A DNA stretch of 64,000 nt from Pedobacter sp. Leaf194 (lineage in GTDB: Bacteria; Bacteroidota; Bacteroidia; Sphingobacteriales; Sphingobacteriaceae). This document shows, in pieces, positions 1-64,000 of this stretch. Both the position numbers and the translations under genes were made by a program. The first letter of the stretch is position 1, and each line of letters begins with the position of its first letter. Where the stretch lies: the NCBI RefSeq assembly GCF_001423945.1, contig NZ_LMPU01000001.1, forward strand, positions 580,373-644,372, written 5' to 3'. The notes under the pieces were generated by a model. It did not search any database, had not been told where the DNA came from, and saw nothing but the letters and a program-made list of their open reading frames with translations.

Positions 1-1075
1 TTCTGATTGTGCGTTTTGGTTTGAAGTCGATGGTTTTTAAAATGCGCATTGCTTCCATCATTACTGCAGAACCGGCAGCGTTATCGGTAGCACCTGTGCC
101 TGCATGCCACGAATCGAAGTGACCGCCAATCATCACCAACTCATCTTTAAGTTTCTTGTCAGTTCCCGGAATTTCGGCAATTACGTTGTAGCCCTGAGGA
201 TCCTGGTCGTAAAATGATGTTTTAATATCTGCCTCTAACTCTACAGGTTTGCCCGCACGGAGTAAGCGTAAAATGTGCAGATAATCTTCAGCTGCTACCT
301 CCAACTCGGGTGAAACTGGTTTAGCATCCAAAGCGTAAGAAGCACCATTACTGGTAAAAAATGTGCCTTGGCCGCCACGTGCGTATGTTAAAATTAAGCC
401 TACTTTTTCTTCTACCAGCATTGCGCTCATGGCCGCACGAACTTCACGCATCTTCATCATTTGCGCCATCATGTTATTAGCACCACCAGGGCGAGGGCCT
501 CTTGCAGCACTGGCTACGGGAGGTTTAGCTTCAGCCATTTTTGCCAAAGTTGTGTCTGCATAACGAGAGAAATCAGCTCTGATGCCACTTTGCAACGGAG
601 CGCCCGCATCCATCATAACAATTTTACCGCTAAGTTTGCCTTTATATTTAGCTAAATCTGCAACACTATCGGCCTTAATTAAAATCACACCCGATTTGAT
701 AGGGCCGTTTGTTCCCGGTGTCCATGCTTTTGGTGAGGCAATAATTGCATGATAGTATGGAAGGGTGGTAGCGGCATAATATTTATCTACCTGCCAGCCT
801 TTGCCAAAAGTGCCCCAGGCTTCTAGATGTGCGTTTTTTAGGCCCCAGTCGGTTAGTTGTTTCATTGCCCATTCCTGCGCTCTCTTTAAGCCTGGTGAAT
901 TAGAAAGGCGTGGGCCGTTTGCATCGGTAAGGTTGAATGAAATGTCCATTACCTTTGAGTTTTCTAAGCCTTCTTTTCTAATTTTTGATACAATTGCGGC
1001 ATCAGGAGTTTCCTGTGCAAAAGCATACAGGCATAAGCCCAAAGCAAATGCTGTGGTTGTAAATCTTTTTATCAT
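1..1075 (-). CDS. M28-family zinc peptidase, secreted (3' end cut by window)
   Basis: Reading leftward from an ATG at 1075, about 358 codons are open to the window edge, so the C-terminus is missing. The first ~20 residues (MIKRFTTTAFALGLCLYAFA) are a signal peptide. A stretch around residues 120-250 resembles the protease-associated (PA) insert of M28 peptidases. Near residue 316 come GGHFDSW and GATDNAAG, which carry the first His and Asp zinc ligands of the M28 fold. The catalytic Glu pair and later ligands lie outside the window. Family members are exported aminopeptidases or carboxypeptidases that trim peptides in the periplasm or outside the cell. Family assignment is firm; substrate is unknown. 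Confidence 0.85.
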   Translation of the reverse strand, partial: MIKRFTTTAFALGLCLYAFAQETPDAAIVSKIRKEGLENSKVMDISFNLTDANGPRLSNSPGLKRAQEWAMKQLTDWGLKNAHLEAWGTFGKGWQVDKYYAATTLPYYHAIIASPKAWTPGTNGPIKSGVILIKADSVADLAKYKGKLSGKIVMMDAGAPLQSGIRADFSRYADTTLAKMAEAKPPVASAARGPRPGGANNMMAQMMKMREVRAAMSAMLVEEKVGLILTYARGGQGTFFTSNGASYALDAKPVSPELEVAAEDYLHILRLLRAGKPVELEADIKTSFYDQDPQGYNVIAEIPGTDKKLKDELVMIGGHFDSWHAGTGATDNAAGSAVMMEAMRILKTIDFKPKRTIR

Positions 1076-1229
1076 TTTTAGTTAGGTTTGATTTATTTTC
1101 ATCTAAAAATAACTTTAATTATAAATTAAATGCTTTTACCATGAGATTTTTACAAGATTTTGCTGGCGTTTAGGTTTTTATCCTTTCATAGTAGCAAAAA
1201 CCGTGGTAATTTAAACCTTATTGAAACGA

Positions 1230-1267
1230 AAAGCCCGCAATCCCGGTTCTTCATCGGGAGCGGACTT
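1230..1267 (-). terminator. Hairpin downstream of the ABC exporter operon
   Basis: On the minus strand an imperfect inverted repeat (AAGTCCGCTCCCG against CGGGATTGCGGGCTT) is followed by TTTTCGTTTC. It lies 64 nt past the stop of the permease gene. The stem has bulges and the T-run is broken, so this is a moderate terminator prediction. Confidence 0.45.
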
Positions 1268-1330
1268 GGAGAGGAAAGAAGGACGTGCTTAAGTTTTAGC
1301 AAAACAATTGCTTTTCAAAAGAAACTCCTG

Positions 1331-2128
1331 CTATTTTATGCTTTTTTTGGACACAATAAAGTAGCCGATAATAAAAAGTACAAGCGCATATATTAAACTG
1401 GTATAAATTTCTTTTGTAAAAATCTCAAAAGCCAACGGGTCGCCACCAGGTTTTACTTTCGTTATTTGTAAGGCAAGTGCAGGCAAACTGTAAGGAATTA
1501 AATATGCATATTTCCAGTTTAAACTTGCTGTAACGATGCCCATAATGGTTCCGATAAAGCCTACGCCCATCGGTTTTAAAAAATCGGCCCAAATTAAACT
1601 CAAAATAAATTGGAGGGATAAAATACCCAGCGATGAAAGAAAAAGTTTGGTGTAAGAATTAATTAAGACTGTTGATGGGTTATACTGATTAAAGGTATAT
1701 TTTGGTACCAGCGCCTGAAGTAAATAACCGAGGCCAAATGTTAATGCAGCAAACAACGCCAGACAAATGAATATAAGCAATACTGCATATAAATATTTGG
1801 CGGCATAGATAGAAAATTTATTTAATGGCTGAGCGAACAGGGTTTTCCAGGTGTCGTTTTTGTGTTCTATATTGTTTACAGAAAATGCCATAAAGATTAC
1901 GTAGAAGGGCATTATCAACATACCCATAACGTTAAGGGTTGCGCCGCTGTATCTAGCCCATAGCATTAGGCCCGGGTAACCCATTTTTAGTATTTTATCT
2001 GAATTGGAATAGAAGCCGAAAGTTACCAGACTACAAATTACAACAGGAAGCAGGATTGCAGCCCAGAAGGCGAGTGTTTTTCTCGATTTGTAGAATTCTG
2101 AAAAGATAGAAATGTATAATGAGCGCAT
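1331..2128 (-). CDS. ABC-2 type transporter permease
   Basis: A 265-residue hydrophobic protein with about six predicted membrane segments (first near residues 22-44, last near 247-259) and no signal peptide. It starts 1 nt after the stop of the ATPase gene at 2130, so the two are co-transcribed and probably translationally coupled. Size, topology and neighbour match the permease half of bacitracin/lantibiotic-type exporters (ABC-2 superfamily). These pump peptides or lipids out of the inner membrane, often for antimicrobial peptide resistance. The substrate cannot be read from sequence. The adjacent LytS/LytTR pair is a plausible regulator, by inference only. Confidence 0.8.
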   Translation of the reverse strand: MRSLYISIFSEFYKSRKTLAFWAAILLPVVICSLVTFGFYSNSDKILKMGYPGLMLWARYSGATLNVMGMLIMPFYVIFMAFSVNNIEHKNDTWKTLFAQPLNKFSIYAAKYLYAVLLIFICLALFAALTFGLGYLLQALVPKYTFNQYNPSTVLINSYTKLFLSSLGILSLQFILSLIWADFLKPMGVGFIGTIMGIVTASLNWKYAYLIPYSLPALALQITKVKPGGDPLAFEIFTKEIYTSLIYALVLFIIGYFIVSKKSIK

Positions 2129-2129
2129 G

Positions 2130-3038
2130 TTAATTATTTTTTGTGATGTCTAGAAACAAGTTTTCTAAATCTTTTCTTTGCTGATAAAGGCTGGAAACCG
2201 TAAAGCCATTTTGCACAAGGAGCGTATTTATTTCGCCGCTATTTTTAGGCGAAGCGAATGGAACAATAATTTTTTTAAGTGTTGATTCTAAAACTTCGAA
2301 GCCTGAAGCCGATAAAAGTTTTGCGGCACTTTCTATCTGATCTACTTCGATTTCGAGCATTGGTTTGCTGAGCAGATGCAACTCGTTAATGGTGCCCTGA
2401 AATAATAAGGAACCTTTGTTAATGATGCCAACATGCGTTGCGGTGCGTTCTATTTCTGCTAGTAAATGACTGGATACAAGTATTGTTTTATTGTGTTTGG
2501 TGGCTAAATCTATCATCAGGTTACGAACCTCAATAATACCATTAGGGTCTAAGCCGTTTGTGGGTTCATCTAATAAAAGCAGTTCGGGATCGGAAACCAG
2601 TGCCAGTGCGATTCCAAGTCGCTGTTTCATGCCTAAGGAGTATTTACTGGATTTTTTATTCGCAGCTTCTGTTAAACCTACAAGCGCCAGCATGTCATCT
2701 GCTTTGCTTTTTTTAATGCCTAATAAAATGCAACGGTTAATTAAATTTTCTTTACCACTTAAATGGCCGTAAATGGCAGGTTGTTCTACCAATGCGCCCA
2801 CTCGTTTTAAGGTTGCAATCCGGTTGCGGTTAATTTCTTTTCCAAAAATAAAAACCTGGTCAGCTGGCGACTGAAGCAGATTTAATAATATTTTTATTGT
2901 TGTGGTTTTGCCGGCACCATTCGGCCCCAGAAAACCATATATACTGCCGTTTGGCACTTGTAAGGACAAATCTTTAACAACGGTTTGGTTACCGAAGTTA
3001 TAGGTTAAGCCAACAGTTTCGATTGCGAAATTGCTCAT
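2130..3038 (-). CDS. ABC transporter ATP-binding protein
   Basis: A 302-residue ATPase. The Walker A motif GPNGAGKTT is at residues 38-46, the signature region SLGMKQR at about 134, and Walker B plus D-loop LLLLDEPTNGLDP follow. The C-terminal ~90 residues form the extension typical of BcrA-like subunits (CcmA/multidrug type). It powers export through the permease encoded immediately downstream, with 1 nt between the genes. The small membrane protein gene ends 1 nt upstream, so the three form one operon. The start MSNFAIETVG fits the family length. Confidence 0.92.
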   Translation of the reverse strand: MSNFAIETVGLTYNFGNQTVVKDLSLQVPNGSIYGFLGPNGAGKTTTIKILLNLLQSPADQVFIFGKEINRNRIATLKRVGALVEQPAIYGHLSGKENLINRCILLGIKKSKADDMLALVGLTEAANKKSSKYSLGMKQRLGIALALVSDPELLLLDEPTNGLDPNGIIEVRNLMIDLATKHNKTILVSSHLLAEIERTATHVGIINKGSLLFQGTINELHLLSKPMLEIEVDQIESAAKLLSASGFEVLESTLKKIIVPFASPKNSGEINTLLVQNGFTVSSLYQQRKDLENLFLDITKNN

Positions 3039-3039
3039 A

Positions 3040-3300
3040 CTATTTAAAAATAGCAGTTGCTTGTTTTACAACAGATGTTGAAGTTTTAGCAGGCTTAACT
3101 ACTATTTCACCAGTTGCATTTTGGTTTGTATTGATAGTAAGTGAGAAAACCATTAACATAAATACTGGCAATAATAAAAGTAAAAATGGCGAGGTGTTGG
3201 CTAACTTTTTCATAATTGGTTCATTTAGTTTAAGAGCGGTGAAACGTTCAGCGGTAATTGATAGTTGATTTTTTGATGTGTTTACTGCTGACGTTTTCAT
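3040..3300 (-). CDS. Small membrane-anchored protein of the ABC operon
   Basis: An 86-residue product when started at the ATG at 3300 (MKTSAVNT). An ATG at 3324 would add eight residues, but the MKTS start is more typical. One strong membrane segment (LLLLLPVFMLMVFSLTI) lies near residues 41-57, followed by about 30 polar residues. No known domain was recognised. It ends 1 nt before the ATPase gene, so it is the first gene of the operon; it could be an accessory subunit or a regulator of the exporter, but nothing in the sequence proves a role. Confidence 0.6.
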   Translation of the reverse strand: MKTSAVNTSKNQLSITAERFTALKLNEPIMKKLANTSPFLLLLLPVFMLMVFSLTINTNQNATGEIVVKPAKTSTSVVKQATAIFK

Positions 3301-3472
3301 AATTGTTTCGTTTTGATGATTCAAAGAAACACAAGAAAATAACGCTGCTAAAATCTATTATACCAAGTGTTAAAGATTATAGATAAACTGGCATTTTTGG
3401 CGTTTGTCGATAAATTTTGGCCATTGGGCCGTTGGTAGAAAAAAAAAGCCAGTTGGTAGATTGTGTAGTTAA

Positions 3473-4579
3473 ATGCAACTTTCTTTATTTATTTTGGTTG
3501 CATCATTTTTTGTAGGACTGATAACCTACATTCCTATAATTTTAAATATGAAGAAAAGCAAAGGGCCTTTAATTTTACACTGTTTTTTTTGGAGTTTCGT
3601 ACTAATCATTGCAGCGTTTTTCATGATAAATGGCAACGAACATCCAACCATGAAAAGACAATTCATTTCATATGGAGGATTCGGAATCTTAAACGTTTCG
3701 CTGTTCTATATCAACTATATTTTTTTAATTCCTGAATTAATTAAAAAAAGGAAAAAGTATTGGCTGTACGTTTTTGCCTTCTTTTTACTTATTGTTGCTT
3801 CGGCACTTGTTAAGACAACCATTGCGGTTTTGAATCCTTCAGATATGATGAGTTTTCAAGTGGAAGGCAAAAAGGCTGAGTATACCGTAAATGAATATGT
3901 AATTGCCAAATTGTTAGTTGCGGGTTTTTTCCTGGTTAGCAGTTCAATAATTAGTTTTATTATCGATTGGTTCTCCAGTCAGCGGGTACAGCGTAATCTG
4001 GAAAGCGAGCGCCGTGAAATGGAACTTCAGTTTTTGAAATCGCAGTTAAACCCACACTTTTTATTTAATTCACTAAACAACATATACTCTTTAGCTTATC
4101 AGAAATCGGATAAAACGGCCGATGCCATTATGAAACTTTCTGAGATTATGCGCTACATGATTTATGAAAGCAATACGCCAACGGTTTCTTTAAGTAAAGA
4201 GGTGGATTACCTTAAAAATTACATTGAGTTACAAAAAATCAGATTTAAAGATGGCGCCTTCGTGGAAATGACATTAAACGGCGAAATTGATGATCAGAAA
4301 ATTGTTCCACTGATGTTAATCTCTTTTGTTGAGAATGCATTTAAACATGGCGTGGTTACCGACCCGCAGGAACCCGTTAAAATTGACATTATCGCAAATC
4401 AGAAAATTTTGCATTTCAGCGTTATCAACAAGAAAAATAACCAAAATAAAGATGCTCAGGGTGGGGTGGGTTTAACGAATGTAGAACGCCGTCTTCAGTT
4501 GATTTATCCTGACAGATATAAATTAAATGTTGTAAATTCGGCTACTCATTATACTTGTGAGTTGATGATTGATATTTAA
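3473..4579 (+). CDS. LytS/YesM-type sensor histidine kinase
   Basis: A 368-residue membrane kinase. Five hydrophobic segments occupy about residues 1-165 (near 3-24, 33-52, 68-90, 96-118 and 143-165) with no obvious large periplasmic sensor domain. A short linker leads to the His_kinase domain (PF06580 type) with the H-box QLNPHFLFNSLNNIY, phospho-acceptor His195. The ATP-binding part has the N-box SFVENAFKHG and a glycine-rich GGVGLTNVERR. It phosphorylates the LytTR regulator encoded 61 nt downstream. The gene is divergent from the ABC operon, with 172 nt between the start codons, which suggests but does not show shared control. Confidence 0.92.
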   Translation: MQLSLFILVASFFVGLITYIPIILNMKKSKGPLILHCFFWSFVLIIAAFFMINGNEHPTMKRQFISYGGFGILNVSLFYINYIFLIPELIKKRKKYWLYVFAFFLLIVASALVKTTIAVLNPSDMMSFQVEGKKAEYTVNEYVIAKLLVAGFFLVSSSIISFIIDWFSSQRVQRNLESERREMELQFLKSQLNPHFLFNSLNNIYSLAYQKSDKTADAIMKLSEIMRYMIYESNTPTVSLSKEVDYLKNYIELQKIRFKDGAFVEMTLNGEIDDQKIVPLMLISFVENAFKHGVVTDPQEPVKIDIIANQKILHFSVINKKNNQNKDAQGGVGLTNVERRLQLIYPDRYKLNVVNSATHYTCELMIDI

Positions 4580-4640
4580 GTTTCGAACCAACTAACTAAA
4601 TTTACCTGTCTGTTTTACTAAATTATAGCTGCTACTAAAA

Positions 4641-5390
4641 ATGAACTTAAACTGTATTGTTGTTGATGATGAGCCGTTAGCGCTTGATATTTTGGAAGAT
4701 TATATATCCAAAGTACCTTTTTTAACAATGGTTAAAAGATGCGAAAACCCGATTGAAGCTTTACAAATTGTTCAGGGTGGCGGTGTAGATCTTGTTTTTT
4801 TAGATATCCAGATGCCAGAGCTTACCGGCATCCAGTTTCTAAAAATTGCCGGCAACAAATGCCATTATATTTTAACCACGGCTTACCCGCAGTATGCCTT
4901 GGAAAGTTACGACCTAAACGTTTCTGATTATCTTTTGAAACCGATAGCATTCGATCGCTTTTATAAAGCTGTAGAGAAAGTACATAATCAGGCAAAACCT
5001 GCAGATGTAGGGCCACCGCCTATACAGCCGTTGGTAACTGCAGCCCCGTTCTCGGGTAGTCCGAACCCGGTCCAGGATTTTATTTTTGTTAAAACAGAAC
5101 ACAAAATCCAAAAGATTTATCTGCACGACATTTTATATATCGAAGGATTAAAGGATTACATTTCTATTTTTACAAAGGATGAGCGGATCATTACGCTGCA
5201 GAGCATGAAGAAAATGGAAGAAGCGTTACCTCAAAGTCAGTTCATAAGGGTTCATAAATCTTACATTGTTGCGGTCGACAAAATTGAAAGTATAGAACGT
5301 AGCCGAATTACGATTAACAAGAAAATAATTCCTGTCGGAGATACCTATCGCGATGAGTTTTTTAAAGTAATCGGCAATAAAAATATTTAA
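4641..5390 (+). CDS. LytTR-family response regulator
   Basis: A 249-residue two-domain regulator. The receiver domain (about residues 1-115) has the acidic pair DD at 9-10, phospho-acceptor Asp55 in LDIQMPE, and the conserved Lys in DYLLKPI. A Pro-rich linker leads to a LytTR DNA-binding domain (about 148-245), seen from FVKTEHKIQKI, LYIEGLKDY and FIRVHKSYIV. LytTR domains bind paired direct repeats in promoters. It is the cognate partner of the kinase just upstream. The stop codon overlaps the convergent plsC-like gene by 4 nt. Confidence 0.93.
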   Translation: MNLNCIVVDDEPLALDILEDYISKVPFLTMVKRCENPIEALQIVQGGGVDLVFLDIQMPELTGIQFLKIAGNKCHYILTTAYPQYALESYDLNVSDYLLKPIAFDRFYKAVEKVHNQAKPADVGPPPIQPLVTAAPFSGSPNPVQDFIFVKTEHKIQKIYLHDILYIEGLKDYISIFTKDERIITLQSMKKMEEALPQSQFIRVHKSYIVAVDKIESIERSRITINKKIIPVGDTYRDEFFKVIGNKNI

Positions 5391-6139
5391 GAAACCTGGC
5401 TGGTAGCCTGCCCGAGGACTTTTCTAATTTCGGTTTCAACCTCTAGGGTAATTTCATTTGGTGTTTTATCGGCAGGTTCAATAGGTTTTAAAACCGTCCA
5501 CCGTAAAGCGTTACCTGTTGTAAGCGGGTACATCCCGAAGCGAACAATTTTCCATGAGTTTTCTATCGCAACTGGTACCACCAAGGCATTTGGAACCGCT
5601 TTTAATAACGTTGCAATGCCGCCAAACTGAAAGGTTTTTACCTGCCCGTCTTTAGCCCTGGTGCCTTCCGGAAATATTACCGTGCTCCAATTATTTTCTT
5701 TCATTCTCCGGCCCAGCTTAATAATTTCTGATATTGCCTGCTTATTATCTTTACGATCGATATTTGCACCACCGCCAACGCGTAGGTTTATGGAAATTGA
5801 AGGAATACCTTTTGTGAGCTCGATTTTGGAAATGAACTTTGCATGATGCCTCCGTAAAAACCATATTAACGATGGAATATCGTACATGCTTTGATGATTG
5901 GCAGCAAATATTATTGGTCGGTCTGTAGGCAAATTGAATTCATTTTTAAACGAAATCGAATTTAAAAGAAAGATTTGCGAGTAGGTAAGGAAAAAATTTA
6001 GCGCATCAACTGAAATTTTATGGGCCTTGTAGCCAAAAAACTTAATGCAAATCCATTGTATCGGATGAAAAATGCAGAGGCTTAATCCAAAGGAAAAATA
6101 AAATAAAGGGGTTAATATGTAGCCGAAAAATTTGCTCAT
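5387..6139 (-). CDS. 1-acyl-sn-glycerol-3-phosphate acyltransferase (PlsC family)
   Basis: A 250-residue membrane-associated acyltransferase. Block I NHQSMYD (NHx4D) near residue 82 holds the catalytic His/Asp pair, and block III FPEGTRAKDG binds the phosphate of the acceptor. An N-terminal hydrophobic segment anchors it in the inner membrane. It is expected to move an acyl chain to the sn-2 position of lysophosphatidate in phospholipid synthesis. It overlaps the convergent LytTR gene by 4 nt. A good -7 promoter box lies 19 nt upstream. Other acyl acceptors, such as ornithine lipids, cannot be ruled out. Confidence 0.9.
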   Translation of the reverse strand: MSKFFGYILTPLFYFSFGLSLCIFHPIQWICIKFFGYKAHKISVDALNFFLTYSQIFLLNSISFKNEFNLPTDRPIIFAANHQSMYDIPSLIWFLRRHHAKFISKIELTKGIPSISINLRVGGGANIDRKDNKQAISEIIKLGRRMKENNWSTVIFPEGTRAKDGQVKTFQFGGIATLLKAVPNALVVPVAIENSWKIVRFGMYPLTTGNALRWTVLKPIEPADKTPNEITLEVETEIRKVLGQATSQVS

Positions 6140-6157
6140 GTGGTTAGTTTAACTGTA

Positions 6158-6166
6158 GCAAAGATA
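6158..6166 (-). promoter_or_regulatory. -7 promoter box of the plsC-like gene
   Basis: The minus strand reads TATCTTTGC, an exact match to the Bacteroidota -7 element TAnnTTTG. It ends 18 nt before the ATG at 6139. A TTG sits about 16 nt upstream but the -33 element is weak. Confidence 0.6.
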
Positions 6167-6314
6167 GAAATATTGTGTGTCGCAATAAAATCAAATGAAT
6201 TAGATTATTCGGGAAGTGTAATAAGAGCCTGTCATCATATTCAAGCTCAAAAGCCTTTAACAATGAAGATATTTTCTTTCAAAAGTTCTTTGCAAATGGC
6301 GTTTTTCCGAGGTT

Positions 6315-6869
6315 TTACAATTCGTTGTTTATCATCATCAGCTTTGCTTTTAAAATTGCGGCTACACTCATCGAATCTGTAATTTCTCCCTTTAATACCA
6401 TTTGATAAGCCTCTTCGAAAGGCAATTTTTTAACAACCAGTTGTTCTGTTTCTTCAGGCATTGCAATGCCGTGGATTAATCCTGTAGCAATATAAATAAT
6501 GCTTAACTCATCACTTACCGAATTTGACAAATGCATTCGCTGAATCTCTTTCCACTGTTTTGCACTCATTCCGGTTTCTTCAAGCAATTCTCTCCTGGCG
6601 CTGTCGATAGGTTCTCCGTTTAACGGGCCACCGCCTTCCGGTATTTCCCAGCTGTAAGCTTTTAACGGAAAACGATATTGCCCAACCAGCCAGGTATTGT
6701 ATTCTTCATCCAAGGGCAAAATACCGATAGCGAAATTTTTAAAATGCACTTCGCCATAAATTCCTTCGCCACCGGATGGGTTGATTACCTGATGTTCAGT
6801 AATTCTAATCCAGTTATTATCATATTTAACTTCGCTTTCCAGGGTTTTCCAGGGATTAATTTCTTCCAT
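6315..6869 (-). CDS. Nudix hydrolase, ADP-ribose pyrophosphatase-like
   Basis: A 184-residue cytoplasmic hydrolase. The Nudix helix is clear in GGGPLNGE followed by RRELLEETGM; the metal-binding Glu residues of REx2EE are intact. The gap between the first Glu and the RE pair is one residue shorter than the textbook Gx5Ex7RE spacing. The flanking IRITEHQVINPSG and WLVGQYRFPLKAYSWEIPEG match ADP-ribose/nucleoside diphosphate-sugar pyrophosphatases, which split NDP-sugars to NMP plus sugar phosphate. A weak -7-like TATCTTG lies 4 nt before the ATG. Single gene, opposite in orientation to no close partner. Confidence 0.88.
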   Translation of the reverse strand: MEEINPWKTLESEVKYDNNWIRITEHQVINPSGGEGIYGEVHFKNFAIGILPLDEEYNTWLVGQYRFPLKAYSWEIPEGGGPLNGEPIDSARRELLEETGMSAKQWKEIQRMHLSNSVSDELSIIYIATGLIHGIAMPEETEQLVVKKLPFEEAYQMVLKGEITDSMSVAAILKAKLMMINNEL

Positions 6870-6920
6870 ATTGCAAGATAGAAAATTGGTGGCTTTTCAA
6901 TCGACTTTGCCGGTTTATAT

Positions 6921-6954
6921 AAAAAAAGCGCTTTAAATTTCTTTAAAGCGCTTT
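6921..6954 (-). terminator. Strong terminator of the TonB-dependent receptor gene
   Basis: A perfect 13-bp stem (AAAGCGCTTTAAA at 6925-6937, TTTAAAGCGCTTT at 6942-6954) with a 4-nt loop lies 9 nt past the receptor stop. On the minus strand it runs into a stretch of seven T. Each arm is itself palindromic. Confidence 0.85.
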
Positions 6955-6962
6955 AAGATGTT

Positions 6963-9455
6963 TTAGAATGAACCTTCGTCAGGTCTGTTTTCCTGTTGGT
7001 CGTCCTTTTTAGGTTTTTTAGTGTTGTTAAACAATGTTTTCCCGAAACGGTAAGAGAATGTTATGTTACCCATTGTACCTTGCATCTGGCGTTGAAAATC
7101 AACGATGGTTGCGGCATCTTCTGTGGTCATGCTCCATCTACGGGTGTTAAATACATCTCTAACGTTGAAACTAAGCGAAGCTTTTTTGTTCGGGAAATCG
7201 TATTTCGCACCACCATCAATGCCGTACATGGCATTACGTTTACCCTGCGCCATCACTTCCGGGGCTCTGTAATCGCCACGAACCTGCAATGATAAATTTT
7301 TAACAACTGTTAGGTTTCCGGTAATGTTTGCATTCCAGCTAAAGCCGCTTGTTGTTGCAATATTAAAGCGGTCATCGCCAAAAAATTTGCTTTGGTACAG
7401 ATTTACGTTTGTGGTAAAGTTTAGTGCTTTAATTAAATCGAAACGGCCAATTAACTCTAAACCGCTATTAATCTGGCGGGAAAGGTTTTGAGGTGTCGAG
7501 GTAATAATTCCGTTAATATCAGGCGTACTCCTAACCCTTTGGATAACATCATTGGTTTGACGATAATATAAGCTAGATGTTAAAGTTACCTTTTTAAAAT
7601 ATTTACTGTAGCCTAACTCAAATGAATGCACATCTTCAGGTAATAAATTTGGGTTACCAGCTCTGTAGTTTAGCGGGTCAGAAACGTCTAAAAATGGGTT
7701 TGTATCCCAAGGCCTCGGACGATTAACCCGGCGGGTATAACTTAATTGGATGGTATTATCGCCCTTAAGTTTTTGTGTTAAAAATACACTTGGGTATAAC
7801 CTTTTGTAATGAATGTTTCCGGCGCTGCTTGTGAGCACGTTATTTGTATAACCTTCCAGATGGGTATCCAAACGGGCATCTTCGGCTCTTAAACCCAATT
7901 GATATCCAAAATCTTTAATTTGATTCTGATAATTTAAATAGAGTGCATGCACCTGATCCTTGCTATCGAAATTGTTAATTAGTCTGTTGTTTTGAACATA
8001 AATATTCGTTGCATTTAATATTGAATCGGCGTACTGGCCATTATCGCCAAGGCGGATTTGGCTGCGATAACCTGCTTCAATTTTTCCGGCTTTGCCAACA
8101 GGCAAACTATAATCAGCCTGGATGTTGTAATTGGTATTATCGCCGGTATTAAAAGTACGCTGAAGGCTTCGGTTAAGGTTTATTGCTGCGCCGTTTAAAT
8201 TCGTAACGTTGGTGTTGTAAGTCTGGTCGTTATCATTTGTGCCATAAGAATAACCAAAGTTAAAGGTTAGTTCCTCCTTTGGTCTTTTAAATTTCTGACT
8301 GTAATCAAGATTTAAATCGTAGCTATTTCCGGTGCCGCTTGTTACGTTATTTCTGTTGCTTAATAAAACAGGGTTTAAAGAAGCGCCCAATTGCCTGATA
8401 TTAATGGCCTCGTTGCGGTCGTTATCACGGGCATTAAATCCTCCTGATAAACTCAAAACACTCTTTGGCGCAACATAATAATCAATGCCCGCTTTAGCAT
8501 TATGCCCTTTATCTAACGATGAAGAAACCGTGTTCTGGTTCGCAAATACCGTTGAACTTGGCGAATTCTTGTAGGTAATATCCTGAAAACCACCACCAAT
8601 ACGGTTTCCGTAACGGTAGCTGTAGTTTCCGTAAACATTAACTTTGCTATTTTGAAAACTCAAATTGGTATTTGCATTGTAGTTATCGCGGTTACCGGCC
8701 GTTAAAGCCACCGACCCGTTAAAGCCAAGTTTCGTATTTTTCTTTAGAACGATGTTAATAATACCCGACTGGCCCTCAGCATCATACTTTGCCGAAGGGT
8801 TTGTAATAACTTCAACACTTTCAATGGAACTTGCAGGAATAGATTGCAAAATCTGGGCAACGTTTCCGCCCGCTATTAAAGAGGGTTTACCATCGATTAA
8901 AACTTTTACACCTGTAGAGCCACGTAAACTCACGTTTCCATCCATATCGGTAGATACTGAAGGTACGTTTTGTAATAAATCGCCGGCAGAACCACCTTCG
9001 CTCACCAAACTCTGATCAACAGAGAAAACCTTCTTATCAATACCCATTTGAATGGCCGCCTTCTGCGCTGTAACCGTAACGTCTTTCAGTACATTACCAG
9101 CGGCAGGGTTCATTTTTATGTCACCAAAATTTAGTGTGCCTGTTGCAGCAGTAATTGAAACATTATCTCTTACCATGGTTTGGTAGCCTACAAAACTTAT
9201 TTTAAAAGTAAAGGTTCCGGTAGGTAAATCGGCCATGGTAAAGGCGCCGTTGATATCGGTTTGCGCAACTTTAACATTTGCCTTTGTTTCCTTATTAATT
9301 AATACAGCTGTAGCAAAAGGGATGGTCTCCTGCGTTTTAGCATCTTTAAGCACACCAGAAATTTTGGCTTTGTTACCTGTTTGAGCAAATAAACTGAAAG
9401 AAAGTAGCAAAAAGAAAGTGGCAATTTTTATCGTTTTTGAATGTAAAAGTCTCAT
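6963..9455 (-). CDS. TonB-dependent outer-membrane receptor with CarboxypepD-like domain
   Basis: An 830-residue outer-membrane protein. Residues 1-24 are a signal peptide. Residues ~30-115 form a carboxypeptidase-regulatory-like beta domain (KISGVLKDAKTQETIPFATA). A plug domain follows (about 130-240, with GSAGDLLQNVPSVSTD and SIESVEVITNPSAKYDAEGQ). The rest is a beta-barrel of the OMP_b-brl_3 type, with VNRPRPWDTNPFLD and NLLPEDVHSFELGYSKYFK. Proteins of this type import siderophores, peptides or unknown ligands using TonB energy. It has no SusD partner here, so it is not a classical SusC. It stands alone with its own terminator; the ligand is unknown. Confidence 0.9.
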   Translation of the reverse strand: MRLLHSKTIKIATFFLLLSFSLFAQTGNKAKISGVLKDAKTQETIPFATAVLINKETKANVKVAQTDINGAFTMADLPTGTFTFKISFVGYQTMVRDNVSITAATGTLNFGDIKMNPAAGNVLKDVTVTAQKAAIQMGIDKKVFSVDQSLVSEGGSAGDLLQNVPSVSTDMDGNVSLRGSTGVKVLIDGKPSLIAGGNVAQILQSIPASSIESVEVITNPSAKYDAEGQSGIINIVLKKNTKLGFNGSVALTAGNRDNYNANTNLSFQNSKVNVYGNYSYRYGNRIGGGFQDITYKNSPSSTVFANQNTVSSSLDKGHNAKAGIDYYVAPKSVLSLSGGFNARDNDRNEAINIRQLGASLNPVLLSNRNNVTSGTGNSYDLNLDYSQKFKRPKEELTFNFGYSYGTNDNDQTYNTNVTNLNGAAINLNRSLQRTFNTGDNTNYNIQADYSLPVGKAGKIEAGYRSQIRLGDNGQYADSILNATNIYVQNNRLINNFDSKDQVHALYLNYQNQIKDFGYQLGLRAEDARLDTHLEGYTNNVLTSSAGNIHYKRLYPSVFLTQKLKGDNTIQLSYTRRVNRPRPWDTNPFLDVSDPLNYRAGNPNLLPEDVHSFELGYSKYFKKVTLTSSLYYRQTNDVIQRVRSTPDINGIITSTPQNLSRQINSGLELIGRFDLIKALNFTTNVNLYQSKFFGDDRFNIATTSGFSWNANITGNLTVVKNLSLQVRGDYRAPEVMAQGKRNAMYGIDGGAKYDFPNKKASLSFNVRDVFNTRRWSMTTEDAATIVDFQRQMQGTMGNITFSYRFGKTLFNNTKKPKKDDQQENRPDEGSF

Positions 9456-9657
9456 TAAATTATAAAAGTTTTAGTAGTTTTCGTAAAGAGTGACAAAGAA
9501 ACGGCAAGGAAGTTTAAAATAAGTGCCGTAACTATTTTATTACAGCTACTTTACAGTAATATTTTTGTTGTTTTGAAGCGTTAAACCAGGTTCACTTCTA
9601 TGGGTGAATTATTGCTTTCTAACAGCAATTAGTGCCCCACTAAAAATCTTAAAATGT

Positions 9658-9665
9658 TACTTTTG
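9658..9665 (+). promoter_or_regulatory. -7 box directly before the 2-hydroxyacid dehydrogenase start
   Basis: TACTTTTG fits TAnnTTTG and ends 5 nt before the ATG at 9671, so a transcript from it would have little or no leader. No convincing -33 TTG is seen, so this may be chance. Confidence 0.4.
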
Positions 9666-9670
9666 TTATC

Positions 9671-10597
9671 ATGAGTAAAAAAATATTAATTGTTGATGAT
9701 TTGCATCCGGCGTTTAAAGAACAGGCCATAAGTTTGGGCTATGAAGTTGATGATGAGCCGAAAATTACCCGCCAGGAAACCTTGGAGAGGATTGCCGGTT
9801 ATGATGGCATTGCGGTTAGAACGAAATTCCGAATAGATGCTGAAATATTTTCTGCTGCGGCGAAGTTAAAATTTGTTGCACGTGCCGGCGCCGGTTTGGA
9901 TAATATTGATGAGAAAATTGCTCTTGAGCGCAACATAAAGCTGATTAACGCCCCTGAAGGCAATTGTGATGCTGTCGGCGAGCATGCGACGGGTTTGCTT
10001 TTATCGCTGATGAATAACTTCCGCAGGGCGGATATGGAAATTAGAAATGGCGTTTGGGATAGGGAAGGCAACCGTGGTTACGAACTGAAAGGTAAAAAAG
10101 TTGGCATCATCGGTTATGGCTTTATGGGACAAAGTTTCGCAAGAAAACTTGCTGGCTTTGAAGTTGATGTTATGGCTTATGATAAGTATAAAACAGGTTT
10201 TAGCGATGCTTTTGCCCGCGAGGTGAGTATGGAAGAAATTGTTAAACACAGTGATGTACTGAGTTTACATATACCGCTTACAACAGAAACTAAGCAGCTA
10301 GTTGATGATGAGTATTTTTTCCATTTTAAAAAGCCAATCTTCTTCATTAACACGGCCAGGGGCGAAATTGTGAATACCCAAGCGGTGTTGAATAGCCTTA
10401 AATCAGGCAAAGTTTTGGGTGCAGGCTTAGATGTTTTAGAGACTGAAAAATTTCCTGCACTGAGCGAACAAAGCTGGTATGAAGAATTGAAAGGTAATGC
10501 GAAGGTTATCTTGACACCACACGTTGGCGGCTGGACATTCGATTCATACCGAAAAATATCAGAAGTTTTAGCTGAGAAACTGCGAAACCTGACTTAG
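9671..10597 (+). CDS. D-isomer specific 2-hydroxyacid dehydrogenase (phosphoglycerate dehydrogenase-like)
   Basis: A 308-residue NAD-dependent dehydrogenase. The Rossmann motif GYGFMGQ is near residues 148-154. The catalytic Arg region is NTARGEIVN, the Glu lies in DVLETE, and the active His in TPHVGGWT. RAGAGLDNID near residue 74 matches SerA-type enzymes, which oxidise 3-phosphoglycerate to 3-phosphohydroxypyruvate, the first step of serine synthesis. It lacks the C-terminal ACT domain of long SerA forms, so feedback by serine through that domain is not expected. Phosphoglycerate as substrate is likely but unproven. No serC or serB neighbour is present. Confidence 0.85.
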   Translation: MSKKILIVDDLHPAFKEQAISLGYEVDDEPKITRQETLERIAGYDGIAVRTKFRIDAEIFSAAAKLKFVARAGAGLDNIDEKIALERNIKLINAPEGNCDAVGEHATGLLLSLMNNFRRADMEIRNGVWDREGNRGYELKGKKVGIIGYGFMGQSFARKLAGFEVDVMAYDKYKTGFSDAFAREVSMEEIVKHSDVLSLHIPLTTETKQLVDDEYFFHFKKPIFFINTARGEIVNTQAVLNSLKSGKVLGAGLDVLETEKFPALSEQSWYEELKGNAKVILTPHVGGWTFDSYRKISEVLAEKLRNLT

Positions 10598-10695
10598 TTC
10601 ATTATTGCTTAAAGCCGTTATGAGGTTACCGTAAACAGGTTAAACTTTGTTGTAAGCAAGTTGGACTTCCGGGTATGTAAGTTGAACGCGACACT

Positions 10696-11172
10696 TTAGA
10701 GAGAGGCGGATGCCTTAGTCCAAGTAATTTTTATGGCCGACATTTTTTCATTCTCCAGTCTAATTTCCGGAATAGTGATAAAATCATTTTTTAAATAAAA
10801 GTTTAGCGGCGAATTATAGGTTTCGCCGTTTAATTTCAGCGCATCTTCTTTATCTATGACCCAGGCGGTTAACACATGTTCATCTTTTTTCAAGGCATTT
10901 AACATTGCTCTTCCTTTCCCTTGCCCCTGAATTTCTTCGTCAAGAATTATCGCAAACCATTTTTCTTCAGCTCTGATGAATTTGCAAGCCCAGGCTAATA
11001 TTTTGCCATTTTCAGCTTCCAGTAAATAGTGAACTGGGTCCGATAAACCAGCCAGGTAATTATCAAAACCAGTTGCATCAGCAAAGTTTAAAGATTTTGG
11101 ATACTCATTATTCCAGAGTCTGGAAATCTGGCTTTTTTGTATTGAGGTGAGGTGGGTAGTGGGGCTGAGCAT
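10696..11172 (-). CDS. GNAT-family N-acetyltransferase
   Basis: A 158-residue single-domain protein. The segment IILDEEIQGQGKGRAMLNAL (about residues 74-93) is the GNAT motif A that binds the pyrophosphate of acetyl-CoA (Q/RxxGxG/A). A central EKWFAIIL strand and a C-terminal strand complete the fold. Substrate is unknown. It is transcribed alone, convergent with the dehydrogenase gene, and no terminator hairpin stands out in the 98-nt gap. Confidence 0.8.
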   Translation of the reverse strand: MLSPTTHLTSIQKSQISRLWNNEYPKSLNFADATGFDNYLAGLSDPVHYLLEAENGKILAWACKFIRAEEKWFAIILDEEIQGQGKGRAMLNALKKDEHVLTAWVIDKEDALKLNGETYNSPLNFYLKNDFITIPEIRLENEKMSAIKITWTKASASL

Positions 11173-11302
11173 AATTCAGGGAATTTTTATTCGAAGGAAG
11201 ATAATTATTTATACCTCAGCAAAAAAACTTCTTCCACAACCTTTCCTAAATAAATCAATCTTAATTTCTTAAATTGGCAATACAATTCTAACCATTTACA
11301 TC

Positions 11303-11779
11303 ATGCCGAAAGATCATCAATACAAAACTACGGTAACCTGGACGGGCAATAAAGGCTCGGGCACAATGGACTACCGCTCCTACGATCGCGATTATTTAAT
11401 TTCTGTAACGGGCAAAGCTAATATTTCGGGTTCGTCTGATTCTGCATTTCTGGGCGATAAATCGAAATACAACCCTGAAGATTTATTGCTGGCCTCAATT
11501 TCGAGCTGCCACATGTTGTGGTATTTGCACTTATGTTCTAAAAACGAAATCGTTGTTATAGATTATAAAGATGAAGCCGTTGGCACAATGGAAGAATCGG
11601 CAGATGGAAGTGGTAAATTTAGAGAGGTGACCCTGCATCCGCAGGTTTTAATAGCAGACAAGGCGCATTTTGAGCTTGCAGAATCGCTTCATCAGGAAGC
11701 GAACAAAATGTGTTTCATCGCGAATTCGCTCAATTTTCCGGTGAGGCATGAAGCGAGTTGCAAGGCAGAAAACAGCTGA
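11303..11779 (+). CDS. OsmC/Ohr-family peroxiredoxin
   Basis: A 158-residue cytoplasmic protein. The two redox-active cysteines of the family are present: one in SSCHMLWYLHLC and one in ANKMCFIANS. ELLLASISS-like NPEDLLLASISS and the final FPVRHEA agree with the YhfA/OsmC branch. OsmC proteins reduce organic hydroperoxides with dithiol donors. The start ATG at 11303 gives the family length. It is divergent from the GNAT gene and followed by a long hairpin shared with the convergent M1 peptidase gene. Confidence 0.88.
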   Translation: MPKDHQYKTTVTWTGNKGSGTMDYRSYDRDYLISVTGKANISGSSDSAFLGDKSKYNPEDLLLASISSCHMLWYLHLCSKNEIVVIDYKDEAVGTMEESADGSGKFREVTLHPQVLIADKAHFELAESLHQEANKMCFIANSLNFPVRHEASCKAENS

Positions 11780-11812
11780 TAAACAGGTGTAATTTTGTTG
11801 GCGTTTAATTAG

Positions 11813-11865
11813 CACATTGAGCAGTCAAAGCAATTTAATGCAAAAACTTTGGCAAGCTCAATGTG
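11813..11865. terminator. Long hairpin between convergent osmC-like and M1 peptidase genes
   Basis: CACATTGAGC (11813-11822) pairs perfectly with GCTCAATGTG (11856-11865). The stem continues inward (GTCAAAG with CTTTGGC) to about 17 pairs around a 16-nt loop. T-runs are short on both sides, so it may act as a bidirectional terminator or a 3'-end stabiliser. Confidence 0.5.
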
Positions 11866-11886
11866 ATAAATTTCAGGTATTGCAAA

Positions 11887-13764
11887 TTATTTCACCTCAT
11901 AAACATTATCTGCAGGTGTGGCATCCATAAAAATGCCCCCATCCAGTTTAATCGATTTTATTTTACGATTTGTATTAACCGTCATGGTGAATTCCTTTTG
12001 GTTAACTTTCCAAACAGAGGGCGTTTTGTGGATTGTTTCTGTTTTGCCTTCAGTATCTGTTACCAGAATATCAAACGGAATTGCAAAACCGCCTTCATTT
12101 TTAATTACGAATGTTGCCTTGCCACTCGAAATCTGCGCTTTGTTTATCGCCAAATCGATGTAGTTATTGGTAAAAAACCAGTTTTGGAAAAACCAGTTTA
12201 AATTCTGACCAGAGCCTGTGTTCATCGAATTAAAGTAATCCCATGGAATTGGATGTTTCCCATTCCAATTATTCATGTAGTGGTGAAGTGCTTTTTTAAA
12301 CAAGTCATCGCCCAGCATATCTTTTAATGCTAGGTAAGAAAGCGAAGCCTTGCCATAAGAATTGTTACCATAACCAGCACCTGAAACCTGATCAGACATT
12401 GAAATTATTGGCTGGTCTTCTTCGGCAGATTTATCGTTAATGTAGCGCTGAACCCTGAATGACTTATAAAATTTATCAGCAGCTTCTTTGCCATGCTCGG
12501 CAATGCCGATTAAATATTCTAAGGTGGTTGCCCAACCTTCGTCCATGTATGCATAACGGGTTTCATTAATGCCCATATAGAACGGGAAGTACGTGTGCGC
12601 CACTTCATGATCCTGAACCAATTGCGCAAAAACCGGGTCGCCGCTGTCAGAATCGTTAACCATCATTGGATATTCCATATCTGCAAAACCCTGAAAAGCG
12701 GTCATCTTAGAGAATGGGTAAGGTACGCCCGGCCAATTGTTAGAGAACCAGTTAAGTGCAAATAAATTATTTTTAACTGAGTTTGGAAAATCTTTGGATT
12801 TTACATTATAGGCTGCCTGTGTGCTTACCCGCCTGTTTGCTTTTGCATCAACAATTACACTTGCTGCATCCCAAAGGTAGGTGCTGCTTAAACCAAAACA
12901 TACATCGGTAATGTGGTTTGCTTTAAACTTCCAGGTATTCCAGTCTTTTTGTAAAGTAACCTTTCCATCTTTTAACTCCTGTTCGTTCGCAATGTGTTGG
13001 ATTTCATCTGTTAAATAAGATTTTTTTAACCTTGAAGCAATTTCTGGTTGTAAAACCTCATCAGGATTTAACAAATCGCCGGTAGCATAAACCACGTAGT
13101 TTTTTGGTGCTTTAACCGAGAAAGTGTAATCGTTAAAATCGTTGTAAAACTCGCCTCTGTCGGTATGCGGAATCCGGTCCCAGCCGTTGTAATCATCGTA
13201 CACGGAAATTCTTGGGTAACTGTAGGCAACATATAAAGTTGTGGGGTCAATTTGCCCCTCGCGACCACTTTCCTTTGATAAAGGATAATCCCAATCAATT
13301 TTAACGGTGATTTTTGATTTAGGCGGAAGTGGTTTTTTCAGTCGCACGTTACCAACAGTGCCCCAGTATTTCGCATTCACAGCTATGGTTTCCCCATCAA
13401 CGGAAAAGGCAGAAATGTTTAAACCTGAGCTTAAAAAATCATCACTAACGCTACCATTTCTTGGTGATGCAGGCTTGTGTAAATTGTTCACGAAGCGTAT
13501 AGCGAGCGTTTTAAGGGTATCGGTGCTGTTGTTGCTGTAAACAATTTCCTCGCTTCCGCTCACCACCTTTGTAACGGCATCCACCTTAATATCCATATTG
13601 TATTTACCATGGTTTTGCCAATAATTTGGGCCTGGCGCACCGTTAGCAGAACGGGTACCATTTGCATAGGCCGCTTTTATGTTTCTGGGCATGTAAAGTT
13701 CTTGCGCAGAAACTGCAGAACTTGCCAGAGCAGCCAAAACGGCCAGAGATATTAACTTTTTCAT
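11887..13764 (-). CDS. M1-family metallopeptidase (aminopeptidase), secreted
   Basis: A 625-residue exported enzyme. Residues 1-20 are a signal peptide ending in AVSAQ. The zinc site is HEVAH, with the third ligand Glu 19 residues later in MDEGWAT (HEx2H-x18-E), as in family M1. The substrate-binding GAMEN-like loop appears as FADMEYPMM. The N-terminal ~250 residues form the beta saddle domain and the C-terminus is a beta-rich tail. M1 enzymes remove N-terminal residues from peptides; this branch probably works in the periplasm. It is transcribed alone. Confidence 0.92.
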   Translation of the reverse strand: MKKLISLAVLAALASSAVSAQELYMPRNIKAAYANGTRSANGAPGPNYWQNHGKYNMDIKVDAVTKVVSGSEEIVYSNNSTDTLKTLAIRFVNNLHKPASPRNGSVSDDFLSSGLNISAFSVDGETIAVNAKYWGTVGNVRLKKPLPPKSKITVKIDWDYPLSKESGREGQIDPTTLYVAYSYPRISVYDDYNGWDRIPHTDRGEFYNDFNDYTFSVKAPKNYVVYATGDLLNPDEVLQPEIASRLKKSYLTDEIQHIANEQELKDGKVTLQKDWNTWKFKANHITDVCFGLSSTYLWDAASVIVDAKANRRVSTQAAYNVKSKDFPNSVKNNLFALNWFSNNWPGVPYPFSKMTAFQGFADMEYPMMVNDSDSGDPVFAQLVQDHEVAHTYFPFYMGINETRYAYMDEGWATTLEYLIGIAEHGKEAADKFYKSFRVQRYINDKSAEEDQPIISMSDQVSGAGYGNNSYGKASLSYLALKDMLGDDLFKKALHHYMNNWNGKHPIPWDYFNSMNTGSGQNLNWFFQNWFFTNNYIDLAINKAQISSGKATFVIKNEGGFAIPFDILVTDTEGKTETIHKTPSVWKVNQKEFTMTVNTNRKIKSIKLDGGIFMDATPADNVYEVK

Positions 13765-13931
13765 TTTTCTGAATAATTTCGGCTAATCTAAAAATAATGA
13801 ATGAATTTAGAATGAAGGGAATGGGTATAATTTCCTGGCCGGTTTGCCCAATAATAACGACTATTTAAAACGGTATATATTGATATGGCACTAAGATCTC
13901 AGGCTCGAATCACAAAAATCCTGTTCTTTTA

Positions 13932-13963
13932 TTTGCTTTTGTAATTTCCACATTTTATCTTCG
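13932..13963 (+). promoter_or_regulatory. Predicted greA promoter
   Basis: TTTG at 13932-13935 and TATCTTCG at 13956-13963 are separated by 20 nt, close to the Bacteroidota -33/-7 pair (TTTG and TAnnTTTG, one mismatch). Transcription would start near 13970, about 80 nt before the ATG and just before the leader hairpin. Confidence 0.5.
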
Positions 13964-13975
13964 TTATAATTGAAG

Positions 13976-14019
13976 CAAGACTATGTAGGAAACCAACTAT
14001 GTAGTCTTGTTTGTTTTTT
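13976..14019 (+). terminator. Intrinsic terminator-like hairpin in the greA leader
   Basis: Positions 13976-13988 pair with 13997-14009 (outer arms CAAGACTA and TAGTCTTG, with two G-U pairs further in), an 8-nt loop, then TTTGTTTTTT. There is no plus-strand gene upstream that needs a terminator, because the neighbour is a divergent M1 peptidase gene. The hairpin therefore sits inside the greA leader. The nonamer ACTATGTAG occurs twice within it (13980-13988 and 13996-14004). Confidence 0.7.
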
Positions 14020-14048
14020 ATAGCGTTTGAACAAAAATTAATAGAGCA

Positions 14049-14522
14049 ATGACAGAGGTAACGTACTACACACAAGAGGGGTTAGATAAACTAAAAGAGG
14101 AAGTTCATTATCTAACAACAACAGGGCGTCAGCTAATATCTAAAGCAATTGCTGAGGCGAGAGATAAAGGGGATTTATCGGAAAATGCGGAATACGATGC
14201 AGCAAAAGAAGCACAGGGTTTGCATGAGGCGAAAATCTCGAAATTAAAAAATACATTAGCTAATGCCCGTTTAATTGATGAATCTAAACTGGATTTATCT
14301 AAAGTTTTAGCTTTATCGATAGTTAAAATCAAAAATGTTAAAAACGGAGCTACCATGACCTACCAGCTTGTAGCAGAAAGTGAAGCAGATTTGAAAACCG
14401 GAAAAATTTCCGTTAAATCGCCTATAGCACAAGGTTTATTGGGTAAATCTGTTGGCGAATTTGCCGAAATTGAAGTGCCTGCAGGTAAAATGCAGTTCGA
14501 AGTTTTAGAAATCTCGAGATAA
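14049..14522 (+). CDS. greA: Transcription elongation factor GreA
   Basis: A 157-residue protein of normal GreA length. The N-terminal coiled coil (about residues 8-75) carries the acidic tip GDLSENAEYDAAKEAQ, whose Asp and Glu enter the RNA polymerase secondary channel and stimulate cleavage of backtracked transcripts. The C-terminal FKBP-like domain (about 80-157) ends in PAGKMQFEVLEI, and contains SPIAQGLLGKSVGE. A HIT-family gene follows after 67 nt and may share the transcript. The leader holds a terminator-like hairpin, which suggests attenuation or release of a small RNA. Confidence 0.97.
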   Translation: MTEVTYYTQEGLDKLKEEVHYLTTTGRQLISKAIAEARDKGDLSENAEYDAAKEAQGLHEAKISKLKNTLANARLIDESKLDLSKVLALSIVKIKNVKNGATMTYQLVAESEADLKTGKISVKSPIAQGLLGKSVGEFAEIEVPAGKMQFEVLEISR

Positions 14523-14589
14523 AAATGTTGTGAGTTATGGGTTATTAAAATAGCAAACCCTAACTTGTAACCTAACAAACAACCGAACT

Positions 14590-14988
14590 ATGACTATCTT
14601 TTCAAAAATTGTTGCCGGAGAAATTCCTGCTCATGTTGTTGCAGAAACTGTAGAATATTTAGCTTTTTTAGATGTGCAGCCACTAACGGCCGGCCACGTT
14701 CTGGTCATTCCGAAAGTTGATGTAGACTACATTTTCGATATGGAAGAAGACCTTTATGTTGGTCTGTGGATGTTCGCGAAGATTGTTGCCAAGGGTGTTA
14801 AGGCCGCTTTTCCATGTAAAAAAGTTGGTGTTTCGGTAATCGGACTTGAAGTGCCGCATGCACACATCCATCTTATCCCGATGAACAATGTTAGCGACAT
14901 GAATTTCAGCAAAGAAAAATTATCGCCAAGTCAGGAAGAACTTGCAGAAGCTGCAGAAAAAATAAAACACGCTTTGTTAGAAGCTTAA
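14590..14988 (+). CDS. HIT-family nucleotide-binding protein
   Basis: A 132-residue protein with the histidine triad HAHIHLIPM near residues 97-105, preceded by the conserved SKIVAGEIPAHVVAE and FLDVQPLTAGHVLVIPK. HIT hydrolases of the HINT branch cut AMP from phosphoramidates such as adenylated lysine or dinucleoside polyphosphates. It lies 67 nt downstream of greA in the same direction and ends just before a bidirectional hairpin. The pairing with greA is common in Bacteroidota, as far as I recall. Confidence 0.93.
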   Translation: MTIFSKIVAGEIPAHVVAETVEYLAFLDVQPLTAGHVLVIPKVDVDYIFDMEEDLYVGLWMFAKIVAKGVKAAFPCKKVGVSVIGLEVPHAHIHLIPMNNVSDMNFSKEKLSPSQEELAEAAEKIKHALLEA

Positions 14989-14990
14989 CG

Positions 14991-15025
14991 AATGAGTCGG
15001 CTTTAAATTCATAAGCCGACTCATT
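14991..15025. terminator. Bidirectional terminator between HIT and lipoprotein genes
   Basis: Perfect 13-bp inverted repeat AATGAGTCGGCTT / AAGCCGACTCATT with a 9-nt loop, placed between two convergent genes (stops at 14988 and 15043). The downstream T-tracts are short on both sides. Confidence 0.7.
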
Positions 15026-15042
15026 TCATCGTTTACCTGGTT

Positions 15043-15891
15043 TTATGGTGCAGCGGCAGGTGCAACAGCCGTTGTTGCGTTTAACATTGGCCAAAAGCCT
15101 GGCGCCGGGCCAACGCTCGAACCCTTATTATCTCCTCGCTTTGTATCCTGTCCGAAATAATATAGTGGCCATCCTTTATAGGTCATCTGCTTTTTTCCAA
15201 AAACATCAATTGTAGAAATCATATCCTTAGTGATAATTGAAGGCAGGCTTTTCAATTCGGCTTCATATACAGGCCAGATGGTATTGTTACTTAAATCGGC
15301 TTTAGTAAATGTATTTTTATTGTTTTTATCAGGAGAAAAAGAATAAAGTGCTCTTCCCGATGCATCAGTAAAGTATCTTGTTAATCCACTACCTTCGGCA
15401 TAGGTGCTGGTATAAAGTTTTCCGTTTAAACCAATCATTTGTGCATTTGCCAGCATCAAAGAATAGTCTGGTTTGGCAACAAACCATATCCCACCCACAC
15501 CATCGCCTTTCACATCGCCCGTGGCTACATCATTTTGATAATAATAAAGCGGGTAGCCTTTGTAGGTGTTTTGCTTGCGCCCGTCGGCTCTGGCAATTTC
15601 GCCAACATCTGCCGCGTTAAGTTTCAGGTCGGTACTGGCATCTGCGGCATAATATGGTGGCCAAACGGTTTCGCAACCACCCGTACAAGTTGGCAAGCCG
15701 GCAACATCACTGGAAAACATATAAAGGGTTTTGCCGGCGTTATCGGTAAGTATTGTGCCAAACTTTGCATCTGTAGTCAGCTGAATACCCTTCTTTGCGA
15801 CTGGATTATCTGTACTTTTTTTACAAGATGAAGCAATTACCAGGGTAATGCATAACACCGCAAGTAGTGATTTTTTTAAGTAGATTAGCAT
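15043..15891 (-). CDS. Lipoprotein with secreted-repeat (COG4315/PF03640-like) domains
   Basis: A 282-residue lipoprotein. The signal ends in IASSCKK, a lipobox with Cys near residue 23. Two copies of a domain follow (about 38-150 and 155-265), each with LYMFS/LYSFS-type strands, a TCTGGCETVWPPYYA or TIWPVYEAE segment and a YKGYPLYYY / YKGWPLYYF repeat. This matches the secreted repeat of unknown function found in predicted lipoproteins. A Cys pair is present only in the first copy. Some relatives sit near electron-transfer genes, but no function is established. It is divergent from the ECF sigma gene at 16064. Confidence 0.8.
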   Translation of the reverse strand: MLIYLKKSLLAVLCITLVIASSCKKSTDNPVAKKGIQLTTDAKFGTILTDNAGKTLYMFSSDVAGLPTCTGGCETVWPPYYAADASTDLKLNAADVGEIARADGRKQNTYKGYPLYYYQNDVATGDVKGDGVGGIWFVAKPDYSLMLANAQMIGLNGKLYTSTYAEGSGLTRYFTDASGRALYSFSPDKNNKNTFTKADLSNNTIWPVYEAELKSLPSIITKDMISTIDVFGKKQMTYKGWPLYYFGQDTKRGDNKGSSVGPAPGFWPMLNATTAVAPAAAP

Positions 15892-15940
15892 AACGATTTT
15901 GTTTAATGTGTAAGATAATCCTGTTACGCTTGCGGAAGCT

Positions 15941-16033
15941 AAAAGGTTGCCTGGTTGATTAATTAATTAAACCGGAGGCCAACTTTTTAGAAAATGAGAA
16001 AAATATTTATTTCAGGCAACCTTTTATTTTTTT
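15941..16033 (+). promoter_or_regulatory. Long-range hairpin with T-run before the ECF sigma gene
   Basis: AAAAGGTTGCCTG (15941-15953) and CAGGCAACCTTTT (16013-16025) are a perfect 13-bp inverted repeat with a 59-nt loop, followed by ATTTTTTT. The loop holds TTAATTAATTAA (15959-15970). It lies 30 nt upstream of the GTG start at 16064 and could form a terminator in the leader or separate the divergent promoters. Confidence 0.45.
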
Positions 16034-16063
16034 ATCCGTATGATGATTTAGAAAGGAGAATTA

Positions 16064-16687
16064 GTGATCCCTAATCGCAACAATGAAAATGCTTTAGAAA
16101 GTACCATTAACGGCTGCATTAGATATGAACGCGAAGCGCAGCAGGCGCTTTACAAACATTTCTATGGCTTTGCCATGGGCATTTGTTTGCGTTATGCAAA
16201 TAATCGGCTTGATGCTGCCGGGATACTAAATGAAGGGTTTTTTAAGGTTTTCAGGAATATCGCGAAATACGAAAAGGATAAGTCTTTTAAGGCTTGGCTA
16301 GGCCGGATCATCACCAATACTGCAATTGATTATTACCGGTCGAATTTAAAATTTGCAGACCATGACGACATTTCTGATCATGATGAAGTTTCGCAGCAAC
16401 AATCTGTTTATTCGAAGTTAGCCTATGAAGATTTACTGGCTCTTGTACAAAAATTAACGCCAGCATACAGAACGGTTTTTAACCTTTTTGCTATAGACGG
16501 TTACTCGCACGAGGAAATTTCAGAGATACTTTCTATTTCTGTCGGAACATCAAAATCTAATCTGTTTAAGGCAAGGCAAAAACTACAGGAAATGCTTGCG
16601 CCGCCTCAAACAAATGGTTATGAGCGCAAAATGGTGGCTTTTGACAGAAATAATGTGCGGGTGAATTTTAACACAAACACGAAATGA
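16064..16687 (+). CDS. ECF RNA polymerase sigma factor
   Basis: A 207-residue sigma-70 family protein. Region 2 (about residues 25-95) includes DAAGILNEGFFKVFRNI and FKAWLGRIITNTAIDYYR. Region 4 (about 125-180) includes YRTVFNLFAIDGYSHEEIS followed by a helix-turn-helix (LSISVGTSKSNLFKARQKL). The start is GTG at 16064: a strong AAAGGAG lies 5 nt upstream, and the earlier ATGs run into a stop. Its stop overlaps the next start as ATGA, so the downstream membrane protein is probably its anti-sigma partner. Terminal ~25 residues beyond region 4 are of unknown role. Confidence 0.92.
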   Translation: MIPNRNNENALESTINGCIRYEREAQQALYKHFYGFAMGICLRYANNRLDAAGILNEGFFKVFRNIAKYEKDKSFKAWLGRIITNTAIDYYRSNLKFADHDDISDHDEVSQQQSVYSKLAYEDLLALVQKLTPAYRTVFNLFAIDGYSHEEISEILSISVGTSKSNLFKARQKLQEMLAPPQTNGYERKMVAFDRNNVRVNFNTNTK

Positions 16688-17877
16688 AAAACGGGAACGA
16701 CATAGATAAATTTTTTAAAGAAGGATTAGAGGAGCCCGAAATTCCTTTTAATGATGCGCACTGGCAGGCGATGGAGGAGCGGCTGCATCCAAAACCAAAG
16801 CGTAGAATTGCCCCGGTAATCTGGTTTACAGCATTTAGCGGTATCGCCGCCGCTTTGGTGATCGTATTTTTTTTAATGGAACCTAAAAAAGAACGCTTAA
16901 ACACGAACGCCGTGGTTAAAACAAAAGTAAAGGATGTAAATGCGGAGAAGAGCAACAGCAGGAATGGACTAGGGCTGCAAGATAAGTTGAGCAAGAAAGC
17001 GCCAGAGCGTATGGTTAGTAAAAATAAGCCTTTATTTGCTGATGGCAATCGAAATTTAGCGGTTTCAAAAGCAGTTGGCTTTAGCCAGCCGGTAACTTTA
17101 GCAAACACAGATTTTGAAGCGGGCATAATGAGTGGCAACCGGTTAGCGCATACGGTGGCTTTAAACAGTTCCGTTTTAGCTGAGGCGCCGACTAAGATTG
17201 TTTCGTTAGACGGCAGTAAAAGATTTCCTGCTGATTTTGGTAAGCCCAAAGATAAAGTGGTTTTTAAAAGCACGGGGAACAGGCAAAGGTTTGTTTTGAG
17301 CATCTTGGCGGCTCCCGATTTAACTTCTGTGCAATCATCAGGAAGAAGCAATTTGAGCGGAAGCATTGGCGCCGAACTTACTTTTTCGTTAACAAAAAGA
17401 TTGAGCATAACAACTGGTGCAGCTTATGCTAAAAAGATTTACGAGTCTGATTTCAGCTTGTATAATCCTAATTCTACTTACGTTTTTAGAACACAGCCCA
17501 CAAATGTGCGGGCAAATTGCGATGTGCTGGATATTCCCCTAAATCTTAATTTTAAAGTGTTTGAGGGTAAAAGAAATTCGATAGCTGTTAGTACAGGTTT
17601 ATCCAGTTACCTGATGCTTAAGGAAAAATACAGTTATACCTATAATTCAACTTATCCGGGTCCGGCAGATTACGAAGTTAGAAACCAAAACCAGCACTAT
17701 TTAGGAATTGCGAATTTGGGCGTAGCCATACAGCATAAAATAAACAACAAGTTCAGCATTAGTGCACGACCATTTATAAAAATTCCGTTAACTGATATTG
17801 GTTATGGAAACTCAAAGTTGTCATCAACAGGTGTTGCGGTTTCGGTAAATATGAATTTGTTCAAAAAAGCGAATTAG
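16684..17877 (+). CDS. Sigma-linked membrane protein with C-terminal beta-barrel
   Basis: A 397-residue protein whose ATG overlaps the sigma stop (ATGA), implying coupled translation. Residues 1-40 are cytoplasmic and acidic (IPFNDAHWQAMEERL, resembling anti-sigma N-termini). A single membrane helix (about 42-62, PVIWFTAFSGIAAALVIVFFL) follows, then a low-complexity polar linker to about 195. The C-terminal ~190 residues look like an outer-membrane beta-barrel (GAELTFSLTKRLSITTGAAY, DIPLNLNF, ending VSVNMNLF). Such ECF-adjacent proteins are frequent in Bacteroidota. The anti-sigma role is inferred from position. Confidence 0.7.
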   Translation: MKNGNDIDKFFKEGLEEPEIPFNDAHWQAMEERLHPKPKRRIAPVIWFTAFSGIAAALVIVFFLMEPKKERLNTNAVVKTKVKDVNAEKSNSRNGLGLQDKLSKKAPERMVSKNKPLFADGNRNLAVSKAVGFSQPVTLANTDFEAGIMSGNRLAHTVALNSSVLAEAPTKIVSLDGSKRFPADFGKPKDKVVFKSTGNRQRFVLSILAAPDLTSVQSSGRSNLSGSIGAELTFSLTKRLSITTGAAYAKKIYESDFSLYNPNSTYVFRTQPTNVRANCDVLDIPLNLNFKVFEGKRNSIAVSTGLSSYLMLKEKYSYTYNSTYPGPADYEVRNQNQHYLGIANLGVAIQHKINNKFSISARPFIKIPLTDIGYGNSKLSSTGVAVSVNMNLFKKAN

Positions 17878-17878
17878 C

Positions 17879-18760
17879 TTAACGCATGCTTTGTGTAGGT
17901 AAAGGCACAAAATCTGTTTCGCCGGGTACAGGTTTGTAACTTTGGTTAAGCCATTTGGTTTTGGCTTCCTCAATTAAAGCCCTGTCGGTAGCTACAAAGT
18001 TCCAGTGCATAAAACGTTCTTCAGGGAAAGGTTCGCCGCCAAAAATGTAAATTGTTGAGTTTTCGAGCATTTCGAATTCACACAACTTCGCATCGTTGGC
18101 AATAAGGATGTGTTTTGGCTCGAAAACATTTCCTTCGCTTGCTATGGCGCCTTCTAAAATGTATAAAGCGCTTTCGCCGAAAAGGTGTTCGCCGATGTTA
18201 ACTTTTTGCCTCGCTGTACTTTTAATCTCGATAAAATAAAGCGGACAATAAACCGGAACGGCAGATTTTTTCCCGAAGGCTTCGCCAGCAATTAACTTAA
18301 ACTGTAAGCCGTTTTCTTCCCAATGTGGGATGTCTTTTTCTTCAACATGAAAAAACTCAGGTTCCATCTGTTCTAAAGCTTTCGGCAACGCAACCCAGAT
18401 TTGTAAACCATGAAGCATTTTATCTGTATGCCTTAAATGCTCAGGTGTTCTTTCTGAGTGAACAATTCCACTACCCGAGGTCATCCAGTTTACCTGGCCG
18501 GGTTTAATAACCACATTATTTCCCAAAGAATCTTTGTGTGTAATTTCGCCTTCAAACAAAAAGGTTAAGGTAGACAGGCCGATGTGTGGATGTGGCGGAA
18601 CATCCAGATTTTCGTGGTCGCTCATAGCCGCCGGACCCATATGGTCTATAAAGGAAAAAGGGCCAACCATTCTTTTTTCTCTGAATGGCAGCAATCTGCC
18701 AACCATAAAATTGCCAATGTTAGCCGGGCGTTCATCTATAATCAGTTTAATGTTCGACAT
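17879..18760 (-). CDS. Pirin-family protein
   Basis: A 293-residue bicupin. Iron ligands of the N-terminal cupin are visible: HPH in DVPPHPHIGLST and the His/Glu in SGIVHSERTPEH. The C-terminal cupin spans about residues 160-280 (VPVYCPLYFIEIKS, FGGEPFPEERFMHWNF). Bacterial pirins may act as quercetin dioxygenases or as redox sensors; which applies here is unknown. It is convergent with the sigma-linked gene, with 1 nt between stops, and shares no obvious operon. Confidence 0.93.
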   Translation of the reverse strand: MSNIKLIIDERPANIGNFMVGRLLPFREKRMVGPFSFIDHMGPAAMSDHENLDVPPHPHIGLSTLTFLFEGEITHKDSLGNNVVIKPGQVNWMTSGSGIVHSERTPEHLRHTDKMLHGLQIWVALPKALEQMEPEFFHVEEKDIPHWEENGLQFKLIAGEAFGKKSAVPVYCPLYFIEIKSTARQKVNIGEHLFGESALYILEGAIASEGNVFEPKHILIANDAKLCEFEMLENSTIYIFGGEPFPEERFMHWNFVATDRALIEEAKTKWLNQSYKPVPGETDFVPLPTQSMR

Positions 18761-18870
18761 ATCGTTTTTTGTTTGATGCTGTGAATTTAAGTAAAAAGTT
18801 TAAAACCCGTTATTGCAAAAACTTGAAAGCTTAGTTGCAAGCCTCGCCCGCACACGTTGTTTAAGGCACA

Positions 18871-18901
18871 AAAAAAAGGCATCCCCAGCGGAGATGCCTT
18901 T
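18871..18901 (-). terminator. Terminator of the ArsR-OYE operon
   Basis: AAAGGCATC (18875-18883) and GATGCCTTT (18893-18901) form a 9-bp stem with a 9-nt loop. On the minus strand it ends in seven T. It lies 15 nt past the stop of the OYE gene. Confidence 0.85.
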
Positions 18902-18916
18902 ATAATGTTTAACTAT

Positions 18917-20017
18917 TTAAACCAATTGTGCTAAAGCCTCTTTAGTAAAGCCTTGAAGTTCGTCGGTTCTGTTCGCTTTAATTTTTTCTACCCATTGTGG
19001 GTCAGCCAATAATGGGCGGCCAACGGCAACCAAATCAAAGTCGCCCCTATCCATTCTGCGTACCAACTCATCTAAAGAGCTAGGCTGAGAACTCTGGCCG
19101 GCAAATGCACCAAAGAAATCACCGTCTAACCCAACTGAACCTACAGAAATTGTTGCTTTACCGGTAATTTTCTTAGCCCAGCCAGCAAAGTTTAAGTCCG
19201 AGCCCTCAAATTCCGGTTCCCAAAAACGACGTTGCGAACAGTGAAAAATATCTATTCCGGCATCAACCATCGGTGCTAACCATTGCTCCATTTCGCTTTC
19301 ATTCTTAGCCAGTTTATAATCGTAAGCCGAAGGTTTAAATTGCGACAGTCTGATGATTAGAGCGAAATCTTCGCCAACTCTTTTACGAACTTCTTTTATG
19401 ACTTCGACAGCAAACCGGGTGCGTTCGCCAAGTGTTTTACCACCCCAAATATCTGTGCGGTTATTGGTAGCATCCCAAAAAAACTGATCTATCAGATATT
19501 GGTGCGCTCCATGAATTTCAACTGTATCAAAACCCAGAGCCTTTGCATCTGCAGCAGCCTGACCAAATGCGGCAATCGTATCTGCAATTGCAGCATCCGT
19601 CATGGCCACGCCGTTTTCAAAACCCGGGCTGTTAAAGGTTGATGGGCCTTCGAAAGGTGTGCCCGGCAACCAGCCCGATGGGTGGTTTGCATGTATGCCC
19701 TGGTGCCAGATTTGAGGGCCCATTTGGCCGCCTTCTGCATGCACACCATTGATTACATCTTGCCAGGCTGACAATGCCTTTTCACCATAAAAATGTGGAA
19801 TGTTTGGGTCTGCAGACGATGATGTCCTGTTTATCACAGTACCTTCCGACAAAATTAAGCCAACCTCGGCCGCTGCCCGTTTTGCATAGTAAGTTGCAAC
19901 ATCGGCTGTTGGTATACCATCTGGCGAGAACGAACGCGTCATTGGCGCCATTACGATTCTGTTTTTTGTATTTAATGTTTTCAGATTAAATGGTCTGAAT
20001 AAACTATCTGTGTTCAT
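18917..20017 (-). CDS. NADH:flavin oxidoreductase, Old Yellow Enzyme family
   Basis: A 366-residue TIM-barrel flavoenzyme. VMAPMTRSF near residue 23 contacts FMN. The active-site region GFDTVEIHGAHQYLIDQFF has the conserved HGAH pattern (H-x-A-H), followed by TNNRTDIWGG. ISVGSVGL and VAVGRPLLADPQW bind the FMN phosphate. It reduces activated C=C bonds or nitro groups with NAD(P)H, often in electrophile detoxification. It lies 11 nt behind an ArsR-family regulator gene and shares its promoter and palindromic operator. Confidence 0.93.
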   Translation of the reverse strand: MNTDSLFRPFNLKTLNTKNRIVMAPMTRSFSPDGIPTADVATYYAKRAAAEVGLILSEGTVINRTSSSADPNIPHFYGEKALSAWQDVINGVHAEGGQMGPQIWHQGIHANHPSGWLPGTPFEGPSTFNSPGFENGVAMTDAAIADTIAAFGQAAADAKALGFDTVEIHGAHQYLIDQFFWDATNNRTDIWGGKTLGERTRFAVEVIKEVRKRVGEDFALIIRLSQFKPSAYDYKLAKNESEMEQWLAPMVDAGIDIFHCSQRRFWEPEFEGSDLNFAGWAKKITGKATISVGSVGLDGDFFGAFAGQSSQPSSLDELVRRMDRGDFDLVAVGRPLLADPQWVEKIKANRTDELQGFTKEALAQLV

Positions 20018-20028
20018 ATTGTTAAAAT

Positions 20029-20331
20029 TTATAATTCTGAGTTAATGATTTTGCTTAATTGCGCTATGCCTTCCTGGTTGCGCTTGTAATAAGTCCACTG
20101 GCCAACACGGGTTGCTGAAACCAAATCTGCCCGCTGTAAAATGGCAAGGTATTCGGAAATTGTACTCTGAGATAAGCCGGCTTTAATTTGAATTTGCCCA
20201 ACGCAAACACCAACATTTTCAAAATCGGCGTTTGGTTGCTCAGGAAAATTTAAAGCCGGATCTTTTAACCAATTTAAAATCTGCAAGCGGGTTTTATTTG
20301 ATAAAGCCTTAAATATTTCTACCTGATCCAT
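20029..20331 (-). CDS. ArsR-family transcriptional regulator
   Basis: A 100-residue winged-helix protein starting at the ATG at 20331 (MDQVEIFKALSNKTRLQIL). A longer frame reaches 20367 but runs through the promoter and operator, so it is rejected. The recognition helix is AGLSQSTISEYLAIL and the wing includes RVGQWTYYKRN. Cys residues at GVCVGQ (CV only) do not form the usual metal site, so an electrophile or redox signal is more likely than a metal. It precedes the OYE gene by 11 nt and probably represses both through TATATCGG-N6-CCGATATA. Confidence 0.9.
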   Translation of the reverse strand: MDQVEIFKALSNKTRLQILNWLKDPALNFPEQPNADFENVGVCVGQIQIKAGLSQSTISEYLAILQRADLVSATRVGQWTYYKRNQEGIAQLSKIINSEL

Positions 20332-20335
20332 GATG

Positions 20336-20367
20336 CAAATATATATCGGCTTTTCCCGATATACCAA
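20336..20367 (-). promoter_or_regulatory. ArsR-OYE promoter with embedded palindromic operator
   Basis: On the minus strand TTG (20365-20367) and TATATTTG (20336-20343) are 21 nt apart and match the Bacteroidota -33/-7 consensus. Between them and overlapping the -7 box is a perfect inverted repeat, TATATCGG-N6-CCGATATA (20342-20363). The -7 box ends 4 nt before the ATG, so the mRNA is probably leaderless. Confidence 0.75.
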
Positions 20368-20505
20368 TATTAAATTTAAGATTACAAACCTGTGTGAAAG
20401 TTGCTGATAAACGTTGTTAAAACGTTTTAAATAAATACGCGATGCAAAATTTTGTTAGGATTTAACTTAAACTAATTCTTACATTCGTTTAATCATTCTA
20501 ACCAG

Positions 20506-21084
20506 ATGTTTCACTATAAACCATTAACAGACAACGAACTTTTCGAACTTACGCAGGCTGGAGATAAGTTTGCTTTCGAAGAAATATACGAGCGCTTTAA
20601 TGGTTTGCTGTACATTTATGCCTGCAAACTGGTTACTGATAAGGAAGACGCGAGAGATATTGTGCAGGAAATTTTTGTTTATTTGTGGAGCAATCCGGGT
20701 ATAAAAATCAAAGCTCAGTTATCTGCTTATTTATACACAGCGGTACGTTACAAGGTGTTCGACTGGCTCGATAAAAATAAGTCGAAATCAAACTATTTGC
20801 GCTCACTGGAAAACTTTGCAGAACGTGGCTATTGCATAACTGATCATTATATCCGGGAGAAAGAGTTCGCATCAATAATAGAGAAAGAGGTGAGTTTATT
20901 ACCACCCAAAATGCGGCAAATTTTCGAAATGAGCAGGCAGCAACATCTTTCGCAAAAACAAATTGCAGAAATTCTTCATCTGTCAGATAAGACTGTAAAA
21001 AAGCAAATGAGCAACGCCCTTAAGGTTCTTCGCTTAAAGCTTACCTCTTTTATCTCAATTGCCTTTATTTTGTTTATTCGATAA
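20506..21084 (+). CDS. ECF sigma factor of the polysaccharide utilisation locus
   Basis: A 192-residue sigma-70 protein of the Bacteroidetes expansion type. Region 2 has DKFAFEEIYERFNGLLYIYA and DIVQEIFVYLW; region 4 has LPPKMRQIFEMSRQQHLSQ and a helix-turn-helix ending in KTVKKQMSNALKVLR. A hydrophobic tail (FISIAFILFI) is common in this family. It is expected to be held by FecR, encoded downstream, and to drive the susCD operon when the SusC receptor binds its glycan. Unusually, about 790 nt with two tandem repeats separate it from fecR instead of a short gap. Confidence 0.93.
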   Translation: MFHYKPLTDNELFELTQAGDKFAFEEIYERFNGLLYIYACKLVTDKEDARDIVQEIFVYLWSNPGIKIKAQLSAYLYTAVRYKVFDWLDKNKSKSNYLRSLENFAERGYCITDHYIREKEFASIIEKEVSLLPPKMRQIFEMSRQQHLSQKQIAEILHLSDKTVKKQMSNALKVLRLKLTSFISIAFILFIR

Positions 21085-21155
21085 AAATTCTTTCGTTTTT
21101 TAAACACCGGGAAGCTTTCCTTTAAGTTTTTAATTTGGAATGCTTCAAAGGATTA

Positions 21156-21431
21156 TGGAAATGAAAGGCAGTGCTTTTGGCAGCCATCAGTCCTGCTATC
21201 GCTTATAGTCCTCGCTACGCTGCGGGCTATTCCGCTCTATCAGGTTTATAAACGAAGGGTTTTGCGCATTGCAAACCATTAAAATGGAACACCGTCTTTG
21301 CAAATTAGCCCCGGTTGCAGCGAACACGTAGCAACAGCCATTTCGGCTGTTTTTGCGGAGTAAGCGTAAAACGGGAACCAGCTTTGTTAATTGCAAAAGC
21401 CTTGCGCTCCAAAAAAAATAAGAAACAGCAG
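21156..21431. repeat. Tandem intergenic repeat, copy 1
   Basis: About 276 bp, nearly identical to copy 2 at 21482-21756 apart from a handful of substitutions and 1-nt indels. It contains GCTATCGCTTATAGTCCTCG and the GC-rich GCTGCGGGCTATTCCGC, and a hairpin AACAGCC-ATTTC-GGCTGTT (21333-21351) followed by TTT that resembles a terminator. A 66-codon minus-strand frame (21196-21396) is open but the indels between copies shift it, so it is not treated as a gene. Similar GC-rich blocks are, from memory, dispersed in related genomes. Confidence 0.85.
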
Positions 21432-21481
21432 CTTTTTTATTAAATTTTCAGATTCATTTAATTATCATTTTAAAGATGGTT

Positions 21482-21756
21482 TGGAAATGAAAGGCAGTGC
21501 TTTTGGCAGCCATCAGTCCTGCTATCGCTTATAGTCCTCGCTGCGCTGCGGGCTATTCCGCTCTATCAGGTTTATAAACGAAGGGTTTTGCGCATTGCAA
21601 ACCATTAAAATGGAACACCGTCTTTGCAAATTAGCCTCGGTTGCAGCGAACACGTAGCAACAGCCATTTCGGCTGTTTTGCGGAGTAAAGCGAAAAACGG
21701 GAACCAGCTTTGTTAAACGCAAAAGCCTTGCGCTCCAAAAAAATAAGAAGCAGCAG
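21482..21756. repeat. Tandem intergenic repeat, copy 2
   Basis: Second copy, same orientation, 50 nt after copy 1. Visible differences are A/G in CGCT(A/G)CGCTGC, C/T in AGCC(C/T)CGG, one T fewer after the hairpin, and TT/AC in GTTAA(TT/AC)GC. The hairpin is at 21659-21677. Together the copies fill most of the 789-nt gap between the sigma and fecR genes; the remaining DNA is AT-rich with no clear gene. Confidence 0.85.
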
Positions 21757-21873
21757 TTTAGCACCGACCAGTTAAGCTCGCTTTTTGCGGCAATTGAAAT
21801 TTATTTTTCAATGTTCTACTACCTGGGTGTTTGTTAACCTACTTGTATTTAATTAGCCAAATATATTATAGTG

Positions 21874-23046
21874 ATGAATAACCCAGAAGTTGAAAAACTT
21901 TTAGAAAAATACAGGGATGGACGTTGTACCGCGCAGGAAAAAGCTTTGGTAGAATCGTGGCACCTTGCAGCGCTTTCGGAAAAACAATCTGATTTAAAGC
22001 ACGAAGATATAATTGAAGCCAAAAACCAAATTTGGCAGGCTATTGAAGAACGAACTGAAATAAAACCAGCTTTAAAACGTGTGGCCTGGTTAAAAGTTGC
22101 CGCTGCGGCAGTGGTATTGTTTTTTATCGGTTTCATAATTAATAATCAATTTAAAAAACAGTTTGCCAGCCAAACTTTGGGCAGCAACAATACCGAAGCA
22201 ATAAAACCAGGGAGCAATAAAGCAACTTTAACGTTAGCTGACGGCTCCAAAATATCATTAACGGATGCCAACAACGGTGTTATTGCCAAGCAAGCCGGGA
22301 TAAACATTACCAAAACAAAAAATGGCGAGCTTGTCTATTCTATCGTTTCTACAAATTCGGCTAAAAAGGAAAACTTATTTAATACCATTGAAACGCCCCG
22401 CGGTGGCCAATATCAAATTAATTTGCCTGATGGTACAAAAGTTTGGCTCAACGCAGAATCATCTTTACGTTACCCGGCTGCATTTAACAGCGAAGAAAGA
22501 CGGGTTGAATTAACCGGAGAAGCTTATTTTGAAGTTGCAAAACTGAACGATAAAAAAGGCAGGCGTGTTCCTTTTAAGGTGAACAGCGAGGTTGGAGAAG
22601 GAAGAAAGCAGCAGGTGGAAGTTATTGGAACGCATTTTAACATTAACGCCTATAAAGACGAGCCGAATAATAAAACAACTTTGCTGGAAGGTAAAGTGCG
22701 TACTGTAAACCTTAGCTCATCCACATCGAACATTTTAAAACCTGGGCAGCAATCTGTAATTGCAGCATCCACGCCGGCGGTATTGGTGCGCAATGTAGAT
22801 GCAGAAGATGCAGTAACCTGGAAAGACGGCTTTTTTAGTTTTAACGATGAAAATTTACAAACAATTATGAATAAAATTTCCCGCTGGTATGATGTAGAAA
22901 TATCATATCGCGGTGCAAAAATGGATAAGCTTTTTGGCGGACGAATTTCGAGATTTAACAGTGTCAACGAAGTTTTAGAAACCCTGCAGACAACCGGCGA
23001 TGTTCATTTTAAAATTGAAGGAAGGAGGATTTTAGTTATGCCTTAA
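21874..23046 (+). CDS. FecR-family anti-sigma factor
   Basis: A 390-residue inner-membrane protein. The cytoplasmic N-terminus (about residues 1-70, MNNPEVEKLLEKYRDGRCT) binds the sigma factor. One membrane helix follows (about 73-92, LKVAAAAVVLFFIGFIINN). The periplasmic FecR domain has TPRGGQYQINLPDGTKVWLN and VELTGEAYFEVA, and a C-terminal DUF4974/STN-like region (about 310-390) includes INKISRWYDVEISYRG-type residues. ATG at 21874 is preferred over the GTG just before it. It relays the state of the SusC STN domain to the ECF factor at 20506. Confidence 0.93.
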   Translation: MNNPEVEKLLEKYRDGRCTAQEKALVESWHLAALSEKQSDLKHEDIIEAKNQIWQAIEERTEIKPALKRVAWLKVAAAAVVLFFIGFIINNQFKKQFASQTLGSNNTEAIKPGSNKATLTLADGSKISLTDANNGVIAKQAGINITKTKNGELVYSIVSTNSAKKENLFNTIETPRGGQYQINLPDGTKVWLNAESSLRYPAAFNSEERRVELTGEAYFEVAKLNDKKGRRVPFKVNSEVGEGRKQQVEVIGTHFNINAYKDEPNNKTTLLEGKVRTVNLSSSTSNILKPGQQSVIAASTPAVLVRNVDAEDAVTWKDGFFSFNDENLQTIMNKISRWYDVEISYRGAKMDKLFGGRISRFNSVNEVLETLQTTGDVHFKIEGRRILVMP

Positions 23047-23102
23047 CCTATACTTTCTATTATCGGTTACGACGATTATTTAGGCGGAAGTATAACTAAA
23101 AA

Positions 23103-23126
23103 CCGGAAGCGCGGCAACGCTCCCGG
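23103..23126. other. GC-rich hairpin between fecR and susC
   Basis: CCGGAAGCG / CGCTCCCGG with a 6-nt loop and one mismatch, in the 150-nt gap before susC. No T-run follows, so it is more likely an mRNA processing or stability element than a terminator. Confidence 0.4.
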
Positions 23127-23196
23127 CATAAATTAGGGCTTTTGTTTAATCGTAAAATTGTGAGATACAACTATTCTAAACCTAATAACCAAATAT

Positions 23197-26100
23197 ATGA
23201 ATTTTTATACTGAATGGCTGCCCAACCCTAAGGGCAGGCTATCTAAATTATTGTTGATTATGAAATTGACTTTTGTCTTATTAATCACTACGTTTCTTCA
23301 AATAAGTTACGCTGCGAAAGCTCAAAACGTAACACTTTCAGAAAAAAATACAAGCTTACTAAGTGTTTTCCGAAAACTGAATAAAAGCGTTGGCTACAGC
23401 TTTTTATACAATACCGAACTTTTAAAAGAAGCTAAACTGGTAACTATTGATATAAGAAATACGGATATAAAAGAAGCGCTGAGGCAAATTTTTAACGAGC
23501 AGCCACTCGGCTATACGATAAAAAACAACACCATTATTATACACAAAAAGGCAATAGATGGCTCGCCATTGTTGCTCCGTGCTTATGCAGATGTAAGAGG
23601 TAAAGTTGTAGACGAAACCGGTGCGCCGTTAATTGGTGCAAGTGTTAAAGTTAAGGGCTCTAACCAGGGAACAATTACAGATGTAAACGGTAGTTTTATA
23701 TTAAAAACGGTTGAAGAAAACGCAATTATTGTTGTTTCTTACATCGGGTATGAGAATAAAGAAGTTGCGGCAACATCAGGAAGGGATTTAAATATCCAAC
23801 TGGCGCCGCAAGCCGGCATACTTGCCGATGCTGTTGTTATTGGTTACGGTACGCAAAAGAAGAGCGTGGTTACGGGAGCAATTTCGCAGGTTAAAGGCAC
23901 CGATTTAGAGAATATGCCAGTTGTACGTGTAGAGCAATCGTTGCAAGGCCGTACTTCGGGTTTAACGATTACAACATCGTCTGGTCAGCCAGGTGAAGGC
24001 GCAACCCTGCGTATTCGTGGTACAACTTCAATTAATAACAGCGAGGCTTTGTATATTGTAGACGGTGTGCAGGTTGGTGGTGGTATCGACTACCTTAACC
24101 AGGCCGATATTGAATCTATCGAAGTTTTAAAAGACGCTGCATCTGGCGCAATTTACGGTGCCAGGGCTGCCAACGGTGTAATCATTATTACAACTAAAAA
24201 AGGTAGCAGGAACGGCAGAATGGCTGTTAACTACAATACTTATTTAGGAACACAAGCACCATCAAGAAAATTAGATTTGTTAAATGCTACGCAGTATGCT
24301 ACTATTTATAACGAGGCTGAGTATGCAAAGACACCAGGTTTAGCAACACCAAGATTTTCAAATCCTTCACAGTATGGTGTTGGAACAGATTGGCAGGCTG
24401 CTGTTTTTAATAATGATGCAAGGATTCAAAATCACGAGTTAAGCATTAGCGGTGGTGGTGAAAAATCTACCTATTACAGTTCTTTTGGTTATTTCGATCA
24501 GGAAGGTATTGTTGCAACAAGTAACTCTAAGTATAAACGATTTACAGCACGTTTTAACTCTGAACACCAGTTAACCAAGGCAATAAAATTTGGACAAACT
24601 ATCGGCTATACCCGCACAAACTCGGTAGGCGTTGGTACAAATACCGAATATGGTTCTCCGTTAAACAGGGCAATTAACATCGATCCTATTACGCCAATTG
24701 TAGAAACAGACCCCGCTAAATATGGTGCAGCGCCTTATATTGGCAATCCTGTAGTTAGAAACGAAGCCGGTTTTCCTTATGGAATTTCACAATATGCACA
24801 ATCGGAAATTTTAAATCCTGTTGCGGCTTTACAAGTTGCACAAGGCAACGGGTGGTCGGATAAAGTGGTTGCTAACGCTTTTGTTGAGGCCGAAATTATT
24901 AAAGGTTTAAAAGTAAGGTCGCAAGGCGGTGTAGATTTAGCCTTTTATGGCAGTGAAGGTTTTACGCCAATTTACTACCTAAACTCGATTAACCAAACAA
25001 CAATAACTTCATACAACAGGTCATCAAACCGCGGCCTTTTTTATTCGTTGGAGAATACAATTAGCTATAACAAGCAAATTGCTAAACACAATGTTACCGG
25101 TTTAATTGGTTACTCGTTCCAAAAAAACAGAGGTGAAACCCAGGGCGGAACAAAAGATGGCATTCCGGTAAATAACATTAAAGACGCTTCACTACAATTT
25201 CCGGTATCAAGGGCTAATGATGTTTTTTACGGTGGTGAATATTTAAACACTTTGAACTCGGCTTTCGCACGTTTAACTTACAACTATGATGAGAAATATC
25301 TTTTAACAGGTATTATCCGTAGAGATGGTTCTTCGCGTTTCGGACCGAATAATAAGTTTGGTTATTTCCCTTCGGCTTCGGTTGGTTGGGTGGCCAGTAG
25401 AGAAGACTTCTTTCCTAAAAACGATTACGTAACATTTGTAAAATTCAGAGGTTCTTACGGAGTTGTGGGTAATGATAATATTGGAGATTTCAGGTATTTA
25501 TCCACCGTTAGCGGTGGTAGGAACTTTACTTTAGGTACATCTGCCGGTTTAAATAATGGTGTAAGTCCTGACGCACTTTCAAACCCTGATTTGAAATGGG
25601 AGCAAACTTCATCAACCGATATCGGTGTTGACATGAGCCTCTTTGGCAATTTTACCTTAACAGCAGATTGGTACAAGAAAAAAACCACAGGTATGTTGCT
25701 TCAAATTGCCGTACCGGGTTATGTAGGTAATGCTGGTCCTATCGGCAACATCGCTGATTTATCCAACAGAGGTTTCGAACTGGAACTTGGTTACACAAAA
25801 AGAATTGGCGAATTTTCTTTAAAGGTTAATGCAAATGGGGCATTCGTTAAAAACAACATCGACTTTTTAGGTGATGATAAAGAATACTTAGGCGGCCAAA
25901 CAGTTACACCTCAGGCATTGGAAATTACACGTACCAAAGTTGGGAATGCAATTGGTTCGTTTTACGGCTATAAAAGCGATGGTTTATTCCAAAATCAATC
26001 GCAAATTAATAACTATAAAAGCCAGAGTGGTGCCCTTATTCAACCAAATGCAAAACCTGGTGATATTAAGTTTATCGACCTAAACGGTGATGGTCAGATC

Positions 26101-26616
26101 AATAACGATGACCGCCAGATTATTGGCGACCCAACACCTGATTTTACTTATGGAATGACATTTAACCTTGCTTACAAAGGTTTCGATTTAATCGTTCTTG
26201 GGCAGGGCGTAGCTGGTAATCAGATTTTTAATGCATTAAGAAGATTCGATTTACCAACTGCAAACTATACCACTGCAATCTTAAACAGGTGGACAGGTGA
26301 GGGAACGAGCAATACCATACCAAGGGTAACTTTGGATGATACGAACCAAAACTACAGTCGCGTTTCGAGTATTTTCCTTGAAAGTGGTTCTTATTTCCGA
26401 ATCAAAACTTTGCAGGTAGGTTATTCGCTGCCTAAAAAGTTGGTTGCTAAGGCTGGTTTAGATAAAGTAAGATTTTATGTAATGGCGAATAACCTGGTAA
26501 CATTTACAAAATACACAGGTTACGATCCGGAAATTGGTGGTGGAAGTTATGGTGTTGACCGCGGTTTCTATCCGCAGGCAAGAACCTTCTTTGCCGGTTT
26601 AAATGTTGGTTTTTAA
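23197..26616 (+). CDS. SusC/RagA-type TonB-linked outer-membrane receptor with STN domain
   Basis: A 1139-residue outer-membrane protein. A signal segment (about residues 22-42) ends in SYAAKAQ. Residues ~48-115 form a secretin/TonB N-terminal (STN) domain that talks to FecR. A CarboxypepD-like domain follows (about 127-205, VRGKVVDETGAPLIGASV), then the plug (VVIGYGTQKKSVVTGAIS, LYIVDGVQVGGG) and a 22-strand barrel. It imports oligosaccharides in a TonB-dependent way with the SusD lipoprotein, whose gene begins 12 nt later. The STN domain marks it as a signal transducer that switches on its own locus. Confidence 0.96.
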   Translation: MNFYTEWLPNPKGRLSKLLLIMKLTFVLLITTFLQISYAAKAQNVTLSEKNTSLLSVFRKLNKSVGYSFLYNTELLKEAKLVTIDIRNTDIKEALRQIFNEQPLGYTIKNNTIIIHKKAIDGSPLLLRAYADVRGKVVDETGAPLIGASVKVKGSNQGTITDVNGSFILKTVEENAIIVVSYIGYENKEVAATSGRDLNIQLAPQAGILADAVVIGYGTQKKSVVTGAISQVKGTDLENMPVVRVEQSLQGRTSGLTITTSSGQPGEGATLRIRGTTSINNSEALYIVDGVQVGGGIDYLNQADIESIEVLKDAASGAIYGARAANGVIIITTKKGSRNGRMAVNYNTYLGTQAPSRKLDLLNATQYATIYNEAEYAKTPGLATPRFSNPSQYGVGTDWQAAVFNNDARIQNHELSISGGGEKSTYYSSFGYFDQEGIVATSNSKYKRFTARFNSEHQLTKAIKFGQTIGYTRTNSVGVGTNTEYGSPLNRAINIDPITPIVETDPAKYGAAPYIGNPVVRNEAGFPYGISQYAQSEILNPVAALQVAQGNGWSDKVVANAFVEAEIIKGLKVRSQGGVDLAFYGSEGFTPIYYLNSINQTTITSYNRSSNRGLFYSLENTISYNKQIAKHNVTGLIGYSFQKNRGETQGGTKDGIPVNNIKDASLQFPVSRANDVFYGGEYLNTLNSAFARLTYNYDEKYLLTGIIRRDGSSRFGPNNKFGYFPSASVGWVASREDFFPKNDYVTFVKFRGSYGVVGNDNIGDFRYLSTVSGGRNFTLGTSAGLNNGVSPDALSNPDLKWEQTSSTDIGVDMSLFGNFTLTADWYKKKTTGMLLQIAVPGYVGNAGPIGNIADLSNRGFELELGYTKRIGEFSLKVNANGAFVKNNIDFLGDDKEYLGGQTVTPQALEITRTKVGNAIGSFYGYKSDGLFQNQSQINNYKSQSGALIQPNAKPGDIKFIDLNGDGQINNDDRQIIGDPTPDFTYGMTFNLAYKGFDLIVLGQGVAGNQIFNALRRFDLPTANYTTAILNRWTGEGTSNTIPRVTLDDTNQNYSRVSSIFLESGSYFRIKTLQVGYSLPKKLVAKAGLDKVRFYVMANNLVTFTKYTGYDPEIGGGSYGVDRGFYPQARTFFAGLNVGF

Positions 26617-26628
26617 TTATTGGAAAAG

Positions 26629-28137
26629 ATGAACAATAAAAATATTAAAAGCCTGATGGCAATAGTTGCTGTTATGGTTGTTTTTGTTTCGTGTAAGAAG
26701 GATTATTTGGAGCTAACGCCACGCGGCACAGCTCTTGAAGATAACTTTTATAAAAATGAAACTGAGGTTATGCAGGGCGTAATTGCTGTGTATGATGTTA
26801 CGCAGTGGGGTACAACAGGTGGCTACACCATGAAAATGCCTTTGTTAAGTGCCGCATCTGACGATTGCTTTGCAGGCGGAAGTAATGCTTCCGACCAGCC
26901 GAACTGGGTTGCGTATGATAATTTTAACATGAACTCGAGTGTTGGTCCGCAGGTTGGTTTATGGAATAAAAACTACAGTGGTATAAACCGGGCAAATGTT
27001 ATTTTGAGCAAAATTGAGAAGGCTACAACACTAAGTGCCGCTTTTAAAACCCGTGTTACTGCAGAAACGAAGTTTTTGAGGGCTTATTTTTATTTTGATT
27101 TGGTAAGATGGTTTGGTAATGTTCCTTTAATTACCAAAGTTTTAGAAACCAGCGAACTTTATACGCAGGTTCAATCTACACCGGCTCAAATTTACGCTCA
27201 AATTGAGAAAGATTTAAGGGATGCAATTCCAGGATTGCCAGCCACCATTTCGGCGGGCGAGAAGGGAAGAATTTCTCAGGGTGCGGCAAAAGCGCAGTTG
27301 GGTAAGGTTTTATTGTATCAAAATGACAATGCGAAAATGACTGAAGCCGCTACTTTATTTGAAGACGTAAACCGCGTCGGAAATCCGTATGGCTACTCGT
27401 TACTGCCGAACTATGCTGATATCTTTAATCCGGCTAATAAGTTTAATGCAGAGGCAATTCTGGAAATTCCACACTCAAATAATGCAGCCTGGTCTGATTG
27501 GGGTTACATAAATGGTGGTGAAGGGAATGTGGGTACCCAATTTGTGGGTATGGATAGCTATAACGGCGACACATATTCGAGCGGATGGGGCTTTTGTCCG
27601 GTAACACTTGATTTGGTTGGCGTAATGAAAAATGACCCTCGCTTTGCGGCAACGATTATCGACGGTGCTGCATTAAAAGCAGCCGGTGCAACCTACAACG
27701 GCCGTTATCAGAATACAGATTATTTCATCAAAAAATATGCACCATTAAAAGCGTTCCGTTCGGCAAGCGGTGTTGCAGAGCAAAACTGGCCGATTGATGA
27801 AATTGAGATTCGTTTGGCAGATACTTATTTAATGCAGGCCGAGGCCTTATTAAGAAGTGGCGGTAGCGCAAGCCGTGCAAAAGAGTTGCTGGATGCAGTA
27901 AGAGCACGAGTAGGATTAGCATCAATTCCGGCTACGCTTGATAATGTTTATGCAGAACGCAGATTAGAATTAGCTACTGAAGGTCACCGGTTCTTCGATT
28001 TAGTTAGAACAGGTAAAGCCGTAGCAGTGCTAGGTTCGCAAGGCTTTAAGGCTGGTAAAAGCGAGTACCTTCCAATTCCACTAAACGAAATTGAAGTAAC
28101 TAAAGGTGGTATTAAACAAAATCCAGGTTATAATTAA
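26629..28137 (+). CDS. SusD/RagB-type nutrient-binding lipoprotein
   Basis: A 502-residue surface lipoprotein. The ATG at 26629 (MNNKNIKS) is preferred to the upstream TTG at 26620. The lipobox is VVFVSCKK (Cys near residue 22). The body has tetratricopeptide-like helices and SusD hallmarks: TPRGTALEDNFYKNE near the start, AETKFLRAYFYFDLVRWFG in the middle, and RRLELATEGHRFFDLVRTG near the end. It forms the lid of the SusC barrel and captures glycan. It follows susC in the same operon. Confidence 0.96.
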   Translation: MNNKNIKSLMAIVAVMVVFVSCKKDYLELTPRGTALEDNFYKNETEVMQGVIAVYDVTQWGTTGGYTMKMPLLSAASDDCFAGGSNASDQPNWVAYDNFNMNSSVGPQVGLWNKNYSGINRANVILSKIEKATTLSAAFKTRVTAETKFLRAYFYFDLVRWFGNVPLITKVLETSELYTQVQSTPAQIYAQIEKDLRDAIPGLPATISAGEKGRISQGAAKAQLGKVLLYQNDNAKMTEAATLFEDVNRVGNPYGYSLLPNYADIFNPANKFNAEAILEIPHSNNAAWSDWGYINGGEGNVGTQFVGMDSYNGDTYSSGWGFCPVTLDLVGVMKNDPRFAATIIDGAALKAAGATYNGRYQNTDYFIKKYAPLKAFRSASGVAEQNWPIDEIEIRLADTYLMQAEALLRSGGSASRAKELLDAVRARVGLASIPATLDNVYAERRLELATEGHRFFDLVRTGKAVAVLGSQGFKAGKSEYLPIPLNEIEVTKGGIKQNPGYN

Positions 28138-28149
28138 TCAGCATTTGAC

Positions 28150-29571
28150 ATGAAATTATTTAAAGATAAAATACAAGCAACAATCCTGCTTAGTCTGGGT
28201 TTAGTGCTTAGCATTATGGTTTCCTGCAAAAAGAGCGAAACCACCAAAGACATTGGTATTCCGCCAACCGCGGCAGAGATTCAGTTCACTTCTACGCCAA
28301 CGGCTACCAACCCGAATATTGTTAGTTTCAAAAGTGCATACAATGGAATCAACGCACATTGGGATTTCGGAAACGGCGCAAGCGCTGACGGAAATGATGT
28401 TCAGTCATCGTACCCAATTGCGGGTACCTACACTGTAAAGTTAACTGTTTTGGCAGATGGTGGTTCGGTTTCAACAACCAAAACCATTACCATTGCAACA
28501 ACCAATACAAGCATGTTAAGCGATCCTGCTTATACGCTGCTCTCTGGTGGCTTATCGAATGCGGCCGGTAAAACCTGGGTTATAGACCAAACGCAACCTG
28601 GCCACCTGGGCGTTGGTCCGATAACTTCGCAAACGCCCGATTGGTACCAGGCTGGGCCAAATGAGAAAGCCGGATTAGGTTTTTACGATGACGAAATGAC
28701 TTTTGCCATGGGCGCATCTTCGTTAAAATACACTTACGCTAATAATGGAACCACTTTTGCCAACGCATCAAATGCGCCGGGCATTGGCGGCCCAACAGGA
28801 AGTAACGACCCGACGGTTAATTATACGGTCCCGACAAATTTAACATGGATTTTAAATGATGTAAATGGTGTGAAATACATCAATTTAAGTAACAACGGAT
28901 TCATTTCATATTATCTTGGCGTTTCTTCTTATCAGATTTTATCGCTTACCGCGGATGAAATGTGGTTAAGGTGTGGAGATAAATCTAATGCAGGAAATGC
29001 CTGGTATCTGAAGTTAATTAGAAAAGGCTACGTGAGGCCAATCGTGCCACCGGTACAAAAACCAATACAGGCGGCCAATCTATCAGATGATTTCCAGGCG
29101 GCAACAGGCATGGCCTGGCTGGCCGAAAACATGGATTTCAACAGAAGTTATGATAACCCTGCAAGATTCCCTGTAAATACTTCATCAAAAGTAGCTTACT
29201 ACGAGAAAAGAACAGGTAACGATGGCCAGTATGGAAACATTAATATTACCATGCCTTACCGTTTCGATTTAACCGCGAAAAATAAGATTAGGTTAAAGGT
29301 ATTCATCCCGGGAGGAAATGATTTTACTAAAGTTGCGCCAACTGTTTCTGTTAAGTTGCAGAACTCATTATTGGGGGCAAATGCTTACACTACGCAAATT
29401 GAAATTGTTAAAACTATAGCGGCAGCGCAATATAATACGTGGGTGCAGTTAGAATTTGATTATTCAGCCTCTGCCAGCCAAACATTATACGATAAAATTG
29501 TTGTACAGTTAGGCGGCGAAGGGCATCCAAACCCAGGTATATTCTATATTGACGATTTTGAATTTAAATAG
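28150..29571 (+). CDS. PKD-domain surface lipoprotein, probable glycan-binding protein
   Basis: A 473-residue lipoprotein with lipobox MVSCKK (Cys near residue 26). Residues ~45-118 form a PKD beta-sandwich (INAHWDFGNGASADG, GTYTVKLTV). The centre (about 125-290) is of unknown fold. The C-terminal ~165 residues, ending in IFYIDDFEF, resemble a carbohydrate-binding beta-sandwich. Position directly after susD, with 12 nt between the genes, and before GH16 suggests a surface glycan-binding protein (SusE/F or SGBP-B role). Binding specificity is inferred from the neighbouring enzyme only. Confidence 0.75.
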   Translation: MKLFKDKIQATILLSLGLVLSIMVSCKKSETTKDIGIPPTAAEIQFTSTPTATNPNIVSFKSAYNGINAHWDFGNGASADGNDVQSSYPIAGTYTVKLTVLADGGSVSTTKTITIATTNTSMLSDPAYTLLSGGLSNAAGKTWVIDQTQPGHLGVGPITSQTPDWYQAGPNEKAGLGFYDDEMTFAMGASSLKYTYANNGTTFANASNAPGIGGPTGSNDPTVNYTVPTNLTWILNDVNGVKYINLSNNGFISYYLGVSSYQILSLTADEMWLRCGDKSNAGNAWYLKLIRKGYVRPIVPPVQKPIQAANLSDDFQAATGMAWLAENMDFNRSYDNPARFPVNTSSKVAYYEKRTGNDGQYGNINITMPYRFDLTAKNKIRLKVFIPGGNDFTKVAPTVSVKLQNSLLGANAYTTQIEIVKTIAAAQYNTWVQLEFDYSASASQTLYDKIVVQLGGEGHPNPGIFYIDDFEFK

Positions 29572-29625
29572 TGCTAAACACCAGCAGTTTGCCATACCTG
29601 CAAACTGCTGTTTAAATTTTTAAAA

Positions 29626-30507
29626 ATGAGGGATTCAGTGAAGTACTTAAAGAAAGAAATTGTTTCAGCTTTTGCGATTGTAGTGGTTGGAATAAGCGGA
29701 TGTTCTAAAGGGACAGATGCTGGCGGGCCAGTTTATGTGCCGCCAGTTGTGGTTACACCCGTAGATAAAAGCTGGAGTTTTGAAACCACTCCTGCCTGGG
29801 CAGACGAATTTACAAATAGTGGCGCACCATTGTCAACTAACTGGGATTACGATACTGGTGGAGGCGGCTGGGGTAATAACGAACTTGAGTATTATACCGG
29901 CACAACAAATAATGCGAGCGTAGCTAACGGACTCTTAACCATCACCGCAAAAAAGGAAAGCATGGGTGGTATGCGTTATACATCATCACGTATGGTTACC
30001 AGAGGTAAGTTGGATGCGCTATATGGTCGCTTTGAAATTAAAGCTAAACTACCACTTGGTAAAGGAACCTGGCCGGCGATCTGGATGCTGCCAACAGAAC
30101 GAGCTTACGGCGACTGGCCAAAGTCTGGTGAGATCGACATTATGGAGCACGTAGGTTACGACCAGGATAATGTTCACTTCAGTACACACACCGAAGCCTA
30201 TTATTTTAAAATTAATACTCAGAAAACCATCACTAGAAAAATCGATGGGGCGAGTTCAGCTTTTCACCTCTACCGGGTTGATTGGACGCCTTACGCAGTG
30301 CGGGGCTACTATGACGATGTTAAGGTTTTCGAATTTGCAAATGAAGGAACAGGTTATAAAGCCTGGCCATTTGATAAAAAATTTCACCTGTTGTTAAATG
30401 TTGCTGTTGGTGGCGATTGGGGTGGCGCTCAAGGTGTAGATGATTCCATCTGGCCACAAGCAATGGAAGTTGATTACGTTCGATATTATAAAATGATCGA
30501 TAAATAG
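29626..30507 (+). CDS. GH16 beta-glucanase (laminarinase-like) lipoprotein
   Basis: A 293-residue enzyme. A signal and lipobox GISGCSK place Cys near residue 27. The catalytic motif GEIDIMEHVG (ExDxxE pattern; nucleophile and acid/base Glu) is central, preceded by the aromatic WPAIWMLP. NNELEYYT and LLLNVAVGGDWGG near the end are typical of bacterial beta-1,3- and beta-1,3-1,4-glucanases. It probably cuts laminarin or mixed-linkage glucan at the cell surface before SusCD import. It is the last gene of the PUL and is followed by a terminator. No GH3, GH17 or GH30 enzyme is present nearby. Confidence 0.92.
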   Translation: MRDSVKYLKKEIVSAFAIVVVGISGCSKGTDAGGPVYVPPVVVTPVDKSWSFETTPAWADEFTNSGAPLSTNWDYDTGGGGWGNNELEYYTGTTNNASVANGLLTITAKKESMGGMRYTSSRMVTRGKLDALYGRFEIKAKLPLGKGTWPAIWMLPTERAYGDWPKSGEIDIMEHVGYDQDNVHFSTHTEAYYFKINTQKTITRKIDGASSAFHLYRVDWTPYAVRGYYDDVKVFEFANEGTGYKAWPFDKKFHLLLNVAVGGDWGGAQGVDDSIWPQAMEVDYVRYYKMIDK

Positions 30508-30530
30508 ACTTTAGGTTAGTTTAATTGTTA

Positions 30531-30558
30531 AGTCGCCAAGTAATTGGCGGCTTTTTTT
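30531..30558 (+). terminator. Terminator of the PUL operon
   Basis: AGTCGCCAA (30531-30539) and TTGGCGGCT (30544-30552) form a 9-bp stem with one G-U pair and a 4-nt loop, followed by seven T. It starts 24 nt after the GH16 stop. Confidence 0.9.
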
Positions 30559-30591
30559 ATGCGCTTGAGTGTGTGTTTAGGTAAAGCCTAA

Positions 30592-30630
30592 AAAAAGGAA
30601 CGGGGATAAATCATACCGACCTATCCCCGT
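30592..30630 (-). terminator. Terminator of the lysine/alanine-rich protein gene
   Basis: ACGGGGATA (30600-30608) and TATCCCCGT (30622-30630) form a perfect 9-bp stem. Reading leftward, the stem is followed by TTCCTTTTTTT. It lies 70 nt past the stop at 30700. Confidence 0.75.
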
Positions 30631-30699
30631 CATCTAAATTAACGCTCTCAGATATATAAACAACCAAAAAGCAGATTTATTATATCGTATCGAATTTTT

Positions 30700-31230
30700 T
30701 TATTTTTTTGCTGCAGGTTTTTTTGCTGCGGCTTTTGGTTTTTTCTCAACAGCAGGAACTTCTTCAACAACTTCGGCTTTTTTCTTTGCTGGTGCTTTAG
30801 TTTTTTTAACTTCAGTAACAAGTTCTTCAACAGCTTCTACTTTCTTTTTAGCGGGCGCTTTCTTTTTAGGTTCAGCAGTAATGGCTTCTGCAACAACCTC
30901 TTTTTTCTTTGCAGGCGCTTTGGCCTTTTTCAACTCTACAGCTGGCTGCTCTGCTACAACTTCCTCATTCAATTCAGCAGCTTTAGGCGCATCGGCTTGT
31001 TGCAAATAATTAGCCAAAACCTGTTTCAGATAAACTTCTGGCTTAGGCATGTTAATCACCGTTCCAGGTTCTTTATCCTGCGATTGTTTAATGTAAGCCG
31101 ATTTAATTTTTCCCCAATCTTTAGAGTAAAGTTTAATAAACTGCTCAACAAATTGTTCGTCTGTATATTTTTTAGGCAACCTGCCCAACACTGCCTGAAT
31201 TTTTTCTTCTTTTCTATGTAATACCGCCAT
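30700..31230 (-). CDS. Basic protein with lysine/alanine-rich histone H1-like tail
   Basis: A 176-residue protein from the ATG at 31230 (MAVLHRKEEK); an upstream start at 31248 is possible but less likely. Residues 1-80 look folded and helical (YTDEQFVEQFIKLYSKDWGKI). From about residue 95 to the end the chain is low complexity, with several APAKKK or KAAAKK repeats separated by Glu/Val-rich spacers. The tail resembles histone H1-like bacterial proteins that bind DNA or RNA by charge. The N-terminal domain was not recognised. The function is unknown. Confidence 0.75.
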   Translation of the reverse strand: MAVLHRKEEKIQAVLGRLPKKYTDEQFVEQFIKLYSKDWGKIKSAYIKQSQDKEPGTVINMPKPEVYLKQVLANYLQQADAPKAAELNEEVVAEQPAVELKKAKAPAKKKEVVAEAITAEPKKKAPAKKKVEAVEELVTEVKKTKAPAKKKAEVVEEVPAVEKKPKAAAKKPAAKK

Positions 31231-31364
31231 TGTTAAAATTTTGAACAAAGATAACCGATATTACAGATAATCATGTAAATACCAGATTTAAACTTTTATC
31301 CTGGTGGCCCAAAACCTTTTGTTTGCCAATCTTTTCCTGGCAATAAAGTCTGACTGCCCGCTAT

Positions 31365-31757
31365 TTAGGTTGCCACCTCTTGCATACGGTAGTCGGTTTT
31401 TCTATGGTTCACCAATCTTTCACGGTGTTGCGTTCCCCAAATTCTGAGTTCGTCAATTACCCGTTCTAAGCTGGCGCTGTATGCTGTCAATTCGTATGTA
31501 ACGGTAACTGGTGTTGTAGAAAAAACTTTGCGGTTTAAAAACTCATTTAACTCCAAATCTTTTAATTCCTTCGATAAAATTTTCGGTGTAATCTCCCCGA
31601 GTGATTTTTGTATTTCGTTGAAACGGAGCGGGCCGTTTTGCAGGGCTAAAATCAAAGGAAGTTTCCATTTTCCGTTCAAAACATATAAAGCGTCTTTAAC
31701 GGCATTTAGGTGGGTATTGCAACTTTCTTTACTGTGTTGTTCTTTTTTAAAAGGCAT
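31365..31757 (-). CDS. HxlR-family transcriptional regulator
   Basis: A 130-residue winged-helix protein. The ATG at 31757 (MPFKKEQ) is chosen over a TTG two codons earlier. HxlR hallmarks are visible: a Cys near the N-terminus (KESCNTHLNAVKDAL), then LNGKWKLPLILALQNGPLRFNEIQKSL, ITPKILSKELKDLE, and VTYELTAYSASLERVI. Members sense electrophiles or oxidants through the N-terminal Cys. A TAACTTTG box ends 3 nt before the ATG, and an inverted repeat lies upstream, suggesting autoregulation. No target gene is adjacent on the same strand. Confidence 0.92.
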   Translation of the reverse strand: MPFKKEQHSKESCNTHLNAVKDALYVLNGKWKLPLILALQNGPLRFNEIQKSLGEITPKILSKELKDLELNEFLNRKVFSTTPVTVTYELTAYSASLERVIDELRIWGTQHRERLVNHRKTDYRMQEVAT

Positions 31758-31760
31758 ACT

Positions 31761-31806
31761 CAAAGTTAATGGCTTTCCGAAACGATACCGCTATCCTTTT
31801 GGAAAG
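31761..31806 (-). promoter_or_regulatory. HxlR promoter box and inverted repeat
   Basis: TAACTTTG on the minus strand (31761-31768) matches the -7 consensus. Upstream, CTTTCCGAAACGATA (31773-31787) and TATCCTTTTGGAAAG (31792-31806) are an imperfect palindrome with 13 of 15 pairs, well placed for an operator. Confidence 0.55.
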
Positions 31807-31952
31807 TAGTATCTTTTTGATAGTAAAACTAGCTACGCTTAATTAGAAAAACAACATAAACACAAAAGTACTTAGCGATAATTAGTTTTTGGCTTAGTTT
31901 AGCTTAGTTCAAAACCACTCCAGGCGATGGCGCAATTTTTTTGAGCTATCGT

Positions 31953-33212
31953 TTATACTTTTTCCAAAACGAGTTCGCTTACTGGCTTAACGGGCTTTAG
32001 GTTTTTAATTTCTCCTTTATATAATTTCCTGTAAGATATGATGCCGATTAGAAAAGCAATTGCGCCTTGAAACAGCACTGTATTTTGTGTGCCCACCAAT
32101 TGGGATACACTACCAATTAACAAACCGCCCAGTGGTTGCATACCGAAAAAAGCCATTGCATAAAAGCTGATAACTCTGCCACGCATATCTGGATCAACCG
32201 TGGTTTGAATTAAAGTATTGCTAATTGTAATTTGCGACATCATACCGAAACCTGAAATGGCTGCAAAGATTAAAGCTACCGGATACAAGGTAGTGTGCGA
32301 AAACAAGGCTAAGCCCGCTCCAAAAATTAAAGTGTTTATGGCCAGTATTTTTCGAAGGTTTCGGCCGGGTTTAAGCGAAGCGAGAAATATAGCGCCCGTA
32401 AAGGCTCCCAATCCGATTACGCTATCTATTACACCAAATGTTGAAGCTGTTCCACGGAAAATATCTTTAGCATAAACCGGAATGAGTGTGCTAAATGGTA
32501 AAACAAATAAACTTATCAGCGCAAGCATGGTTAAAACATGAGCAATGGAAGGGGTTTGTTTGATGTAGGCAAAACCCTCCTTAAGTTCACCGATAATATT
32601 TTTGGTGTGTGGTTTTTCAACATATTTTGGTAACCTCATCATCAGTAATGAGCCAATAACTGCGATGAAACTCACTGCGTTTAAGCCAAAACACACGTCG
32701 TCCCCAAGTTTCTCTAATGCTAAACCCGCTAGACCGGGGCCGATGAGCCTTGATAGGTTTACCATTGATGAATTGAGGGCTAAAGCATTTGGTAAATCCT
32801 CTTTATTATCAACCATTTCGTAAACCAACGATTGTCTTGCCGGAACATCAAAAGCATTTATCATTCCCAAAAATGCGCTTAGTGCAATAATTTGCCACAT
32901 TTCATAGTGTTTGGAGAAAATTAATATCGTCATTAAAATGGCCTGCACCATTGATGCGATTTGCGTTATCAATAAGAGTTTATACCTGTTGTACCTGTCT
33001 GACGCGACACCACCGATGAATGAAAAAATAAACGAGGGAAATAAACTTGCAAACAGCGTTAGCCCTAGCATAAAATTGGAATGCGTTTGCTCGTAAACTA
33101 CCCAGCTTACGGCGGTTTTTTGCATCCAGGTTCCGATTAACGAAACGGATTGTCCGCCAAAATAGAGGCGATAATTTCTACTTTTAAAAGCATTAAATGT
33201 ACTTATTTTCAT
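31953..33212 (-). CDS. MFS transporter (MFS_3, EntS-like)
   Basis: A 419-residue membrane protein with about 12 helices. The N-terminal FKSRNYRLYFGGQSVSLIGTW is characteristic of the MFS_3 branch (enterobactin/macrolide exporter type), and GGVASDRYNRYKLLLI is the loop 2-3 motif (GxxxDRxxR). Arg-rich and Pro-rich segments near VYEMVDNKEDLPNALALN support the family. It probably exports a drug or metabolite by proton antiport. It follows a MarR gene by 17 nt and is probably controlled by it. Confidence 0.9.
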   Translation of the reverse strand: MKISTFNAFKSRNYRLYFGGQSVSLIGTWMQKTAVSWVVYEQTHSNFMLGLTLFASLFPSFIFSFIGGVASDRYNRYKLLLITQIASMVQAILMTILIFSKHYEMWQIIALSAFLGMINAFDVPARQSLVYEMVDNKEDLPNALALNSSMVNLSRLIGPGLAGLALEKLGDDVCFGLNAVSFIAVIGSLLMMRLPKYVEKPHTKNIIGELKEGFAYIKQTPSIAHVLTMLALISLFVLPFSTLIPVYAKDIFRGTASTFGVIDSVIGLGAFTGAIFLASLKPGRNLRKILAINTLIFGAGLALFSHTTLYPVALIFAAISGFGMMSQITISNTLIQTTVDPDMRGRVISFYAMAFFGMQPLGGLLIGSVSQLVGTQNTVLFQGAIAFLIGIISYRKLYKGEIKNLKPVKPVSELVLEKV

Positions 33213-33229
33213 AATTCAAGGCCGTTTGA

Positions 33230-33664
33230 TTAAAAATTAACCAGCTTTGTTAAAGGACCTATAGCTTCTTTTAAAATTAATTGTTCATTTTCTGTGCAAA
33301 CTTCTGCAATGGTTTTACCCAACCATTCATCGCGTTCATGCCTAACCTGTTCAAGCATTTCTTTTCCACTGGCAGATAACGAAATGTGTATTTTCCGCTT
33401 ATCGTTTTCAGATGCAGTTTTAGAAATCAGCTTAAGTTCGGCAAGGTGATTTAACAAAGCACCCATGCTCTGCGGTGTGATTTTTTCCAACACAGCGAGT
33501 TCCGCAGAAAGCAGATATTCATGCTGTTCCAGCAAAACTAAAACTGAACGTTCGGTTTGAGACAAAGCGGTATTAGACGGAGATAATTTGCGCAGTTTTC
33601 GATTTAGCCTCGCGAGTACAGGCCGAAGTTCTGACGCAATTTTTATGCTCTTTTCTATGCTCAT
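33230..33664 (-). CDS. MarR-family transcriptional regulator
   Basis: A 144-residue winged-helix protein. The recognition helix region is ITPQSMGALLNHLAELKLI, and the wing is TASENDKRKIHISLSASGKEML with the conserved DxRxxxISLT-like pattern. It is the first gene of an operon with the MFS exporter. A 32-bp palindrome lies 2 nt upstream of its ATG next to a -7 box, so it most likely represses itself and the exporter until a ligand binds. Confidence 0.93.
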   Translation of the reverse strand: MSIEKSIKIASELRPVLARLNRKLRKLSPSNTALSQTERSVLVLLEQHEYLLSAELAVLEKITPQSMGALLNHLAELKLISKTASENDKRKIHISLSASGKEMLEQVRHERDEWLGKTIAEVCTENEQLILKEAIGPLTKLVNF

Positions 33665-33666
33665 AG

Positions 33667-33703
33667 TTGTAAGTAAAACTTATAAGTTTACCTTACAAAT
33701 ATA
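33667..33703 (-). promoter_or_regulatory. marR-MFS operator palindrome and -7 box
   Basis: TTGTAAGTAAAACTTA (33667-33682) and TAAGTTTACCTTACAA (33683-33698) abut as a 32-bp palindrome with 14 of 16 pairs. TATATTTG on the minus strand (33696-33703) matches the -7 consensus and touches the palindrome, which would cover the start point. Confidence 0.75.
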
Positions 33704-33781
33704 ACACATAATTTATGCTAATTTTTATCCGATAGAATTTATTGACATTTAAAAGATTTTTCGCAGAGAAAGGGCTGGAGA

Positions 33782-33997
33782 TTATTTCTTCCAGCCTTTC
33801 TGCATCTTTTCATAAGCTTTCTTACTAACTTTGGATTTCTTTTTCGATCGCGATTTCCCTTTTTTCTTGCGGGCGTTGATATTGTTGACAAGTGAATTTT
33901 TCACACCCAGCTTATTTTTTTTAACGCCTTTCTTCTTTTTCTTATCCTTCTTCTTGCCACCTTTTTTCTTGCCTGTTTTCTTTTTTTCTTTAGCCAT
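33782..33997 (-). CDS. Small lysine-rich basic protein
   Basis: A 71-residue protein with 33 lysines and 2 arginines, mostly in KKK runs, with a slightly less basic C-terminus (KKAYEKMQKGWKK). It starts at ATG 33997 (MAKEKKK). No domain was recognised. The charge suggests binding to nucleic acid or ribosomes. The frame shows amino-acid level bias, but low complexity makes gene prediction less certain. It is alone, 117 nt from the marR start. Confidence 0.65.
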   Translation of the reverse strand: MAKEKKKTGKKKGGKKKDKKKKKGVKKNKLGVKNSLVNNINARKKKGKSRSKKKSKVSKKAYEKMQKGWKK

Positions 33998-34209
33998 TAT
34001 TTCTGATTTTTAGGTTAACTAACATCTTAACAGCAAAACACTAATAAAGGTTCCGGAGAAATAGATGAGCTTAATCATTGCGCTAATTACGAAACGAGAA
34101 AACAGGCAATTCGGCGTTATCCAAACCTTAAACTGGAATATGAAAAATTGGAAAATTTGCATTTTGGAAGGTAGTTCGACTTAAAACGCTTTTAAATCTG
34201 GCTTATCAT

Positions 34210-34217
34210 TATATTTG
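34210..34217 (+). promoter_or_regulatory. -7 box of the Dabb gene
   Basis: TATATTTG matches TAnnTTTG exactly and ends 14 nt before the ATG at 34232. No clear -33 element is seen. Confidence 0.5.
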
Positions 34218-34231
34218 AAAAAAATATATTT

Positions 34232-34528
34232 ATGATAGCACATCACGTTTTATTCTGGCTTAAAGCCGATACAAGTAATGAACAAAAAGCCGCTTTTCGC
34301 AAAGGTTTAGAAAGTCTGGAAAATATTGAAGTTGTAAAAACATTCCATATTGGCATACCTGCACCAATTGAGCGTGCAGTTGTAGATAGCACTTATTCTT
34401 TCAGTTTGGTTTTGTTTTTTGAAGATTTGGCTGCACACGATGTTTACCAGGTTCACGAAATACACAAAGCATTTTTAGATGAGTTCCGCAGCTTATTCGA
34501 AAAAGTAATTATCTACGATGCGGAATAA
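34232..34528 (+). CDS. Dabb-family (stress-responsive A/B barrel) protein
   Basis: A 98-residue protein with the Dabb pattern: N-terminal IAHHVLFWLK, a central TFHIGIPAPIER and YSFSLVLFFED, and a C-terminal VHEIHKAFLDEFRSLFEKVIIYD. These dimeric alpha/beta barrels are induced by stress in several organisms but their reaction is mostly unknown. It is convergent with the CDGSH gene; a REP-like stem-loop separates them. Confidence 0.88.
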   Translation: MIAHHVLFWLKADTSNEQKAAFRKGLESLENIEVVKTFHIGIPAPIERAVVDSTYSFSLVLFFEDLAAHDVYQVHEIHKAFLDEFRSLFEKVIIYDAE

Positions 34529-34563
34529 ATAATGCCCCCAGGAACTTTCATTAAGGCATAAAT

Positions 34564-34672
34564 AGTCGTCATTTCGGTTGGCACTCAGTTTCTAATCTCT
34601 GAGCGAAATCTTCGTCACATCGCAAAATTTTCAACGTGAAAACACTTCGCAGCGGCGGCCGAAATGACGACT
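34564..34672. repeat. REP-like stem-loop element
   Basis: AGTCGTCATTTCGG (34564-34577) and CCGAAATGACGACT (34659-34672) form a perfect 14-bp terminal inverted repeat around 81 nt. The inside contains GAGCGAAATCTTCGTCACAT. From memory, elements with GTCGTCATTTCG ends are scattered between genes in Sphingobacteriaceae. It sits between two convergent genes and could also end both transcripts. Confidence 0.75.
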
Positions 34673-34681
34673 TAATTCTTT

Positions 34682-34906
34682 TTAAACTTTTTTTGGAGGA
34701 AGGTCAAAAGCAATGGCCTCATGCTCAAAATGGCCGTTGTGTGCACCATCGCAAAAGGGTTTATTTTTGGATAGTCCGCATCTGCAAATCGAAACAATGG
34801 TTCTGCCTTGCAAGCCGTATTCGTTGCCATTTCTATCTACGATTTCGAAATCGCCCTCTATTTTAACCGAACCGTTATTGTTAATTGTAAGTTTTGTTTT
34901 GGACAT
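34682..34906 (-). CDS. CDGSH iron-sulfur domain protein
   Basis: A 74-residue protein with CRCGLSKNKPFCDGAH, the CxCx2(S/T)x3Px(C)DG(S/A)H signature that binds a [2Fe-2S] cluster through three Cys and one His. The ATG at 34906 is chosen because a -7 box (TAAGTTTG, 34928-34935) lies inside the longer frame that reaches 34957. It may act in electron or iron-sulfur transfer. No operon partner. Confidence 0.92.
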   Translation of the reverse strand: MSKTKLTINNNGSVKIEGDFEIVDRNGNEYGLQGRTIVSICRCGLSKNKPFCDGAHNGHFEHEAIAFDLPPKKV

Positions 34907-35078
34907 AATTATGTTTTGTTTTACCTGCAAACTTAGAACAATAGCTTGTGCTAACATAATTTCATTCTAATTTAGAAAGGCTCTAATCGCAGGATTTGCA
35001 ATAAGTTATTTTGTGCAAAGCATTAATAATCAGTATATTTATTTGGTTAACTTCTATGTTCACGCTAACAATGGCATT

Positions 35079-35573
35079 ATGGCGCTCAACGCATTTTTAA
35101 CAATTAAAGGTAAAAGGTCTGGCCTGATAAAAGGATCGGTGACCATCAAAGGCAGAGAAGATAAGATTTTGGTTATTGCAGCCAGCCATCAATTAAGTAC
35201 GCCAACAAGTTTGGCAAGCGCTGTGGCGGTTGGGCGGAAAATTCATTCCCCTTTTGTTATCACTAAGGAGCTCGATAGATCTTCTCCTCTTTTGTATAAT
35301 GCTTTGGCGACCAATGAAAACATAACAGAGTGGAAACTGGAGTTCTGGGGGCCATCTGCTGAAGTTGCCGGCGCTGGAAACGAAATACAGAAATACACGG
35401 TAATCCTTACAAATGCGAGAGTTAGCAACATTCGGTTTGTTATGCCTAACGTTAAAGACCCTGAACTTGCAAAATTTAACGAGTATGAAGAGGTGTCATT
35501 CTCCTATCAAAAAATAGAATGGATCTGGACAGAGGGGGGCATATCAGCCACGGATGATTGGATGATTACCTAA
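35079..35573 (+). CDS. Hcp-like protein (type VI secretion tube family), orphan
   Basis: A 164-residue protein from ATG 35079 (MALNAFLTIKG); a GTG at 35013 would add 22 residues of poor quality. The chain follows the Hcp (PF05638) pattern: a beta-strand start, KIHSPFVITKELDRSSPLLYNAL (residues ~65-87), KYTVILTNARVSNIRF, and EEVSFSYQKIEWIW near the end. Hcp proteins stack as rings in the T6SS tube and can carry effectors. No other T6SS gene lies in the window, so it may serve a distant cluster, or be a domesticated secreted protein. Confidence 0.82.
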   Translation: MALNAFLTIKGKRSGLIKGSVTIKGREDKILVIAASHQLSTPTSLASAVAVGRKIHSPFVITKELDRSSPLLYNALATNENITEWKLEFWGPSAEVAGAGNEIQKYTVILTNARVSNIRFVMPNVKDPELAKFNEYEEVSFSYQKIEWIWTEGGISATDDWMIT

Positions 35574-35576
35574 AAT

Positions 35577-35612
35577 ATGAAAGCATCAGGCATTTCTGAT
35601 TGATGCTTTCAT
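35577..35612. terminator. Bidirectional terminator between Hcp and metzincin genes
   Basis: ATGAAAGCATCA (35577-35588) and TGATGCTTTCAT (35601-35612) form a perfect 12-bp stem with a 12-nt loop, between convergent genes that stop at 35573 and 35624. Confidence 0.75.
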
Positions 35613-35623
35613 TAGTATTTTTG

Positions 35624-38134
35624 CTATTTCCAATCTTCGGTAAAATCCATGCTACCCATACCAATTGGCGCACCCGGCGGCATTACCTGTGCTGGTTCTG
35701 GCTGAAATTTGGCGGGCGACTCTTCAAACGCCCTAATTTGCGACAGGCCATATAGAATATTTGCCTTCCGCTTTGGCTCAGCAGCACTTAGTTTTCCGTT
35801 CATCCAGGATTTTAGTTCGGATATTTCCAGAAGCGCTTCGCCTCTAACACTTTCTGAAGCACGACTGTTGGCAGCGAGCTGGAGCAAATATTTAAGCGTA
35901 AGGTTATTTACCATAACTTGCAACTGGCCTTTATAGCCCGGTAAAAGCTCGGCTCTCCAGGTTTTTGATAGTAATTTTTCGACAACGGCAATTAAGCCAG
36001 GTTGTTCTGAATCGCGTGAATTATATTCGACTAAACGTGATGCCCGCTCCGGATTTAACAACGACGAAATGGTCTCATTCGCCGCAGCCTCTGCGGTAGC
36101 AATCGGGTCGAATGTTGGGCCCGTGTAGCCGCTAAAGGTTTCAGCAGATGCGGGATAGCCGGAAGGGCGGGGTGGAATTTTTTGTATAAGGCTTTCAGGT
36201 AGCGCTAAGGCCTCTGGGCTAACAGTTGCAAGCAATGCATCAAAAGCAGCCCATTGTTGCGCAGGGTCTACCATTTTTGTGGGTTTTTGTCCATCGTTTT
36301 TTACGGCATGCGTAAAGTATAAGCCGCCAATGTTTTTTGCTACAGCTTCAATTTCGTAGCGGTGCAATAAATAAATTGGCACTAGAACCTCTTGTAGTGT
36401 AGCCATCGGTGCGTCTTTAACAATAGCTTTCTCCGAAAAGTTATCTAAAACCTGTCTGCGAATTTTCATTAACCTGTTCAGTTCGGTAATGGTATTTTCG
36501 CCGTCTTCCCATTGGTTTGCATTTGGATGCGTGTAGCCACCGATATCGGGAATGTACTGAAACCCCTGTTTTAAGGTTTCGTTCATAATTTTATCCAGTT
36601 CGACATTTTCATCTGCCCCTTTCGGGAAATCGCTGTAACCCCAAATTATTGCCCTTTTATCCCAGCTCCCAATTTCCTTTGCATAAGCATCAGATAAATC
36701 AATGCTACCATCAGCTTTTTGTTTGATACGCGGAAACGGGTAATCCATTACCGAGGCCCGCTCTTTCGGGCTCGCTGCAAAATTGTGGTTTAAACCAAGT
36801 GTATGGCCGATTTCATGCGCTGATAATTGTCTGATCCGGGCAATTGCCATCTCTTCCATCGCTTTGCTTACGGGTTTACCATCTGCGTAAGGTTGCAATA
36901 AACCTTCGGCAATTAAATAATCCTGGCGGTGGCGGTCGGAACCCAAAGTTACCACACCTTTAATAATCTCACCTGTTCTTGGGTCGCTATAAGAAGAACC
37001 GTAGGAGAAGGCCCTCGGGCTTCCGGCCCTGGTAATCCAGTTTACAACATTGTAACGGATATCCATTGGGTCAGCACCTTCAGGTAATTCTTTTACCTGA
37101 AAAGCATTTTTATAACCAGCGGCTTCAAAAGCTTCATTCCAAAAGGCACCACCCTCAATTAATGCTTTCTTTATCGGCGCCGGCGCACCTCTATCAATAT
37201 AATAAACAATTGGCTTAACCGCCTCACTCATTTTAGCATTCGGGTCTTTTTTTTCCAGGCGATGTCTTCTGGTAAAGCGCTTAACAAGCGGTTCGGACAT
37301 TGGCGCAGAAAAATCAGTGTAACTGAAAAGCTGGTAACTGGAACGGGGATCAAATTTCCGTTGTTTGAAGTTGTTGTCAGGTAGTTCGACGAAAGATTGA
37401 TGCATTCTGACAGTTACCGCGTTTGCGTCGGGCGCTATGTTGCCTCTTCCGCTCGGTGCGCCACCCGTGAAAGTGAGCATGGCCTCAAACTCTGTATTTT
37501 TTGGGAAGTTTTTTGTATTAGGTAGATATACTGCCGAGCGTGTTTCGTCTACACGATACGTTCCGCCGCCACTTGCTGCGCCTCTTCCGCCTGCACCACC
37601 AGAAGAAGCAGGCGCACCAATGGTACCGCCAATATTCTGACTATCACGAATGATGAACGGCGTTAAATCAACTAAAACCTTCTCGCCTTCTATTGCAACA
37701 GGCGCAAAGCCCCAAATAACTGATTTCGCAAACGATCCTTCAACAGTTTTTACTTCATCAGGATTGCCATTCCCTGCACGGTAAGCCAGATTAGGTTCAA
37801 GCAAAAAAACTTTAGGACCAACCCTTATGAAACGGGCAACATCTGTAGATGCCCCACCACGCTCCGCATTTCTTCCGGCTCCATCCGTTAACGAACTGAA
37901 GTACAAGAAATCTTTATCAAAGGCAGAAATTTCCAGAAACACTTTTCCAGATTTTTCATCGTAATAGAAATTAAAATACCCTTCCTGTTTTTTGAAATCT
38001 TTGGTAAAGGCAGAAATGCTTGTTGCGGGCGCTACTGTTTGCGTTCTTGCACCTGCAGGGGCAATTTGTGCGTACGTAGTTTCGCAAACAAATAGTGGTG
38101 CAAGCATCGCTAATGCGTAAAGTTTTTTAATCAT
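35624..38134 (-). CDS. Zinc-dependent metalloprotease, metzincin type (DUF5117/DUF5118-like)
   Basis: An 836-residue secreted protein. Residues 1-23 are a signal peptide. The zinc motif HEIGHTLGLNH (HExxHxxGxxH) is near residue 440, and the Met-turn is probably SVMDYPF about 20 residues later. The N-terminal ~200 residues have FYFDEKSGKVFLEI-like beta-rich DUF5118/DUF5117 segments, and a helical region closes the protein. This large family is abundant in Bacteroidota and its substrates are mostly unknown. It stands alone. Confidence 0.88.
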   Translation of the reverse strand: MIKKLYALAMLAPLFVCETTYAQIAPAGARTQTVAPATSISAFTKDFKKQEGYFNFYYDEKSGKVFLEISAFDKDFLYFSSLTDGAGRNAERGGASTDVARFIRVGPKVFLLEPNLAYRAGNGNPDEVKTVEGSFAKSVIWGFAPVAIEGEKVLVDLTPFIIRDSQNIGGTIGAPASSGGAGGRGAASGGGTYRVDETRSAVYLPNTKNFPKNTEFEAMLTFTGGAPSGRGNIAPDANAVTVRMHQSFVELPDNNFKQRKFDPRSSYQLFSYTDFSAPMSEPLVKRFTRRHRLEKKDPNAKMSEAVKPIVYYIDRGAPAPIKKALIEGGAFWNEAFEAAGYKNAFQVKELPEGADPMDIRYNVVNWITRAGSPRAFSYGSSYSDPRTGEIIKGVVTLGSDRHRQDYLIAEGLLQPYADGKPVSKAMEEMAIARIRQLSAHEIGHTLGLNHNFAASPKERASVMDYPFPRIKQKADGSIDLSDAYAKEIGSWDKRAIIWGYSDFPKGADENVELDKIMNETLKQGFQYIPDIGGYTHPNANQWEDGENTITELNRLMKIRRQVLDNFSEKAIVKDAPMATLQEVLVPIYLLHRYEIEAVAKNIGGLYFTHAVKNDGQKPTKMVDPAQQWAAFDALLATVSPEALALPESLIQKIPPRPSGYPASAETFSGYTGPTFDPIATAEAAANETISSLLNPERASRLVEYNSRDSEQPGLIAVVEKLLSKTWRAELLPGYKGQLQVMVNNLTLKYLLQLAANSRASESVRGEALLEISELKSWMNGKLSAAEPKRKANILYGLSQIRAFEESPAKFQPEPAQVMPPGAPIGMGSMDFTEDWK

Positions 38135-38348
38135 ATGGGAATAGATTTGGTTTAAGGATGCAAACCAAAACCTGGGTAAAATTTTGTTTTGCCAAACAAA
38201 TATAATTTAAACCATCATTAACAACTTGTTAGTCGCGTAACTTTTTGATGGTGAAGATTCTAAATTGTGCACAACGGCTTGGAAAAAAATATGTATGTTC
38301 GAAGTAGCGTTTTTAAATCTTCTAACGTTACAGTCAAAAAAATAAGTT

Positions 38349-38921
38349 ATGCGCTATCTTCCTCTTGTACTTTTAGTGTTGCTATCCATCGGGTGCAAAA
38401 AGAATTCTGAAAACGGTAAGGTCGTCGAATTATTTGTTGACCATTATGCTACCGCAGATGCACAAATGATTTTTAATTTGCCGGCAAAAACGCCTGTTGA
38501 TACTTATCTGGAGGGATTTGACGAACGCGAACTGGGCTATACTTACAAGGTGAGCGCCGAAATTTACATACCCGATGTTGCACCAATGGATGGCCCAAGC
38601 AGGTGGTATAAGTTTGTGAAAGTGCTTAATAAGGAAATTTATTCAGGGAACGAACCATTTAATATTTCATTGAAGAGCAACAGGCTTTTCTCAACAGGTT
38701 TGGCATTACGCCTTGATAAGCAAACATTTTTTTATGGAAGCTACGTACTAAGGGCTGATAACGATTTAGTGAAGAAACAGTTAGAAGAGGTATTGGCATT
38801 AGCGCCCAAATTTCAATCAGACCCTCAATACGCCGCAAAAGTTTTAATAGATGCTACCGTAGTTCATGATCCAAATAACAGGAGCAATGGTTATTTAGTC
38901 AAAGCTGTTAAAATTCAGTAA
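38349..38921 (+). CDS. Hypothetical lipoprotein
   Basis: A 190-residue protein with a short signal and lipobox SIGCKKN (Cys at residue 16). The body has mixed alpha/beta character with no recognised domain. Features include LFVDHYATADAQMIFNLP near residue 30 and a late KVLIDATVVHDPNNRSNGY. A -7-like TATGTTCG lies about 47 nt upstream. Convergent with the alpha/beta hydrolase gene; the gap holds the palindrome GATAACGTTATC (38965-38976) of unknown role. Confidence 0.7.
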   Translation: MRYLPLVLLVLLSIGCKKNSENGKVVELFVDHYATADAQMIFNLPAKTPVDTYLEGFDERELGYTYKVSAEIYIPDVAPMDGPSRWYKFVKVLNKEIYSGNEPFNISLKSNRLFSTGLALRLDKQTFFYGSYVLRADNDLVKKQLEEVLALAPKFQSDPQYAAKVLIDATVVHDPNNRSNGYLVKAVKIQ

Positions 38922-38995
38922 TTCGGCTAATGCTTTTAGGAAGCCCAGATATCTTATTTTTTCCGATAACGTTATCATATTAACTTGCCTGCCGG

Positions 38996-39880
38996 TTAAT
39001 GTTGCTCATTTAGAAATTCTTTTATCAGGAGTGAGGTCGCTTCTGGTATTTTGCTTCCTTCAATGTTCACACAAACTTCGCCAATACACGAGCCATGAAC
39101 TCCTGGTAAAACTGCAAGCTGCGACCCTGAAACCATACGCGACATTTTTACCGTGTGTTCGATGGTGATTACATCATTATCAGCAACAATAAATAATGCT
39201 TTAGCTTTAACAAATTTTATTGCTTCGTCATCATAATCTTTGAAGTTAATCATCCGGTTTTTGTCTTTTTCAAACATTGTCTGCAATCCTTTTTGGCTCG
39301 GATTTACGTCTAAAAATCCTTTTTTTAAGGGTGCTGGCATGTTGTCCAAACTGGCATTTTTCATGCCGTCGAAGAAACCACTTATTAATCCATCGCGTTT
39401 GTAGCTGGCTGAGATCGCAACAATTTTATTTACCACTTCGGGGTGCCTGATTGCGATTTGTAATGTGGTGGTACCACCATTGCTGAAACCTAAAATATTT
39501 ACTTTTTCCAGTTTTAAAAATTTAATTAAAGCGGCCACATCATCTGCGTCCTGCTCAAAGGTTTCCGGCTTATTACGGTCAGTGGTGCGGCCATGTGCCT
39601 GCAACTCTACAGCTATAATTTTTCCATAGTCGTGAAGCAAAGGCAATAAGTTTCCAAAAGAGGTTTCGATTGTCGAGCCGCCGCCATGAATTAATATCAG
39701 AGGGATATTGCCTTCCCCGTAAACCTCATAGTACATTTTTATTCCGTTTACAGGGGCATAACCTGCACTCATCGATTGTTTCATCTCGGCAGTGTTCTGC
39801 GCACTTAAAGGCGTAGACCATAAAAATAAGAGTGATTCTACTAGCATAAAAATAATTATTTTGTAGGTTAACCTGTTCAT
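38996..39880 (-). CDS. Alpha/beta hydrolase, secreted
   Basis: A 294-residue protein with a signal segment (about residues 8-28, ending in PLSAQ). The oxyanion region is LIHGGGST, the nucleophile elbow GFSNGG (Ser near 130), the likely acid Asp in VADNDVIT, and the catalytic His in GVHGS. The cap region is short. Lipase, esterase or peptidase function cannot be separated. It is followed upstream on the same strand by the DUF1569 gene, whose stop is 15 nt away, so they probably form an operon. Confidence 0.87.
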   Translation of the reverse strand: MNRLTYKIIIFMLVESLLFLWSTPLSAQNTAEMKQSMSAGYAPVNGIKMYYEVYGEGNIPLILIHGGGSTIETSFGNLLPLLHDYGKIIAVELQAHGRTTDRNKPETFEQDADDVAALIKFLKLEKVNILGFSNGGTTTLQIAIRHPEVVNKIVAISASYKRDGLISGFFDGMKNASLDNMPAPLKKGFLDVNPSQKGLQTMFEKDKNRMINFKDYDDEAIKFVKAKALFIVADNDVITIEHTVKMSRMVSGSQLAVLPGVHGSCIGEVCVNIEGSKIPEATSLLIKEFLNEQH

Positions 39881-39895
39881 GGATAAGGTTTTATT

Positions 39896-40339
39896 TTAGT
39901 TGTTAAACTGACGAAGGTGATGATCAGCATGTTTATATACAAAGTATCCTATTTGTTCTTTAGTCATTTTACCAAAAAACCAGTGATTGAGGTTATCGTC
40001 CGGCAGAAATTCATATTCTTTAATCAACGAAATCCAGTTCTGTTTCTCGGTATCTGCAACGCCTTCAGTTTCTCGAATTACAAAGTGAGCGCTAGTCGGT
40101 GCGTTTTTCTCCATTGGACCATCTTTAAGCATCTTTTTTAACATCATTTTGCCAAGGAGCAAACCTAAAAATGTTCTTTTATACCGTGTTTTTCCTAAAT
40201 ACATTTCTTCCGCAAGAACACAATGTTTAAGCATTTGGTAAACGTTCATTTTCCCCCAGAGTGGTTCGTTGTTTTCATTTAAGCTTGAAATTCTGTTTAA
40301 TATTTCTGCTCTATTTTCTTTGTTTAGTATGGTTTTCAT
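39896..40339 (-). CDS. DUF1569/DinB-like helical bundle protein
   Basis: A 147-residue protein starting at ATG 40339 (MKTILNKENR). A longer frame reaches 40459 but contains a -7 box (TAGCTTTG, 40357-40364), so the shorter start is preferred. The metal-binding pattern of DinB-like four-helix bundles is visible in MLKHCVLAEEM and KHADHHLRQF. The reaction is unknown; relatives include bacillithiol S-transferases. Probably co-transcribed with the alpha/beta hydrolase downstream. Confidence 0.8.
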   Translation of the reverse strand: MKTILNKENRAEILNRISSLNENNEPLWGKMNVYQMLKHCVLAEEMYLGKTRYKRTFLGLLLGKMMLKKMLKDGPMEKNAPTSAHFVIRETEGVADTEKQNWISLIKEYEFLPDDNLNHWFFGKMTKEQIGYFVYKHADHHLRQFNN

Positions 40340-40486
40340 ATATTCTAGACTAGAAACAAAGCTAATTGATAAACCTAAGTTACGATCGGTTAGCTTAAGA
40401 CAAACTAAGGGATAGAATGAGACAATTAAAAATGACAATTTTTGTAACAACATTTTCATTTTTAGTATCTTAGTTTAAAAATTGTT

Positions 40487-40633
40487 ATGATCGAATTAGT
40501 TTTAGAATTTTTTTTCGGAGTAACCTCTGTGGCGGGGGCAAAGAAGAATAAAGCCTTGACAAAACCTTATTTTGTCGCAATTTTGTCGCTATGGCTAATT
40601 TTTATTCTTTCCATAACGCTAATATTTGGGTAG
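40487..40633 (+). CDS. 48-residue membrane microprotein
   Basis: ATG 40487 to TAG 40631-40633 encodes 48 residues beginning MIELVLEFFFG and ending LIFILSITLIFG. The central part is basic (AKKNKALTKPY) between two hydrophobic stretches, so it may cross the membrane twice. It lies 18 nt before the DinB gene on the same strand, and a TTTG-N21-TATCTTAG promoter-like pair lies just upstream. It is supported by spacing and composition, not homology. Confidence 0.5.
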   Translation: MIELVLEFFFGVTSVAGAKKNKALTKPYFVAILSLWLIFILSITLIFG

Positions 40634-40651
40634 CAAAAATTTAGAATTAAA

Positions 40652-41167
40652 ATGGCTCAGAAATTAGAAGTTTGGCAGCGTGGTCCATTGCCCGATATAT
40701 TACCGGTTTTACAGCCAATTGCCCATGCATTATTGCAGGCAAGAGAAGAGGTTAATGAATATATGTTTGCTTTTCCTGTTGAATTGCTTTGGCATCGTCC
40801 TGCCGGTATGGCTTCTACCGGTTTTCATTTGCAGCATTTAAGTGGAGTTTTAGACCGGGTTTTTACTTATGCAAGGAATGAAAAACTTTCCGAATTTCAA
40901 TTTGAGCAGCTTGCAGAAGAAGGTAATGATTCGGCAATCGGCTATACGGTTTCAGATTTAGTTGGAAGGTTTAACAAACAGGTTGATGTGGCATTAGCGC
41001 AAATTAAGGTTACCGATGAATCCACCTTCGGCGATTTCAGGGGCATTGGCCGTGCAGGTTTGCCATCTACAGTTATAGGTTTACTGGTGCATGGGGCGGA
41101 ACACACAATGCGTCATGTGGGTCAGTTAATGGTAACTGTCGCTGTTGTAAAAAATGGTGGCATTTAG
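40652..41167 (+). CDS. DinB-family protein
   Basis: A 171-residue four-helix bundle. The three metal-binding His positions of the DinB/YfiT superfamily appear in FHLQHLSGVLDRV and HGAEHTMRHVGQL. An N-terminal PLPDILPVLQPIAHALLQA helix completes the pattern. Members include thiol-dependent transferases and DNA-damage induced proteins; the substrate here is unknown. It probably shares a transcript with the microprotein upstream and ends in a hairpin (41169-41199). Confidence 0.85.
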   Translation: MAQKLEVWQRGPLPDILPVLQPIAHALLQAREEVNEYMFAFPVELLWHRPAGMASTGFHLQHLSGVLDRVFTYARNEKLSEFQFEQLAEEGNDSAIGYTVSDLVGRFNKQVDVALAQIKVTDESTFGDFRGIGRAGLPSTVIGLLVHGAEHTMRHVGQLMVTVAVVKNGGI

Positions 41168-41168
41168 C

Positions 41169-41199
41169 AAAAAGCATCAACCAAAAGATTAATGCTTTT
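41169..41199. terminator. Hairpin after the DinB gene
   Basis: AAAAAGCAT (41169-41177) pairs with ATGCTTTT (41192-41199) around a 14-nt loop. The same core (AAAAAGCATCAACC ... TTAATGCTTTT) recurs at 42047-42080 behind the tRNA genes. Confidence 0.55.
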
Positions 41200-41271
41200 C
41201 GCTGCAACAAGTAGGGGCGACGCTTATGAAAAGTGTTCCAAGACCTTTGCAAATACCAGTTAATAAAGAGC

Positions 41272-41775
41272 TTAACAGCCATTATTTTTATTAAAGTCGC
41301 GTTTAAAAATCACTTTTTTATTTTGCTCAATATAGTCGCCCGATACGATTAGGTATGGATGATTGGGCGAAAAGCCGGCACTGTGGCTGCGTACAATTAT
41401 TTTGTCGTCAACTTTCAAACTACTAAATTGCCGAAACTCTTTCAGGGTAAATTGCATCATATATGTTGCGCCATCAATCTCAACAATGAGCCATTTTGGT
41501 GAAGATGATTTGGCACCCTGACGCGAAAAAGTAACAGACTTTACCACGGCCTCCATGTTTTCAAAATTTTTTAAATAGTGCTTTATTCTATCGTTGCTGG
41601 CGTGTACTTTCTTGCCTTCGGGCGATGCGTCCCATTTTTTATATTTTATACCGTCTGGCGATGCTTCCCATCTTTTGCGTTCATTCAAGCTGGCGTTGTT
41701 AGAACTATCAGATAAAGGCCTGTCTACTCCCTTAATTTCACGATTGGCAAACACAAGTCCGCTTATTATCACCAT
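41272..41775 (-). CDS. Hypothetical exported protein, signal peptide interrupted by amber codon
   Basis: A 167-residue frame starting at an internal Met (41775). Upstream in the same frame, an ATG at 41817 begins MKIQKTVI, then TAG (41791-41793), then ALIVSMVIISGLVFA; together these would be a perfect signal peptide with one nonsense codon at position 9. The mature part has an imperfect repeat (WEASPDGIKYKK, WDASPEGKKVHA) and a globular C-terminus with PKWLIVEIDGATYMM. No domain was recognised. The gene may be a recent pseudogene, or restart at the internal Met with a shortened signal. Confidence 0.55.
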   Translation of the reverse strand: MVIISGLVFANREIKGVDRPLSDSSNNASLNERKRWEASPDGIKYKKWDASPEGKKVHASNDRIKHYLKNFENMEAVVKSVTFSRQGAKSSSPKWLIVEIDGATYMMQFTLKEFRQFSSLKVDDKIIVRSHSAGFSPNHPYLIVSGDYIEQNKKVIFKRDFNKNNGC

Positions 41776-42046
41776 TGATACAATCAGCGCCTAGATTACA
41801 GTTTTTTGAATTTTCATATCCTTCAGTATTTATAGAACAAATCTACGTTGATAGCTTTTCTGCAATACATTTTGGATTGTAAATAAAGATGTAAACTTTG
41901 TAAATATTTTATAAAACGGTAACAGAAGCCGAATTCGAAGGCATCTAGCAAGGGAAATCGATTCGGTTTAAAATTATAGTCACCTAAATTTATGGCAACT
42001 TGCAACCAGGAAAAATGGAGGAAAATCTTTAGAAATGATTATATAT

Positions 42047-42080
42047 AAAAAAAGCATCAACCCCAAGGTTAATGCTTTTT
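42047..42080 (-). terminator. Terminator of tRNA unit 1
   Basis: AAAAAGCATCAACC and GGTTAATGCTTTTT form a 14-bp stem with one mismatch and a 4-nt loop; on the minus strand it is followed by a T-rich run. It ends 3 nt beyond the mature tRNA-Glu 3' end. Confidence 0.8.
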
Positions 42081-42082
42081 CG

Positions 42083-42154
42083 TAGCCCGTAGGGGAATCG
42101 AACCCCTGTTTCCAGAATGAAAATCTGGCGTCCTCACCCCTAGACGAACGGGCC
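42083..42154 (-). tRNA. tRNA-Glu (anticodon TTC), copy 1
   Basis: A 72-nt cloverleaf. The acceptor GGCCCGT pairs with ACGGGCT, the anticodon loop is TTTTCAT (anticodon TTC) closed by CCAGA/TCTGG, and the T arm is GGGGTTCGATTCCCC. CCA is not encoded: the genome reads CGA after the discriminator A. Identical to the copy at 42370. Confidence 0.97.
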
Positions 42155-42220
42155 ATTTGATTTACGATTTTAGAAGTACGATTTAAAAAAAAATCTAAAA
42201 TCTAAAATCGTCACTCAATT

Positions 42221-42296
<76 letters not shown>

Positions 42297-42339
42297 TTCT
42301 ATTGTATTTTTAAGGATATACCAACCTTTTTTGATAAAA

Positions 42340-42367
42340 AAACCGCTAAACTTTTGTCAAGCGGTTT
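42340..42367 (-). terminator. Terminator of tRNA unit 2
   Basis: AAACCGCT (42340-42347) and AGCGGTTT (42360-42367) form an 8-bp stem with a 12-nt loop, and the minus strand continues with seven T. It separates the two tRNA pairs. Confidence 0.75.
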
Positions 42368-42369
42368 CG

Positions 42370-42441
42370 TAGCCCGTAGGGGAATCGAACCCCTGTTTCC
42401 AGAATGAAAATCTGGCGTCCTCACCCCTAGACGAACGGGCC
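42370..42441 (-). tRNA. tRNA-Glu (anticodon TTC), copy 2
   Basis: Identical in sequence to copy 1, same strand, 287 nt away. CCA not encoded. Part of a tandem duplication of the Glu-fMet pair. Confidence 0.97.
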
Positions 42442-42518
42442 ATTTGATTTACGATTTGAAATTTTAGAATTATGATTTAAAAAATCTCAAATCGTCAATC
42501 TAAAATCGTCACTCAATT

Positions 42519-42594
<76 letters not shown>

Positions 42595-42655
42595 CTTTAT
42601 ACAACTCGTTTTTTCAATTCAATTAAATCCTTAACTCTGTTTCCGAATTGGAATG

Positions 42656-42687
42656 CAAAGATATAATTCGTTTCTTTGTACTGCAAA
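42656..42687 (-). promoter_or_regulatory. tRNA array promoter
   Basis: On the minus strand TTTG (42684-42687) and TATCTTTG (42656-42663) are 20 nt apart, an exact match to the Bacteroidota -33/-7 consensus. It is divergent from, and close to, the era start at 42709. Confidence 0.8.
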
Positions 42688-42708
42688 TTTTTTTTAAAAA
42701 ATATTTTA

Positions 42709-43605
42709 ATGGCGCATAAAGCAGGTTTTGTAAGTATAATAGGTAAACCAAATGTAGGTAAATCAACCCTCATGAATGTGCTTGTAGGCGAGCGACTTAG
42801 CATTATTACACCTAAAGCTCAAACCACAAGACACCGTATTTTAGGTATCGTAAATGAAGCAGAATATCAGATAGTTTTCTCAGATACTCCAGGAATTATC
42901 AAGCCAAAATACAGTTTACAAGAGAGTATGATGAGTTTTGTGAACGGATCTTTGACCGATGCAGACGTACTTTTATTTGTAACCGACATTAATGAAGCTT
43001 ACGATGAAGAAGATGTTTTGGAGAAAATTCTTAATAGAAACATCCCAACTATTGTTCTGATAAACAAGATAGACAAAGCCCTGCAAGAGCAGGTTGATGA
43101 GAAGATAGCCTTTTGGCAGGAAAAATTAAATCCGGTTGCTATTTATGCAATTTCGGCGCTACACAACCATAATGTTGATGGTTTGCTGGACAGGGTTTTG
43201 GAAATGCTGCCCGAACACCCACCGTACTACGATAAAGAAGATTTGACGGATCGCTCAGAGCGATTCTTCGTTTCAGAGATTATTCGCGAGAAAATTTTTC
43301 TTAACTATCAAAAAGAAATTCCTTACAGTACCGAAGTTATCGTTAAGAGTTTCAAAGAAGAAGAAATGAAAAATGGTAAAGGGGCTATGGTTCGCATTAC
43401 CGCAGAAATTGTTGTAGAAAGAGATTCGCAAAAAAATATTTTAATTGGTACTGGCGGCAGCATGCTTAAAAAAGTTGGTACAGAAGCACGTATCGAAATC
43501 GAGAAGTTTTTAGATACAAAAGTGTTTCTCGAAATGTTTGTAAAAGTAATTCCCGATTGGAGAAGTAAAAAGAACTACCTAAAAAGTTTTGGTTACGATA
43601 ATTAA
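42709..43605 (+). CDS. era: GTPase Era
   Basis: A 298-residue GTPase. ATG 42709 (MAHKAGFVSI) gives the usual Era length, so the extra 11 residues of the longer frame are rejected. G1 is GKPNVGKST, G3 DTPG, G4 NKID. The C-terminal KH domain includes VERDSQKNILIGTGGSMLKK and LEMFVKVIPDWR. Era binds the 3' end of 16S rRNA and helps mature the 30S subunit at the membrane. It is followed by the der gene in the same direction, which is a common pair. Confidence 0.97.
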   Translation: MAHKAGFVSIIGKPNVGKSTLMNVLVGERLSIITPKAQTTRHRILGIVNEAEYQIVFSDTPGIIKPKYSLQESMMSFVNGSLTDADVLLFVTDINEAYDEEDVLEKILNRNIPTIVLINKIDKALQEQVDEKIAFWQEKLNPVAIYAISALHNHNVDGLLDRVLEMLPEHPPYYDKEDLTDRSERFFVSEIIREKIFLNYQKEIPYSTEVIVKSFKEEEMKNGKGAMVRITAEIVVERDSQKNILIGTGGSMLKKVGTEARIEIEKFLDTKVFLEMFVKVIPDWRSKKNYLKSFGYDN

Positions 43606-43616
43606 CCGTACCTTTG
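43588..43616 (+). promoter_or_regulatory. Predicted der promoter
   Basis: TTTG (43588-43591) lies inside the end of era and TACCTTTG (43609-43616) just past its stop, 17 nt apart. The -7 box is exact; the spacing is a little short. It would give der its own transcript with a ~115-nt leader. Confidence 0.55.
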
Positions 43617-43641
43617 CAGCCCGAAATAAATCGGTTAGTAG

Positions 43642-43725
43642 TTGATAGTCAATGGCTGATAGCCTAATTAGTTTAAGCAGCTTGCTGAACATCCAGACCG
43701 TTAACTATAAGCCATTAACTATCAA
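43642..43725. repeat. Imperfect inverted repeat in the der leader
   Basis: A 25-nt arm beginning TTGATAGTCAATGGC (43642-43666) is the near reverse complement (about 21 of 25) of the arm at 43701-43725, which ends GCCATTAACTATCAA, around a 34-nt loop. Comparable TAGTTGATAG-like hairpins occur, from memory, between genes in many Bacteroidota. Confidence 0.6.
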
Positions 43726-43737
43726 TTAAGACATACC

Positions 43738-45039
43738 ATGAGTAACATTATAGCCATCGTAGGCAGGCCAAACGTAGGCAAGAGCACACTTTTTAACAGA
43801 TTAACCGAAAGCCGTAAAGCTATTGTAGATGACTTAAGTGGCGTAACCCGCGACAGGCATTACGGTACAGCCGAATGGACCGACAGGCAGTTTACCGTGA
43901 TTGATACGGGTGGCTATGTTGCAAATTCTGAAGATGTTTATGAAGCGGCAATCAGGGAGCAGGTAATGATTGCCATAGAAGAAGCCAGCGTGCTTATTTT
44001 TATGGTTGATGTAACTACCGGCATTACCGATTTAGATGATGACATTGCGCAGGTTCTTCGCAAAAGCAATAAACCAGTGTTTGTTACCGCAAATAAAGTT
44101 GATAATACAGCGTTACATAGCGAAATAAGTACTTTTTACGGATTTGGCTTAGGTGAGGTTTTCCCACTTTCATCAATGACTGGCTCCGGAACTGGCGAAT
44201 TACTTGACGAAATAGTTAAACATTTCGAAGATATTCCGGAAGAAGAAAACCAGTTGCCAAAAATAACCATTGCTGGAAGGCCGAATGTTGGTAAATCATC
44301 TTTAGTTAATGCCTTAATTGGTAAAGAGCGCAATATTGTAACGGCAAATGCTGGCACAACCCGCGATTCGATTAAAATTCATTACAACCAGTTTGGGCAT
44401 GAATTTATGTTAATTGATACAGCCGGGCTGCGTAAGAAAACCAAGGTTAAAGAAAACCTTGAATTTTATTCGGTAATGCGTACCATAAAGGCTTTAGAAG
44501 AAGCCGATGTTGTTGTTTTGATGATTGATGCGCAGGAAGGTATCGAAAGCCAGGATATAAATATTTTCCACCTTGCCGAAAAAAACAAAAAAGGTATTGT
44601 TATTTTGGTAAATAAGTGGGATTTGATTGAGAAGAATACGCAAACCATGAAGGCTTTCGAAGAGCAGATTCAGGAACGTATTCGCCCTTTTACCGATGTA
44701 CCGATTGTTTTTACTTCGGTTTTAAACAAACAGCGGATTTTTAAAGCTATTGAGGCTGCGCTCGAGGTTTATAAGAACCGTAGCAAGAAAATACCTACGT
44801 CAAAATTAAACGACGTGATGTTGCCTTTAATTGAGAAATTTCCACCGCCGGCATTAAAAGGTAAGCACATCAAAATAAAATACATCACCCAAATTAATGC
44901 TACTTCGCCAATGTTCGCGTTTTTCTGCAACTTGCCTCAGTACATTAAGGATCCATATAAGCGTTTCATAGAAAATAAGCTTAGAGAGAATTTTGATTTC
45001 TCGGGTGCGCCGATTCAGATTTATTTCAGACAGAAGTAA
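43738..45039 (+). CDS. der: GTPase Der (EngA)
   Basis: A 433-residue protein with two tandem GTPase domains: GRPNVGKST at residues 8-16 with NKVD, and GRPNVGKSS near 182 with DTAGLRKK and NKWD. A C-terminal KH-like domain (about 350-433) ends in [13 protein letters not shown]. Der is essential for 50S ribosome assembly. It follows era after 132 nt that hold a promoter and a large inverted repeat, and is followed by a terminator. Confidence 0.98.
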
Positions 45040-45065
45040 GCCGGATTAAAATTTATAATATTCAG

Positions 45066-45110
45066 AAAAGCAGGGTTCGCATTCCATCGGAGAAAGCAGC
45101 CCTGCTTTTT
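45066..45110 (+). terminator. Terminator of der
   Basis: AAAAGCAGGG (45066-45075) and CCCTGCTTTT (45100-45109) form a perfect 10-bp stem with a 24-nt loop and end in a run of T. Confidence 0.75.
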
Positions 45111-45223
45111 GCTAAAATCTTTTTGCGATTTGTCAGTGTGAACCCGTTGCAAACTTCATCAAAAAGTATTTCCGCTTCAATCAGGTTTAAATAATTTAAA
45201 ATCGTAATCCTTATCTTCGCACA

Positions 45224-45733
45224 ATGCAAATCGAGGTTAAAAACAGCCAAATTTCAGATATGGAACTCATTTTCGAGTTTTACGATATCGCAGTTGCTCA
45301 TCAAAAAAAAGTTTTTAATAAGCATTGGCAAGGTTTCAGCAGGGCATTAATTGAAACAGAAATTTCAGAGAACAGGCAGTATAAAATTCTGGTAGATGGT
45401 GCCACGGCCTGTATCTTTGCAGTCACTTTCAACGATAAACTGATTTGGGGCAACAAAGATCAGGATTCAATTTACATCCATCGTATTGTAACACATTCAA
45501 AATTTCGAGGTTTTGCTTTTGTAAAGGAGATTATTAAATGGGCAAAAGCATTTTCCCTTAAAAATGGCATTAAGTTTATCAGAATGGATACCTGGGCCGA
45601 CAATGAAAAGTTATTAGAATATTATACTGGCTGCGGTTTTAACTATGTTGGTGTTGCTGTTATGGAAAAAACAGAAGGTCTGCCAAAACATTATGAAGGC
45701 ATAAGTTTAAGTCTGTTTGAAATCGAAGTTTAA
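45224..45733 (+). CDS. GNAT-family N-acetyltransferase
   Basis: A 169-residue acetyltransferase. The acetyl-CoA region IYIHRIVTHSKFRGFAFVKE is a variant motif A (RGxxxxKE rather than RGxGxG/A), followed by FIRMDTWADNEKLLEYY and GCGFNYVGV, typical of the GNAT C-terminus. Substrate unknown. TATCTTCG (45212-45219) ends 4 nt before the ATG, suggesting a leaderless mRNA. It is convergent and abutting with the next gene. Confidence 0.82.
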   Translation: MQIEVKNSQISDMELIFEFYDIAVAHQKKVFNKHWQGFSRALIETEISENRQYKILVDGATACIFAVTFNDKLIWGNKDQDSIYIHRIVTHSKFRGFAFVKEIIKWAKAFSLKNGIKFIRMDTWADNEKLLEYYTGCGFNYVGVAVMEKTEGLPKHYEGISLSLFEIEV

Positions 45734-46240
45734 TTATTGAAGGTCTAATTTCCAGGTAAACATACCCTCACCTTCAGCAATTTTCACAAAATTATTTTTT
45801 TCCAATATAGCGTACGATGCCACATTATCGACCGCTGTTGATGCTGTAATTATTTTCACGCCTTCTTGTTGCTTCGCCCATTCAATTATTCTGGCAACTG
45901 CTTCGGTCATAAATCCTTTTCCCCTAAACGCTTCATAGGTGCCGTAACCAATTTCTATTTCACCGTTCGCATCCGGTTCGCCAACAAAACATAAATCGCC
46001 AATCAGTTTTCTATCCGCTTTTGAAATCAATGCCCACAAAGTATTGTATAGGTAGTTTTTATCCTTATTGTGCACATTGGGTAAAATTGTTTGCTCCAAA
46101 GCCTCTTTCAATTCATTAGAAATTTTCTTTTCAGAAGGAAGCAATTGCAATTCTTGCTCGAGCGAATTATCATTAGCAATGTATTTTAAAAGTTGGTTGT
46201 GTGTAAGCGGGTGAAGTATGAGTCTTTCCGTTTCTATCAT
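45734..46240 (-). CDS. GNAT-family acetyltransferase, RimJ/RimL-like
   Basis: A 168-residue protein from ATG 46240 (MIETERLILHPLT), the standard N-terminus of RimJ-type enzymes; an upstream ATG at 46282 is less likely. EIGYGTYEAFRGKGFMTEAVARIIEWA is motif A with the RGKG pyrophosphate loop, and ILEKNNFVKI closes the fold. Such enzymes acetylate protein N-termini or small amines. Its stop codon directly abuts that of the convergent GNAT gene at 45733. Confidence 0.87.
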   Translation of the reverse strand: MIETERLILHPLTHNQLLKYIANDNSLEQELQLLPSEKKISNELKEALEQTILPNVHNKDKNYLYNTLWALISKADRKLIGDLCFVGEPDANGEIEIGYGTYEAFRGKGFMTEAVARIIEWAKQQEGVKIITASTAVDNVASYAILEKNNFVKIAEGEGMFTWKLDLQ

Positions 46241-46330
46241 GTTTAAGTTCGAATTTGGGAGGATAGATTTTCGAGTTTCCAAATACCGCAGGTTGAATTA
46301 ATAAGAGCTAAAATTACTGCAAATCAGCAA

Positions 46331-47938
46331 TTACTGTAGGTTTGCAAGTGCTTGCTTTACCGCATTGTCATTCTGGTTGGCGGCACGGTAATAACCAACA
46401 TCGCCAAGGTAGTATCTGCATAGAAGTGCTTTCAAGTCATTAAGTATCACTATTTTGGAATTATACAGCTGAAAGCGGTCTATCGGCACATTTTTCCGTT
46501 GCAGAAAGCCGATAAAATCTTTAAAGTCCGTGTCGTTTAAGTTAAATACATTAATATTTTGTTCGATGTAAGCACCAGTATATTTACTTGTGAGCACATT
46601 GAACACGTAATCGGAAAGGACTCTTTTACTAACTAATGAACTGTAAAATTTGTTGTAACCCGTTGTATCCAGCTTCACAAAAACATCGGGCTGTATGCCA
46701 CCACTCGTTTTAGGTTTTCTGGGCTGCGACAAATTTATACCCCCATTTTTTTCGACAGAATCTCTGAAAGATGTTAAGTCGCCGGTTAGTTCTCCGTCTG
46801 TCATTCTTTCATCTAATTCATGTTTGTACGCATCGTAACCTTTTTTATAAGATTTTTGGATGCTTTTTCCGGATGGAGTATAATATCTGGCAATTGTTAA
46901 GTTTAAGGCAGAACCATCTTCAAAAGAGAATTGTTCCTGCACAAGCCCTTTACCAAAAGAACGGCGGCCAACAATTATTCCGCGACCTAAATCCTGTATT
47001 GCACCGGCAACAATTTCGCTTGCCGAAGCTGTGTTTTCATTTATTAAAATAGCAAGTTTGCCTTGTTGAAAGGCTCCGGTGCCGGTCGAGAAATAATCTG
47101 TACGCGGTTCGTGCTTACCCTGCGTGTAAACAATGAGTTTGTTTTCTGGCAAAAACTGATCGGCGAGGCCTGTAGCGGCACTAAAGTAACCTCCGCCGTT
47201 ATCCCGTAAATCGAGGATAAGTTTTTTCATTCCTTTTGCCTTCAAGCTTGCGGCAGCAGCAGAAAAATCGCTGTCGGTATTTGCGCCAAATTTGCTGATG
47301 CGTACATAGCCGGTTTCTGTATTAATCATGTAAGCGGCATCGATACTGCTAATATTTACTTTGCCCCTGGTTACCATTACGCGGTTAGGCAACTGGCTTC
47401 CGCTGTGCATTAAAAGTACGTTTACACCGCTGCCTGCTTTACCTCTAAAACGGCCGCTGAGTTGATCTTTAGGTAATTTGCGGCCACTAACAACTGCTGT
47501 ATCAATACTTAAAATTTTATCGCCGAGTTTTATACCAGCCTGATAAGCAGGTCCGTCTTTAATAACGCCGGTAACCATCATGGTATCGTTTAGCATATAA
47601 TATTCAATGCCTACACCTTCAAAGTTACCCTCCAAATCATTTTGCATGTCTTGAGCATTAGCCGGCGGGAGGTAAACGCTGTGCGGATCCAGCTGATGCA
47701 GAACACTGTCTATAGGCAGATTTTGTAACGAATCAGTATTGATATCATCTACGTAGTTGCCATTGATAATATGAAGAATTTCGTCGAGTTTGTCAGAATT
47801 TTTTGCAGTTAAGGCCGGACTTCTCTCAACGCCAAATCCCTGGTCTTTAATAAATTTTATGCCCAAAAACATCCCGACTATCAAAATTAATGAATAGCTC
47901 AAAGCAATCAGGATGTTATTGCGGGTATTTTTTTTCAT
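46331..47938 (-). CDS. S41-family C-terminal processing peptidase (CtpA-like)
   Basis: A 535-residue protein anchored by an N-terminal membrane helix (about residues 8-28). The PDZ domain lies near 90-170 (YEMLNDTMMVTGVIKDGPAYQAG-type residues), and the protease core has NENTASASEIVAG, with the catalytic Ser, and FGKGLVQ, with the Lys general base. The C-terminal ~130 residues form an extra helical domain common in Bacteroidota. It trims periplasmic proteins at their C-termini. TAAATTTG (47949-47956) lies 10 nt upstream of the ATG as a likely -7 box. Confidence 0.93.
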   Translation of the reverse strand: MKKNTRNNILIALSYSLILIVGMFLGIKFIKDQGFGVERSPALTAKNSDKLDEILHIINGNYVDDINTDSLQNLPIDSVLHQLDPHSVYLPPANAQDMQNDLEGNFEGVGIEYYMLNDTMMVTGVIKDGPAYQAGIKLGDKILSIDTAVVSGRKLPKDQLSGRFRGKAGSGVNVLLMHSGSQLPNRVMVTRGKVNISSIDAAYMINTETGYVRISKFGANTDSDFSAAAASLKAKGMKKLILDLRDNGGGYFSAATGLADQFLPENKLIVYTQGKHEPRTDYFSTGTGAFQQGKLAILINENTASASEIVAGAIQDLGRGIIVGRRSFGKGLVQEQFSFEDGSALNLTIARYYTPSGKSIQKSYKKGYDAYKHELDERMTDGELTGDLTSFRDSVEKNGGINLSQPRKPKTSGGIQPDVFVKLDTTGYNKFYSSLVSKRVLSDYVFNVLTSKYTGAYIEQNINVFNLNDTDFKDFIGFLQRKNVPIDRFQLYNSKIVILNDLKALLCRYYLGDVGYYRAANQNDNAVKQALANLQ

Positions 47939-48052
47939 CGACGTTGTGCAAATTTATGAAAATTAGCGGGTTGATTAATTTTTTAACTGCTTTTTATCGT
48001 CTTTTGTTTCTAATATTTAACAATTATTAACGCATCAAAATTCAGGTATCGA

Positions 48053-48060
48053 TATTTTTG
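48053..48060 (+). promoter_or_regulatory. -7 box of murQ
   Basis: TATTTTTG matches TAnnTTTG and lies 55 nt before the ATG at 48116. The -33 element is unclear. Confidence 0.4.
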
Positions 48061-48115
48061 GATTTTTAGGGTAGATTTTAAAAAGAAATTACCGAATTTT
48101 ATCAAAATTAAAATT

Positions 48116-48922
48116 ATGGACAGAGTTACCGAGCACGAATCCAATTATAACAACATAGAGAAAATGTCTGTTTTGGAAGTGCTGCAAGGCATAAATAATG
48201 AAGATAAAACTGTTGCTTTTGCAGTTGAAAAATGTTTGCCTCAGATTGAAAAACTTACATCGGCAGTTGCTGAAAGAATGAAAAAAGGTGGGCGTTTGTT
48301 TTATATTGGTGCGGGTACCAGCGGCCGTTTAGGCGTTGTCGATGCATCTGAATGTCCGCCAACTTATGGAGTTCCTTTCGATTGGGTTGTGGGTATTATT
48401 GCGGGTGGAGATACAGCGATTAGAAAAGCCGTAGAATTTGCAGAAGATGATCCCGAACAAGCCTGGAAAGATTTGCAGGAATTCAACATTAATGAAAAAG
48501 ACTGCCTGGTTGGCTTAGCGGCTTCAGGCACAACACCGTACGTAATTGGCGGCTTAAATACGGCCCGCAAAATTGGCGTTTTAACCGGCTGCATTGTTTG
48601 TAATACCGGTGGGCCGATAGCGGCAGAATCTGATTTCCCTGTTGAAGTTGTAGTTGGCCCGGAGTTTATTACCGGCTCTACCAGAATGAAATCAGGAACA
48701 GCGCAAAAATTAGTTTTAAATATGCTGAGTACCACAGTTATGGTTCAGCTGGGCCGTGTGGTTGGCAATAAAATGGTTGATATGCAGTTAACCAATAATA
48801 AGCTTGTAGATCGCGGAACGCAAATGGTAGCCGATGAATTGAACATTGAATATGAAAATGCTGCAGATTTACTTAACCGTTATGGAAGCGTTCGCAAAGC
48901 GGTAGAAGCGGGGCAAAAGTAA
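48116..48922 (+). CDS. murQ: N-acetylmuramic acid 6-phosphate etherase MurQ
   Basis: A 268-residue SIS-domain lyase. Diagnostic stretches are TEHESNYNNIEKMSVLEVL, GAGTSGRLGVVDASECPPT and ITGSTRMKSGTAQKLVLN; the Glu in the DASECPPT loop is the catalytic acid in this family. It removes the lactyl ether from MurNAc-6-phosphate to give GlcNAc-6-phosphate, in peptidoglycan recycling. No murP, nagZ or amidase gene is adjacent. It is about 30 residues shorter than the E. coli protein, mostly at the C-terminus. Confidence 0.95.
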   Translation: MDRVTEHESNYNNIEKMSVLEVLQGINNEDKTVAFAVEKCLPQIEKLTSAVAERMKKGGRLFYIGAGTSGRLGVVDASECPPTYGVPFDWVVGIIAGGDTAIRKAVEFAEDDPEQAWKDLQEFNINEKDCLVGLAASGTTPYVIGGLNTARKIGVLTGCIVCNTGGPIAAESDFPVEVVVGPEFITGSTRMKSGTAQKLVLNMLSTTVMVQLGRVVGNKMVDMQLTNNKLVDRGTQMVADELNIEYENAADLLNRYGSVRKAVEAGQK

Positions 48923-49085
48923 CCTTATTAGGGAAAGATTAGGTGATAAATTCTTAATGATTGGGTTAAAAAATTGTTCAATAAGTGTACGCACGTAAGC
49001 CTGAATTTTATTGGCCGGTTGTGAATACGATTCGCTCAATTAAAACTTTTTCATGCAAAAATCACTTATTCAATAAAGATAGAAA

Positions 49086-49652
49086 ATGCACGAAATAGAG
49101 CCTTATTACCAGTGGAGAGATGAATACATTTCGGCAGAAGACGATCGTTCACCTTTCTACAATACCGAGTATTCTGAATTATATTTCGATAAACAGATAT
49201 ATAATTTTTTGTTACATCCGCAGTGGGATGAATTTGGCTCTAATACACTTTACATGAAAGTGCTTTTCGCCGATTACGACAGGAGCTATGCTGTTATCGA
49301 ATTTATAGGGGAATGGAACGACGCCATTAACAACGATATAATGCTTTTGAAGCGGGACATTCTGGAACTGATGATGGATGAAGGTATCAATAAATTTATC
49401 CTGATAGGTGAAAATATTTTAAACTTCCACGCTTCAGATGATAGCTATTACGAAGAATGGTTTCAGGAAGTTGAAGACGGCTGGATTGTTGGGGTAAATT
49501 TTCAGGAACATGTAATAAGAGAGTTTAAGGAAAACAGTATCGATTATTACATTAACTTTGGCGGTGCTTTCGATAATATGCCCTGGCGCACTTTAAAGCC
49601 ACTTCAATTCTTTAAAAAAGTTGAAGAATTCCTGACAAAAAGATTGAATTAA
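49086..49652 (+). CDS. Conserved hypothetical acidic protein
   Basis: A 188-residue acidic cytoplasmic protein with no signal or membrane segment. It is rich in Asp, Glu, Tyr and Phe (EPYYQWRDEYISAEDDRSPF near the N-terminus; FGGAFDNMPWRTLKPLQFF near the end). No known domain was recognised. It lies 40 nt before the Bax-inhibitor family gene and may share its transcript. Confidence 0.7.
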   Translation: MHEIEPYYQWRDEYISAEDDRSPFYNTEYSELYFDKQIYNFLLHPQWDEFGSNTLYMKVLFADYDRSYAVIEFIGEWNDAINNDIMLLKRDILELMMDEGINKFILIGENILNFHASDDSYYEEWFQEVEDGWIVGVNFQEHVIREFKENSIDYYINFGGAFDNMPWRTLKPLQFFKKVEEFLTKRLN

Positions 49653-49691
49653 AATATTTATTTTTATATAATTTAAATACAAAAAACAAAA

Positions 49692-50447
49692 ATGGATCAA
49701 CAAAATTATCAATATCAGGACAACAGTGTTTTCGTACAAGAAGGCTCTGTTTCCAAAAAATTCTTTGCAAATGTCTTTTTATGGATGTTTGTAGCGTTGA
49801 GTTTATCAACTGTGGCTGCTTATCTTTTCGGCACTAACGAACAGTTAATGCAGTACCTAATGACTATCAATCCAGAAACCGGAAAGGTTGGAATGTCCAT
49901 CTTCGGCTACGCTGCCATGTTTGCACCGCTTGGGTTGGTTTTACTAATGGGCTTTGGTTTAAGCAGACTATCTTTACCGGCTTTAGTAGGTGTTTTCGTA
50001 CTTTATTCAGTGCTAACAGGTATAAGCTTAAGCTTTATTTTGCTTGCATATACTTCAGGGTCGGTTGTGAGCTGTTTCGCAGGTGCAGCGGGTATTTTTG
50101 GTATTATGGCGATAATGGGCTACACTACAAACATCGATTTGAGTAAGTTCGGTCCCATTTTGATGGTGGGCGTAATTGGCTTGGTAATAGCAAGCGTGGT
50201 AAACATGTTTATTCAAAGCGAGCAGTTTAGTTTGATAATGGCTTTCATTGGTATAGCAATCTTTACTGCTTTAACTGCTTATGATGTTCAAAAAATTAAG
50301 CGTATTGGCGAAGGAATTGAGGCTAGTGGCGAACAAGTATTGGCTGTAGAATCGAAAAAAATGGCAATCGTAGCCGCATTGTCTTTATACCTTGATTTCT
50401 TGAACATATTCCTTTTCTTACTTCGCATTTTTGGAAGTAGAAAATAA
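49692..50447 (+). CDS. Bax inhibitor-1/YccA-family membrane protein
   Basis: A 251-residue protein with seven hydrophobic helices from about residue 28 to 248. Family marks are KKFFANVFLWMFVALSLST at the first helix, FTALTAYDVQKIKRIGEG after helix 6, and ALSLYLDFLNIFLFLLRIFG at the end. Members are pH-sensitive calcium leak channels or FtsH-associated proteins. Co-directional with the acidic hypothetical gene; followed by a terminator-like hairpin. Confidence 0.92.
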   Translation: MDQQNYQYQDNSVFVQEGSVSKKFFANVFLWMFVALSLSTVAAYLFGTNEQLMQYLMTINPETGKVGMSIFGYAAMFAPLGLVLLMGFGLSRLSLPALVGVFVLYSVLTGISLSFILLAYTSGSVVSCFAGAAGIFGIMAIMGYTTNIDLSKFGPILMVGVIGLVIASVVNMFIQSEQFSLIMAFIGIAIFTALTAYDVQKIKRIGEGIEASGEQVLAVESKKMAIVAALSLYLDFLNIFLFLLRIFGSRK

Positions 50448-50471
50448 GTCTAACACAAAACAATATTCTTT

Positions 50472-50498
50472 AGGCCATGCAACTTTGCGTGGCCTTTG
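50472..50498 (+). terminator. Terminator after the Bax-inhibitor family gene
   Basis: AGGCCATGC (50472-50480) and GCGTGGCCT (50487-50495) form a 9-bp stem with one T-G pair and a 6-nt loop. The following T-run is short (TTG). Confidence 0.6.
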
Positions 50499-50563
50499 TA
50501 ATTTTATTTGGTTGCTAAACGATAATTTTTGGAATTGATGTTGCTTTGTTGCATTTTTGTACG

Positions 50564-50663
50564 CTTATTAAGAAAGACGGAGGGATTAGACCCAACGATG
50601 TCTTAGCAACCTGTGCCAACAAGGTGCTAAATTCTAATCTCAGCAGTAGCGAGAGAAGATAAG
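50564..50663 (+). promoter_or_regulatory. SAM-I (S-box) riboswitch upstream of metH
   Basis: The core GACGGAGGGATTAGACCC, CTTAGCAACC and AAGGTGCTAAATTC matches S-box conserved blocks (GAGGGA, GCAACC, GGTGCTAA). CTTAT (50564-50568) and ATAAG (50659-50663) close helix P1. Downstream, AAGTT/AACTT and GGTAA/TTGCC can pair into a stem (50661-50690) that ends in TTTTT and shares bases with P1, a likely SAM-dependent switch. The remaining 50664-50828 holds only AT-rich leader. Confidence 0.88.
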
Positions 50664-50828
50664 TTTTGGAAGGTAATTAATTGCCAACTTTTTAAATAAG
50701 CTTTTTTTGGTACTTAGTATATAATCTAGGGTATTTTTCGATAAATTCCAGATTGCATATTGGGTCGAAACGTAGTTACATCTCGTGTCGAATGTATTGA
50801 TACTCGATACTAACTACTAAATACTAGT

Positions 50829-53800
50829 ATGAGCATTAGAGAAGAATTAGAAAAGCGTATTTTGGTGATTGATGGTGCGATGGGCACTATGATTCAGCGC
50901 TATACTTTAACCGAAGAAGATTTTCGGGGCGAACGGTTTAAAAACCATCCCTGTGATGTAAAGGGCAACAACGATTTGCTTAACATTACCCGCCCAGATA
51001 TTATTAAAGCCATACATTTAGAGTACCTCAATGCTGGCGCAGATATTATCGAAACAAACACCTTTAGTACGCAACGCATTTCCATGGCCGATTACCAGAT
51101 GGAAGATCTATCCTACGAAATGAGTTTCGAGGGTGCTCGTGTCGCTAAACAGGCGGTCGAAGAGTTTATGGCAGCAAACCCGGACAGGAAATGCTTTGTT
51201 GCTGGTGCAATTGGCCCAACTAACCGCACCCTTTCTATGTCGCCAAATGTAAACGACCCTGGTTTTAGAGCTGTTTATTTCGACGAATTGGAAGCTGCCT
51301 ATTACGAGCAGGTTCGCGGTTTGGTAGATGGCGGTTCTGATGTGCTGCTAATTGAAACCATTTTCGATACCCTAAATGCTAAGGTGGCTATAGTTGCCAT
51401 TAAAAAATACGAAGAGGTAATTGGTCGAAAACTCGAAATTATGATTTCGGGGACCATTACCGACGCGTCAGGGAGAACACTTTCCGGACAAACAGCTGAA
51501 GCTTTTTTAAACTCTGTAATGCATGCAAAACCCTTAAGTATTGGTTTCAACTGCGCACTTGGGGCCAAAGAAATGCGCCCCCATATTGAAGAACTGGCTG
51601 CTAAGGCAGGATGTTATGTATCGGCTTATCCAAATGCCGGCTTGCCAAACGAGTTTGGTGCTTACGATGAACAACCCCATGAAACTGCCCATCTTGTTGA
51701 TGATTTTATAGCCTCTGGATTTGTGAACATTGTCGGCGGTTGCTGCGGCACCACGCCAGACCATATTGGCTGTATTGCTGCAAATGCCCGAAAGGCATCG
51801 CCAAGGAAAATACCCAAAATTGAGCCTTTTATGCGTTTAAGCGGTTTGGAGCCCGTTACCATAACACCTGAAAGTATTTTTGTAAACATCGGCGAAAGAA
51901 CAAACATAACAGGTTCGCCAAAATTCTCGAAACTGATTTTAGGTGGCGATTATGAGGCCGCCCTTGCTGTTGCCTTGCAGCAGGTTGAAGGTGGTGCCCA
52001 GGTTATCGACGTAAACATGGATGAGGGAATGCTCGACTCGGAAGCCGCGATGACTAAATTCCTGAACCTAATTGCTTCCGAACCTGATATTGCAAAGCTG
52101 CCTATTATGGTCGATTCGTCTAAATGGTCGGTAATTGAGAATGGGTTAAAGTGCCTGCAGGGCAAAGGAATTGTAAATTCCATTTCATTAAAGGAGGGCG
52201 AAGATAAATTTCGCGAAAGTGCCCGCAAAATTATGCAATATGGTGCTGCCGTTGTTGTAATGGCTTTCGATGAGCAGGGCCAGGCCGACAATTACGAGCG
52301 CAGAAAAGAAATTTGCAAAAGAAGTTACGATATTTTGGTATACGAAATTGGCTTCCCTGCAGAGGATATTATTTTTGACCCGAACATATTAACTGTAGCA
52401 ACAGGTTTAGAGGAGCATAATAACTACGCTGTCGATTTCATAAATGCAACCCGATGGATAAAAGAAAACCTCCCTCACGCTAAAGTAAGTGGTGGCGTTT
52501 CAAATATTTCGTTTTCTTTTAGAGGTAACAATGTTGTACGCGAGGCGATGCACTCCGCATTTCTTTACCATGCCATCCAGGCGGGTTTAGATATGGGCAT
52601 TGTAAATGCCGGTATGCTCGAAGTTTACCAGGAGATTCCGCCAGAACTTTTAGAACGTGTAGAAGATGTGCTTTTAAATCGCAGGGAAGATGCAACCGAA
52701 CGATTGGTTGAGTACGCCGAGACGGTAAAATCCAAAGGAAAAGAAATAGTTAAAGATGAAGAGTGGCGAAAGGCTCCGGTAGAGGAAAGATTATCCCATG
52801 CCTTGGTTAAAGGTATTGTTGAATATCTGGATGATGATGTTGAAGAGGCACGTCAGAAATATCCCCGGCCAATTCAGGTTATTGAAGGTCCGCTGATGGA
52901 TGGAATGAACATTGTCGGCGACTTGTTCGGAGCTGGAAAAATGTTCCTGCCTCAGGTTGTAAAGTCGGCCCGGGTAATGAAAAAAGCGGTGGCTTACCTG
53001 CTGCCCTTCATTGAGCAGGAGAAGCTAGATAATCCTGATCAAGATCAGAATTCATCAGCAGGAAGAGTTTTGATGGCAACTGTTAAAGGTGATGTTCATG
53101 ATATTGGGAAAAATATTGTGGGCGTTGTGCTCGCCTGTAATAATTTTGAAATTGTAGATATGGGCGTAATGGTTCCGGCACAGGAAATCATCAAAAAAGC
53201 CAAAGAAATAAATGCAGACATTATTGGCCTTAGTGGCTTAATTACACCTTCTTTAGATGAAATGGTTCATTTTGCGAAAGAAATGGAGCGGGAGGGATTT
53301 ACGATTCCATTGATAATTGGTGGGGCGACCACATCGCGTATACATGCGGCCGTTAAGGTTGCTCCTAATTATTCTGGTCCGGCGATACACGTTTTAGATG
53401 CATCTCGTAGCGTAACGGTTTGCAGCACTTTAATGAATCCTGAGACAAAAAATGATTATGTTGCCGGCATTAAAGCTGAGTATGAAAAAGCACGCGAAGC
53501 GCATTTGAATAAGCGTTCTGATAAACGCTTTAAAACCTTGGAAGAAGCGAGAACTAATAAATTTAAGATAGACTTTAAGCCAGACTTACCCGTGCCTGAA
53601 TTTATTGGCACGAGAGTTTTTGATAACTATTCATTGGAAGAACTGGTTCCGTATATCGATTGGACACCATTTTTCCACACTTGGGAACTTCGGGGCAGCT
53701 ACCCAAAGATTTTTGAGGATAAGAATGTTGGCGACGAAGCTAGAAAGCTTTTTGATGATGCGCAGCTTTTGCTGAAACGGATTTTAGATGAAAAATTGCT

Positions 53801-54527
53801 AACCGCAAGGGGCGTAATCGGTTTTTGGCCGGCAAATGCGGTAGGAGATGATATCGAGCTGCGGGTGTCCGATTACGATGCGCAAGGCCAGCAAATTTCT
53901 GGTAACGAAGGGCAATCGGTTAAAATACATACCCTCCGTCAGCAGGCCGAAAAAGTCGACGGACAGCCTTATTACGCCTTGTCGGATTTCATTGCGCCAA
54001 AAGAATCCGGCATTCAGGATTATTTTGGTTGCTTTGCGGTAACTACTGGTATCGGTATAGATGAACTTGTGAAAGCGTTTGAGGATAACCATGACGATTA
54101 CAACAGTATCATGGCAAAAGCCCTTGCTGACAGGTTAGCTGAAGCTTTTGCCGAGCGCATGCACGAACGTGTGCGAAAAGAATTCTGGGGCTACGCTCAG
54201 GATGAAAATCTAAGTAATCAGGAATTAATTAAAGAGGAATATGCTGGCATTCGTCCGGCGCCAGGTTACCCGGCATGTCCGGAGCACACCGAAAAGGGAA
54301 CTTTATTTGCTTTGCTTGATGCTGAAAACCAGATTGGCCTGCGCCTAACCGAAAGCTACGCCATGTACCCTACTGCCGCGGTAAGTGGTTTTTATTTCGC
54401 AAGTCCCGAATCGAGGTATTTCGGCCTGGGTAAGATTACGAAAGACCAGGTGGATGATTATGCAACCAGAAAAGGGATGACTATTGAGGAAGCAGAGCGA
54501 TGGCTCTCGCCTAATTTAGCTTATTAG
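50829..54527 (+). CDS. metH: Cobalamin-dependent methionine synthase
   Basis: A 1232-residue, full-length MetH. Domains: homocysteine methyltransferase (about 1-330, zinc Cys in GGCCGTTP), pterin-binding (about 355-615, [15 protein letters not shown]-like), B12 cap and binding (about 650-890, with [11 protein letters not shown] carrying the cobalt-ligating His), and AdoMet reactivation (about 920-1232, with [12 protein letters not shown] and YFGLGKI). It methylates homocysteine with 5-methyl-THF. It is controlled by the SAM-I riboswitch upstream, and metF follows after 261 nt. Full cofactor domains mean B12 is needed. Confidence 0.98.
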
Positions 54528-54788
54528 TTTACAAGTTGTGCTTTAAAGGTTATAAGTTAAACTGCGAATAGAGAATGGCTATACCATCTTTTTATATCGA
54601 AACAGGCATTATTTACGAAATTGAAACGGAATTACACCATTGTTTTAGTTAGGTTTTTTGAATGATGTGAATATAAAATTGACGCTCTAACCTGCAATGA
54701 TTAGAAAATTACTTAATGGATTTATAAATTATTATCAAAAGTTGGCTAAATAATCATCCAGACTTTTAACCCAAAACCTTTTACCAAA

Positions 54789-55742
54789 TTGAAAATTACA
54801 GAACATATAAAAAATGCAAAAGGTAAAACCTTGTTCTCTTTCGAACTTTTACCACCAATAAAAGGGCAAAGTATTCAGTGGATTTATGATGCGATAGACC
54901 CCTTGTTAGAGTTTGATCCACCTTTTATTGATGTTACCTCTTTAAGAGAAGATTACATTTACAAAGAACAGGATAACGGTTTATTGCAAAAAGTTTCTTA
55001 CAGAAAACGCCCTGGTACAATTGCAATTTGCGCAGCAATAATTCATAAATATAAAATCGATGCTGTGCCGCATTTAATTTGTGGTGGTTTTACGAGAGAA
55101 GAAACGGAAAATGCATTAATTGATTTGCAGTTTTTAGGCATAGATAATGTTTTGGCGCTACGAGGCGATGCACGTGCGGCAGACTCGGCATTTATACCAA
55201 CAAAAGGAGGCCATTGCTATGCAACAGATTTAATTGAACACATCAAAAACCATAACGACGGCAAATTTCTCCATGAGGATGTAGAAACTTTTAAGAGTGA
55301 TTTTTGCATCGGCGTTGCCGGTTACCCTGAAAAACATTTTGAAGCGCCAAACCTAAATACAGATTTCAGGTTTCTGAAGAAAAAGGTAGATATGGGTGCA
55401 GAGTTTATTGTAACTCAGATGTTTTTTGATAACCAAAAGTATTTCGATTTTGTGAAGAAATGCAGGGAAAACGATATTAATGTGCCAATTATACCGGGTT
55501 TAAAGCCTATTAGTACACTCAGCCAACTTAATGTTCTGCCTAAAATATTTCACATCGATTTACCGGAAGACTTAACTGATGCTTTGAGTCATGCGAAAAG
55601 TAATGCGGAGGCTAAGGAAATTGGTACAGAAGCTATGATTAAACAATGTAAAGAACTTATGGATTTTGGAGTACCCGTGTTGCATTTTTACACTATGGGT
55701 AAACCTGAGCAGACGAAAAGAATTGCAAAAGCTATTTTTTAA
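54789..55742 (+). CDS. metF: Methylenetetrahydrofolate reductase
   Basis: A 317-residue FAD enzyme with the TIM barrel of MetF. Visible marks are FSFELLPPIKGQ near the start, PHLICGGFTREE, LALRGDA (FAD loop) and FIVTQMFFDNQKYF. It makes 5-methyl-THF for MetH. The start is TTG at 54789, since no ATG or GTG is available between the preceding in-frame stop and the conserved N-terminus. It follows metH by 261 nt with no clear separate promoter; that gap holds nothing recognisable. Confidence 0.94.
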   Translation: MKITEHIKNAKGKTLFSFELLPPIKGQSIQWIYDAIDPLLEFDPPFIDVTSLREDYIYKEQDNGLLQKVSYRKRPGTIAICAAIIHKYKIDAVPHLICGGFTREETENALIDLQFLGIDNVLALRGDARAADSAFIPTKGGHCYATDLIEHIKNHNDGKFLHEDVETFKSDFCIGVAGYPEKHFEAPNLNTDFRFLKKKVDMGAEFIVTQMFFDNQKYFDFVKKCRENDINVPIIPGLKPISTLSQLNVLPKIFHIDLPEDLTDALSHAKSNAEAKEIGTEAMIKQCKELMDFGVPVLHFYTMGKPEQTKRIAKAIF

Positions 55743-55862
55743 TATAGCGTTGCAACGCAAGTATGACGTTGCAAAAATTTTGTGCGTCTCGTTTATATTT
55801 TCTTACAGAACTTTAACCAAGGCTTAGCTGTTTACCAAGTGTTATAGACTATCTTTGTTAGC

Positions 55863-56174
55863 ATGAAGTCGATTAAACTTAAATTATTATTGATTTTTGT
55901 TGTCACGCTCGCCATTTTTATCAAGGCCGGCAATCTCTCATCCTGCCTGAAATTTTCTGGTGCTCCTATTGAAAATACATCTTCCACAGACGATGCAACT
56001 GAGAAGGAAGAAAAGAAGGTGGAATTAGAATGTGTTAATCACAACTTCTTCACGGTTGAAAATATTGCAGCGGTTGCGGCAAATACAAAGCGAATAAATA
56101 TCCCCCAATATTTTAATAAACTAGCCTATTTTCCAGAGGTATTAACCCCTCCGCCGTCCGCCCCGTTTAGTTAA
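55863..56174 (+). CDS. Small exported hypothetical protein
   Basis: A 103-residue protein with a hydrophobic N-terminus (about residues 6-22, LKLLLIFVVTLAIFIKA) followed by an acidic region (SSTDDATEKEEKKVELE) and a Pro-rich end (TPPPSAPFS). It has two Cys (CLKF, ECVNH). No domain was recognised. TATCTTTG (55850-55857) ends 5 nt before the ATG, so it may be leaderless. It is followed by a secreted S74-like protein 64 nt later. Confidence 0.55.
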   Translation: MKSIKLKLLLIFVVTLAIFIKAGNLSSCLKFSGAPIENTSSTDDATEKEEKKVELECVNHNFFTVENIAAVAANTKRINIPQYFNKLAYFPEVLTPPPSAPFS

Positions 56175-56238
56175 AAAATCATACTTCTGTTAAAGGAAGT
56201 TAATTATCCATTTTTTCATTTTAATAAATTCTGAAGAT

Positions 56239-56658
56239 ATGAAACGAGCAATTTCATTCTATTTTGCGGTATTTTTAATTTCCGCATCTATAAAAGTCGG
56301 CGCACAAGAAGTTGCGCAAACCAATATCCAGCCCATAAATAATTCGATTTCTTTGGTTTCTAAGCTACAACCGGTAAGTTTCAATTACGATGCGAAATGG
56401 GTAGGCAAGCTGGCAATACCCGATAAAGAATATTACGGGTTTGTAGCGGCAGACGTTCAAAAAATTTTTCCAGAACTGGTTAAAAGGCAAGCTAAAGATT
56501 ACACAGTTGGAAAAAATGCTTTCAGAACTGCCACAGTTTCAACTGTAGATTATGAAAGCTTAATACCGCTTTTGGTTGGTAGCATAAAAGAACAGCAAGT
56601 GCAAATTGAACAGCTGAAGCGAGAGCTGAATGCTTTAAAAGAAAAAAATACCAGGTAA
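56239..56658 (+). CDS. Secreted protein with S74/tail-fibre chaperone-like domain
   Basis: A 139-residue protein with a signal peptide (about 1-22, IKVGAQ end). The body has the pattern of the intramolecular chaperone (peptidase S74) domain: LQPVSFNYD, EYYGFVAADVQKIFPELVK, TVDYESLIPLLVGSIKEQQ, then a coiled coil (EQLKRELNALKEKN). In phage fibres this domain trimerises and cuts itself off; here it stands alone on a short secreted protein without a fibre. The Ser-Lys dyad of active S74 domains is not obvious. Confidence 0.72.
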   Translation: MKRAISFYFAVFLISASIKVGAQEVAQTNIQPINNSISLVSKLQPVSFNYDAKWVGKLAIPDKEYYGFVAADVQKIFPELVKRQAKDYTVGKNAFRTATVSTVDYESLIPLLVGSIKEQQVQIEQLKRELNALKEKNTR

Positions 56659-56675
56659 ATTTTAAGCTGATTATG

Positions 56676-56705
56676 AGGCCGGAACATCAAATTCCGGCCT
56701 TTTTT
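56676..56705 (+). terminator. Terminator after the S74-like gene
   Basis: AGGCCGGAA (56676-56684) and TTCCGGCCT (56692-56700) form a perfect 9-bp stem with a 7-nt loop followed by six T. It lies 17 nt past the stop. Confidence 0.9.
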
Positions 56706-56776
56706 ATTTCAAAAACAAATAAATTGTTACATTCAAAGCGAAATAATTGACTTAGGTTTATTTTCCTTTATTTGTT

Positions 56777-58300
56777 ATGAGAAATAATTTAGTCTTTTTA
56801 CTTGTATTGATCTGTTTTGCACTTCGTTCAACAGGTCAACAGATCGTTCAACCAGAAATACCGAAGCCACAGCGAGAATTTCGTGCTGCCTGGGTTGCAT
56901 CAGTTGCCAATATAAACTGGCCGAGTAAGCCTGGCTTGTCTACTCAGCAACAGCAAGACGAAGCAATTGCCTTACTGGACATGCTGAAGAAAAATAATTT
57001 CAATGCTGTTATTTTTCAGGTTAGACCACAAGCAGATGCCTTGTATAAGAGTAATTTAGAACCCTGGTCGTATTTCTTAACCGGCGTGCAAGGGCAGGCT
57101 CCGAAACCGTGTTATGATCCGTTACAATTTTGGGTAGAGGCAGCACACGAAAGAGGCTTAGAACTGCATGTTTGGTTAAATCCTTACCGTGCACATCACA
57201 TATCCGGCGGCGAACCATCAGAATTTTCAGTGGTAAAAAAACACCCCGAACTCGTTTATAAACTTAAACAAGGTTATTGGTGGCTTGATCCATCGAAAAA
57301 AGGAACGCAAGATTTATCTGCAGCGGTGGTTAAAGATATTGTGCGGCGCTATGATATAGATGGAGTTCATTTCGATGATTATTTTTATCCATATGCGGAA
57401 TATAATGGCGGTGAAGATTTTCCGGATGCTGAAAGTTATGCCGAATACCAGGCGGCCGGTGGTAAGCTGGCACGTGGCGACTGGCGCCGTGAGCAGGTAA
57501 ACCTATTTATTCAAAGAATTTACAAAACGATAAAAGAAGAAAAGAAATATGTGAAATTCGGCGTTAGTCCGTTCGGTATCTGGCGGCCAGGCTTCCCAGC
57601 ATCTATAAAAGGTTTCGACCAGTATGACAAACTCTATGCTGATGCAAAACTTTGGCTTAACGAAGGTTGGATTGACTATTTTATGCCGCAACTCTATTGG
57701 CAGGTCAATAATATTCCACAAAGTTTTCCCGTTTTGCTGGGCTGGTGGCAGTCTGAAAATACAAAACAGCGGCATCTTTGGCCCGGAATGAACAGCGGCA
57801 TTGGCGGTGGTGAAAAAAACAGCGATGAAATTATAAATCAGATTATGATTACGAGGGGTATTTTACCGAAATCACCTGGTGCTGCACACTGGAGTATTGC
57901 CGCATTGCTCACACACGAAAGTTTAAGAAATGATTTGCTAAAAGGTCCTTACAAGGAGGAGGCTTTGGTTCCGGCTTCACCCTGGCTGGATAGCGAAAAG
58001 CCTATATCACCTAAAGTAGAGGTTGAAAACAGGGAAGCAGACTTATACATTAAATGGAAACCTGCTAATAAAAGTGATGACTTTAAATACATCGTATACA
58101 CTAATTATGGCGGAAAGTGGAACTACACCATTCTTAATTACAAGAGCAGGTTTTTGCTTGTTCAAAAATCAATCTTTGCAGACCAAGCTAAATTAATTAA
58201 GCAAAATTTACAATCGATAGCCGTCACCGCGGTAGATAGGACGGGTAATGAGAGTGAGGTACGGATTGAGGATGTGTTAAAAGAATTTGAAAATAAGTGA
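56777..58300 (+). CDS. GHL10-family glycoside hydrolase-like protein
   Basis: A 507-residue secreted protein with a signal peptide (about 1-20). The core (about 30-350) matches GHL10 (PF02638, formerly DUF187): REFRAAWVASVANINWPSK, FNAVIFQVRPQADALY, EPWSYFLTG and DGVHFDDYFYPYAEYNG, with acidic residues likely in catalysis, and YKLKQGYWWLDPS. The C-terminal ~100 residues resemble an Fn3-like domain. The family is linked to cleavage of peptidoglycan glycan chains or related polymers, but no substrate is proven here. Confidence 0.9.
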   Translation: MRNNLVFLLVLICFALRSTGQQIVQPEIPKPQREFRAAWVASVANINWPSKPGLSTQQQQDEAIALLDMLKKNNFNAVIFQVRPQADALYKSNLEPWSYFLTGVQGQAPKPCYDPLQFWVEAAHERGLELHVWLNPYRAHHISGGEPSEFSVVKKHPELVYKLKQGYWWLDPSKKGTQDLSAAVVKDIVRRYDIDGVHFDDYFYPYAEYNGGEDFPDAESYAEYQAAGGKLARGDWRREQVNLFIQRIYKTIKEEKKYVKFGVSPFGIWRPGFPASIKGFDQYDKLYADAKLWLNEGWIDYFMPQLYWQVNNIPQSFPVLLGWWQSENTKQRHLWPGMNSGIGGGEKNSDEIINQIMITRGILPKSPGAAHWSIAALLTHESLRNDLLKGPYKEEALVPASPWLDSEKPISPKVEVENREADLYIKWKPANKSDDFKYIVYTNYGGKWNYTILNYKSRFLLVQKSIFADQAKLIKQNLQSIAVTAVDRTGNESEVRIEDVLKEFENK

Positions 58301-58366
58301 TTTTTGAAAGCTAAAGCGAAATAATTCAGCTCAACCGGCATTTCAATAAAAAGTAAGCTTAAAGCA

Positions 58367-59224
58367 TTATTCTATTTTGATACCAATTTTATCTGCAATT
58401 TTACAACCGGCGCAAATGCAGCTTGCGGCCAGATAATCAATCATTGCCCTTTTTTTATCGTAGTAAGCCTTGTAGCTGTAAACATCGTTTCGCCAAGCCT
58501 TAAAGTTTGTGGAATTCATCTGGTCCATTATCGTTGAAATGTTTTGGCCATATGCCTTGGTTGTATGCCAAACACCGCTGGGTATGTAGAAAACCTCGCC
58601 CGCTTTTATAATTGATTTAATTGGTGTCGCATTCTTGAAATTTGGGTACTTTTCATAATCAGGATTCATGATGTTTATTGGAGACCTCGAGGCCAGTAAA
58701 CCACTTTTTCCCGGATACATCAGCTCTTGCTGTTCTCTCGGGAAAACAATAATTTCCTTTTCACCGTAAAGCTGAATAAGCCACGCATGAACGTGGTAGG
58801 TGTCTTTATGAATTTCGTAAGCATTTCCAACTCCACCAATGTGTAAGTCCATTCCGTTGGAAAGTTTGTTCTTTAATGCTTTAGCTTTTAACCAGTTTGG
58901 CGTACACAAATTCATGTGCAGCGGGTCGAAGTAAGATAACAATTCTGGCAACTGTTTTAGAATATTAAACTTAACAGGGTATGGAGCTGGGTTTTCCAGT
59001 GTGCTTTTTTCCGTTAAGTCGAGAATCTCGGAAATAGAGTATTGCTCGGTAGCAAAAGTTGTTGTCCTATCTCCAAAGTTTTTTCTAAAAAAATCGGGCG
59101 TAAACATTTTGTCTCTGCCCCATGCATCTGTCGCGTTTTCGAGGATTACCGGAGTGCCAGTGTTCTGATATTTTTCGATGAATTCCTGGTGAGAAAGATC
59201 GTATCTTCTATCAACTGTCGTCAT
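58367..59224 (-). CDS. Cupin-like (JmjC-type) Fe(II)/2-oxoglutarate oxygenase
   Basis: A 285-residue protein of the Cupin_8/JmjC class. Fe(II) ligands are probably His and Asp in YEIHKDTYHVHAW and the distal His in YIPSGVWHTTKAYG, on a double-stranded beta-helix with LIQLYGEKEIIVFPRE. Near the end, AASCICAGCKIAD has three Cys and may be a metal site. Such enzymes hydroxylate proteins or small molecules. It is convergent with the GHL10 gene. No partner gene suggests a substrate. Confidence 0.8.
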   Translation of the reverse strand: MTTVDRRYDLSHQEFIEKYQNTGTPVILENATDAWGRDKMFTPDFFRKNFGDRTTTFATEQYSISEILDLTEKSTLENPAPYPVKFNILKQLPELLSYFDPLHMNLCTPNWLKAKALKNKLSNGMDLHIGGVGNAYEIHKDTYHVHAWLIQLYGEKEIIVFPREQQELMYPGKSGLLASRSPINIMNPDYEKYPNFKNATPIKSIIKAGEVFYIPSGVWHTTKAYGQNISTIMDQMNSTNFKAWRNDVYSYKAYYDKKRAMIDYLAASCICAGCKIADKIGIKIE

Positions 59225-59352
59225 TTTTAGAGCGATTAGGGATTACAAAAGTGTTCACCATAGCTCGAAAATTATTTCAATAGAAGGCGACATTCAAATC
59301 TATATTTTTTTTTACTCAGAACGAAATATAAATATGTTAAATATCTGAAAAT

Positions 59353-60663
59353 CTAGGCCTTATCCATCAGGTAGCTTTTAAAGCCTTTAAAATCTGCGCC
59401 AAGCTTATCTGCATATTTCGGCAGGGTTTCCAAAGCTTTAACTTGCTCTGGGATTTCGATCTTTGCAGCGATATTTTCGGGGAAGATATCAGGGAATTTG
59501 CAGGCGTGAGCCGTAGATAAAAATACCGCCGCACTTTTATCCTGGGGATTTTCTGCTCTAAACTTTTCAATCGCTAAGTAGGCAATTGCAGTATGCGGGC
59601 AAGCCACATAATCATATTTCGAATCTATTTCTTCGATGCCAGCTAACGTTTCATCATCCGTAAACCGATAAGAAGTTACCAGTTTTTTGAGGTTCTGAAC
59701 ATCACCCGCAAATAAATCCATGATGCGTATCCAGTTGCTTGGCGCACCAACGTCCATCGCGTTTGAGAACGTTTGTGTAGATGGCCTCGTTTCATATACG
59801 CCTGTCTCCAGAAATCTTGGTACCGTATCGTTTACATTGGTTGCGGCGATAAATTGTTTAACTGGCAAACCTAATTTACAGGCAAGTAAGCCAGCGCCGA
59901 TATTGCCAAAGTTTCCACTTGGAACTGAAAATACAACTTCTTTAAAGCCTTGTTTTTTTAGTTGTGCGTACGTGTTAAAATAGTAAAATGTCTGCGGAAT
60001 TAACCTCGATATATTGATAGAATTGGCAGATGTAAGGCGGAATTTTGCGTTCAGTTCCTCATCAGCGAAAGCCTGTTTAACTAGCGCCTGGCAATCATCA
60101 AAAGTACCCTTTATCTCGATAGCCCTAATATTTTTACCGTTTGTGGTTAATTGCAATTCTTGTATCGGACTAACTTTTCCCTCTGGATACAGTATTGTTA
60201 CCCGTGTGTTCGGTACGCCTAAAAAGCCAAGCGCCACTGCACCGCCGGTATCGCCCGAAGTTGCTACCAGAACATCCAACAACTGCTCACCATCTTTTAA
60301 AAAGTAAGCCATTACTCTGCTCATAAAACGAGCGCCAAAATCTTTAAAAGCCAATGATGGACCGTGGAAAAGCTCCAACACAAAAGTATTGTCATCTAAT
60401 TTTACAGCCGGGGCTTCAAAGTTGATGGCATCTTCAACAAGCGTTTTTAAATCCTGAGCAGGGATTTCATCTTTTAACAGCGTGGAGGCTATTCTGTAAG
60501 CAATTTCTGGCAGAGAATATTGGTGGATATTTTCGATGAAGTCTGCGTCTATTTGTGGAATATCCACAGGCATGTATAAGCCTTTATCCTGTGGCATACT
60601 GTTAAAAACGGCCTCTTTAAAAGAAACACGTAAATCTTTATTATTGGTTGAATATAGTTTCAT
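59353..60663 (-). CDS. thrC: Threonine synthase
   Basis: A 436-residue PLP enzyme. The PLP lysine is in GPSLAFKDFGARFM (near residue 111), and the phosphate loop in ATSGDTGGAVA. SVPSGNFGNIGAGLLA and RLTSANSINISRL fit the long ThrC branch (as in E. coli), not the short one. It converts O-phosphohomoserine to threonine. It is the last gene of thrABC on this strand, 48 nt after thrB. No terminator is clear downstream. Confidence 0.96.
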   Translation of the reverse strand: MKLYSTNNKDLRVSFKEAVFNSMPQDKGLYMPVDIPQIDADFIENIHQYSLPEIAYRIASTLLKDEIPAQDLKTLVEDAINFEAPAVKLDDNTFVLELFHGPSLAFKDFGARFMSRVMAYFLKDGEQLLDVLVATSGDTGGAVALGFLGVPNTRVTILYPEGKVSPIQELQLTTNGKNIRAIEIKGTFDDCQALVKQAFADEELNAKFRLTSANSINISRLIPQTFYYFNTYAQLKKQGFKEVVFSVPSGNFGNIGAGLLACKLGLPVKQFIAATNVNDTVPRFLETGVYETRPSTQTFSNAMDVGAPSNWIRIMDLFAGDVQNLKKLVTSYRFTDDETLAGIEEIDSKYDYVACPHTAIAYLAIEKFRAENPQDKSAAVFLSTAHACKFPDIFPENIAAKIEIPEQVKALETLPKYADKLGADFKGFKSYLMDKA

Positions 60664-60711
60664 GTTTAAGTTCTACCTGATAAGATTACATCAGCTGTTG
60701 TCAAATAATAT

Positions 60712-61719
60712 TTACTCGATTACGATTGGTCCCTGGGCATTAACGGAAGACACATACGCTTTGCTGTTGATATTAATTTTATGCAAATGTTGTTGCTGGG
60801 CTTTAGTTATTTTTCTCGCGGTTTCTTCATCCTTTGCCAGGGCGAAAACAGAAGGGCCCGACCCGGATATTCCAAAACCGATAGCGCCATTTTCCATAGC
60901 AATGGTCCTCATTTCTTCAAAGCCAGGTATCAGGATTGAGCGTGTCGGTTCAACAAGAACGTCTTTCATGCTCCGGCCGATGAGATCGAGGTCGTTCATA
61001 AATAAACCACTCACCAAGCCCGCCACATTTCCCCATTGCGTAACGGCATCCTTTAACAAAACCTTACTTCTAATCATTTGGCGGGCATCTTTTGTAGGTA
61101 CATCAACTTCAGGATAAACAATTGCTGCATACATTCCGGCAGGTGTTGGCAGGGAAATTACGTCTAAAGGGTCGTAGCTTCTCACCAAAACAAAGCCGCC
61201 CAAAATTGCCGGTGCCACGTTATCTGCATGTCCGTAACCGCATGCCAGTTCTTCACCTTTCATTGCGAAAGGAACCAGTTCTTTTGGTGATAATAAATCG
61301 CCCATTAACTTATTGATGGCGAATAAACCAGCAACAGTACTGGCCGAACTTGAACCCAGGCCGCTGCCGATTGGCATTTTCTTATGCAGTTTTATTTCCA
61401 CGCCGACATCTAAGCGGTTAATGTGTTGTAAATAATGCTGAACACTCGCACTTACAGTATTTTTAGCGGCATCCAAAGGTAAGCGGCCATCATCGCCCGA
61501 GATGCTTTTAATAACTACTCCGGGCGTCTCCGTCAAACGCATTTCAACCTCATCGCCAGGCTCGTTCACGGCGAAACCTAATACATCGAAACCGCAAACT
61601 ACATTAGCAACGGTTGCAGGAGCAAAAACGCGAATTACCCTCAACCCGTTTAAGGGGGCTTTCGTGTTGTTAGCAGCTATCTCTACCTTATCCGCAAAGT
61701 TTAAATCGTTATTTGGCAT
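60712..61719 (-). CDS. thrB: Homoserine kinase
   Basis: A 335-residue GHMP kinase. The ATP loop PIGSGLGSSSASTVAG is near residues 110-125, the N-terminal FAPATVANVVCGFDVLG marks ThrB, and GFGISGSGPSVFALAK is the third GHMP motif. It phosphorylates homoserine for ThrC. It lies 86 nt after thrA and 48 nt before thrC, in pathway order. Confidence 0.96.
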   Translation of the reverse strand: MPNNDLNFADKVEIAANNTKAPLNGLRVIRVFAPATVANVVCGFDVLGFAVNEPGDEVEMRLTETPGVVIKSISGDDGRLPLDAAKNTVSASVQHYLQHINRLDVGVEIKLHKKMPIGSGLGSSSASTVAGLFAINKLMGDLLSPKELVPFAMKGEELACGYGHADNVAPAILGGFVLVRSYDPLDVISLPTPAGMYAAIVYPEVDVPTKDARQMIRSKVLLKDAVTQWGNVAGLVSGLFMNDLDLIGRSMKDVLVEPTRSILIPGFEEMRTIAMENGAIGFGISGSGPSVFALAKDEETARKITKAQQQHLHKININSKAYVSSVNAQGPIVIE

Positions 61720-61805
61720 TGTAATTTTATATTTCCCGGGATAAAAATCCGGTGGTGCTATTAATTATTTAATGGTTTCTTGCTTTAGCTTAATCTCTTC
61801 GCTAT

Positions 61806-64000
61806 TTAGCTTAAACTACCAACATTTATAATATCGGCAAAAACACCAGCCGCGGTAACTTCGGCACCGGCGCCAGGTCCTTTTACTACTAAAGGGCGAG
61901 ATTTATATCTGTCTGTAGTGAAAGAAATAATGTTATCACTTCCAGAAAGCATGTAAAACGGATGACTGTCATCAACCATTTGCAAACTAATTTCTACATT
62001 TCCATCCTCCAGCTTACCAATATATCGCAACACCTTACCATCCTTTGCTGCCTGATTTTTTAAATCTTCAAAATAGGCCGCATTTTTTTGAAGTTCTGAG
62101 TAGAAGTCTTCTACGGATGTTGCATTTAAACATGCTTCTGGTAAGATATTGTCTATTTTTACATCAGCGGCCTCTAATGGATAACCAGCATCGCGGGCGA
62201 GGATTAACATCTTACGCATAAAATCCTTTCCATTCAAATCATCGCGTGGGTCGGGTTCGGTATAGCCTAAATCCTGCGCTTCTTTTACCGTTTCGTAAAA
62301 ACCGGCATCGCCTTTAAAGTTATTGAAGATGTAAGAAATTGTTCCGGATAAAATAGCTTCAATCCTGGCAACTTTATCGCCACTCATCATCAGTTCCCTT
62401 AGGGTGCGGATAATGGGCAAGCCTGCTCCAACATTGGTTTCATAATAAAAATCCACGCCGAACTTACGGGCAGTATCTTTAAATGATTTGTATTGCACGA
62501 AATCTGCCGAATTGCCTTTTTTATTGCAGGTAACTACCGAAATGCTGCTTTCAAAGATGCCCTGATAAAATTCAATAGGCGATTCTGAGGCTGTGTTATC
62601 TACAAAAACGCAGTTCGGTAAATTAAGCGATTTCATGTGTGCTACAAAACTAGCCAAATCTGCACTTTCCCCGTTTAAATTCAACTCTGTTTCCCAATCT
62701 TCAAGCGATAGACCGTCAGCATTGAACACCATTTTGCGGGTGTTGCTTATTCCGGTGACCTTAACTTGCAAATCATTATTTGCTGCCAGAAAAGGCATCT
62801 GTTCTTTGAGTTGGTTAAAAAGTGTTTTGCCGATATTTCCTGTACCCAGGCAAAAAATATTCAGCGTACGTTTTAAATCGGTAAAGAAAGCATCATGAAC
62901 TGCATTTACGGCTTTAGACAAATCAGCTGCGCTTATAATTACCGAAATATTGTATTCTGATGAACCCTGAGCGATTGCCCGAACATTGATTCCGTTCCTA
63001 CCCAAGGCGTTAAATAGTCTTCCACTCATGCCTGGCGTACGTTTCATGTTTTCGCCCACAATTGCCAGCACCGCTAAGTCATTTTCAATTTCTGGTAAAG
63101 CCAGTTTATTTGCATCAAGTTCCAGTTCAAACTCTTTTTTAATCAAAGCAATTGCCTGGCCTGCATCGGTAGGTTTAACAGCAAATGTAATGCTGTGCTC
63201 AGATGAAGATTGCGTAATCAGCACCACATTTATCTGCTCACGCGATAGCAGCGAAAATAATCTTCCGCTAAAACCGGCTTTGCCCACCATGCCGCTTCCG
63301 GTAAGGTTTATAATGCTAAGGCGATCGATTGATGAGATGCCTTTAATTGGCAGGTTTGATGTTTTGACATCGCTTTTTATGTATGTTCCTGAAAAGTCCG
63401 GTTCGAAAGTATTCTTAATTACGATTGGAATTTTCTTCATAAAAGCTGGAATCATCGTGGGCGGATAAATCACTTTCGCCCCAAAATAGCTCAACTCCAT
63501 TGCCTCTGTATAACTCAACTCTGGCAGTGAAAAAGCCTTTTTTACGATGCGTGGATCAGCGGTCATCATACCATTTACATCCGTCCAGATTTCGATTTCT
63601 TCTGCATTTAAAGCTGCGCCCCAAACTGCTGCGGTGTAATCAGAGCCGCCCCGACCTAAGGTCGTTATTCTACCATCGGCATTGCTGGCGATGAAACCGT
63701 TTACAAACAAAACCTTGCTCTGGTTAGTCTGATAGAAATCATTGATAAGCATTTCCGTTAGTTCAGTTTCAACTTTTGCCTGCCCGAAATTATTGTCGGT
63801 TTTAATTAATTCCGATCCATTTACATAAAGTGCTTCTGCAAATTGTTGCGCTGCGATGTGCGCAATCATAAAAGATGAGCAGCGTTCACCATAGCTCAAG
63901 ATCTGGTCTTTGGTTTGCATGCTCAGTTCCCGAAGATTTGTGACTGCCTGCAACAGATCTTCTAATTCGTTAAAGAAGATTTTTAAGCGGGTAAACACCG
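61806..64000 (-). CDS. thrA: Bifunctional aspartokinase/homoserine dehydrogenase I (5' end beyond window)
   Basis: About 730 codons are open to the window edge, so the N-terminus (the MKVLKFGGTSV region) is missing; the GTG at 63998 is internal. Visible parts: the rest of the aspartokinase domain (RITTLGRGGSDYTAAVWG), two ACT domains for threonine feedback (VLAIVGENMKRTPGMSGR), and a homoserine dehydrogenase domain (LGTGNIGKTLFNQL nucleotide loop, NVGAGLPIIRTL, GTISYIFN). It starts the thrABC pathway from aspartate and reduces aspartate semialdehyde. Any attenuator would lie outside the window. Confidence 0.95.
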   Translation of the reverse strand, partial: VFTRLKIFFNELEDLLQAVTNLRELSMQTKDQILSYGERCSSFMIAHIAAQQFAEALYVNGSELIKTDNNFGQAKVETELTEMLINDFYQTNQSKVLFVNGFIASNADGRITTLGRGGSDYTAAVWGAALNAEEIEIWTDVNGMMTADPRIVKKAFSLPELSYTEAMELSYFGAKVIYPPTMIPAFMKKIPIVIKNTFEPDFSGTYIKSDVKTSNLPIKGISSIDRLSIINLTGSGMVGKAGFSGRLFSLLSREQINVVLITQSSSEHSITFAVKPTDAGQAIALIKKEFELELDANKLALPEIENDLAVLAIVGENMKRTPGMSGRLFNALGRNGINVRAIAQGSSEYNISVIISAADLSKAVNAVHDAFFTDLKRTLNIFCLGTGNIGKTLFNQLKEQMPFLAANNDLQVKVTGISNTRKMVFNADGLSLEDWETELNLNGESADLASFVAHMKSLNLPNCVFVDNTASESPIEFYQGIFESSISVVTCNKKGNSADFVQYKSFKDTARKFGVDFYYETNVGAGLPIIRTLRELMMSGDKVARIEAILSGTISYIFNNFKGDAGFYETVKEAQDLGYTEPDPRDDLNGKDFMRKMLILARDAGYPLEAADVKIDNILPEACLNATSVEDFYSELQKNAAYFEDLKNQAAKDGKVLRYIGKLEDGNVEISLQMVDDSHPFYMLSGSDNIISFTTDRYKSRPLVVKGPGAGAEVTAAGVFADIINVGSLS

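Follow-up and report, generated by a model that had tools for sequence, protein, structure and literature searches.

The sequence analysed here (the window) is a 64,000-nucleotide stretch of the Pedobacter sp. Leaf194 genome, in which a gene for an ECF sigma factor is followed, with overlap, by a gene for a 397-aa protein, raising the question of whether one polypeptide could connect the outer membrane directly to a sigma factor in the cytoplasm. The initial annotation had proposed such a chain, acting without an STN/FecR relay, and this is the best reading of the present results, as the barrel is formed in the model and FecR and STN domains are absent. The proposal is not new, because it is already the published model for Dma proteins: the gene pair most probably is a Dma-type sigma/anti-sigma module, a design already in the literature, to which the present analysis adds a further lineage, a predicted promoter and target, and a comparison of fused (cis) and split (trans) forms.

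Table 1. Features of the sigma/Dma-like locus, with window coordinates, strand, and basis or remarks
ECF sigma factor gene	16064..16687	+	207 aa, GTG start; Pfam Sigma70_r2 and Sigma70_r4_2
Dma-like anti-sigma factor gene	16684..17877	+	397 aa; start within the sigma stop (ATGA)
Residues 1-42, predicted cytoplasmic sigma-binding domain	16684..16809	+	Two model helices; N-domain profile finds Dma2 orthologues
Residues 43-64, inner-membrane helix	16810..16875	+	AlphaFold2 model; hydropathy
Residues 65-202, disordered periplasmic tether	16876..17289	+	pLDDT mostly <60; length and conservation
Residues 203-391, predicted eight-stranded outer-membrane barrel	17290..17856	+	AlphaFold2 model, fold matches, hydropathy alternation
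Predicted promoter of the sigma-dma operon, GGCAACC-N15-CGT	16015..16039	+	24 bases before the GTG of the sigma gene
Same motif, GGCAACC-N16-CGT, facing the divergent lipoprotein gene	15926..15951	-	
Divergent lipoprotein gene, predicted target	15043..15891	-	PF03640 repeats, E 2.8e-36

The coordinates and the ATGA overlap first assigned to the two reading frames proved correct (Table 1), and the arrangement is widely shared. Matches to the protein were found at E<=0.001 in 83 of 121 family genomes (the window's own counted), some of them covering just the N-domain or just the barrel, and at E<=1e-5 in 103 of 395 genomes of the phylum. The nearest named relatives belong to Pedobacter, with P. 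rhodius at 67 percent identity. Eighty named loci, carrying Sphingobacteriaceae-type or Bacteroidetes names, were taken for comparison, and one of them (L104) yielded no ORF. Because the sigma gene lay immediately 5' of the ORF in all of the remaining 79, an origin by chance or in a single genome is excluded; together with the same 4-base overlap in 51 of these loci, this also rules out unrelated ORFs that are merely co-linear.

The four parts read in the initial annotation, namely a cytoplasmic N-terminus, an inner-membrane helix, a linker, and a C-terminal barrel, were all present, with a linker of 138 residues compared with the roughly 130 first noted. An AlphaFold2 model based on an alignment (A3) of 58 rows, comprising the window and 57 of the 80 named loci, reached a mean pLDDT of 74.5 and a pTM of 0.54 overall; a separate alignment (A1) held the window and 29 family relatives. 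The N-terminus, which on inspection is not signal-peptide-like, was modelled as two helices (residues 6-16 and 24-34), followed by a membrane helix with a mean hydropathy of 2.25 that is preceded by basic residues. Of the 79 loci, 78 had a hydropathy peak of at least 1.6 within the first 110 residues, in most cases close to residue 45. Regarding known anti-sigma classes, the zf-HC2 type found no Pfam match in the protein, and residues 1-66 contain no cysteine. The tether, modelled as disordered, varied from 116 to 197 residues over the 58 rows, with a mean commonest-residue frequency of 0.23 compared with 0.59 in the barrel, indicating that this segment is fast-evolving.

For the C-terminal part, both the model and fold matches agree on a barrel. 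Strands filled residues 203-391 with pLDDT mostly >90, and residues ~200-393 matched eight-stranded outer membrane proteins (OMPs) of solved structure, including OmpA, NspA, OprF, OmpW, PagL, and OmpX (Foldseek, VIA-align), with VIA Z scores of 14-17 and rmsd values of about 2-4 against OmpA, NspA, OprF, OmpW, and PagL. The inside/outside alternation of strand hydropathy was 1.999, compared with 1.085 in within-strand shuffles (p 0.0024). At the sequence level, the protein matched Pfam OMP_b-brl_2 at 22.4 bits, under the cut-off of 27, and had no NCBIfam match; the best rows showed an identity of only about 5-15 percent to OmpA/NspA/OmpW-type barrels. The fold is common to these proteins, whereas the present barrel, unlike theirs, is tethered to an inner-membrane helix. 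A search of solved-structure sequences with the family profile returned two designed TIM barrels over 24 positions, which were judged spurious.

Signalling from an outer-membrane event to an ECF sigma factor is also achieved by FecI-FecR-TonB transducer systems, which consist of three proteins with STN and FecR domains. The window contains one such system at a distance of about 3 kb (20506-26616), and the 397-aa protein could in principle belong to it; the probability of this is negligible, given that the Pfam scan of the protein (E<=1) returned the sub-threshold OMP_b-brl_2 match only, with no FecR or STN domain, that the sigma factor scored 77.8 bits against TIGR02985 (Bacteroides sigma family), under the cut-off of 126.4, and that the chain has a barrel of its own. 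A FecR/STN relay for the pair was likewise rejected, such domains being absent from both proteins in Pfam, and the FecR gene at 21871-23046 is part of a different module. That canonical system occupies window positions 20506-30507, with an ECF sigma factor and FecR recognized by Pfam, and continues, by eye, with a TonB transducer with an STN-like start, a SusD-like protein, and a GH16-like glucanase.

The Dma family, as defined in PMC13088901 (Pardue 2026), has these four parts in the same order and is encoded beside an ECF21 sigma gene, and the neighbourhood of dma2 is given there as DUF4943, DUF4858, and nitronate monooxygenase genes. PF16301 (DUF4943) matched 7 of 295 genomes of the class, and two loci from these matches (L176 and L177) were checked for Dma genes. 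In both, a Dma-like protein of 351-356 aa was encoded together with a sigma factor and DUF4943, and the order in L176 was sigma - Dma - DUF4943 - DUF4858 - nitronate monooxygenase, the last two being Pfam-confirmed; the two Dma-like proteins, recovered by synteny, are accordingly read here as Dma2 orthologues. A profile of residues 1-66 of the Sphingobacteriaceae family found both, at E values of 3.3e-6 and 1.3e-5, compared with 7.6 for the best of 400 shuffled copies. On the strength of this homology, and of the pairing of the two genes at all 79 loci, the N-terminus is predicted to bind the sigma factor. Since a barrel-only profile barely matched the orthologues (E 0.072 and 2.8), the kinship of the barrels rests on hhalign, which gave a probability of 97 over 84 columns at the barrel start against a two-sequence profile. 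The sigma profile found the Dma2-linked sigmas at about 1e-44, a search in which any ECF sigma would score.

Compared with the Dma proteins of Bacteroides, the four-part order, the neighbouring ECF sigma gene, and a homologous N-domain are common to both, and the barrels are linked in part. The differences concern lineage, Dma being known from gut Bacteroides and the present module from Pedobacter and other Sphingobacteriaceae, and neighbours, with a divergent PF03640 lipoprotein gene here and DUF4943/DUF4858 at dma2. Loss of Dma1 or Dma2 alters vesiculation. The present module extends the Dma design from gut Bacteroides to soil/water Sphingobacteriaceae; a literature search found no account of Dma in this family or of the split form described below, papers outside the library searched not being excluded, and a paper on TamL mentions Dma solely in its reference list. 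A further counterpart, likened by description, is the Phocaeicola vulgatus M0N98_03760/03761 pair, induced by the toxin BcpT (Evans 2022, PMC9308784), in which the anti-sigma factor 3' of an ECF sigma gene is called unusual and is likewise predicted to span the periplasm and end in a C-terminal barrel. Its regulon has been linked to longer O-antigen and NigD genes (PMC9308784). A role of the Pedobacter module as an envelope-stress sensor would be consistent with the published result on the Phocaeicola pair.

It is highly probable that the locus encodes a module of the Dma type. The ECF sigma factor would be held in the cytoplasm by the first ~42 residues, with helix 43-64 passing through the inner membrane, the disordered tether of ~138 residues bridging the periplasm, and the eight-stranded barrel placed in the outer membrane. 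If that membrane or the assembly of the barrel were disturbed, the chain would pass into another state, with proteolysis of its membrane-proximal part as the probable last step, and the freed sigma factor would transcribe its own operon and the divergent PF03640 gene from GGCAACC-N15/16-CGT promoters. Some FecR-type regulators are required for full sigma activity, and the 397-aa protein might by analogy be a positive co-factor and not an inhibitor. This is very improbable, as the effects of Dma2 deletion need the sigma gene das2 and involve changes in genes within and beside the dma2 operon, according to PMC13088901, and as transposon insertions in the Phocaeicola anti-sigma gene are described as turning the regulon on (PMC9308784).

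The Leaf194 genome also carries relatives of the module in fused and split forms. A second, divergent fused Dma-like module is located at C8:478712-480034 (L133 2213-3535), with its own sigma gene just 5'. In a split module (L032 1423-3661, equivalent to C1:1226222-1228460), a barrel-less 249-aa anti-sigma factor is followed by a separate OMP gene with a signal peptide (C1:1226766), and a further barrel-less anti-sigma factor of 176 aa is present on contig C14. The split trio of sigma factor, barrel-less anti-sigma factor, and OMP was found in 11 of 11 family loci examined (L032-L042), where conservation of the anti-sigma factor was 0.72 in the last ~54 residues, 0.71 in the N-domain, and 0.38 in the tether. 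Seventeen further barrel-less loci from the phylum sample (L213-L229), chosen because the ORF looked too short for a barrel and hence not a random sample, had a homologous OMP gene directly 3' in 14 cases; of the remaining three, L226 had a signal-peptide gene lacking a match, and L227 and L228 had none. By eye, the anti-sigma C-terminus in L227 (1801-2766) and L228 (1953-2915) resembles the end of a TonB-receptor plug domain, and Pfam gave no match for the L228 protein. The N-terminal sigma-binding module also matched very long ORFs of 750-1100 aa (e.g., G445:C23, G136:C8, and G441:C1), in which it is perhaps fused to other periplasmic parts.

These forms bear on whether the chain stays intact. 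The tether could hold a cleavage site because it is long, unstructured, and fast-evolving, and it might be cut after export, leaving an ordinary one-membrane anti-sigma factor and a barrel with a separate job; the split relatives, whose barrel and anti-sigma factor are separate genes with the OMP gene next in line in all 11 family loci and in the 14 of 17 others, would agree with such a division. Nevertheless, fused and split forms alike keep a barrel with the anti-sigma factor, and Dma proteins are described in PMC13088901 as spanning the outer membrane to the cytosol, making a cut tether improbable relative to a continuous chain. Our tentative view, held with somewhat less than even confidence, is that one N-terminal sigma-binding module is wired to a barrel in two ways across Bacteroidota, either in cis through a fused tether (Dma and the present protein) or in trans, where the barrel is the next gene and would be touched by the short tail of the anti-sigma factor. 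As part of the same view, the cis form of Sphingobacteriaceae would watch a redox or lipoprotein state of the outer membrane or periplasm and drive only one or two promoters; the neighbours across relatives are PF03640 lipoprotein, YceI, DUF5777 barrel, Rieske, and cytochrome-c-like genes. Together, the fused and split forms permit testing of whether a covalent outer-membrane link matters for signalling.

As to the predicted output of the module, 56 of 79 loci had the sequence GGCAACC-N14-18-CGT within 250 bases 5' of the sigma gene, against a resampled mean of 0.02 (first-order Markov), and 16 of 79 had it on the opposite strand of those regions; the spacer was 16 bases in 55 of the 57 motif cases printed. 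The strict motif was absent from the 250 upstream bases in 23 of 79 loci, many of which, among those printed, show one-base variants (e.g., AGCAACC). In the 4.57-Mb genome, GGCAACCTTTN11-14CGT had two sites, both in the intergenic region between the sigma and lipoprotein genes (Table 1). The bare count is unremarkable, because a backward control gave one match, and it is the shared location that counts. A third, looser match (C10:338113) was set aside, having no convincing gene start. When 40 genomes of the genus were searched with a similar pattern, 27 sites were found, spread over 21 genomes, whereas the control matched 5 times; 20 of the sites face a sigma gene of the type seen here, 3 the lipoprotein gene, and 4 other genes (two for alginate-lyase-domain proteins, one for a CHRD-domain protein, and one for a cytochrome-c-like lipoprotein). 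The ECF-type CGT promoter box described in Flavobacterium (PMC9723704) is compatible with the motif and not specific to it.

From these sites, the sigma factor is predicted to drive its own operon and the divergent PF03640 gene, whose product, a predicted secreted lipoprotein, had no match among solved structures. A PF03640 gene stood divergently beside the sigma gene in 54 of 80 loci and did not in the other 26, and a cytochrome-like lipoprotein gene took this place in 6 loci; downstream neighbours elsewhere included YceI (8), DUF5777 (7), and Rieske (4) genes, the Pfam names being taken from one or two representatives per cluster and the cytochrome matches lying below the Pfam cut-off. We infer from this a small regulon of periplasmic redox or lipoprotein flavour. 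The locus thus offers a compact test system, with one predicted motif, two strict genomic sites, and one predicted target besides its own operon. In L187 and L193, sigma genes that seem related but distinct in type have the same promoter motif, which hints at crosstalk between modules.
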